A stretch of 29,656 nt of DNA, taken from IMG/VR virus record IMGVR_UViG_3300020400_000534, positions 1 through 29,656 of that record. One strand, written 5' to 3'. The position numbers were made by a program, and so were the translations under genes. The stretch comes from a virus. The notes beneath the pieces were generated by a model. The model did not search any database, was not told the DNA's origin, and was given only the letters and a program-made list of their open reading frames with translations. Positions 1-29,656 of the stretch are shown in pieces; within the stretch, counting starts at the first letter, position 1, and the number at the start of each line of letters is the position of its first letter.

Positions 1-282
1 TTCTGGTAACGCATCTTTCTTTTTTGTTATGTTTGGCCATAGTTTAGCATACTTTGTATTTACATTTATCCAGTAGTCCAATTCATCCTTTGCCATATTT
101 GGATCTCCATCTGATACTATAGCCTCTACTGGACATTCTGGTTCACAAACTCCGCAGTCAATACATTCATCAGGATTAATTGCTAAGAAATTTTCTCCTT
201 CATAGAAACAATCAACTGGACATACTTCGACGCAATCTGTGTGCTTACATTTAATACATTCATCTTTGACAATATAAGTCAT
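1..282 (-). CDS. fdxA: 7Fe/8Fe-type ferredoxin, C-terminus cut by window edge
   Basis: The minus-strand frame starts with ATG at 282 and runs off the window edge, giving 94 visible residues. The N-terminal half is a dicluster ferredoxin: [14 protein letters not shown] near residues 9-22 and [12 protein letters not shown] near residues 40-51. The spacing of the first cluster (a seven-residue gap before its last cysteines) fits the 3Fe-4S/4Fe-4S ferredoxins of the FdxA family, usually about 105-112 residues, so only the last 10-20 residues should be missing. The protein would be a soluble cytoplasmic low-potential electron carrier. It lies 24 nt downstream of a radical SAM gene on the same strand, so an obvious inference is that it feeds electrons to that enzyme. 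No Shine-Dalgarno is visible; a TATAAT box lies only 5 nt before the ATG. The family call is secure; the redox partner is inferred. Confidence 0.9.
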
Positions 283-287
283 GCTTT

Positions 288-316
288 ATTATATAACACT
301 TCTAATTATAAATCAA
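288..316 (-). promoter_or_regulatory. Sigma70-like promoter for ferredoxin, possibly leaderless
   Basis: Minus strand: TTGATT (316-311), a 17-nt spacer, then a perfect TATAAT (293-288). The ATG begins 5 nt after the -10 box, so transcription would start at or next to the start codon, giving a leaderless or near-leaderless message. This agrees with the absence of a Shine-Dalgarno. AT-richness makes chance -10 boxes common, so this is a prediction. Confidence 0.45.
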
Positions 317-1640
317 CCAGGTTGCCTTCCAAAACAGGTGTTAAATTTTTTACTGTTTTGTAAAATAACTTGGTTATATCTTCGTTATTCTTTGCTTTAG
401 ATATACATAACCCACAACCACATAGTTTCTTTGGACACTTAATTACAGGCATAGTACCTGTTGCGAACTGTTTTTTCAATCTATCAATAATTTTTTCACA
501 TTCTGATATCGTTCCAATTTCGCCAACTTTGCCTCCAAAGGTTGATCTACAAGTTTGGTGATGTAATATTTTGTCATATTCTTGTTCAATATGTAACCAA
601 TGCCAGTTAATTAAACAACCCCAATCTCTAAATTCAGTATTTGGTAATTGTTTTGCATAACTTACTTTTCCTGATTGGTTTGATGTACACATTGTACCAC
701 CGCCGCAACAGGGTCTTCCAAGTTCTTTTCTAGTATTAACTGTTTGGTCTTGTTTTTTAATTGGTTTATTAATTTTGCAAGAATGATTTACTTTTACTTG
801 TTTTGTGCCATTGTTCATTTTTCTCATGGTTTCAATCATGTTTTCACTTTTACTTTTTGTTTTAGCACCAGTTTCTGTTTTGTATTCGTACTCTGCTGTT
901 TTTCTTCTCTTTTCAATTTCTTCTTCTTCTTTTTCTCGCTGTGCTATTTCGTTTTGTTCTTTCCAATAATCTTTAAACCATTGATGTTGTTCAGGAGTGT
1001 ACCTGTGAGTATATCTACTGTTTTCATAATGTTCACCAATAATTCTAGGAACAAACTTTATACCATCTCTTTGAAAACGTTTTACAAGACCCATACACTC
1101 TTCCCAATAATTTGGATCTGCATGGATCATTAAATTAATTTTTGCAAATTTACCATTACTAGTTTTTTGTTTTAAATCTTTGACTTGATAAATTCTGTCT
1201 AGTACTCTTGATTTTATTTTAGGATTTGCTTCGCAATGATAACTGATTGTCATTTTATTGATTAACTTATACATTCTCTCACAATACTTTTCACTGAATG
1301 CTCCATTAGATGTAACATCAACTGATAGCATAGGATCGTTTTGTTCATTGATATACTGACACATATCTAGCAAATTAGGATTATTCGTAGGCTCACCTCC
1401 TGTGAAACCTATCATCCATTCTTTAGGAGTCACTGAATACTGATCAATTAATTTCTTGTAGTCAAAAACAAACTTACTAGTTTTGATTAAAGTTTCCAAA
1501 CTTGCATGAGATGATGAGTTATTATGTCTATGATCAGGACAATAAGTACAGTCGAAATTGCAACGTCTACCCATATCCCATGTAACTTGGAATGACTTCT
1601 TTTGACTACTATCTATTTGTATAATTTTGTTGTCGCTCAT
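306..1640 (-). CDS. Radical SAM enzyme with C-terminal auxiliary-cluster (SPASM/twitch-like) region
   Basis: This 444-aa protein has the radical SAM signature CNFDCTYC (C27, C31, C34), which binds the 4Fe-4S cluster that cleaves S-adenosylmethionine, followed by the GGEP SAM-contact motif near residue 80. A highly charged, probably coiled segment covers about residues 225-300. The C-terminal part has many cysteines (RPCCGGGTMC, a WGCLINW segment, HHQTC, and CPKKLCGCGLC near the end), which resembles the SPASM/twitch auxiliary cluster regions of peptide- and protein-modifying radical SAM enzymes. The substrate cannot be deduced and no precursor peptide is visible nearby. The start ATG at 1640 gives MSDNK and places the signature at the usual N-terminal position. 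The ferredoxin gene 24 nt downstream is a plausible electron donor. Superfamily certain, subfamily and reaction unknown. Confidence 0.88.
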   Translation of the reverse strand: MSDNKIIQIDSSQKKSFQVTWDMGRRCNFDCTYCPDHRHNNSSSHASLETLIKTSKFVFDYKKLIDQYSVTPKEWMIGFTGGEPTNNPNLLDMCQYINEQNDPMLSVDVTSNGAFSEKYCERMYKLINKMTISYHCEANPKIKSRVLDRIYQVKDLKQKTSNGKFAKINLMIHADPNYWEECMGLVKRFQRDGIKFVPRIIGEHYENSRYTHRYTPEQHQWFKDYWKEQNEIAQREKEEEEIEKRRKTAEYEYKTETGAKTKSKSENMIETMRKMNNGTKQVKVNHSCKINKPIKKQDQTVNTRKELGRPCCGGGTMCTSNQSGKVSYAKQLPNTEFRDWGCLINWHWLHIEQEYDKILHHQTCRSTFGGKVGEIGTISECEKIIDRLKKQFATGTMPVIKCPKKLCGCGLCISKAKNNEDITKLFYKTVKNLTPVLEGNLVDL

Positions 1641-1696
1641 AATTCTCGGTAAATTCTATATAACGTATTTACTGTTTTGGAAATTGAGTTAAAACG

Positions 1697-1786
1697 TGGC
1701 GGAAGGGGTGAGATTCGAACTCACGAAAGACTTGCGCCTTTGCCGGTTTTCAAGACCGGTGCATTCAACCACTCTGCCACCCTTCC
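1697..1786 (-). tRNA. tRNA-Ser(UGA) with encoded CCA
   Basis: On the minus strand a complete class II tRNA folds: acceptor stem GGAAGGG (1786-1780) with CCCTTCC (1707-1701), anticodon stem CCGGT/ACCGG around loop CTTGAAA (anticodon TGA), a long variable arm, and a T-arm GTGAG-TTCGAAT-CTCAC. The discriminator G (1700) is followed by a genomically encoded CCA (1699-1697). The length of 90 nt and the long variable arm fit tRNA-Ser. It would decode UCA/UCN serine codons, which are common in AT-rich phage genes. It lies downstream of the tmRNA and a small ORF on the same strand, probably on the same transcript. Confidence 0.96.
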
Positions 1787-1791
1787 GTGGT

Positions 1792-1815
1792 TAGTGGAGC
1801 TAATTAGCTCCACTA
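1792..1815. repeat. 24-nt perfect palindrome between small ORF and tRNA-Ser
   Basis: TAGTGGAGC-TAATTA-GCTCCACTA is a perfect dyad, since the central TAATTA is itself palindromic. As RNA it forms a strong 9-bp hairpin with a 6-nt loop, 6 nt upstream of the tRNA 5' end. No U-run follows on either strand, so it is not a canonical Rho-independent terminator. A processing signal, an mRNA 3'-end stabiliser or a protein-binding dyad are alternatives. Confidence 0.7.
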
Positions 1816-1842
1816 GGTATTTGTGTGCCAAATTGGCTATGC

Positions 1843-2127
1843 TTACTTCTTTATTCTAGTATCACAAACAAAGTCATAAAACTTCTTTGCTTCAGATATG
1901 ACTTCTTCAGCATCTACTGTTTCTGCTACAAAGTTTTCAATAGAATCAGCTATAGACTCTCCCTTTGCTCTTGCCATTTCTTTTGTATTTTCAAGTTTTA
2001 TGTGATACTCATTTAATTTCATATCATTGTTGTAAGTAATCAAGTCTTTGGCCATGCCTAGCAAATCTGCTCTTAGTTCATATCCATTACGACTTTTTGT
2101 TGTTGTATTTGATTGTTTAACGTTCAT
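1843..2127 (-). CDS. Small conserved marine T4-like phage protein, unknown function
   Basis: This 94-aa protein starts at ATG 2127 and is preceded by a good Shine-Dalgarno (AAAGGAGAAAAACAATG). The N-terminal motif RNGYELRADLLGMAKDL, followed by a helical middle and a C-terminal AKKFYDFVCDT segment, resembles a small protein that I recognise in marine T4-like phages (RNGYE.RADLL...AK.MY.FV). No catalytic motif, signal or membrane segment is visible; it appears all-helical and mildly acidic. It sits between the tmRNA and the tRNA-Ser on the same strand, so it is likely co-transcribed with both RNAs. A role linked to those RNAs is only a positional guess. Confidence 0.8.
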   Translation of the reverse strand: MNVKQSNTTTKSRNGYELRADLLGMAKDLITYNNDMKLNEYHIKLENTKEMARAKGESIADSIENFVAETVDAEEVISEAKKFYDFVCDTRIKK

Positions 2128-2233
2128 TGTTTTTCTCCTTTTTAGTGTGTCTATGTGAACACAATGGTTAACGTTTTATTTAGTGCAACGTTTCTGTTGC
2201 CAGGTACGTTGCCAACCCCGTTAGCCTAACGAA

Positions 2234-2263
2234 TTAGGCCGCAAGTGCTAGATTTTCATCTGC
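2234..2263 (-). other. tmRNA proteolysis-tag reading frame (ADENLALAA-stop)
   Basis: GCA GAT GAA AAT CTA GCA CTT GCG GCC TAA encodes ADENLALAA, very close to the canonical bacterial tag ending (ANDEN-x-ALAA). The exact resume codon is not certain: the two codons before GCA read ATA AAT (Ile, Asn), so the tag may be slightly longer. The hydrophobic LALAA ending is the type recognised by ClpXP and related proteases. Confidence 0.85.
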
Positions 2264-2352
2264 ATTTATTGAATGACCCGATACGGTGGTATCATGCCGG
2301 ATATCTACTCTTATCTTTAACATTATACGTCGATCCTATATCACCCCCATCA

Positions 2353-2418
2353 TAAACACATCGCGTCCGCCTTACTCGCCCGGCGCCTCATAGGCCTCAG
2401 GTAACTACGATGTGTTTA
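2353..2418 (-). other. tmRNA intervening segment forming a long processing hairpin
   Basis: The spacer between the acceptor CCA and the coding-piece 5' end has perfect 11-nt arms: TAAACACATCG (2418-2408) and CGATGTGTTTA (2363-2353), enclosing a GC-rich loop. Together with the acceptor stem this makes one helix of about 22 bp, interrupted only by the G3-U70 pair and one C/A mismatch. Excision from both strands of this helix would give the mature two-piece RNA. Confidence 0.75.
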
Positions 2419-2488
2419 TGGTGGAGGTGCAGGGTACTGCCCCCTGGTCCGTTATAACTTATATGACAAGTATCAACAACATCATGTA

Positions 2489-2518
2489 TATTTAAACACA
2501 CTTTGTAATATATGTCAA
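2489..2518 (-). promoter_or_regulatory. Promoter for the tmRNA transcript
   Basis: Perfect -35 TTGACA (2518-2513) begins just after the upstream stop codon. An 18-nt spacer leads to TAAATA (2494-2489); TTAAAT at spacing 17 is the alternative. TTTAAATA here also matches the late octamer TATAAATA at 7 of 8 positions, so early and late use are both possible. The predicted RNA start near 2482 fits the tmRNA acceptor piece. Confidence 0.5.
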
Positions 2519-3382
2519 CTAGAATGATGGAAATGTGCTACCTGGTTTGCCTTTTAGTATTGATACAATACCTGCTCCTGCAATAAATGTTTCTAACAAA
2601 TATGCTAGGCATGGATCTTGTCTTAAAAGATCAAGTAGTGCCGCAAAGGCTTTTTGTTTTAATGATGCCAAGGTATAACCTATGTTACCAATATCATTTA
2701 ATACCAGTCCAACTAGTTGTTTAACAAGATTTAATATGCCTGTAAGAAAACTTAATAGTCCTACTGCTGATGCAATAGCGGCCAATATTTTTGCTAGTAT
2801 GGCGCCTGCTTTGTATATCGCACCAAATACCCCTTCAACTGCCGCACATGGTCCTTCTGTGAATCTTCTTTGATTGGCATTCATGGCATAGTTCATTCTG
2901 TTCATTGCTGAGGACATTGCTAACATTTCTGATACTCCAGGTATAACATCCATAGTAGGTGCTTGAAAATTAACGCCGCCGATTAATTTCCAAGGATTCG
3001 AAGTAAGATTATCAATATTCATTCCAGATTGTCTATTTGTCATAAATGTAAAATCTTTCATACCATCTTCAATTACTCTCATATTGTCAAGCTCTTGTGC
3101 TGTTAGATTTCTGCCTATTTCAGCAACATAGCCATTAGCATCTATTTTTGCTTTTTGTGAATTGATTGCGTTGGCTATTTCTTTGATTGATGCATCGTGT
3201 GGATTTTGCATACCGGCGTAAGCTGTTGACGTATTTCCAAATGGATCCACATGATTTGTTTGTTGTAATAAACCACCATTTAATAATAATTTTTGTACAT
3301 CAGTTAATTGATCAATGTTAGGATCAATGTTTGGTGGTGATGAACCTAGTCCCGAACCTGACAGTATTGTTGGATCTACCAT
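2519..3382 (-). CDS. Hydrophobic virion-type protein downstream of PAAR, unknown function
   Basis: This 287-aa protein starts at ATG 3382, with Shine-Dalgarno AAGGA upstream, 10 nt after the PAAR gene. The N-terminal ~160 residues are polar, with Pro/Gly/Asn-rich segments and no recognised motif. About residues 180-275 are strongly hydrophobic and Ala/Leu/Ile-rich (AGAILAKILAAIASAVGLL and following), suggesting two or more membrane-inserting or buried amphipathic helices. A GxGIVSILKGKPG tail ends the protein. Its position behind the spike-tip gene and a late-type promoter suggests a virion component, for example a baseplate hub or tail-delivered membrane-active protein. That is inference from context. 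The stop codon abuts the tmRNA -35 box. Confidence 0.7.
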   Translation of the reverse strand: MVDPTILSGSGLGSSPPNIDPNIDQLTDVQKLLLNGGLLQQTNHVDPFGNTSTAYAGMQNPHDASIKEIANAINSQKAKIDANGYVAEIGRNLTAQELDNMRVIEDGMKDFTFMTNRQSGMNIDNLTSNPWKLIGGVNFQAPTMDVIPGVSEMLAMSSAMNRMNYAMNANQRRFTEGPCAAVEGVFGAIYKAGAILAKILAAIASAVGLLSFLTGILNLVKQLVGLVLNDIGNIGYTLASLKQKAFAALLDLLRQDPCLAYLLETFIAGAGIVSILKGKPGSTFPSF

Positions 3383-3392
3383 GATATTTCCT

Positions 3393-4775
3393 TTATGCGT
3401 ACCTATTAATTATGTTGTTTAATTGTTCTCTAGTATTTATATCCCTTATTAAATCATATTTTTTGTAGTCAATTACTTTAGATTTTACTGTTATTTGTGC
3501 TTGTGATTTTCCATAAGGTTTTATAGACATTGTAGTATTATTATCTAAACTTGTTTCTGACATGAACCTTCCAGGCAAATAATTTAATCCAACACTTTCA
3601 GCTATCGATTGAAACTCTGCAGGTGTTGTGTGTGCATCAAATAATTTAGTACTTAGACTATATGTCTTTTCTTCTAGATCTTGATCTTCACAAGGATTAA
3701 TTTTCTTTTTACCAAATAGTTTCTGTAGTGTTTCATGATCTGCAACATGAGTTGTTACCTTTGTTTGTTCTTCAACTAGTTCAACTACAATCTGATTACG
3801 TGGGTCAGCTGTTCCTTGTATCGATAGAAAGAAATTTCTAAAGTCCCATAATTTATCTGCTACTGGAGGTTCTGTTGTACCATAAACTGCTTTTGGTGTA
3901 GATGTTATTGCTGTGTCTGGATCAAATTGTGGATTTTTATAACCTTTAGCTGATAAGGCCAAACCACCACCCATTGAATATCTAATAAACATAAATTCAG
4001 GATTTGTTTTTATTTTCATCGCACCCATTGATAGTTCTATATATTGTGCTTTCAGTCTACCATGAGCCTCAGCATCAATTGAACCATCTGCTTTTACTAT
4101 TCCTCTTTTGATTGCTTCTTCTTTAAACTCTGGTCCACCAAATGTCATGTTAGCTTCACCTGACGAGAGTTGTGTTGTGTCCGTTGAATTACCTCCAAGG
4201 CCTTTAAATGCTACACCTGGCCCTGAGTTTACTTTGTTGTATAATTCAGGATTACAATTTCTTGAAACTTTGTGTGCTGGACTATCTATATAATCTTCTG
4301 CATCTTTTTTATTGAATATTCCTGGTATACCTAATGCTTGTAATTCTGCTACTGATTGTTCTTGTTGTTCCTGAAATAACTGGGTATTACGAGCTAGAGA
4401 TTTTGCCATTCCTGATGTTCCTCGTCCAATCTCAATCGCAACACCAATATTTGACATAGTAGCCGCTACTGGAGGTATTGCAACATCGCCAGCAAATACA
4501 TTTGGACTACCAGATGCTACAGCAATACCACAAGAATATGGATCACCTATTCTACCAACTTGTTGAAAATTTGACATCACTGTTGCGGCACCCGATGCCA
4601 AAGGTGTTACATGAGGTATACATAAAATATATCCATGTGGTGTGTTTACATCACCCACTCTATGTACTGGTATCATGTTGGCAAATACATTTGAAGATCC
4701 TGTAGCACAGGCTCCTGGCCCACACGGTGGGTGATTAGTATCTGTATCGCCAATACGAGCTACTGGTATTGTCAT
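3393..4775 (-). CDS. PAAR-domain baseplate spike-tip protein with large C-terminal extension
   Basis: The N-terminal ~100 of 460 residues form a PAAR domain: VARIGDTDTNH, a GSSNVFANMIPVHRVGD repeat matching the GSxNVxxNxxPxxRxGD pattern, and GSPNVFAGD, with His/Cys residues available for the tip metal. PAAR proteins cap the membrane-piercing spike of contractile tails (T4 gp5.4) and may carry cargo domains. T4 gp5.4 is about 97 residues, so about 360 residues are extra here. That extension has no motif I recognise; it could be a structural extension of the spike or a delivered effector. The ATG at 4775 follows AGGAG within a late-promoter region (CTAAATA). The downstream neighbour is a hydrophobic virion-type protein. 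Confidence 0.88.
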   Translation of the reverse strand: MTIPVARIGDTDTNHPPCGPGACATGSSNVFANMIPVHRVGDVNTPHGYILCIPHVTPLASGAATVMSNFQQVGRIGDPYSCGIAVASGSPNVFAGDVAIPPVAATMSNIGVAIEIGRGTSGMAKSLARNTQLFQEQQEQSVAELQALGIPGIFNKKDAEDYIDSPAHKVSRNCNPELYNKVNSGPGVAFKGLGGNSTDTTQLSSGEANMTFGGPEFKEEAIKRGIVKADGSIDAEAHGRLKAQYIELSMGAMKIKTNPEFMFIRYSMGGGLALSAKGYKNPQFDPDTAITSTPKAVYGTTEPPVADKLWDFRNFFLSIQGTADPRNQIVVELVEEQTKVTTHVADHETLQKLFGKKKINPCEDQDLEEKTYSLSTKLFDAHTTPAEFQSIAESVGLNYLPGRFMSETSLDNNTTMSIKPYGKSQAQITVKSKVIDYKKYDLIRDINTREQLNNIINRYA

Positions 4776-4783
4776 AATTAAAC

Positions 4784-4807
4784 TCCTACATAATATTTAG
4801 TGTAGGA
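4784..4807 (-). promoter_or_regulatory. Late-type promoter inside an inverted repeat, upstream of PAAR gene
   Basis: Minus-strand CTAAATA (4800-4794) matches the core of T4-like late promoters (TATAAATA; CTAAATA variants are seen in marine relatives). It lies between 7-bp inverted-repeat arms TCCTACA/TGTAGGA. The Shine-Dalgarno AGGAG of the PAAR gene falls in one arm. Confidence 0.5.
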
Positions 4808-4813
4808 ATTATA

Positions 4814-5125
4814 TTATGTTATAATGCTGGGCTTTTTTGCTGATAATATTTTAGATGTGCTTGATATATACTGATCGTTAGTCTGCTTACTTGACTTCAT
4901 CATCATCAAAATGTCATCACTCTTAAATGTAAAAGGTTGTTCAAAATCAGCTGACAACATATATGGTTGAAACGTCAAACCATTTGGTGCCATTACAAGG
5001 CTAAATGGTTTACTAACTGTAACATCACCGCCACCTGCATCGCTAACATACTTTGCAACAATCTCTTCACCATTTCTTAATTTGAGAGAAATGATATCAT
5101 CTTTTTCGTGTTTTTCAATTAACAT
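4814..5125 (-). CDS. Small conserved phage protein, possible Sm-like fold
   Basis: This 103-aa protein begins MLIEKHEKDDIISLKLRNGE. The pattern of short beta strands with a 'xLxNGExIxAKYV' turn, then 'YMLSADF...FxSDDILMMMKS', resembles the small Sm/Lsm-like proteins that I associate with marine T4-like phages, but I cannot confirm this by alignment. The C-terminal ~25 residues are Ser/Lys-rich and probably disordered. No catalytic residues, signal or membrane segment are visible. It starts 4 nt after the stop of a 45-aa basic protein and belongs to the nrd operon end. The Shine-Dalgarno is weak. Function unknown. Confidence 0.7.
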   Translation of the reverse strand: MLIEKHEKDDIISLKLRNGEEIVAKYVSDAGGGDVTVSKPFSLVMAPNGLTFQPYMLSADFEQPFTFKSDDILMMMKSSKQTNDQYISSTSKILSAKKPSIIT

Positions 5126-5128
5126 ATT

Positions 5129-5266
5129 TTACTTTCTTTTTCCTGGACGACCTGTTCTTGGATCAAGTCTTCCTTTTCTTTTTGCTTTGTGTTTTGTCTT
5201 TCTTTTTTGTCTACGTTCTTCTGTAAAAGTCTTTTTCAATTCTTGTGCAATATGATCGTAGCTCAT
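5129..5266 (-). CDS. 45-aa highly basic protein at the end of the nrd operon
   Basis: A complete small ORF starts at ATG 5266, overlapping the nrdB stop by one base (TAATG), and ends at TAA 5131-5129. The product begins MSYDHIAQELKKTFTEE, followed by a Lys/Arg tract ending DPRTGRPGKRK. Nearly half of the residues are K, R or H, so it probably binds nucleic acid or an acidic partner. There is no known family I can name. The TAATG coupling to nrdB and tight spacing to the next gene support a real gene rather than a chance frame. Confidence 0.65.
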   Translation of the reverse strand: MSYDHIAQELKKTFTEERRQKRKTKHKAKRKGRLDPRTGRPGKRK

Positions 5267-6363
5267 TATAATTTAAAATCATCATATACTTCTTCGCTGG
5301 CATCTTGTTTGATACCACCAATAATATATGATTCAACTTCAGTTTCTTGTGGTGCTACTTGTAAACCTGCAGAAGACAACCAATGCTGTGTCCATGGTAA
5401 AGGATTTGCGTTAGCTGGGTGATCATAAATTGGATCATAACCTAGTGCTTTTAATCTTTTGTTTGCAATAAACTCTACATAGTCACCTAGTAACTTTTCA
5501 TTTAAACCAATAATAGTTCCATCTTTCATTAAATGTCTTGCCCATGCTTTTTCTTCTTCTACTGAACTTTTAAACATTTCAATAACTTCTTTATCACATT
5601 GCTTGGCAATCTTTCTCATGTCTTTTTCATCACCGTTTTGCCAATTCTTAATAACCTGTGTTGACAAGTTCAAGTGTGTTGCTTCATCACGTGCAATGAG
5701 TGAAATAATTTTAGCAGAACCTTCCATTAGTTTTAATTCACCAAATGCAAATGTACAAGCAAATGATACATAGAATCTCAAACCTTCTAAGATGTTTACA
5801 TTAACCATTGCAAGATAAAGTTTTTTCTTAACATCAAGGATATCACCTTTACCTTTTATAAAATAGTTTTCAGCGGCTGAACCAAATGCATCATAATTTT
5901 TTGTAACTGATACTGCTCTCTTTAAAATTTCTTCATCATTTAAAATTGTATCAAATACTTCTGATGGATCAGCATACACATTTTTCATTATGTGTGTATA
6001 TGAACGTGAATGTATTGTTTCAAAGAAATCCCAAGTTACAATACAGCCTTCTAATTCTGGATTTGAAACATATGGCAAAAACATTAAACTTGGTCCTCGA
6101 CCTTGTACACTATCCAATAGTGTTTGATATTTTAAGTTTGATGTAAAAATATGTTTTTGCTCTGGACGAAATTTAGAATAATCTGACCTATCTTTTTGTA
6201 ACGATACTTCTTCAGGTCTCCAAAAATAACCTAGCATTGTTTGATTTAATTTATCTAATGCAGGATATTTAAACACGTCATATCTTTGTACAGATTGATC
6301 CGCACCAAAGAACATTGGTTCTTTAGTGAAGTCTATGTCTTCTCTATTAAATACTGTCTTCAA
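5266..6363 (-). CDS. nrdB: Ribonucleotide reductase class I, small (radical) subunit
   Basis: The product is the beta subunit of class Ia ribonucleotide reductase, which houses the di-iron/tyrosyl radical cofactor and makes dNDPs with NrdA. By similarity to E. coli NrdB, all key residues are present: the Asp in YQTLLDSVQGR, Glu/His/Tyr in ETIHSRSY (iron ligands plus radical Tyr), Glu in NILEGLRFY, and Glu/His in RDEATH. The C-terminus YDDFKL is the usual tail that binds NrdA. I chose TTG at 6363 (LKTVFNRED) because AGAGGA lies 7 nt upstream and because this matches the family N-terminus. An in-frame ATG at 6399 would add 12 residues that overlap nrdA and have no family counterpart. The next gene overlaps its stop by 1 nt. 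Confidence 0.93.
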   Translation of the reverse strand: MKTVFNREDIDFTKEPMFFGADQSVQRYDVFKYPALDKLNQTMLGYFWRPEEVSLQKDRSDYSKFRPEQKHIFTSNLKYQTLLDSVQGRGPSLMFLPYVSNPELEGCIVTWDFFETIHSRSYTHIMKNVYADPSEVFDTILNDEEILKRAVSVTKNYDAFGSAAENYFIKGKGDILDVKKKLYLAMVNVNILEGLRFYVSFACTFAFGELKLMEGSAKIISLIARDEATHLNLSTQVIKNWQNGDEKDMRKIAKQCDKEVIEMFKSSVEEEKAWARHLMKDGTIIGLNEKLLGDYVEFIANKRLKALGYDPIYDHPANANPLPWTQHWLSSAGLQVAPQETEVESYIIGGIKQDASEEVYDDFKL

Positions 6364-6377
6364 TTTTAGTTCCTCTT

Positions 6378-8726
6378 TTAAATTGCACAGGCATCGCAAT
6401 CAGCACCGTCCTGATCACTTAACTTGTCGATTTCTTGTTTATTAATAATAACAGCTTGTTCCTTTGTTGCCAAAGAATCATTTTCCAAGTCTGTCATATC
6501 TTCTGATTTAAAGTCATACGTATTTTGATAGTATGACGTTTTCCATCCATATTTATACGTATTCAAGAAATCCGTAATGATTGTACTCATAGGAACTTCA
6601 TTGTTTTCGTATTGGGTAGGATTATACGACCAATTACCCGAAATTGCTTGATCAAAGAACTTCTGCATAGCCGCAATAACTTTAATATAGCCTTCATTTC
6701 CTGGCATATCCCAAAGTAATGTGTAATCATTTTTTAGTGTTTTATATTGAGGAACAATTTGTTTTAGTGGACCTTTTTTACTTTTCTTAACTGATAGTAA
6801 TGCTCTTGGTGGTTCAATACCATTTGTTTCATTACTAACAACGGAAGAACTTTCCGATGGCATTTGTGCTGACAATGTAGAATGTCTCATACCATATTTT
6901 GATACTTCACTTTTTAGCCAATCCCAGTCGTAATTTAATTTTGTTGGACAGAATTCATCTATCTCTGTTTTATAAGTATCAATTGGCATAATGCCTTTTG
7001 CATATTTTGTTCTGTGGAATAACTCACACTTGCCTTTTTCTTTTGCAAGGTTCATTGATGCTTTAACTAGATAAAACTGAAATGCTTCTGATAATTCATG
7101 TACATACTTAACTGCATTTTTGTGATGATACTTAACACCTTTTTTTGCTAAAAAGTGTGCAAGTCCAATATAGCCAATTCCTAATGAACGTCTAGCTTTT
7201 GTAGATACTTCAGCCGCTTTCACAGGATATTGCTGATAGTCAATAATTTCATCTAATGCTCTTACAGCCAGATCACATAAGTTTTCTAAATTATCAAGTT
7301 CATTTAATGTACCGACATTAATGGCGGAAAGAATACAAAGTGCAATCTCACCATCCTGATCATCAATATGTTGAATAGGTTTTGTTGGTAATGTAATTTC
7401 TTGACATAAGTTTGACATATTTACTTGATCTTGAAATGAACTATGTGTGTTTGCATGATCAATATTCATAATATAGATACGTCCTGTTTCTGCTCTTTCT
7501 CTTAACATACTGTTAATCAAAGTTCTAGCATTAACTTGTTTCTGTGGAATATCACCATCATCTTCATATTTTTTGTAAAGTTTATCAAATTCTTCAGTAC
7601 CCATAGCATCGTACAAGCCTGGAACATCATGCGGAGAGAAAAGAGTTATATGACTGTTTTTAAGATATCTTTCATAAAAGATTTTACTCATTGCAATCGA
7701 ATAATCTAATTTTCTTACTCTGTTATCTTCTGTACCTTTGTTATTTTTTAATACAAGAATGTCTTCAATCTCTTGGTGCCAAATAGGGAAATGGACAGTA
7801 GCACAGCCACCACGTACTCCATTTTGTGTACACGATCTTACTGTTGATTCAAACTTCTTTAGAAATGGGACAACACCAGTATGGGCTACTTCGCCACCCC
7901 TAATTTTAGAATTCAATCCTCTAATACGTCCAGCATTGATTCCAATACCTGCTCTTTGAGCCGTATATCTACCAACAGCCATATCACTAGAAAAAATTGA
8001 ATCAAGTGTGTCGTCAACTTCTACAAGTACACAAGATGCAAATTGTCTGATAGGTGTTCTTACACCTGCCATTACTGGAGTAGGAATATTAATTTTAAAT
8101 TGTGAAACAGCGTCGTAGTATTTTTTGATATAATTCATTCTTACATCACGTGGGTACTGAGAAAATAATGTTGCCGCGATCATCATGTACATATATTGCG
8201 GTGTTTCATAAATGTCACCTGTACTTCTATCCTGTACTAGATACTTGTCAACAATTTGTCTGATGCCTGCGTATGTAAAATTCATATCTCTATTATGCTT
8301 AATAAAGTTATCCATTTTTGCAAACTCATCATCAGTATACCATTCTGTGATATTAGGATCGTATACACCACGTTCTATATTTCTTGCAATGAAATATCTC
8401 ATTGGTACGTGATTTTCAACTGGTAGATACTTTCCAAAAACTTGTTTATGTAAAGAAAACAGAAGTAGTCGAGCCGCTACATATTGGTAATTAGGATTAT
8501 CTAAAGTGATTAGATCATTTGCCGATCGAACTAATACTTCTTGTATGGCACTTGTTGTCATGCCGTCAGCAAATTGTAATCCTGAATTCATTTCTACTTG
8601 TGATGATGATACCCCCGATAAGCCATCGCAAGCCGCTTCTGTCATTTTGTGGATTTTTGTAATATTCAACGGTTCTTTGCGACCGTCTCTCTTAACTATC
8701 ATTATATTTTCGTCTGATTTATTCAT
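6378..8726 (-). CDS. nrdA: Ribonucleotide reductase class I, large (catalytic) subunit
   Basis: The alpha subunit begins with an ATP-cone allosteric domain (IMIVKRDGRKEPLNITKIHK and following) as in E. coli NrdA. Catalytic residues are visible: the Cys in RQFASCVLVE, the NLCQE triad (Asn, thiyl-radical Cys, Glu), the resolving Cys in LCILSAINVG, and a C-terminal redox pair in CDACAI. That pair is CxxC rather than the CxxxxC of E. coli. Start: ATG 8726 has AGGA 8 nt upstream; ATG 8732 is too close to it. TTG 8777 also has AAGGA 9 nt upstream and would add 17 residues beyond the family N-terminus. nrdB follows immediately, and a TTGACA promoter lies upstream. It supplies dNTPs for phage replication. 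Confidence 0.95.
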   Translation of the reverse strand: MNKSDENIMIVKRDGRKEPLNITKIHKMTEAACDGLSGVSSSQVEMNSGLQFADGMTTSAIQEVLVRSANDLITLDNPNYQYVAARLLLFSLHKQVFGKYLPVENHVPMRYFIARNIERGVYDPNITEWYTDDEFAKMDNFIKHNRDMNFTYAGIRQIVDKYLVQDRSTGDIYETPQYMYMMIAATLFSQYPRDVRMNYIKKYYDAVSQFKINIPTPVMAGVRTPIRQFASCVLVEVDDTLDSIFSSDMAVGRYTAQRAGIGINAGRIRGLNSKIRGGEVAHTGVVPFLKKFESTVRSCTQNGVRGGCATVHFPIWHQEIEDILVLKNNKGTEDNRVRKLDYSIAMSKIFYERYLKNSHITLFSPHDVPGLYDAMGTEEFDKLYKKYEDDGDIPQKQVNARTLINSMLRERAETGRIYIMNIDHANTHSSFQDQVNMSNLCQEITLPTKPIQHIDDQDGEIALCILSAINVGTLNELDNLENLCDLAVRALDEIIDYQQYPVKAAEVSTKARRSLGIGYIGLAHFLAKKGVKYHHKNAVKYVHELSEAFQFYLVKASMNLAKEKGKCELFHRTKYAKGIMPIDTYKTEIDEFCPTKLNYDWDWLKSEVSKYGMRHSTLSAQMPSESSSVVSNETNGIEPPRALLSVKKSKKGPLKQIVPQYKTLKNDYTLLWDMPGNEGYIKVIAAMQKFFDQAISGNWSYNPTQYENNEVPMSTIITDFLNTYKYGWKTSYYQNTYDFKSEDMTDLENDSLATKEQAVIINKQEIDKLSDQDGADCDACAI

Positions 8727-8798
8727 TGTCATTTTCCTACTACTATTATTCTCTGTTTCTAATTCTATTCTAGCCAAGATATTTAATCCTTACTCTAT

Positions 8799-8828
8799 AA
8801 CAATAAAATATTGTTTAAAGTTTGTCAA
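8799..8828 (-). promoter_or_regulatory. Promoter of the nrdA-nrdB operon with embedded inverted repeat
   Basis: Perfect TTGACA (8828-8823), 17-nt spacer, TATTGT (8805-8800). A 7-bp inverted repeat AACAATA-TTT-TATTGTT (8799-8815) covers the end of the spacer and the -10 box, a suitable site for a regulator. The region 8829-8891 toward the tail-fibre gene holds only weak hairpins. Confidence 0.6.
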
Positions 8829-8891
8829 CAAAAATCATATAACAAAAACGAAAAAATTTCCACACCAGTGTATAGCCTGTTGATAGGTATA

Positions 8892-10661
8892 CTATAAGTT
8901 GTATGAAATCCAACGAGATACTTTGTATTTTACAGAAATATCTTCGCCAGTTGATGCATCGCTAGTATTATTAGCGGTTACAACAATTTTTCCTGAAGTA
9001 ACGGAAGGGGTATTAAATGTAAGTGTTGTTGCAGTAGGACCTGCTTCAACATAATCATCTCTTATTTTTGCAACGCCAAGCGATGTGGTTACAATTACTA
9101 ATCTTCCTGCTCTCACTTTTTCTGTTGACCCACCTGTTTGACCTTGGTGTGCTGAATAGTCAACATACAAAACATTTGACTCGGTAATATCTTCTGATAC
9201 TACTGTGACATTGTTTGTTCCTTTTGTTATTGTCGCTTCATTTAGTTCTGTTAGTAAAACATTTGTTGACGCGGCTGGTAGTGTGTCTTCTGTGAATATA
9301 AGTGCATTTGATTTTACAAACGCAAACTCTTTTGTTCCTTTCACATTACCAACAAATTGCACCATGTCTGATGCCTGTGTTGGTGTGTCTAAATCTATTG
9401 TTAATCCTGAATCAACTATTACATTAGGTGTTGATCCACCTCTTAAATTAAGAGAACCTGGATATCCTAGTAATGATCCAAACGTATCACCTTGTGCTGG
9501 ATTAAATGATGCATTGCCAGATGGTCTAGACATTGCTTCAATTGAATCTATTCCAGTTGGTTGTGTCTTTAACATTGATGACCATTCATCAGAATACAAT
9601 GTTGATGCACCTGATCCATAATCAACAAAACCAACACCTGTAGTGAAATCTACAAATAATCTGTTTCTATCTTCTGCTAATGGTGTAAAGACTGCATTTG
9701 ATATTGTTGCTAAACCGGTTGTGGTATTTGTTACTGTTTCATTAATACCACCTTGTGAAAACTGTATCGAACTTGTTACTGTTATTGTTACAGTATCTCC
9801 TGTTGTAGCTGTTTGTGGTTCAATTGATTCAACAATACCGGTAGCACCTGATGTTCCGCCAGTGACAGTATTACCTGCTTGAAAGGCTGGTGCACCACCT
9901 GGTATAGTAGAACCACCTATGATACCTGTAAGCTGACCTTTTCCTGAGTAACCACTAGTATCACCAAATTTCAAACTTACTGAGTTTGTGCCTGTATCTC
10001 TATTCCAAAGATACCCAGTATCTGCTTGTGAAGTTTGTGCAATTCTGTTTACAATATCAGTTGCTACTTCTGACAATGTCCATGGTACAATAATAATTTT
10101 TGAGCCGGCCTCTGGTGCTGAATTAAGTGCTATCGTGAAATTTTGATTTGCATTGTGTTGAGTTACAGTAAACCCATTTGCACCTGAATCGTCTGGTATT
10201 AATTTTGTAGGTTTACCAAATACAAACTTTGTAACTGAATAAAATTCAGATGTAAAACTATCTTTACCTGCAACATCATTTACGCCTACTACTCTATATG
10301 GATTAGTAAGTTTAACTCCTGTTGCTTTATCTGTTGTTGTTACTGCTAATGTACTTGTATTTGATAGTATTTGTTTACCTGTTAGTGTATCTGAATCTTG
10401 ATTAACACCGTCGCCATCTAAAACTACAATATTTCTAAGTTTAAAAAATAAAAGATTACCATCAATTATACTTTGTACATTATTCTGTGCATCTGGGAAG
10501 TTTTTTACTTGTACTTTAGATGCTAAACCTGATTGGTTTCCTACACCTACAAATACTTCTCTTGTGTCTAATGCTACACCAATTTCACCTTCTGCAAGTG
10601 GTTGTGGTAAATTAGCTCTTAAACCTCTTCTATTTTTTAATCTTACAAATTTGATTGCCAC
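8892..10661 (-). CDS. Tail-fibre/appendage-like structural protein
   Basis: This 589-aa protein starts at GTG 10661, with GGAG 7 nt upstream. The N-terminus has the motif LPQPLAEGEIGVALDTREVFVGVGN, which resembles the 'AEGEIAVDTDTKxLxVGDG' N-terminal segment of phage fibre and tropism-determinant proteins that attaches to the tail. The rest is rich in Thr, Ser, Gly, Val and Asn with short alternating strands, typical of trimeric beta-structured fibres. Examples are GNTVTGGTSGATGIVESIEP and a TTLTFNTPSVTSGKIVVTAN tail. No enzymatic motif is seen. A perfect TATAAATA late promoter lies just upstream. Likely role: virion fibre or host-recognition component; receptor unknown. Confidence 0.75.
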   Translation of the reverse strand: MAIKFVRLKNRRGLRANLPQPLAEGEIGVALDTREVFVGVGNQSGLASKVQVKNFPDAQNNVQSIIDGNLLFFKLRNIVVLDGDGVNQDSDTLTGKQILSNTSTLAVTTTDKATGVKLTNPYRVVGVNDVAGKDSFTSEFYSVTKFVFGKPTKLIPDDSGANGFTVTQHNANQNFTIALNSAPEAGSKIIIVPWTLSEVATDIVNRIAQTSQADTGYLWNRDTGTNSVSLKFGDTSGYSGKGQLTGIIGGSTIPGGAPAFQAGNTVTGGTSGATGIVESIEPQTATTGDTVTITVTSSIQFSQGGINETVTNTTTGLATISNAVFTPLAEDRNRLFVDFTTGVGFVDYGSGASTLYSDEWSSMLKTQPTGIDSIEAMSRPSGNASFNPAQGDTFGSLLGYPGSLNLRGGSTPNVIVDSGLTIDLDTPTQASDMVQFVGNVKGTKEFAFVKSNALIFTEDTLPAASTNVLLTELNEATITKGTNNVTVVSEDITESNVLYVDYSAHQGQTGGSTEKVRAGRLVIVTTSLGVAKIRDDYVEAGPTATTLTFNTPSVTSGKIVVTANNTSDASTGEDISVKYKVSRWISYNL

Positions 10662-10673
10662 GTGAATACTCCA

Positions 10674-11363
10674 TTAACTAGTAGTATTTATAATTTTATA
10701 ATATTCTTCCACCTTGTCTAGCCATAAGTCTATATACTTTTCAAACTCGGCACCCTGTATAAGAAACTCTTGATATTTATTATCGTGGGTTATAATAAAA
10801 ATTAATCCAGCATTTATACTAGATCCATACATTTCATTGTGTGCTAGGGCATAAGCGGCACATTGCATAAAGTAATCATCAATCCATTCTCTTTTCTTGA
10901 ATTTTCTAGAAGTTTTAAAATCACCAATTACAGGAGTACCTTTGTATTGACAAATTAAATCGGCTGTACCTGCATATAATCCTGGAAACATCAATGGTTG
11001 CTCAATACCCCAGATTTCATCAACATTGGACATACCTTTTTCAATAATAGTGTCACTTAATTGTTTTGCTTGTACGCGAACTTGATTAGTTCCACCTGGC
11101 CTTTCTGTTCCTTCAATGTAACATTCTAAATGTTGGTGCATCAAAGAACCTAAACTGGCCGCTTCTGTTACAATACGTTGTGCTTCAACTTTGCCTACTC
11201 TTCTTTTCCACTCATTAAGTGCTGTCATATCTTTGGTCATACCAAGAATAGTTGTTACTGAGGGGAGTGCCTGAGCTGTGTTTGAATCTATATAATGACG
11301 TTTGCCATCTATAACTTTACGGGCAAGTTTTTTGTATTCGTACTTTGGATTTAATAATGACAA
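10674..11363 (-). CDS. PD-(D/E)XK (RecB/MGME1-like) exonuclease
   Basis: This 229-aa protein has the elements of the RecB-type nuclease fold: H76 in GSLMHQHLE, D135 in GTADLI, D148 and K150 in IGDFKTSRK, and Q167 in MQCAAYALAHNE. These give the H...GxxD...DxK...QxxxY metal-dependent active site. Homologues in marine T4-like phages are usually annotated as mitochondrial genome maintenance exonuclease-like. It probably trims or degrades DNA ends during recombination, host-DNA breakdown or packaging. It starts at ATG 11363, 12 nt after the upstream gene. The N-terminus has a PSVTTILGMT segment common to the family. Confidence 0.85.
   Translation of the reverse strand: MSLLNPKYEYKKLARKVIDGKRHYIDSNTAQALPSVTTILGMTKDMTALNEWKRRVGKVEAQRIVTEAASLGSLMHQHLECYIEGTERPGGTNQVRVQAKQLSDTIIEKGMSNVDEIWGIEQPLMFPGLYAGTADLICQYKGTPVIGDFKTSRKFKKREWIDDYFMQCAAYALAHNEMYGSSINAGLIFIITHDNKYQEFLIQGAEFEKYIDLWLDKVEEYYKIINTTS
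10685..10692 (-). promoter_or_regulatory. T4-type late promoter for tail-fibre gene
   Basis: Minus-strand TATAAATA is an exact match to the T4 late promoter octamer. It lies at the 3' end of the upstream nuclease gene and 24 nt before the GTG start, a spacing that fits a short 5' leader with the GGAG site. Confidence 0.65.
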
Positions 11364-11375
11364 ATTGACTTCCTA

Positions 11376-11819
11376 TTAAGAACTTAGATTTTTGGCGCCA
11401 AAATCGGTCATGTAGTCTTTGCCTTTGTCTTGAATATCTTTGACGCCTTTTCTCATTGCGTCGACTACATCAACACCAGGAGTATCTTTTTTCATCTTGG
11501 TGTTTGCTTTTTTGGCTAATGTGTTTACTTTCTTCATGTTCTTAATAGTAGCATCTTTTGAGTACTTTGTCAAACCTGGATTTAAAGATTTTAGAGTTAT
11601 ATTTCCATTTGGATCAATTCTATCAATTTCTTGAAAATCTTTGGCGTAAGAGGCAAAGTTACTTGGGGTAAAACCTTTGTTAGTTTGTGCATTTAGAAAT
11701 CTAACAAATTCTTCAGTTGAAAATTCACTGCCTTTTTTTGATTGAAAAATTTTTAACGCACCTTCTATTGATGCGACTAGTTTTGGATCTCTTTGCGATA
11801 CTAACTCGAAAAGTTTCAT
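11376..11819 (-). CDS. Hypothetical protein with MKLFE N-terminus
   Basis: This 147-aa protein starts at ATG 11819, overlapping the previous stop by one base (TAATG). The N-terminal MKLFELVSQ shares the MK(L/I)xE opening with three other proteins of this region. The body is Lys-rich and helical, with a SEFSTEEFVRFLNAQTNKG segment, and the C-terminal half (KNMKKVNTLAKKANTKMKKD) is strongly basic. No enzymatic motif is recognised. It belongs to the late-type run 17711-10674; a virion or prohead protein is plausible but unproven. Confidence 0.7.
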   Translation of the reverse strand: MKLFELVSQRDPKLVASIEGALKIFQSKKGSEFSTEEFVRFLNAQTNKGFTPSNFASYAKDFQEIDRIDPNGNITLKSLNPGLTKYSKDATIKNMKKVNTLAKKANTKMKKDTPGVDVVDAMRKGVKDIQDKGKDYMTDFGAKNLSS

Positions 11820-12871
11820 TACGACTTCATCTTTCTGCCTAGCGGGTCATCAGTTGGACCACTAGCAGAATCATCGCCGCCTGTTGGATCTTCCGCTGGT
11901 GTGTCATCTAGCGGATCCGGTAAATCAGTTTGTGGTTCATCAGTTGCCATATCACCTGTTGGCATATCACCCATATCTTGCATTGGTGCTTCACCTTGAA
12001 CTCCAAGTACTGCATTATTCACTGTTTCTTTTGCTTGTTTAATTTGATCTAGTAATGGAGCAATAGCACCATCTACGTTAGCTTTGAATTGAGCGGCTTG
12101 ATCTGCGCCAAACTCATAAACCATTTGATCAACAATGGCACTCAATCTTTCATTTTGTAATTCTGACAATTCAGCTACCATGTCTTGTAGTTCATCGACA
12201 AGCGATCTTGCCGCTAGTACTGTTTCTGCTTTTTCTAAATCTTGTTCAATTAAATGTTTTAAATCTGTATAAATTGTTTTTTCAGCTAATGATTTTCTTA
12301 CTTCCATGACTTTTTTGTTTAGTGATTCAATTTTTGCCATCTTAGTTGATGACATTGGTTTTTTCATTGCTTCTTTAATTCTGTTTTCAAAAGCTCTCAT
12401 TTCTTTCATTTTATCTGCTGGGCTCATTGGCTTGGAAGATACTGCCATTCCGCCTGCTGTTGTTGTTTCCATAGGTGCTCCCATTGGTTTCATTGCCACT
12501 ACTGCTGGTTGTTCTTCTTTGTCAGAACCACATGATTCACAACCGCAATCGCCTTCGCAATCATCATCGCAACCGCAATCACTTTCTGTGTCTTGCATAT
12601 TATCCATGTCGTCCATTGGAAGTGCTTTGATCATTAATACTACTGCTTCTGATAATAGTAAATTTGCTGTGTATCTAGCATCTTTGTGATATGTGTTAAA
12701 AGGTAACGAAGCAATAATTGATTCTCTTCTTACTTGAAGATCAGCTTTTAATTGTTCTAATTTTTGAGCGTCTTTAAGATCATAAGGAGTAAAACCGTAG
12801 TTCTTTGTTAAGGTTTCTACTACCTTATCTCTAGCCATTGCAGGTGTTTTGTTAAATTCTGTAAGTTTCAT
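11819..12871 (-). CDS. Hypothetical protein with MKLTE N-terminus and acidic cysteine-rich patch
   Basis: This 350-aa protein has three parts. The N-terminal ~90 residues are helical and begin MKLTEFNKT. An acidic patch at residues 97-120 (SDCGCDDDCEGDCGCESCG) carries six cysteines (99, 101, 105, 109, 111, 114). A long helical, probably coiled-coil region spans about 150-285. The last ~55 residues are Asp/Pro/Gly-rich and disordered. The cysteine patch suggests metal binding or a disulfide cluster, but no family is recognised. A tandem late promoter (12892-12905) precedes it, and the downstream gene overlaps by TAATG. A late structural or assembly protein is the likeliest role. Confidence 0.7.
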   Translation of the reverse strand: MKLTEFNKTPAMARDKVVETLTKNYGFTPYDLKDAQKLEQLKADLQVRRESIIASLPFNTYHKDARYTANLLLSEAVVLMIKALPMDDMDNMQDTESDCGCDDDCEGDCGCESCGSDKEEQPAVVAMKPMGAPMETTTAGGMAVSSKPMSPADKMKEMRAFENRIKEAMKKPMSSTKMAKIESLNKKVMEVRKSLAEKTIYTDLKHLIEQDLEKAETVLAARSLVDELQDMVAELSELQNERLSAIVDQMVYEFGADQAAQFKANVDGAIAPLLDQIKQAKETVNNAVLGVQGEAPMQDMGDMPTGDMATDEPQTDLPDPLDDTPAEDPTGGDDSASGPTDDPLGRKMKS

Positions 12872-12891
12872 ATTGCTACTTTCCTTATCTA

Positions 12892-12905
12892 TATTTATAT
12901 TTATA
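12892..12905 (-). promoter_or_regulatory. Overlapping pair of T4-type late promoters
   Basis: The minus strand carries two overlapping exact TATAAATA octamers (12905-12898 and 12899-12892) 21-34 nt before the ATG at 12871, followed by an AAGGAAA Shine-Dalgarno. Confidence 0.65.
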
Positions 12906-12923
12906 TAAAAAATGTCATTTTTA

Positions 12924-13763
12924 TTAAATACGATTTAACGGCCCACCCCACTTATTATTAATATCATCAAAATAATGATGAATATCGGCTCTGATTTGTC
13001 CTAGCTTGTCAGTGTGATCGTCTAGTCTATTTTCTAAAAATCCTATATCTTGCTCGTTGTCAGTAGCTCTAGCTGTTGCTAGTTTAGATTTTGCTGATCG
13101 TATATCCTGCATTTTTGATAGATATACTGCGTGTTTTTGCAAGAAAAACTCAACATCTCTTTCACGTGTATTTGGGTCACCATATAATTTTGTAACAATA
13201 CAAAATGCAATTTCGTACAATTTTAAGTTTTTTATAATTGTTTTTTGAGTTTTTAAGTTAATAACATCATATGATCTTTCATCATTTTGTGGTGCACCAT
13301 TGTTGATTTTAATCAAATATCCACCTACTCTTACACCAGTTTTAGTACGTTGTGTATCGATAGCTTGATTGAATACTGGATCTGATGAATTGTTAATAAT
13401 TGCTTGAGCAAATGTAGTTTGTGCTTTTTTGTTTTTATTAAATTTTTTAAGATTAGTTGCTGTTTTTTTATTAAGTTTCTTTTCGTTTTTTTGCTTTTGT
13501 CTATGCTCAGTAATTTCTCTTTTACGTGCTTCTTCCATTGCTTGATCTGTTGCATCTACATAAGCATATTGACTAGGAACATCAGGTCCCCATTTTGATA
13601 CTGTATCATAGAATCTACGATGTTCTGTAATTTCTCTAGTAGATAATTTGCTTAATCTATCTTTTAGATCGTCAGAACTACGTTGAGGCTGTTTTACATC
13701 CTCAATTCTACGATCAGGTCTCCTACGTCTACGCAGGAATTTACTTTTTCCGTATTTTGTCAT
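12924..13763 (-). CDS. Hypothetical basic protein with repeated REITEHR motif
   Basis: This 279-aa protein has a very basic N-terminus (SKFLRRRRRPDRR). The heptapeptide REITEHR occurs twice, at residues 43-49 and 82-88. A Lys/Asn-rich linker (KKLNKKTATNLKKFNKNKK) follows, then a folded middle with a GVRVGGYLIKINNG strand pair, and a C-terminal coiled coil (SKLATARATDNEQDIGFLENRL). No known family is recognised. It is likely co-transcribed with the small genes upstream (13785-14778). The arginine tract and position suggest a nucleic-acid-contacting late protein, but this is inference. Confidence 0.65.
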   Translation of the reverse strand: MTKYGKSKFLRRRRRPDRRIEDVKQPQRSSDDLKDRLSKLSTREITEHRRFYDTVSKWGPDVPSQYAYVDATDQAMEEARKREITEHRQKQKNEKKLNKKTATNLKKFNKNKKAQTTFAQAIINNSSDPVFNQAIDTQRTKTGVRVGGYLIKINNGAPQNDERSYDVINLKTQKTIIKNLKLYEIAFCIVTKLYGDPNTRERDVEFFLQKHAVYLSKMQDIRSAKSKLATARATDNEQDIGFLENRLDDHTDKLGQIRADIHHYFDDINNKWGGPLNRI

Positions 13764-13784
13764 ATCTGTTTTCTTTATATTCGT

Positions 13785-14147
13785 TTATGTTTGGCCTTTT
13801 GATTTTGCCTGTTGCATTAACGAAGGTATTATTTGCATAGGATTAATATCTGTTTTTGTTGTCTTTGCCGGCTGAGCTGGTGACTTTGTAGTTACCTGTG
13901 CTTTGTTCGGATTTGTAACATTAACCTCATGCTCTTCACCACTATCGGTTGTTATTTTAAATTTTTGTTCAAGTAGTGCAATGTTGTTTGTATTTAGTGC
14001 TGAAGTTACATCCATGTAATCCTTCAACGTAAATGTTTTTAATTGTTCTTCAATTGTGTCTGTTTCAACAGTTAATACTTTCTTTAAAGAATCTAACAAT
14101 CCTTCATTAACATCAACTGTTCTAATTATATCATCTTTTATAGTCAT
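13785..14147 (-). CDS. Hypothetical acidic/helical protein
   Basis: This 120-aa protein starts at ATG 14147, overlapping the upstream stop by one base (TAATG). The N-terminal ~60 residues are helical and acidic (VDVNEGLLDSLKKVLTVETD), then a short KFKITTDSGEEHEVNVTN strand segment. A Pro/Thr/Lys-rich linker and a final amphipathic NPMQIIPSLMQQAKSKGQT follow. No motif or signal is recognised. It is translationally coupled to the two basic paralogues just upstream, and its acidic character might complement their strong positive charge. Function unknown. Confidence 0.65.
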   Translation of the reverse strand: MTIKDDIIRTVDVNEGLLDSLKKVLTVETDTIEEQLKTFTLKDYMDVTSALNTNNIALLEQKFKITTDSGEEHEVNVTNPNKAQVTTKSPAQPAKTTKTDINPMQIIPSLMQQAKSKGQT

Positions 14148-14431
14148 TATCTTCTTCTATTCATTCTAGCAATAATTCTACTTGCTGGGTTAAATCTTTT
14201 TGTTCTCATTGCTTTTCTAACCATTCTTTTACCTAGTCTTGCTTTTGTCTTCTTTAGAATAAATCTTTTCTTAATGTCTAAAGGTTGTCCGCATACAGAT
14301 GGATTAGCAACAATTCTTCCTTTTTTTCTGCCGTAAGTACATCTGTACTTTTTAACTACCTTTGTACCTTTACGACCAAATATTAGTTTGGCTTCATCTA
14401 AACCAACACTCAAAACATCAGCAACCAACAT
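14147..14431 (-). CDS. Small basic protein, paralogue of the upstream gene (copy 2)
   Basis: This 94-aa protein is strongly basic. Its core KKYRCTYGRKKGRIVANPS, then C..PLDIKKR, matches residues of the upstream protein (KRFRCSSGPRKGRIVADPS, then C..PLDVKRS). The C-terminal arms also correspond (RTKRFNPASRIIARMNRRR versus a TKKYDPMSKRVKRLN segment). This indicates tandem duplication. Two conserved cysteines frame the core and might bind metal or form a disulfide. The N-terminus MLVADVLSVGLDEAK differs from the MKITE start of the copy; it includes LDE-A, which fits the (I/L)xE-A/G cleavage pattern of T4 prohead protease. It is probably a DNA-binding virion or internal protein. Both junctions are TAATG. 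Confidence 0.75.
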   Translation of the reverse strand: MLVADVLSVGLDEAKLIFGRKGTKVVKKYRCTYGRKKGRIVANPSVCGQPLDIKKRFILKKTKARLGKRMVRKAMRTKRFNPASRIIARMNRRR

Positions 14432-14778
14432 TATGTTCTCATGCCTTTTAATGCTGTGTTTAATCTTTTTACTCTTTTTGACATTGGATCATATTTTTTA
14501 GTAATCTGTGCTCTACGTGTCATTCTTGTATTTGACTTTCTTCTTGTTTTTTTCATTCTATATGATCTTTTTACATCTAATGGTTTTGTACAAGTTGATG
14601 GATCTGCAACAATCCTGCCTTTTCTTGGTCCTGAACTACATCTAAATCTTTTCTTGATACCACCTGATTTGCCATGTGCTTGTGACCTTCCATAGATCTG
14701 TTTTAATTCTTGAAGTGTTCCTTCAAAAACTATCTTGCTACTTGGACCAGTAATATCTAAGACTTCTGTAATTTTCAT
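14431..14778 (-). CDS. Small basic protein, paralogue (copy 1), MKITE N-terminus
   Basis: The frame is open from 14847, but I place the start at ATG 14778 (115 aa). It overlaps the upstream stop by one base (TAATG), has AAGG upstream, and gives an MKITEVLDI N-terminus like three other proteins here. The longer N-terminus (MEYGYSVYYITRY) would lie inside the previous gene. The core KRFRCSSGPRKGRIVADPS plus C..PLDVKRS is duplicated in the next gene. The C-terminal half is a Lys/Arg-rich helical arm. Similar small basic proteins occur in marine T4-like phages as unknowns. A DNA-compacting or internal head role is inferred from charge and N-terminus only. Confidence 0.75.
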   Translation of the reverse strand: MKITEVLDITGPSSKIVFEGTLQELKQIYGRSQAHGKSGGIKKRFRCSSGPRKGRIVADPSTCTKPLDVKRSYRMKKTRRKSNTRMTRRAQITKKYDPMSKRVKRLNTALKGMRT

Positions 14779-15062
14779 TATAAACCTTTTGCAATAATTG
14801 TAAACAATGTACCTAGTAATGTAATAAACAGAGTACCCATACTCCAAAATATTACTCTTTCTAACTTGGTAAATTTATCATCTAATTCTGTTTCAAGTTT
14901 AGTTATTTCTTGATCAACTTTGTTAAATCTAGAATTGATCTCATCATGTCTTTCACGTGAAATAGCCACGTGTGCTTCAAGACTTTCAAATTCAATCGCG
15001 GCTGGATTTGAGCTAATATAACTCTTTTGGTGTACCGCTTGTTTTCGATCTTCGTCTGCCAT
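14778..15062 (-). CDS. Coiled-coil protein with C-terminal membrane segment (XhlA-like topology)
   Basis: This 94-aa protein has a soluble N-terminus, a long heptad-rich helix from about residue 25 to 68 (HDEINSRFNKVDQEITKLE), then one hydrophobic transmembrane segment (VIFWSMGTLFITLLGTLFTIIA) ending in KGL. Coiled coil followed by a C-terminal anchor is the layout of XhlA-type holin-associated proteins and of some spanin or membrane-tether proteins. No endolysin gene is visible in the window, so a lysis role is only a possibility. It starts at ATG 15062, directly after the upstream stop, and ends in a TAATG overlap. Confidence 0.65.
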   Translation of the reverse strand: MADEDRKQAVHQKSYISSNPAAIEFESLEAHVAISRERHDEINSRFNKVDQEITKLETELDDKFTKLERVIFWSMGTLFITLLGTLFTIIAKGL

Positions 15063-15470
15063 TTACATTCTCTCCGTATGCATTATTTCAGTATTAATAC
15101 TACTATTTAATGTATTTACTTCTCCGCCCTCTAAAACAGTACCATCAAGTGTATCAACTAACACACCTACAGGATTTTCATGTTTTTTAAAGCAATTTAG
15201 TGTAGTTACGCCAAATTTAAAGCTATAGCCTTCTCCTTTTAAATTAGATGTATAATCTTGTAGTTTTTTTACTACTGTAGGATTATTTCTAATTGCTATA
15301 CTATGATATTTCTCTATCATTACCATTATAGATTCAAAATCTTTTTGGCTGGTATCTTCATAATTATCAGTTGCTTTTATATTTATTTTTGTGTACAAAG
15401 TATATATTTCTAAATTCTTAGAAAAACTTTTTAAACTTTTAGATTTAGGTAAGTTTAATAATACTGACAT
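15063..15470 (-). CDS. Hypothetical protein
   Basis: This 135-aa protein starts at ATG 15470, 2 nt after the stop of the KWDG protein gene. It has a Ser/Lys-rich N-terminus (LPKSKSLKSFSKNLEIY), a helical middle (DFESIMVMIEKYHSIAIRNN) and a C-terminal segment (GVLVDTLDGTVLEGGEVNTL) that may form a beta hairpin. I recognise no family. It is an internal member of the late-type operon 17711-10674 with minimal spacing on both sides, so it is very probably a real gene. Confidence 0.65.
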   Translation of the reverse strand: MSVLLNLPKSKSLKSFSKNLEIYTLYTKINIKATDNYEDTSQKDFESIMVMIEKYHSIAIRNNPTVVKKLQDYTSNLKGEGYSFKFGVTTLNCFKKHENPVGVLVDTLDGTVLEGGEVNTLNSSINTEIMHTERM

Positions 15471-15472
15471 GA

Positions 15473-17470
15473 TTAGCTCTTTAAATTTCTAGTTTTAAAA
15501 TCAACTTTTTGTTGCCACTTTTTATCTCTCACTAATTTGTAACCAGCATATCCACCAATTAGTGCGGCTCCTACTGCTACTGCTGGTGACATTTTTTGTT
15601 GATCTTTTACTTTGTCTTCCAGTCTTCTTTCTCTAGACATCTGTTGTAAATGTATTAATAATTCTGACCTTGGTGAAGCTGATCTTAGGTACTGCATTGT
15701 TCTCACAACAACCATTGCTTTTTCTCTTGACTTTAAAATAGGAAAATCGGCTGTTAGTCTTCTTATAGCTCTCAATGAACTGTCATCAATCATTAACATT
15801 CGAGAAACTCTCATTAAGTATCTGCTCAATGATCTCTGATTTACACCATTTGAGACAATATAGTTTAAAAATTCTTTCAGATAAACTGTATTAATTTGTA
15901 ATCTTTTTTGAAATACTTTACTGTTTTCTTCATCAGCAAATCTAATTACTGATCCTGTACCTGCCAGTGCATGAAGTAAAATATATAAGTCTGTACCATT
16001 ATTTCTAAAGTAATCAAAGTTTCCATATGAAGCTGTTCTATAAGCATACCTTGAAGCAATATTGGCATACTTGTATTCATAATTTAAAATTACTAATGCA
16101 CAGAGTTCAGCAAATGCAAGATCGGCCGCACCTTTGGCCGAATACTTACTTACTGATTTTCTATTTCTAAACTGTCTACTTTCAGACAAGTCATTTAATA
16201 AATTTAAATTTAATTCTAAATCTTCTTTATTGAAATTTTTTCTTGAAAAATCTAATCTATCTACAATTTTAACTGCGTTACCAATACGATCAACTGCAAC
16301 AAAACCTTCTGGGTCACTAACTTTTAACTCACCGTCAACTTCATCAAAAGTATCTATGGCTTTTATATTTCTTATTTTTTGATAGATAGCATTTTTAATT
16401 GCACCTAACTTTAACCACATTGAATAAAAACTTTGTAAGTTCTGATTGTTAGTATCTAAAAACTGTAGCCCTTGCTCAAGTGCGGCTAATTTTCTTTGTC
16501 CTGCAGGACCTTCTGGACCTGTTTTTAATTTTGCTATTGCATCATTGGCTCTTCGTTTGTAATCTTCTACAAATGAATTATAAAATTTTGTAGGATCTTG
16601 TTCAATAACACCTTGCTTAATATTATTGTTCATGTTTGCGGCAATAATATCTTTTAAATTTTTACCAGCTTCAGTACTATCTAAAAATTGAAATGCATTA
16701 CCAATTGATTTATAATAAGTGTTTGCTTGTTCAATTGATGTTTTTACTTGTTTGTATTCTTGTTCTGTAAAATTAACCATTCCTGAAACATCTTTGATAT
16801 ATGCATCATCAAACCAAACATCTGGTGTTGGTGTAAGATCTGATAAATCAATATTAAAAGATGCATTCATATCTTCTAAACTTTCGCCTTCATATTTTGT
16901 ATGAAATACAATACCAACTTTTGCTGACATCATTTTTTTTGCTAAATCAGAATCAGATGGTACTGCGTATGTAAGTAGTTGTGGCTTAAATGTAATATAA
17001 GATTTACCTTCAAAACTTTTTGTTTGTATATCACCTTGTGTAAACATTAAGTCGCCTTGTAATACTCCTTTAATGTTTAACTTTTTTAAATGTTCGTATG
17101 CTAGTTTTAATTTTGCTCTTAAACCACTCTTATCTTTAAGCTCATCACCTTGTTTTTGATCAGCATGATTCGTTTCAACATCATCAATTGATTTGTTTAA
17201 TTTTGGATTTTTGTTGAATACTCCTTTTGTACCTACAAAGAACTCGCCATCTTTAGGATCAGTACCACAAATTATTGCAGGTGAACCATCCCATTTTGTT
17301 GTAATATTAATTTTTTTATTTGAGTGACCTTTTAGCATATCTGCTAAAGAGTTTAAAGTTTGAATGGCATCTGCGGCACCTGGTTTACCTTTAAACAAAC
17401 TGAGGTCTTCTAGGTGAGTAAGATGTGTATTGAGATCTTCTTTAATATGATCTAGTTCATTAATCTTCAT
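15473..17470 (-). CDS. Large protein with ligase/nucleotidyltransferase-like KWDG motif (DUF6267-like)
   Basis: This 665-aa protein starts at ATG 17470 (MKINELDHI), overlapping the previous gene by 11 nt. Residues 56-70 (ITTKWDGSPAIICGT) fit motif I (KxDG) of covalent nucleotidyltransferases such as DNA/RNA ligases, with K59 as the candidate nucleophile. FFVGTKG follows. VLQGDLMF could be motif III (xxDG/GEL), and the GIVFHTKYEG segment motif IV. Residues ~260-620 are helical with no motif I know. A hydrophobic, Gly/Ala-rich stretch (MSPAVAVGAALIGGYAGYKL) lies near the C-terminus. I associate this architecture with an uncharacterised family in marine T4-like phages, probably DUF6267; that label is from memory. 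Ligase or nucleotidylation activity is inferred. The MK(L/I)xE N-terminus suggests targeting shared with neighbours. Confidence 0.75.
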   Translation of the reverse strand: MKINELDHIKEDLNTHLTHLEDLSLFKGKPGAADAIQTLNSLADMLKGHSNKKINITTKWDGSPAIICGTDPKDGEFFVGTKGVFNKNPKLNKSIDDVETNHADQKQGDELKDKSGLRAKLKLAYEHLKKLNIKGVLQGDLMFTQGDIQTKSFEGKSYITFKPQLLTYAVPSDSDLAKKMMSAKVGIVFHTKYEGESLEDMNASFNIDLSDLTPTPDVWFDDAYIKDVSGMVNFTEQEYKQVKTSIEQANTYYKSIGNAFQFLDSTEAGKNLKDIIAANMNNNIKQGVIEQDPTKFYNSFVEDYKRRANDAIAKLKTGPEGPAGQRKLAALEQGLQFLDTNNQNLQSFYSMWLKLGAIKNAIYQKIRNIKAIDTFDEVDGELKVSDPEGFVAVDRIGNAVKIVDRLDFSRKNFNKEDLELNLNLLNDLSESRQFRNRKSVSKYSAKGAADLAFAELCALVILNYEYKYANIASRYAYRTASYGNFDYFRNNGTDLYILLHALAGTGSVIRFADEENSKVFQKRLQINTVYLKEFLNYIVSNGVNQRSLSRYLMRVSRMLMIDDSSLRAIRRLTADFPILKSREKAMVVVRTMQYLRSASPRSELLIHLQQMSRERRLEDKVKDQQKMSPAVAVGAALIGGYAGYKLVRDKKWQQKVDFKTRNLKS

Positions 17471-17711
17471 GCTTTTCTACCTTACGTATACCTCTTTCAA
17501 ACTTGTTTGGATCACCAGATTTAATACTGTTAAGTAATCTTCTAGTAAGATCATTAGCAACATCTTCGCTAAAATTTTCATTAATTAGATTCACCAAATT
17601 GATAGCAGAATTAATCACGTGTGAACCACGCGATTCTACTACATGAGATAGATTTCTTTTGGGAAAAGACTCATTAATTTCATCTAATATGGATCTTGAC
17701 TGCTTTTTCAT
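17460..17711 (-). CDS. Hypothetical small protein at head of late operon
   Basis: This 83-aa protein starts at ATG 17711, preceded at distance by an exact TATAAATA late promoter. The sequence is basic at the N-terminus (MKKQSRSILDEINESFPKRN) and helical, with a hydrophobic patch (VINSAINLVNLINENFSED) and a charged tail (KFERGIRKVEKHED). No family is recognised. It overlaps the start of the KWDG protein gene by 11 nt, which implies translational coupling. Confidence 0.65.
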   Translation of the reverse strand: MKKQSRSILDEINESFPKRNLSHVVESRGSHVINSAINLVNLINENFSEDVANDLTRRLLNSIKSGDPNKFERGIRKVEKHED

Positions 17712-17727
17712 AATATAAATGTACCTT

Positions 17728-17753
17728 CTTTATATATTTATAATTATATAAAG
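17728..17753 (-). promoter_or_regulatory. T4-type late promoter within a 9-bp inverted repeat
   Basis: Exact minus-strand TATAAATA (17742-17735). The flanking sequence forms 9-bp inverted-repeat arms CTTTATATA (17728-17736) and TATATAAAG (17745-17753). It sits in the 58-nt gap after the helicase gene and would drive the run of genes from 17711 downward. Confidence 0.65.
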
Positions 17754-17769
17754 ATAATTTTAACAGGTA

Positions 17770-19194
17770 CTAATCCTCGCTGTCAAATGCTGATTTTTTG
17801 CTTTTAAGCAAATCTCTTAATTTTGCTACTTCTTCTACTTTTTCAACTACTTGAGCACCTTCAGATTTATTGCTTACTGTACTTGTTCTTTTCTTTATAT
17901 TATCTAATACGTTTGATGAAGATGTAGCTACTGTATCTTCAATTTCACTATCATCAAGATCAGTAATTTTCAAGTTATCAACATCAAATGCTAAATCAAT
18001 TTTTGATCCAACACCACCAGATGATCTTGTTTTAATTAACTGTAACTGATATCTTCCACGTTCACGCATTGCTCTTGATGTAAAAATACCAATAACATTG
18101 TCCGCTGTTTGTATTTTGCTTAAACCACCTGCAATATGCGATTGATCAAACTCTATTTCTTCAATACTTGTTCTGTTTAACTGCGATGCTGTTGCTAGTG
18201 GAACTTCAAGCTCTACTGCTAAATTTCTTAGTTCTTCTGCAACATACTTGTCTTTGATGTATAAGTCACTTGGCGCAATTCTTTTTGATATTGGCATTAA
18301 CAAATCTAAATAGTCAACACAAATACAATCAACTTTAATGTTTGTCTGTACTGTATATTCTCTAATATATGTTCTTAAATCATTTGCATTAACTCCACTT
18401 GGCAAATATTTAACTTGTAACTTACCTGCTTTTTTACCTACCATTCTAACTTGTAAGTCAACATCATCAATCTTTTTAAATATATCACCTGTTGGAATAT
18501 CAGTTGTCATAGAATCAATTCTCATTGCTGATAGTTCTTCACTCAATTCAAAAGTAAAATATACAACATTAAGTCCTGTCATTACCCAATTCAATGCCAA
18601 GTTTTGCAAGAATAAAGATTTACCTGCACCGGATTGTCCTGCAAATATATTCAATTCACCTTTGTTAAATCCACCATACAGTTTTTTGTCTAATCCTTTC
18701 CAGCCTGTGCTTATTGTTCCATTATTATCTTTAAGTGCTAACAATCTTGCTTTGGGATCTAAAAAATATTCTGTACCTAAATCTCTTGTCAATCCAATGC
18801 GTACTGCATTTTTGATCTTTTCTTCTACAACACCATAATCACCTTGTTCTAATAAATCAGTTGAATCAATAATTGCTATCTCTAATGCTTTGTGTCTACA
18901 AAATGTTTCATATTCTTTCATGAACCATTCTTTATGCCTGTCATCTATATCTGGAACTTTGTTTAGTTCAACACCAGTTTCTGCTTTAATTTGTTCTACT
19001 GTTGGAACTGCATTATGCTCTCTAGAATGATCCCAAATAAATTTAATTGCTGGCGCCAAGTTTTTTACAAAGAATTTTGTTCTTGTAATATTGGCTACTC
19101 TTACATAAAGTGATGGATCAGTAATCATAAACTCAATAAAGAGTTTCTGTAAGTCTGCTGAATAGTCTTTTACTTTTTCTTTATATTGTGCCAT
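17770..19194 (-). CDS. gp41: Replicative DNA helicase, DnaB family (T4 gp41-like)
   Basis: This 474-aa hexameric helicase would unwind DNA at the phage fork and work with the primase encoded upstream. The N-terminal ~150 residues form a helical domain. The RecA-like motor has Walker A GQSGAGKS (186-193), a VYFTFELSEE motif 1a region, Walker B in VDCICVDYLDLL (~280-292), ATASQLNR (motif 3 with the sensor Gln) and a C-terminal RGRYQLQLIKTRSSG segment including the DnaB-type arginine. The length is near that of T4 gp41 (475 aa). The ATG at 19194 lies 16 nt after thyX. The last ~60 residues are charged and variable. Confidence 0.93.
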   Translation of the reverse strand: MAQYKEKVKDYSADLQKLFIEFMITDPSLYVRVANITRTKFFVKNLAPAIKFIWDHSREHNAVPTVEQIKAETGVELNKVPDIDDRHKEWFMKEYETFCRHKALEIAIIDSTDLLEQGDYGVVEEKIKNAVRIGLTRDLGTEYFLDPKARLLALKDNNGTISTGWKGLDKKLYGGFNKGELNIFAGQSGAGKSLFLQNLALNWVMTGLNVVYFTFELSEELSAMRIDSMTTDIPTGDIFKKIDDVDLQVRMVGKKAGKLQVKYLPSGVNANDLRTYIREYTVQTNIKVDCICVDYLDLLMPISKRIAPSDLYIKDKYVAEELRNLAVELEVPLATASQLNRTSIEEIEFDQSHIAGGLSKIQTADNVIGIFTSRAMRERGRYQLQLIKTRSSGGVGSKIDLAFDVDNLKITDLDDSEIEDTVATSSSNVLDNIKKRTSTVSNKSEGAQVVEKVEEVAKLRDLLKSKKSAFDSED

Positions 19195-19210
19195 AGTTCA
19201 CCATTATAAC

Positions 19211-19867
19211 TTATTTTTTATCATTTCGCAAGTATTTCCATGATATAGGAAATTCTCTTTCGGTTAACTCATCAATCAAGTCTGCTACTACTCTTGTTTC
19301 AGCTTGGGTGTCATCTGCACATCTCAAGTTGCAAACTCTGGCAAAGGCATATAACGTTCCACTCCAATACCATTCTGTCATCATATTTTGTGGTAATACC
19401 ATTCTTGCCATCTCTGGAGCAATATTGGCTTCGAGCATTCTATCATATGTATCACAAGCATGACCAATTAATTCTGATACATCAAATTCAATTGCTTCAT
19501 TACTACTACCTTGTTTTTTATCTTCAGCTTTTAATCTCCAGTTATCTGGAATAAAAAATTCTGGATCATCATCAACATATCTTCTTGATACTTCATTCCA
19601 AGCTAACCCAACTTGATGTTTTACTAACTGTCTTGCTACAAATACAGGAGCCTTTATTCTGAATTGCAAAGTGCAATGTGCAAAAGGTGACCAATGTTCA
19701 TGTGTTGCAAGATACTTAATTAATCTTTCATCTTTATCTTGTAATAATCCGGGTGTTTTACCCGATGGTGTAATTGTATCCCATTCTGACTCTTTTGCAA
19801 ACGACACTCTAGCGGCATTTACTACTGTCAAATCCGAACCCATTTTATCAACGAGTGATACTTGCAT
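19211..19867 (-). CDS. thyX: Flavin-dependent thymidylate synthase
   Basis: This 218-aa ThyX makes dTMP from dUMP using FAD, methylene-tetrahydrofolate and NADPH. Diagnostic features are VNAARVSF (~16-23), HEHWSPFAHCTLQF (~56-69) and KHQVGLAWNEVSRRY (83-97). The last corresponds to the RHRxxxxNExSxRY signature, with the first and third residues replaced (K and Q), a variant worth noting. C-terminal EFPISWKYL is typical. The start ATG 19867 has GAGGAG about 10 nt upstream and overlaps the preceding small gene by 20 nt. Together with nrdA/nrdB it supports dTTP supply. Confidence 0.95.
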   Translation of the reverse strand: MQVSLVDKMGSDLTVVNAARVSFAKESEWDTITPSGKTPGLLQDKDERLIKYLATHEHWSPFAHCTLQFRIKAPVFVARQLVKHQVGLAWNEVSRRYVDDDPEFFIPDNWRLKAEDKKQGSSNEAIEFDVSELIGHACDTYDRMLEANIAPEMARMVLPQNMMTEWYWSGTLYAFARVCNLRCADDTQAETRVVADLIDELTEREFPISWKYLRNDKK

Positions 19868-20054
19868 TTGTTTCTACTCCTCTATTTCCTTGAAATAAGT
19901 CTAGTATCTGTAAAATTGCTTCATGCATATAAACTTTTTCAAATAAATGTGTTACTGTATTTTGTAGATCTATTATTTGATAAGATATAAACAGATTTGA
20001 AAGAGCCATTACAGCAACCAAAATTATAATAAGAGCTCTTTCTCTTTTACTCAC
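19848..20054 (-). CDS. Small membrane-anchored coiled-coil protein
   Basis: This 68-aa protein starts at GTG 20054, overlapping the upstream stop (TAGTG). It has a short basic N-terminus (MSKRERA), one transmembrane helix (LIIILVAVMALSNLFISYQ), then an amphipathic helix (IIDLQNTVTHLFEKVYMHEA). The positive-inside rule predicts an N-in, C-out inner-membrane protein. No family is recognised. It sits between the DsbA-like gene and thyX. Confidence 0.6.
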   Translation of the reverse strand: MSKRERALIIILVAVMALSNLFISYQIIDLQNTVTHLFEKVYMHEAILQILDLFQGNRGVETNASITR

Positions 20055-20320
20055 TAGTTACTTCCTTGTATTCTCCCTGTAGCAATCAATATACTTTCTA
20101 AATCATCTTGCTCAGCGACTGTGTCATGCCAGTTGTTTTTAAAGGCAACACTTATTGCTTTTTTTAATACAGAAGGTTTTATGTCCATATCTTTACCTAC
20201 TGTCTTTACAAGATCTGTCATAGCTTCATTTAGATCTTGTGATTGCTGTTTTATATTACAGCCTTCTTGTATTGTATTTTTGAGCTTTGCAATTTGCTCA
20301 TTGTTTAATGTTCTTGACAT
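20054..20320 (-). CDS. dsbA: DsbA-like double-stranded DNA-binding / late-transcription protein
   Basis: This 88-aa protein is small, helical and charged. Its pattern resembles T4 DsbA (89 aa), a dsDNA-binding protein that binds near late promoters: an N-terminal helix, a central MTDLVKTVGKDMDIKPSVLKKAI segment, and a C-terminal aromatic-charged WHDTVAEQDDLESIL region. T4 DsbA has a similar 'KDELGVDGKMFNRLLALYHKDN' stretch. The match is by eye, so moderate confidence. The late promoters in this window would be its targets if the role is conserved. Confidence 0.6.
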   Translation of the reverse strand: MSRTLNNEQIAKLKNTIQEGCNIKQQSQDLNEAMTDLVKTVGKDMDIKPSVLKKAISVAFKNNWHDTVAEQDDLESILIATGRIQGSN

Positions 20321-20330
20321 AATTTATCCT

Positions 20331-20939
20331 TTAATATACCTTTACTACTTTATCTGCAATACCATACTTGACAGCTTCTTTGGCAGATAACCAAACGTCT
20401 TGTGGTGGTAATAAAACTTCTCTGATTATTTTTTCAGACATACCTGTACAAGCCTTATAGTGTGCCAACATACGTTCTGTAGAAAGTTCAAACTCTCTAA
20501 CTCTTGCAAATAATTCATGTTCTTTACCGCCAGACCCCCATGAGTACTGATGCGATAGTATTGATGTATTTGGAGTAATAACTCTTTTTCCTTTATGTCC
20601 TGCCATAAATGTTAATACACCACAAGATGCAATCAATCCTAGTCCAACAGTTTTAATTGGTATAGCTGAACCTTTCATTGTATCAATTAAGGCAAAAGCG
20701 GCGTGTACCGATCCACCTGGTGAATTGATTACTAATGTAATCTCTTTTGGCCTTCTTGATTGTGGCATTAGATTCTTTTCAATAATTGTATTAATTACTG
20801 GTGCTGTAGACTTTGAGGTGAAGTCTTCAGAAAAGTAAATTATACCTTGTTCCCACATCATCATACCTGGTTGCATTGGATTAGGACCTTGTCCTTTATC
20901 TGGCCCAGATTTTGTTTTTATGTCTTCTTTGGTTGCCAT
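20331..20939 (-). CDS. clpP: ClpP-family serine protease
   Basis: This 202-aa protein has the full ClpP fold markers: INSPGGSVHAAFALIDTM (71-88), catalytic Ser105 in LIASCGVL, catalytic His130 in ILSHQYS, and Asp181 in PPQDVWLSAKEAVKYGIAD. The N-terminal ~25 residues (Gly/Pro/Met-rich) are not part of the catalytic domain. The host presumably supplies the ATPase, or the phage peptidase assembles alone. It could modify proteolysis during infection or act in capsid maturation; the first fits the tmRNA tag present in the same genome. It lies directly between primase and the DsbA-like gene. Confidence 0.93.
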   Translation of the reverse strand: MATKEDIKTKSGPDKGQGPNPMQPGMMMWEQGIIYFSEDFTSKSTAPVINTIIEKNLMPQSRRPKEITLVINSPGGSVHAAFALIDTMKGSAIPIKTVGLGLIASCGVLTFMAGHKGKRVITPNTSILSHQYSWGSGGKEHELFARVREFELSTERMLAHYKACTGMSEKIIREVLLPPQDVWLSAKEAVKYGIADKVVKVY

Positions 20940-20940
20940 T

Positions 20941-21933
20941 TTATGCTCCTATTTTAGTTAATACTTGAATCTTCGTTTTACTACGAACAATATTATCAAG
21001 TATCATTCTTATTGTTAATATCTGACCATATTTTTGTACTGCGTCAGCACAGTCTTTAATTCCTTTTTCAAATTCAGGAAAGCTAACTGACCAATCATTA
21101 TCTAATGCTGTTTTTACAAGTTTGTTACCTGCTTTGTCTTTATCAGCACAAACAATTATTTCACTGGTTATTTTTGCTTTGTTAATCAAATTAATTTGAT
21201 TAGGATTTAATTCATTATGTAATACTGCAACACCATCTATTGCAATAGCATCAAACACACCTTCAACTAGTATAACATATTTTCTTTCTTTAAACAAGTT
21301 ATCCATGTTGAACATATATCCTGGTTGTGAACTTGTATAATATTTTGGTCCTTTAGAATCGTTGAATAGTCTGGCACTATAGCCTACTGTTTTGCCTTTG
21401 TATGTGAATGGTACTATTACACGATTGTTAAAATTATTGTATGCGACGTTTGTATAGTAGTAGTTTTTATAGAATAGTAAATTACGTTGGTGTATGTATT
21501 TGTAAAGCTGTATTATATTAGCGGCATCTTTTGGATCCGTAAACTCTTCAAATAATTTTGCACCTTGTGGTAATGCTACTTCTTTAAATGTTATATCATC
21601 ATACGATGGCTTGAATGTATCAGGCTCATCAGATTTTTCTTTCATTGCCTGAAGTTGTAACGTCTTTACTTCACTGTCGCTGAACCCTATACCTGTTAAC
21701 AACATTCTCATTTTTTTGTTAAGTAGTCTGCCTGTCTGATAACTGGCTTTGTAATTACAGTTAAAACAATGATAACTCAATCCATCTTTGAATACAAATC
21801 CACCACGGCTTTTAGTATCATTACGTGATTGCCCTTGTGATACACACATTGGACAATTGATTGTTAACCAACCACTTGGTGTAACCTTTTTTCGCACGGG
21901 TAGTTTTGTCAGTATTTCAGTTCTTAAGTCCAT
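20941..21933 (-). CDS. gp61: DNA primase (T4 gp61-like, DnaG type)
   Basis: This 330-aa protein has an N-terminal zinc-binding domain (C27-PM-C30 in INCPMC, C56-FN-C59 in YHCFNC). A TOPRIM domain follows: the acidic YVILVEGVFDAIAI motif (~215-228) and VCADKDKAG (~260-268), whose carboxylates bind the catalytic metals. It synthesises RNA primers and works with the gp41-type helicase encoded 1.7 kb downstream. ATG 21933 has no Shine-Dalgarno and sits 6 nt after a -10 box, so the message may be leaderless. The family call is firm; the gp61 name rests on phage context. Confidence 0.9.
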   Translation of the reverse strand: MDLRTEILTKLPVRKKVTPSGWLTINCPMCVSQGQSRNDTKSRGGFVFKDGLSYHCFNCNYKASYQTGRLLNKKMRMLLTGIGFSDSEVKTLQLQAMKEKSDEPDTFKPSYDDITFKEVALPQGAKLFEEFTDPKDAANIIQLYKYIHQRNLLFYKNYYYTNVAYNNFNNRVIVPFTYKGKTVGYSARLFNDSKGPKYYTSSQPGYMFNMDNLFKERKYVILVEGVFDAIAIDGVAVLHNELNPNQINLINKAKITSEIIVCADKDKAGNKLVKTALDNDWSVSFPEFEKGIKDCADAVQKYGQILTIRMILDNIVRSKTKIQVLTKIGA

Positions 21934-21934
21934 A

Positions 21935-21968
21935 CAAGTAATATAACAAATTACTTGCTGAATGTCAA
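21935..21968 (-). promoter_or_regulatory. Promoter giving a leaderless primase message, with embedded inverted repeat
   Basis: Perfect TTGACA (21968-21963), exactly 17-nt spacer, TATATT (21945-21940). Six nucleotides later comes the ATG at 21933, so the normal start point coincides with the A of ATG. Inverted repeat CAAGTAA (21935-21941) / TTACTTG (21951-21957) overlaps the -10 box and could be an operator. Confidence 0.65.
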
Positions 21969-21969
21969 T

Positions 21970-23010
21970 CTAAACTCTGGATTTGTTTCTTCCAACACCA
22001 ACTTGGTGCAATTTGAATCGGTTGGATCGATTTTCCATTTGTGCATAACCAATTTCACGACATATATCGTACAACGACATTTTGTAATTTTTAGTATGTT
22101 CTAGTAGTGTGTTTGTTCTTTCCATTAGCCACATAGCCATTTCTTTTGATTCATCTTCATTTCTGGCTACATTTATAACACCTTCAATCATGATGTTGTA
22201 AGCAATTTTTACTAATTCTGCAGGCACATACAATATTCCTTTTGATTCAAACTCTTTGGCCATGTCTGCTTCTATTCCTGGTTGCCAATAGTCATCGTTG
22301 TTACAAATTACTATTTTATGTTTTTCAAGATGTGCTATACTTCCTTGGTTGCTGACACCTTGTAGCAACAAAGCAATTGGTGAGTCTGGATCTGGTCTTC
22401 TTGGTTGCATTGATGCTGTCAATCTCAATGTCTGTGCTGGTGTTCCATATACAGCATAATTGGTAGGTAGTCCATTGTAGTAGTGATCTTCTAATACTTT
22501 GTAACAAACAACCAGTGTATCATAGAAACATTCACTCAATTTATCGCGAGATATGTCTAGAAATTTGTTTATACCTTGTGTGATTTTTTTGAGACCTTTT
22601 CTGTCTTCATCTTTTAGTATGTCCACTACGCCATCAGACAGACAATAAAAATTATCTTCATGGCTGTTAAGATATGTTTGTATGAATTTAAAAAAGTTCA
22701 TATATTGTGCAGGACCAACACTACTACCATACATGAATTTGCTTGTGATTACAAATACACCTGCGCCATATTCAATACCTGCCAATGCATTTTTGGCACA
22801 CATTTTTTTGGCTTTCTCAACTGCATGATGTTGTAGTTCTAGTGCATCTGGTATTGCAACCAGATCTATGTGTATACCTAAATTCTTGTGAGATGTTTGT
22901 TTAGGAACAATGTATACTGCTGACAAACCGAAATCTCTATTGTACAGATATTCAGCTTTCTGTAAATTTGAACTGATTGATATGGGAGTAATTTCAAACT
23001 TCAGAGGCAT
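21970..23010 (-). CDS. Degenerate leucine/amino-acid dehydrogenase homologue, probably not catalytic
   Basis: This 346-aa protein follows the pattern of leucine dehydrogenase (Glu/Leu/Phe/Val family). Residues 56-88 (ALELQHHAVEKAKKMCAKNALAGIEYGAGVFVI) match the family's 'ALRLAxGMTYKNAAAGLxLGGAKTVI', and residues 258-282 (GILYVPAELVKIAYNIMIEGVINVA) match 'GIVYAPDYVINAGGVINVA'. K73 (KNALAG) is kept. The catalytic Lys of the GGxK motif is replaced by Val85 (GAGV). The NAD-binding Gly loop reads LLQGVSNQGS, and only about 14 residues separate it from the KIVICNND segment, far fewer than in the enzyme, so the Rossmann core seems truncated. Oxidoreductase activity is therefore doubtful; a repurposed structural or regulatory role is possible. 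It starts by TAATG overlap with the upstream virion-type gene. Confidence 0.65.
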   Translation of the reverse strand: MPLKFEITPISISSNLQKAEYLYNRDFGLSAVYIVPKQTSHKNLGIHIDLVAIPDALELQHHAVEKAKKMCAKNALAGIEYGAGVFVITSKFMYGSSVGPAQYMNFFKFIQTYLNSHEDNFYCLSDGVVDILKDEDRKGLKKITQGINKFLDISRDKLSECFYDTLVVCYKVLEDHYYNGLPTNYAVYGTPAQTLRLTASMQPRRPDPDSPIALLLQGVSNQGSIAHLEKHKIVICNNDDYWQPGIEADMAKEFESKGILYVPAELVKIAYNIMIEGVINVARNEDESKEMAMWLMERTNTLLEHTKNYKMSLYDICREIGYAQMENRSNRFKLHQVGVGRNKSRV

Positions 23011-23774
23011 TATGATCTCAACAACACTTTGTCAACTGTACCAGATGTAGCAACATATTCTACTCTGATATGTGGTGATGAGCAAGTGAACACAAAAGGA
23101 TTAACTCCTGACTCAGCTGAAAAACTTAAAGTTTTTGTACCGCCTGACAATGGTATTGGAAACCAATCATCGTCATTAGTAGAAGCTATTATGTCAAGAT
23201 TACCTTGAACTTGAACTGTTCCTGTAAAGTTTGTTGAGTAAATTGCAATAGTGTGTTTGTGATTTTCATTGCCTTTGAAATTGTCACTATAGTTTTTGCT
23301 ATTTCTAACTGTAAAGTTCGTAACTTCTTGTGTTGGTTGATGACCTGGGTAATATCCAGTTTCTAGTTGTATTGTGCCTTCTACATATCCCGCTAAATCT
23401 GTGTACACCGGCATGGTGTTGTTGGACGAATCTGCTAAAAATACTGTGTAACTATACAAATCTTCTGACAAAGAGTTTAATTCTCTTGCTAAAATTGACA
23501 GGCTAACCTTGCCAGATAATGCATTTACTTTTGTCATAGACTTCTGTAGTATTGTTTTTTTGCTCTTTGCATTTATCAGATTAAAAACAACAGTATGATT
23601 TGTTACATCAACCTTTCTATTGCTCTCGTCTTTAAGAGTAAAAGAAACGTTATTATCTACGCCTTTGTGTATTTTAATTACTTTGTCGTACATAGTTCTA
23701 ATGCAAAATCCTGTGTTTAATGTATTTACTGATAAAGTGTGTTCATTTGTGTAAAAATATAAATCGTTGCTCAT
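23010..23774 (-). CDS. Beta-rich virion-type protein
   Basis: This 254-aa protein has alternating strands throughout: an N-terminal immunoglobulin-like segment (VIKIHKGVDNNVSFTLKDES, TVVFNLINAKSKKTIL, KVSLSILAREL, YSYTVFLADSSN) that resembles baseplate/BppU-type N-domains, then a C-terminal Ser/Thr/Gly-rich beta domain (GTVQVQGNLDIIASTNDDDW). No enzymatic motif is seen. A late-promoter-like AATAAATA lies upstream. A baseplate or fibre component is likely; the identity is unknown. The next gene is TAATG-coupled to it. Confidence 0.65.
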   Translation of the reverse strand: MSNDLYFYTNEHTLSVNTLNTGFCIRTMYDKVIKIHKGVDNNVSFTLKDESNRKVDVTNHTVVFNLINAKSKKTILQKSMTKVNALSGKVSLSILARELNSLSEDLYSYTVFLADSSNNTMPVYTDLAGYVEGTIQLETGYYPGHQPTQEVTNFTVRNSKNYSDNFKGNENHKHTIAIYSTNFTGTVQVQGNLDIIASTNDDDWFPIPLSGGTKTLSFSAESGVNPFVFTCSSPHIRVEYVATSGTVDKVLLRS

Positions 23775-23795
23775 TTGTCAGTTCCATTGTATACT

Positions 23796-23803
23796 TATTT
23801 ATT
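23796..23803 (-). promoter_or_regulatory. Late-promoter-like octamer upstream of virion-type gene
   Basis: Minus strand AATAAATA matches TATAAATA at 7 of 8 positions, about 22 nt before the ATG at 23774. The 61-nt divergent gap also must hold the promoter of the plus-strand gene at 23836; a weak TTGCTC-17-TATACT (23766-23794 area) is the best candidate for it. Confidence 0.4.
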
Positions 23804-23835
23804 TACTAAATTCAAAAGAGATAAATTAGTATAGT

Positions 23836-24246
23836 ATGGACGTATTAGAGCTTAAAGAAAAGTTTCCGTTTTTAACTTGTATTAAGTATGCAAGTCAGGA
23901 ATTTATAGGTGTTATTCAAAATAGTGATCAAATAGTCACTTCAATGTACGTCTACGACAACATTACATCTCCTGAGCTTAAAAAGGTATTTTTAGATATG
24001 GGTGAAATGTGGTGGTGGGAATCAAATAGATTAATTCCTATTAATATATTTTTAAGTGGAGATTTTGATGTTTTTAACCACTCACTTAAAAATTTTGTTA
24101 CTAAAGATCTTGAAGTAGTATTTGGTCCAATGACTAGTATGCAAAATGTAATAAGAAAAAGAATTAAAAGAAGACAAATATCACTAGTTAATAAAACTGT
24201 TAAGAAACAGCTTGTTCAACAATCAGATTCATCTGAACAAGAATAG
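23836..24246 (+). CDS. Hypothetical protein, only plus-strand gene
   Basis: This 136-aa protein is encoded against the direction of all neighbours. It begins MDVLELKEKFPFLTCIKYAS and has a strand-rich N-terminal half (EFIGVIQNSDQIVTSMYVYD), a Trp-rich GEMWWWESNRLIPINIFL segment, and a basic C-terminus (RKRIKRRQISLVNKTVKKQ). I believe related small proteins occur in marine T4-like phages, with unknown function. Its 3' end overlaps the 3' end of the mini-DnaE gene by 47 nt, tail to tail. No clear Shine-Dalgarno precedes the ATG. Codon use looks like the rest of the window. Confidence 0.75.
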   Translation: MDVLELKEKFPFLTCIKYASQEFIGVIQNSDQIVTSMYVYDNITSPELKKVFLDMGEMWWWESNRLIPINIFLSGDFDVFNHSLKNFVTKDLEVVFGPMTSMQNVIRKRIKRRQISLVNKTVKKQLVQQSDSSEQE

Positions 24247-24784
24247 CATGAGCATACGCAATGGCGTGTGCCTTTTTAAAGTAATATGCTCCATCACTTG
24301 GCTTCTGCCATACTTCGTTCATTATTTCTGGCCACGTCTTGTTTAGTAGATGTCTCTTTGCTGGTCTGATTATTGCTAATACTGCCGCTAGTTGTTCTAT
24401 GTTCTGTGGTTTCAACTGTTTTAAAATCTGGCTGTGATCTCCTACGTGAAAGAGTTCTTTCACGAACTCTTCGTGCCCAAGTAGTTCCCATACCGGCTCC
24501 TTTTCTAATAACTGATTAAGATGTTCTTCACTTTTAATCTGTTTATACAAACTGACATTTAAAAAATCTAATTTAAAATACCCTCTATCTTCTGCTTGTT
24601 TGTAATCTATATTTGCTGATTGAGTAAATGGATTTACAGGTATATCTGTAAAGTATACTCCTGTGTTATGCTTTTTTGTTTCTTTATCTGTAATAATTGA
24701 TGCAGGAATATGTTTCAACTTTTCTAATAGTTGAGTTCTATCTGCTAGATCTATGTCAATATCAGTTTTGGCTATCGAAGTCAT
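24200..24784 (-). CDS. Miniature DnaE-like (Pol III alpha) palm-domain protein
   Basis: This 194-aa protein retains, in the correct order, the landmarks of bacterial DnaE. DIDIDLADR (8-16) matches the 'PDIDxDF.DxR' catalytic motif (D10, D12). KKHNTGVYFTDIPV matches the 'HAAGVVIS' segment. YFKLDFLNVSLYKQI matches 'LLKMDFLGLxxL' with the third catalytic Asp (D73). HVGDHSQILKQLKPQNIEQL, then AAVLAIIRPAK, matches 'LES.GM..LLK.LxP...EDLIAL.ALxRPGP'. YYFKKAHAIAYAHAILVQM matches 'F.KSHAxxYxxxxYQxAYLK'. DnaE is over 1000 aa, so PHP, thumb, most of the fingers and the tau-binding parts are missing. I recall similar short proteins in marine T4-like phages as unknowns. Polymerase activity is possible but unproven. 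The start overlaps the lipoprotein gene by 23 nt. Confidence 0.7.
   Translation of the reverse strand: MTSIAKTDIDIDLADRTQLLEKLKHIPASIITDKETKKHNTGVYFTDIPVNPFTQSANIDYKQAEDRGYFKLDFLNVSLYKQIKSEEHLNQLLEKEPVWELLGHEEFVKELFHVGDHSQILKQLKPQNIEQLAAVLAIIRPAKRHLLNKTWPEIMNEVWQKPSDGAYYFKKAHAIAYAHAILVQMNLIVEQAVS
24211..24241. terminator. Inverted repeat at convergent gene ends, possible bidirectional terminator
   Basis: Perfect 8-bp arms CTTGTTCA (24211-24218) and TGAACAAG (24234-24241) lie inside the 47-nt tail-to-tail overlap of the plus-strand gene and the mini-DnaE gene. A nested CAGAT/ATCTG pair lies near the loop. No long U-run follows on either side, so intrinsic termination is only a possibility. 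Confidence 0.3.
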
Positions 24785-25070
24785 ATACTGGAAAATCTCT
24801 ATGTAATGTTCTTATTTGAGTGTCTTGAATTGGTAAACATACATCCATATTATCAAATGCTCTCGTAAATTTACAATCTTTATTTGTTAAATTTGAAAGT
24901 ATAATATCGTTTGTTGATTTTTGTCCATCGGCAGTTAACGCCATATCAACACCTGTCTTAATAGTTGATGCAATTTCTAATTGTGTGGCTTGTTGAGCTG
25001 AAAAAACTACAAATGGATTTGAACAACCTGTACACAATAAAAGTACTAATACTATAAACCAATTTTTCAT
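24762..25070 (-). CDS. Small lipoprotein
   Basis: This 102-aa protein has a lipoprotein signal peptide: MKNWFIVLVLLLCTGC with lipobox LCTGC (Cys16 lipidated), so it would be exported and anchored in the envelope. The mature part is polar, with an alanine-rich helix (SAQQATQLEIASTIKTGVDM) and a segment with two cysteines (KDCKFTRAFDNMDVC), which may form a disulfide in the periplasm. No family is recognised. Phage lipoproteins can act in superinfection exclusion or as outer spanins, but neither is shown here. A TTGACA-16-TATATT promoter (25128-25101) lies in the end of the upstream gene. The overlap with that gene is 4 nt (ATGA). Confidence 0.75.
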   Translation of the reverse strand: MKNWFIVLVLLLCTGCSNPFVVFSAQQATQLEIASTIKTGVDMALTADGQKSTNDIILSNLTNKDCKFTRAFDNMDVCLPIQDTQIRTLHRDFPVYDFDSQN

Positions 25071-25687
25071 ATGTTTGCTTTCTTCATTACTTGTTTAACA
25101 AATATAACATCTTCTTTGTTTTTGTCAAATAGATTATTCCAATATATTGGACTGATATATTTATTCACTAATTTTAGCTGTTCATCGCTAAAACTGGTTA
25201 ATGCATCCAATCCTCCTTTGGAATGATACAATATCCATGGTGATAATTTGCCAGCGGTTATATAAAATACCAATCTATTTGCTGTAACTAATTTGAAAAA
25301 CATTGCCCAATCTTCATTGCATTCATCAGCCCATTTTTTCATTGTTAATACTGATCTTTCAAGTGCCTTTTGTGGTGTTTCAATTTTTAAATTTTCTATA
25401 ATATATTCTTCATATACAGTATCGCTTGACCAACGTTCAAGTTTTACTTTTTTGCTGAGTAAATAATCAAGATATTTGTCAGGAGATACAACATTTACTT
25501 CAACAAGATATCTGCCAAATTCTATAAAAGAATTCCAGTATTTGCTTTTTGCAAAATCATCATATGATTTATCTTTTCTCATATGAGGCATTGTTTTCTC
25601 ATAGAAGTATGTAAATGAATAAAATGCCAGTCTGGCAAATTTTTCATCTTTAACTTTATATCTATAATCTAATTTTGCGTCTGTCAT
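25067..25687 (-). CDS. Conserved marine T4-like phage protein, unknown function
   Basis: This 206-aa protein is largely helical and rich in aromatic residues: FYSFTYFYEKTMPHMRKDKS, YWNSFIEFGRYLVEVNVVSP, WSSDTVYEEYIIENLKIETP, and TAGKLSPWILYHSKGGLDAL. I recognise a similar layout (a 'TMPH', 'SDxVY' and 'KxSPWxLY' series) in uncharacterised proteins of marine T4-like phages. No catalytic motif, signal or membrane segment is seen. It overlaps both neighbours by 4 nt (ATGA type), so it is translationally coupled within the operon downstream of uvsW. Confidence 0.75.
   Translation of the reverse strand: MTDAKLDYRYKVKDEKFARLAFYSFTYFYEKTMPHMRKDKSYDDFAKSKYWNSFIEFGRYLVEVNVVSPDKYLDYLLSKKVKLERWSSDTVYEEYIIENLKIETPQKALERSVLTMKKWADECNEDWAMFFKLVTANRLVFYITAGKLSPWILYHSKGGLDALTSFSDEQLKLVNKYISPIYWNNLFDKNKEDVIFVKQVMKKANI
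25101..25128 (-). promoter_or_regulatory. Candidate promoter for the lipoprotein gene
   Basis: Perfect TTGACA (25128-25123), 16-nt spacer, TATATT (25106-25101), 31 nt before the ATG at 25070. It lies inside the coding region of the upstream gene, so selection for the protein could explain part of the match. Confidence 0.4.
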
Positions 25688-26160
25688 TTTAGTAACAGTT
25701 TAATTTCTTTATCTTCCCAACCTAAATCCATTGCTAGATTTCTTATATCATCTTTTGTCATAATTTCTTTTAATAGTTCTTTTTCATCTAGTTTTGCATT
25801 TGGATATGCTTCAGATAACAGTTCATCAACTTTACTTTTTTTGCCTTTGCCTTTTGGTGCTTTAATCCATGGATGAAACATTTTCTTTTTAACACCGCAA
25901 ACAGCTAATAGTTTCCAGAATAATTCAGAATCGCCTCCGTGCTTCTGTATTAAAGAAAAGTTTTTATTACAAAATTCATTTACAGCTAAAAGATAATGTT
26001 CTTTTAATTGTTGTTGTCCATCTGTAGAACTTGCAAATCGCATTGCCAAGTATGGAGAAAATGATTTTTTAATTTCATCATCAAGCTCGTTATACCATTT
26101 TTTATTTCCAGAATCAATCTGATATAACATCTGATTTAAATTAATCTTTTCTTTTGCCAT
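25684..26160 (-). CDS. Hypothetical protein, possibly clamp-loader small subunit (gp62-like)
   Basis: This 158-aa helical protein starts at ATG 26160 by TAATG overlap. The segments YLAMRFASSTDGQ, LLAVNEFCNKNFSLIQKHGG, LFWKLLAVCGVKKKMFHPWI and a C-terminal helix pair (LLKEIMTKDDIRNLAMDLGW) recall, by layout, the gp62-type clamp-loader small subunit of T4-like phages ('...R..S...N..N...L......kRf..WiK...'). Similarity is weak by eye, and gp44 or gp45 are not next to it, so the assignment is tentative. Otherwise it is an unknown member of the post-uvsW operon. Confidence 0.6.
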   Translation of the reverse strand: MAKEKINLNQMLYQIDSGNKKWYNELDDEIKKSFSPYLAMRFASSTDGQQQLKEHYLLAVNEFCNKNFSLIQKHGGDSELFWKLLAVCGVKKKMFHPWIKAPKGKGKKSKVDELLSEAYPNAKLDEKELLKEIMTKDDIRNLAMDLGWEDKEIKLLLK

Positions 26161-26327
26161 TAAAATATTTCCTCTGCTATTCCTAAGACTTCAGCAAGTC
26201 CAAGAAAAAATGCCAACGCAATTATAGAACCACTATAGGCCGCAACAAGACAACCTGCTATTCTTAAACTGCTTTTCACTAAACTAATATAAAAATGTGC
26301 CTTACCTGGGTCTTTTGTTGTTATCAT
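26160..26327 (-). CDS. 55-aa membrane protein
   Basis: A complete small ORF starts at ATG 26327 and ends at TAA 26162-26160; both ends are 1-nt TAATG overlaps with neighbours, which strongly supports a real gene. The product starts MITTKDPGKAHFYISLVKSS. It then has two hydrophobic stretches (IAGCLVAAYSGSIIALAFFL), enough for one long or two short transmembrane helices, and ends GLAEVLGIAEEIF. A similar small membrane protein with a 'DxGKAH' start and 'AEVLGIxEE' end is familiar to me from marine T4-like phages. Function unknown. Confidence 0.7.
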   Translation of the reverse strand: MITTKDPGKAHFYISLVKSSLRIAGCLVAAYSGSIIALAFFLGLAEVLGIAEEIF

Positions 26328-26827
26328 TATATTAAACTCCCTAAGTCTATATTGTCAAATACATGATTATATTCTTTGCAAAAGAATACACATCTTGGTT
26401 TATCACCATCTTCAATTGGAATTGCTAGTAAATGTCCATTCTTTAATTTTGGTACGTGCCAGTTTACTTCTTGAAACACGTTTAGAATTTTTGGTTCAGC
26501 ATAGTTTGGCATATAAGATGATATAGGATTAAACAACAATGTTTCAAAACCTCTTGTGTTTAAACTTGTCAGTGGAATAACATCTGCTCTGCCTAAATCT
26601 GGTTCACAAGCAAGTATACTCCAATCCATTGGCATTTGTATTGTTTTTCCTTTTATTTCTAATACTACAGCAGGAGAAGAAAACTTTTCTAAAAAGATCA
26701 ATGGTATAAAAAAGTAATCTGGGTCTTTGGTACTACAATCTAGTATACAATATTGTAAGTCTTCAACTTCCTCTGGAATTTGGTTCAAGTTGTAAGCCTG
26801 ATTATCAACCGTTAGTATTTTTATCAT
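26327..26827 (-). CDS. Conserved marine T4-like phage protein next to uvsW
   Basis: This 166-aa protein has the recognisable series CILDCSTKDPDYFFIPLIFL, MPMDWSILACEPDLG, VIPLTSLNTRGFETLLFNPI, and NWHVPKLKNGHLLAIPIEDG followed by PRCVFFCKE. I recognise this as a conserved uncharacterised protein often found beside uvsW in marine T4-like phages. It appears to be alpha/beta, cytoplasmic, without signal or membrane segments. It overlaps the uvsW stop by 4 nt and is TAATG-coupled to the next gene, so it is made with the recombination helicase. Function unknown. Confidence 0.8.
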   Translation of the reverse strand: MIKILTVDNQAYNLNQIPEEVEDLQYCILDCSTKDPDYFFIPLIFLEKFSSPAVVLEIKGKTIQMPMDWSILACEPDLGRADVIPLTSLNTRGFETLLFNPISSYMPNYAEPKILNVFQEVNWHVPKLKNGHLLAIPIEDGDKPRCVFFCKEYNHVFDNIDLGSLI

Positions 26828-28275
26828 ATGTTTACCTTTTCTATAGTATACGGGTATTTTGCTTCTTTGTAAAACTTTTTTCTTTCAGTTAAATGCCTTT
26901 TGGAAAATTTACAGCTTGAAGTGATATCCCATATTTGCACATGATCTTTATCTTTAGCCCTTCTTATGCCTCTTCCAATTGACTGTATGACTCTGACAAA
27001 AGATTTACCAGGCTCAACTAAAACTAAATTGAATATTCTTGGTAAATTAATTCCTACTGCCGCTACACCATATGTTGCAATAAGAACTTTATTTTGTTCT
27101 GTTGCTACTTCATCATACTCTTCTTGTCTATCTTCCATCTTTGTTTTACCTTGAATAAATGTACCTCCTACTATTAAATCTTCTAATAAATGTCCTGTTT
27201 TTATTCTATCAACAAGTATTAATGTATTTCCTGAATTACGTATTTCTTCGATAAGATTAGAAATAAAACCCAGTCTGTTTTCATTTGAAGTCAAATAAGA
27301 TACTTCATTTTGATAAGTTGGAAACTGTCCAAAGTCTTGTGTCTGTATAATATTTACATGACAATTTGCCAATACACCTTTATCTTGTAATTCACTTGCT
27401 GAAAGTTTATTAATCACTGGTCCTAGTCCGCACAATAAACTTGTAAACTCATAATCTTGTTTTGGTATTGTTCCTGTTAGTCCAAATCTCATTGGAACTT
27501 TAGCAAATACACCTGTGAGTAATTGCTTTAGTACATCAGCTTTTGCCATATGTACTTCATCTACCATCACACAAACAACATCTCTAATAAAATGTTCTAT
27601 ATCAGCATCGTCAATTTCAGCTTTGGTCTTCTTTAACATCACATTAAGACTTTGCCATGTACAAATTGTATGTGTATGATCAAATTCTTTTCTTTCACCA
27701 TAGTAAACGCCTACATCTAATCCAATATTTTTATAGTCTTCTTCTGTTTGTGTTACAAGTGACTTGTTTGGAACAATAACTATTGTTCTACCATACTGTT
27801 CTGATATTTTAGATAATGTTGCAGTAATAATTGTTTTACCTGCACCTGTGGCAATTTCTTGTAAAGATTGTGGATTTTCTAAATAGTTGTTGATTGCATC
27901 TACTTGATAATCTCTTAATACAATTGGCTGACCTTCATGTGTATGTCCTTTAGGCCATCTAATATTACTGAGATAATTTTTATCAATAGCATCAAATTTC
28001 AAATCAAATGATTTTCTAAAATCATCAATATCAAGTTGATAACCTTCTTCTTCTATGATAGGTAATATTTTATCTAGTAAATTTAAATAAGTTCTACCGC
28101 CAATATCACAAAATCTTATGTTACCATCCCATCTACCAAGTTTGTATGATGGCAGATGATATGCATACGGTACAAAGAATTTTAATTTGTCGGAAATCTT
28201 TCTTCTAGTATTAACATCTAGGCCATCAAACTTGACATTAACTTCGTCTTTGATTATCAGAATTGCTTTTTTCAT
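26824..28275 (-). CDS. uvsW: UvsW-like recombination/replication helicase (SF2)
   Basis: This 483-aa superfamily 2 helicase matches T4 UvsW in length and architecture. A small N-terminal substrate-recognition domain (LPSYKLGRWDGNIRFCD) precedes a Q-motif-like IVLRDYQVDAINNYL. Walker A follows (ATGAGKT, 142-148), then IVIVPNKSLVTQ, DEVH box (VMVDEVHMAKAD), motif III RFGLTGTIPK, and C-terminal motifs including ATYGVAAVGINLP and IGRGIRRAKDKD. UvsW unwinds R-loops and remodels forks and recombination intermediates, switching T4 from origin to recombination-dependent replication. A TTGACA promoter lies about 250 nt upstream, before the small membrane gene. Confidence 0.94.
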   Translation of the reverse strand: MKKAILIIKDEVNVKFDGLDVNTRRKISDKLKFFVPYAYHLPSYKLGRWDGNIRFCDIGGRTYLNLLDKILPIIEEEGYQLDIDDFRKSFDLKFDAIDKNYLSNIRWPKGHTHEGQPIVLRDYQVDAINNYLENPQSLQEIATGAGKTIITATLSKISEQYGRTIVIVPNKSLVTQTEEDYKNIGLDVGVYYGERKEFDHTHTICTWQSLNVMLKKTKAEIDDADIEHFIRDVVCVMVDEVHMAKADVLKQLLTGVFAKVPMRFGLTGTIPKQDYEFTSLLCGLGPVINKLSASELQDKGVLANCHVNIIQTQDFGQFPTYQNEVSYLTSNENRLGFISNLIEEIRNSGNTLILVDRIKTGHLLEDLIVGGTFIQGKTKMEDRQEEYDEVATEQNKVLIATYGVAAVGINLPRIFNLVLVEPGKSFVRVIQSIGRGIRRAKDKDHVQIWDITSSCKFSKRHLTERKKFYKEAKYPYTIEKVNI

Positions 28276-28283
28276 ATTTCATA

Positions 28284-28475
28284 CTATATCTCAGGTTGGA
28301 TATCTGGAACATATAACTCCCATTCTAGCATTTCAACTGTTTGTATTAGATAATCAATTTCAGTTTGAATGTTATAAAGTTGTTCTTGAATATCCAAATA
28401 TAAAAAATACGAAGAAACAACAAGTACAATAAAGACTGTGTAACATATTCCAAAAATAATGTCTCTAGTATTCAT
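28284..28475 (-). CDS. Small membrane protein with coiled-coil tail
   Basis: This 63-aa protein starts at ATG 28475 (GGA 8 nt upstream). A single transmembrane helix (IIFGICYTVFIVLVVSSYFL) is followed by a heptad-like acidic helix (QEQLYNIQTEIDYLIQTVEM). It is the first gene after the 28529-28501 promoter and precedes uvsW by 8 nt. The topology resembles other tiny phage membrane proteins, including the one upstream of thyX in this window, but no family is recognised. Confidence 0.6.
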   Translation of the reverse strand: MNTRDIIFGICYTVFIVLVVSSYFLYLDIQEQLYNIQTEIDYLIQTVEMLEWELYVPDIQPEI

Positions 28476-28500
28476 TTTTTATTATCCAATTCATATTATT

Positions 28501-28529
28501 AATATACAAGCTATTCTTGTATTTGTCAA
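28501..28529 (-). promoter_or_regulatory. Promoter of the uvsW operon with 7-bp inverted repeat
   Basis: Perfect TTGACA (28529-28524), 17-nt spacer, TATATT (28506-28501), the same -35/spacer/-10 as the primase promoter. Inverted repeat ATACAAG-CTATT-CTTGTAT (plus strand 28504-28522) fills the spacer and touches the -10 box. Confidence 0.65.
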
Positions 28530-29002
28530 TTGTTTTTTGCAAATAGTTCGGCATCATCTAGTCCTGCCACTCTCAATTTGACAATATTATTGATCTGAAA
28601 TTGCTTGGCATCAATTGCCTTTAATAGTCCAAGATATTTGTTTCGTAGTAGAGCAAACTCATTTGTTACTTTAGACATATTAACAACCTCATCTTCACCA
28701 TCAATGTAATTTTTTACGTCATTTGATGTTAATGCTCTGTTATAAGTTTCTAGTAACTTTTTATAATGTTTTGCTCTAACTCTTCTTAGTTCAATATTGA
28801 GATATTCTAATATTGCTTCAATTTCTTGTAGTTGATTAAATCTATGTTCAACAATGCCTGGAACTTTTGATGCATTTTTTTCAATGTTTCCAGATAGACC
28901 ACAATCAACTCTTGCTTGTTCAAGTTGATCTTCATAATATTCCATACAAGGAACTAACTTTCCTAGATCGCTTGTAACCTGTCCATACCAATTAGTAGCC
29001 AT
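28526..29002 (-). CDS. UvsY-like recombination mediator candidate
   Basis: The frame is open from 29071, but ATG 29002 (MATNWYGQVTSDL) is the likely start. It overlaps the acidic upstream gene by 11 nt; the longer version would overlap by 80 nt. The 158-aa product is helical: EHRFNQLQEIEAILEYLNIE, LRRVRAKHYKKLLETYNRAL, YIDGEDEVVNMSKVTNEFAL, LLKAIDAKQFQINNIVKLR. The C-terminal order (acidic 'D-x-V' then a helix ending in 'AIxxxxFxIxxIxxxR') resembles T4 UvsY, which loads UvsX on ssDNA. Position two genes after uvsX fits. Similar marine-phage proteins are often left unnamed, so the role is a hypothesis. Confidence 0.6.
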   Translation of the reverse strand: MATNWYGQVTSDLGKLVPCMEYYEDQLEQARVDCGLSGNIEKNASKVPGIVEHRFNQLQEIEAILEYLNIELRRVRAKHYKKLLETYNRALTSNDVKNYIDGEDEVVNMSKVTNEFALLRNKYLGLLKAIDAKQFQINNIVKLRVAGLDDAELFAKNN

Positions 29003-29246
29003 CGTTGTCTTCATCATCGGAGAATGCATCTTCTTCTTCATCTTCTCCAAATAGTTCTGTATAAGCATCACTCAAACGAATGTCTGCTTCTTTTACTTTT
29101 TCCCAGTCTTGCTCATCTAAATGAATATTATCTAAGTAACTAACAAACGAAACTGCCGCGGCATCTTTATCTTTATCAGGAATGTATTCTGCAAGTCTTT
29201 CCCAGACTTCTAAAATTGCATCTAATTCATCACTCGTCGCTGTCAT
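28992..29246 (-). CDS. Small acidic protein between uvsX and the UvsY-like gene
   Basis: I chose ATG 29246 because GAGGAG lies 7 nt upstream. The open frame to 29273 would only add MKKPKRRLP inside uvsX. The 84-aa product (MTATSDELDAILEVWERLAE...) is helical and strongly acidic, ending in a Glu/Asp tail (GEDEEEDAFSDDEDNDGY). Such acidic proteins may mimic nucleic acid or bind SSB/recombinase partners, but no family is recognised. It overlaps uvsX by 17 nt and the next gene by 11 nt. Confidence 0.7.
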   Translation of the reverse strand: MTATSDELDAILEVWERLAEYIPDKDKDAAAVSFVSYLDNIHLDEQDWEKVKEADIRLSDAYTELFGEDEEEDAFSDDEDNDGY

Positions 29247-29656
29247 CGGTAATCTCCTCTTTGGTTTTTTCAACCTCTTTAAATTCGGCCATAATCATAT
29301 CAAGATTTTCACCTGTCCAATCTTTTCTATAGTGTTTATGCTCTTTACCAAATCGATCAACATATCTAAGTCTATTACCGTCCTTGACCAACATACCTTT
29401 TTTCTCAAATAATTCAACAAGTCCTGAATATGGATTCATTCCAGTTTCATATGGAATCTTAACTTGTACAGATTCAAAAGGTTTATTAAATCTTGTTTTC
29501 ATAACTTTAATTGCTGATCTAATACCTCTTATGTCTGAAATTTTATTTCCAGCTTCATCTTCTTTTAGTTTGAGTTTTTTCATTGCTACTACAATTGAAC
29601 TTGCATAGATAAATCCTTGTCCACCTGATATCTTATCATCTGGATCAAACATATCT
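29230..29656 (-). CDS. uvsX: UvsX RecA-like recombinase, C-terminal part (truncated by window edge)
   Basis: About 141 residues are visible; the frame stays open to the window edge, so the Walker motifs lie outside. The segments ISGGQGFIYASSIVVAMKKL, KVMKTRFNKPFESVQVKIPY and TGMNPYSGLVELFEKKGMLV correspond in order to T4 UvsX 'GGGTGVMYSADTVFIIGKRQ', 'NVEKSRTVKEKSKFFIDVKF' and 'GGIDPYSGLLDMALELGFVV'. The acidic C-terminal tail (EEITDDSDE) is also typical, since it regulates partner binding in T4. UvsX catalyses strand exchange in recombination-dependent replication and repair. Confidence 0.9.
   Translation of the reverse strand, partial: DMFDPDDKISGGQGFIYASSIVVAMKKLKLKEDEAGNKISDIRGIRSAIKVMKTRFNKPFESVQVKIPYETGMNPYSGLVELFEKKGMLVKDGNRLRYVDRFGKEHKHYRKDWTGENLDMIMAEFKEVEKTKEEITDDSDE

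What the first reader, a model, noticed from the sequence alone, without database searches (positions are those of the whole stretch)
2175..2482. Phage-encoded, circularly permuted two-piece tmRNA
The gene order is acceptor piece, intervening hairpin, coding piece. The 7-bp acceptor stem with G3-U70, encoded CCA, GGATCGACG-type 5' region, P2 pairing between the pieces, the ADENLALAA tag and the stop in a UUCG-type hairpin all fit a functional alphaproteobacterial-type tmRNA. It sits among phage genes with its own TTGACA promoter. Phage tmRNAs have been predicted before, but a permuted two-piece version in a T4-like virus would be notable. It may take over ribosome rescue or redirect tagging during infection, perhaps together with the phage ClpP.
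Basis: partly seen in the sequence, partly recalled or inferred. Interest (0 to 1): 0.88.

Follow-up and report, generated by a model that had tools for sequence, protein, structure and literature searches.

The report
Phage tmRNA carrying a hidden RNA
The sequence is a genuine ribosome-rescue RNA gene, of a split form already known from marine phages; what looks new is that the piece cut out during its processing is a conserved phage-only RNA, and in related phages the same spot often holds a small protein gene.

Summary
Minus-strand 2514-2182 is a complete circularly permuted, alphaproteobacterial-type tmRNA: Rfam alpha_tmRNA 159 bits, tmRNA_permuted 105.8 bits, ARAGORN tag ADENLALAA. It sits in a T4-like phage, and synteny in independent contigs argues against misassembly. 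The 'intervening hairpin' is the unexpected part. Its 70 nt (2418-2349) belong to a structured RNA ('motif A') found in 24 other viral contigs, always inside the intervening sequence of a permuted tmRNA. Seven base pairs change on both sides. It has no Rfam match and was not found in 297 Pelagibacteraceae or 190 alphaproteobacterial genomes. Near-identical copies sit in tmRNA backbones only about 60-70% alike, on five different acceptor stems. Viral intervening sequences span 4-277 nt (SAR11 hosts: 11-13). Of 59 large ones, 22 hold a Shine-Dalgarno-preceded ATG reading frame over half the insert, against 2 expected, and one family shows strong purifying selection (29 synonymous, 6 nonsynonymous codon changes). 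Best reading: a functional phage tmRNA whose intervening sequence is an exchangeable cargo site. What motif A does is unknown.

The parts
2513..2518 (-). TTGACA, putative -35 element; the -10 (TTAAAT, about 2495-2490) is weak
   Evidence: Sequence; the scan did not accept the -10; 70% of 152 viral tmRNA upstream regions have a >=10/12 sigma-70 match against 6% of shuffles
2419..2480 (-). Acceptor piece: 5' strand of P2, T arm (2446-2430), acceptor 3' strand CACCUCC (2429-2423), encoded ACCA (2422-2419); the true 5' end is unknown
   Evidence: Rfam alignments, sequence
2349..2418 (-). Intervening sequence (70 nt) holding conserved structured RNA 'motif A'
   Evidence: Covariance model R1, trained without the window's subfamily, hits 2420-2348 at 50.9 bits, E=3e-8; covariation; no Rfam match
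2342..2348 (-). Acceptor 5' strand GGGGGUG, pairs with 2429-2423, G3-U70
   Evidence: Sequence; stems covary in relatives with G3-U70 kept
2182..2348 (-). Coding piece of the tmRNA
   Evidence: Rfam RF01849 to 2182
2271..2301 (-). PK1 region (not modelled as pairs by Rfam); sequence replaced by an unrelated block in relatives L174/L190
   Evidence: Alignment A2; inferred from position
2234..2263 (-). Tag reading frame ADENLALAA, resume codon GCA, stop TAA
   Evidence: ARAGORN; tag DNA identical in 54 of 59 matches in relatives
2224..2239 (-). Hairpin holding the tag stop codon
   Evidence: Sequence, fold
2185..2212 (-). 3'-terminal hairpin GCAACGU...ACGUUGC with ACCUGGCAACAGAA loop
   Evidence: Rfam alignment, fold
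1697..1786 (-). tRNA-Ser(UGA), syntenic neighbour
   Evidence: ARAGORN, Rfam tRNA 61.2 bits, synteny in L174/L190/L195

Best explanation
A T4-like marine phage carries its own permuted tmRNA. The transcript is cut by the host's tRNA-processing enzymes, after CCA at 2419 and before G1 at 2348, into an acceptor piece and a coding piece that pair into a working alanyl-tmRNA. It then rescues ribosomes with host SmpB and adds ADENLALAA, which ends in LAA as ClpXP-type degrons do. The same two cuts release the 70-nt intervening sequence. This is not a plain spacer but a phage-specific structured RNA, one of many cargoes that marine T4-like phages place at this one position where foreign sequence does not alter the mature tmRNA. 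Shown by sequence: the anatomy, acceptor covariation, motif A and its covariation, near-identical motif A on diverged backbones, and small reading frames in relatives' inserts. Inferred: processing, alanylation, release of motif A as a stable RNA, and that cargo gives the phage an advantage. What motif A binds or does is not known; a regulatory or decoy small RNA made with the tmRNA is my leading guess.
For: tmRNA: Rfam 159 bits and ARAGORN. In a tag-selected set that imposed no G3-U70 or stem sequence, 40 distinct relatives use four acceptor 5' strands (GGGGGTG, GGGGCCG, GGGCCTG, GGGGGCG) with matching 3' strands, and all 40 keep G3-U70. Motif A: 13 distinct sequences; P1 has 4 compensatory positions and all 130 inner cells paired (42-85 when slid); P3 has 3 of 3 compensatory positions and 36/39 cells paired (7-23 when slid). 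A model built without the window's subfamily finds the window at E=3e-8. Of 25 exact-pattern contigs, 23 have motif A exactly in the intervening sequence; the other two are one unrelated sequence; L312 adds one more. Cargo 100% identical while the acceptor/coding pieces are 73/61% (L249-L251), 69/60% (L259-L260), 65/61% (L190-L248). Site in general: set, n=107, median 79 nt, 70 of 107 at least 45 nt, against 11-13 nt in 28 SAR11 genomes and median 33, max 61, in 38 other alphaproteobacteria. ORF cargo 22/59 against mean 2.1, max 7 of 200 shuffles; L063-L135 29 synonymous vs 6 nonsynonymous codon changes. Neighbours are T4-like genes: gp32-type SSB, gp41-type helicase, UvsX, NrdB.
Against: No RNA data: processing, release and stability are untested. 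P2 folding energy is not better than shuffles. Other blocks of these tmRNAs are also exchanged (PK1 region differs, tag and 3' domain shared), so cargo swapping may be part of general mosaicism at the locus. Motif A's covariation rests on 13 related sequences, and P3 is only 3 bp. The viral set is metagenomic contigs; the two isolates checked (HTVC008M, Mosig) carry short inserts without ORFs. In several ORF cargoes the frame runs past the RNase P site into the coding piece.
Confidence: 0.7

Rival explanations
1. The intervening hairpin is only a processing aid: a long stem presents the CCA and G1 sites to RNase Z or RNase P, and its inner sequence does not matter.
For: A closing stem beginning UAAACAC and ending GUGUUUAUGA recurs in many inserts; 65 clusters among 90 distinct inserts show that no single sequence is needed.
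Against: The inner part of motif A is conserved to the base across backbones about 60-70% alike and covaries; SAR11 and several phages manage with 4-13 nt; many inserts encode proteins.
Confidence: 0.2
2. Inserts are selfish elements (palindromic repeats or parasites) that hitchhike in a site where they do no harm, with no benefit to the phage.
For: Same insert on unrelated backbones; some host intervening sequences hold internal repeats (L348, L349); a repetitive element and one tRNA gene in intervening sequences are reported in PMC11915505.
Against: Motif A occurs nowhere else in the collections searched, whereas a mobile element should be found at other sites; ORF cargo families differ from each other and one is under strong purifying selection.
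Confidence: 0.15
3. A captured, decaying host ssrA picked up by recombination, with no function in the phage.
For: ssrA genes are common recombination and integration sites; sequence diverges abruptly right after the 3' end at 2182 between the window and L008/L011.
Against: Acceptor stems covary with G3-U70 kept; tag, stop hairpin and 3' hairpin intact; promoters conserved; tag ADENLALAA is not seen in 29 SAR11 tag calls or in the alphaproteobacterial set; many phage lineages keep it.
Confidence: 0.05
4. The intervening sequence is a glutamine-type or other known riboswitch controlling the tmRNA, as proposed for Melnitz.
For: Buchholz et al. place a glutamine riboswitch in the 3' domain of Melnitz ssrA.
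Against: No Rfam riboswitch reaches even E=1 in the window's intervening sequence or in 38 other viral tmRNAs scanned permissively; Mosig's tmRNA region likewise. A wholly new aptamer is not excluded.
Confidence: 0.1

Closest known systems
Alphaproteobacterial permuted (two-piece) tmRNA, Rfam RF01849/RF04321 (Caulobacter, SAR11)
   Same: Gene order, TLD with GGCAGUA loop, G3-U70, encoded CCA, resume codon GCA, stop hairpin, 3' hairpin; model match above threshold.
   Different: Phage-borne; tag ADENLALAA not seen in the SAR11 genomes read (ANDKFALAA, ANESYALAA and others); 70-nt structured intervening sequence instead of 11-13 nt.
Two-piece tmRNAs of marine T4-like phages: Melnitz, Mosig, HTVC008M (PMC9004378)
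   Same: Same kind of gene in related Kyanoviridae-like phages; nrdAB about 70% identical at DNA level to Mosig and HTVC008M.
   Different: HTVC008M and Mosig have different tags (ANFNEYALAA, GEDNFALAA) and different short inserts; Mosig's insert resembles that of metagenomic L180/L184, which also suggests shared modules. That paper describes a riboswitch, not cargo.
Intron-form tmRNA (group I intron in the T loop, sometimes with a homing endonuclease gene; PMC11915505)
   Same: Foreign, sometimes protein-coding, sequence inside a tmRNA gene that is absent from the mature RNA.
   Different: Here the site is between CCA and G1 and needs no splicing; the small ORFs are not recognised by Pfam or PHROGs.
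tRNA gene or repetitive element in a permuted tmRNA intervening sequence (single cases in PMC11915505)
   Same: Same site.
   Different: Those were isolated bacterial or nominally archaeal cases; here a recurrent pattern in phages with many cargo types.

Membership tests
Alphaproteobacterial permuted tmRNA (RF01849) | Covariance-model score above curated threshold over the full model | tested here: met
   159 bits vs 50, positions 1-355
Alphaproteobacterial permuted tmRNA (RF01849) | Permuted order: acceptor piece, intervening sequence, coding piece | tested here: met
   Sequence and ARAGORN tmRNA*
Alphaproteobacterial permuted tmRNA (RF01849) | 7-bp acceptor stem with G3-U70 and CCA | tested here: met
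   GGGGGUG/CACCUCC-ACCA; covariation in relatives
Alphaproteobacterial permuted tmRNA (RF01849) | Tag frame with Ala resume codon and hydrophobic C-terminus, stop in hairpin | tested here: met
   ADENLALAA, GCCTAA-TTCG-TTAGGC
Alphaproteobacterial permuted tmRNA (RF01849) | P2 pairing between the two pieces | tested here: inconclusive
   Present in the Rfam alignment; cofold energy not below shuffles
Alphaproteobacterial permuted tmRNA (RF01849) | Pseudoknot PK1 upstream of the tag | tested here: inconclusive
   A segment of the right length and place exists; pairing not tested by covariation
Alphaproteobacterial permuted tmRNA (RF01849) | Transcript processed to two pieces, alanylated, SmpB-bound | not testable with these tools
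   Needs RNA from infected cells
Glutamine riboswitch (glnA RNA) in ssrA, as claimed for Melnitz | Match to the Rfam model | tested here: not met
   No hit even at permissive thresholds
Group I intron-form tmRNA | Insertion in the T loop with group I intron core | tested here: not met
   T loop intact (GGCAGUA); insertion lies after CCA; no Rfam intron match
Motif A as a new structured RNA class | Compensatory base changes supporting a structure | tested here: met
   7 compensatory positions in P1 and P3, slid controls lower
Motif A as a new structured RNA class | Absent from known RNA families | tested here: met
   No Rfam 15 match
Motif A as a new structured RNA class | Expressed as an RNA with a function | not testable with these tools
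   No RNA data available

The most novel reading that the evidence does not exclude
Marine T4-like phages use the intervening sequence of a permuted tmRNA gene as an exchangeable cargo bay. Host tRNA-processing enzymes cut one transcript into a two-piece tmRNA plus a released cargo: a phage-specific structured RNA (motif A in the window) or, in other phages, a small protein's mRNA or a tRNA-like RNA.
Probability: 0.5. Interest if true: 0.8.

Novelty: new variant of a known kind. Interest (0 to 1): 0.6.

Why it matters
Why phages carry tmRNAs is an open question. If the intervening sequence is a cargo site, one answer is that the gene is a self-processing expression platform: a housekeeping-RNA promoter plus host processing enzymes yield a stable rescue RNA and a second product. 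It also gives testable objects: a covarying phage-only RNA of unknown function and families of small, often membrane-type, proteins that annotation misses because they lie inside an RNA gene. It would explain why phage intervening sequences are long and varied while those of SAR11 hosts are a fixed 11-13 nt.

Tried and rejected
Misassembly: rejected by synteny and 98%-identical contigs. Glutamine riboswitch or other known RNA in the insert: no Rfam match. A complete tRNA in the window's insert: none; ARAGORN calls in other inserts run on the insert alone are mostly implausible (odd anticodons, overlapping ORFs), so only T-arm-like sequences are claimed. Motif A in hosts: none in 297 Pelagibacteraceae by pattern or 190 alphaproteobacteria by model; the tool warns that an empty answer without a positive control is weak. 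BLASTN for the tmRNA or motif A in named phage records: nothing. Two collection scans were wasted by a wrong gap range. A relaxed motif A pattern gave one new true member and unrelated coding sequence. Melnitz itself could not be fetched by the accession I tried. P2 support by cofolding failed. MAFFT misaligned motif A's 3' half, so covariation was counted on an anchor-based alignment in Python.

Full report
On the minus strand, 2514-2182 holds a complete permuted tmRNA. Rfam gives alpha_tmRNA 159 bits and tmRNA_permuted 105.8 bits, and ARAGORN gives tmRNA* with tag ADENLALAA. The parts are T arm 2446-2430, acceptor 3' strand and ACCA 2429-2419, intervening sequence 2418-2349, acceptor 5' strand 2348-2342, tag 2263-2234 with its stop in a UUCG hairpin, and a 3'-terminal hairpin 2212-2185.

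Where it lies. The window is an IMG/VR fragment of a T4-like phage. Its nrdAB is about 70% identical at DNA level to Pelagibacter phages Mosig and HTVC008M, and it has gp41-type and other helicases and a PAAR protein. L008 and L011 match the window at 98% from 2182 through 16073 and 7591. L174, L190 and L195 repeat the order nrdAB - tmRNA - tRNA-Ser - ferredoxin. Misassembly is therefore unlikely.

What was already known. Buchholz et al. 2022 (PMC9004378) described the two-piece tmRNA of T4-like Melnitz and counted 53 phage two-piece tmRNAs, 50 of them marine or aquatic. HTVC008M (ANFNEYALAA) and Mosig (GEDNFALAA) also score. The tmRNA database paper (PMC11915505) lists 79 phage tmRNAs, calls the excised part the intervening sequence, and mentions a tRNA gene and a repetitive element found there in single cases. 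So the gene is a new member of a known kind.

Is it functional? Fifty-eight viral contigs encode the ADENLALAA tag, nearly all in permuted form. Among 40 distinct ones, chosen without any demand on G3-U70, the acceptor strands of the two distant pieces change together and all keep G3-U70. Of 152 viral tmRNA upstream regions, 70% carry a sigma-70 match of 10/12 or better, against 6% of shuffles; the window's own -10 is weak. The tag DNA is identical in 54 of 59 matches. P2 is only supported through the Rfam alignment, not by folding energy.

The intervening sequence. In the window it is 70 nt and folds better than all 200 shuffles. Its core, AGUUACC-nGA-hairpin-AGUAAGG-GACRC, was scanned in viral contigs: 23 of 25 hits lie exactly between CCA and G1 of a permuted tmRNA, L312 is a 24th, and the other two are one unrelated sequence. 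Thirteen distinct sequences show compensatory changes at four P1 and all three P3 positions; cells paired drop from 36/39 to 7-23 for P3 and from 130/130 to 42-85 for P1 when the partner is slid. A covariance model trained on the other subfamily finds the window at 50.9 bits, E=3e-8, in 856 kb. No Rfam family matches it, and it was not found in 297 Pelagibacteraceae or 190 alphaproteobacterial genomes.

Exchange. Identical or nearly identical motif A copies sit on five acceptor types and with several different tags. L249 and L251 share 100% of the insert but 73% and 61% of the acceptor and coding pieces; L259-L260 100/69/60; L190-L248 100/65/61. Another insert, in L047 and L050, shows 98/67/53. 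Other blocks are exchanged too: the PK1 region of the window is unrelated in sequence to that of L174 and L190, while tag and 3' domain are shared. The locus as a whole is mosaic.

The site in other phages. In the set, which was not chosen for its insert, 107 viral tmRNAs have inserts of 4-266 nt, median 79, and 70 are at least 45 nt; the longest in the wider set is 277. Twenty-eight SAR11 genomes have 11-13 nt; 38 other alphaproteobacteria picked without regard to length have median 33 and maximum 61. A few hosts chosen for long hits reach 333 nt, some with internal repeats. Ninety distinct viral inserts of 40 nt or more form 65 clusters.

Protein cargo. Of 59 inserts of 80 nt or more, 22 contain a Shine-Dalgarno-preceded ATG frame over at least half the insert; shuffles give 2.1 on average and at most 7. 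L063 and L135 differ by 29 synonymous and 6 nonsynonymous codons, with 29 of 42 base differences at third positions; L067 encodes a relative of the same membrane-type protein. In L067 the frame begins after GGAG inside the closing stem and its stop lies in the 3' strand of that stem, followed directly by the acceptor GGGGGCG. Neighbouring genes of such loci are T4-like: gp32-type SSB, gp41-type helicase, UvsX and NrdB. The cargo proteins tested have no Pfam or PHROGs match.

Mechanism. Position explains tolerance: anything between CCA and G1 is removed by the cuts that mature the two pieces, so the insert can vary freely without changing the tmRNA. That the insert is released as a stable RNA, and that cargo benefits the phage, are inferences. 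For motif A I favour a small RNA made with the tmRNA; regulator, decoy and new aptamer cannot be told apart here. A pure spacer is unlikely because 4-13 nt suffice elsewhere and the inner part of motif A is conserved and covaries.

Limits.

Verdict. Observation confirmed; the tmRNA itself is known in kind; the structured, exchangeable intervening sequence, and protein genes at that site in relatives, were not found in the literature searched and make it a new variant.

Noticed in passing
L007, L009, L014, L165, L170, L173, L176-L178, L185, L197, L203, L209, L212: Viral permuted tmRNAs with the same ADENLALAA tag but only about 33-35 nt between GGATCGAC (or its variant) and the resume codon (70-75 in the others): PK1 appears to be missing, a miniature tmRNA.
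   Followed up: partly
L067 5446-5207 minus (also L063, L135, L129, L070, L060, L117, L052, L102, L140, L168 and others): Small protein-coding genes with Shine-Dalgarno inside the tmRNA intervening sequence; several look like short membrane proteins; no database family.
   Followed up: partly
L060, L117, L079, L187, L113, L032, L164: Cargo frames that run past the RNase P site and stop inside the tmRNA coding piece; maturation would turn the cargo mRNA into a nonstop mRNA.
   Followed up: no
L191, L048, L039, L089, L114: Inserts with T-arm-like GGTTCGAATCC-type sequences, perhaps tRNA-derived.
   Followed up: partly
L252: One viral contig with two permuted tmRNA genes (tags ANDNFASEDYALAA and ANENFALAA).
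   Followed up: no
L016 (Mosig) and L180/L184: The isolate Mosig shares an insert module (ATGGTCCTAGATGAAGGAAATT) with metagenomic phage tmRNAs.
   Followed up: partly
L006/L013 and L061: 277- and 199-nt inserts share a conserved translated stretch YYYTPnEWSRSIGWGxVPDERNT on otherwise different inserts.
   Followed up: no
window 2182: Sequence diverges abruptly from close relatives L008 and L011 right after the tmRNA 3' end, a likely recombination boundary.
   Followed up: partly
window 20331-20939 minus: Clp-protease-family protein (Pfam CLP_protease 117.6 bits; best PHROG head maturation protease); no evidence linking it to the tmRNA tag.
   Followed up: partly
L208: 189-kb viral contig with a standard, non-permuted tmRNA that also encodes ADENLALAA.
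   Followed up: no
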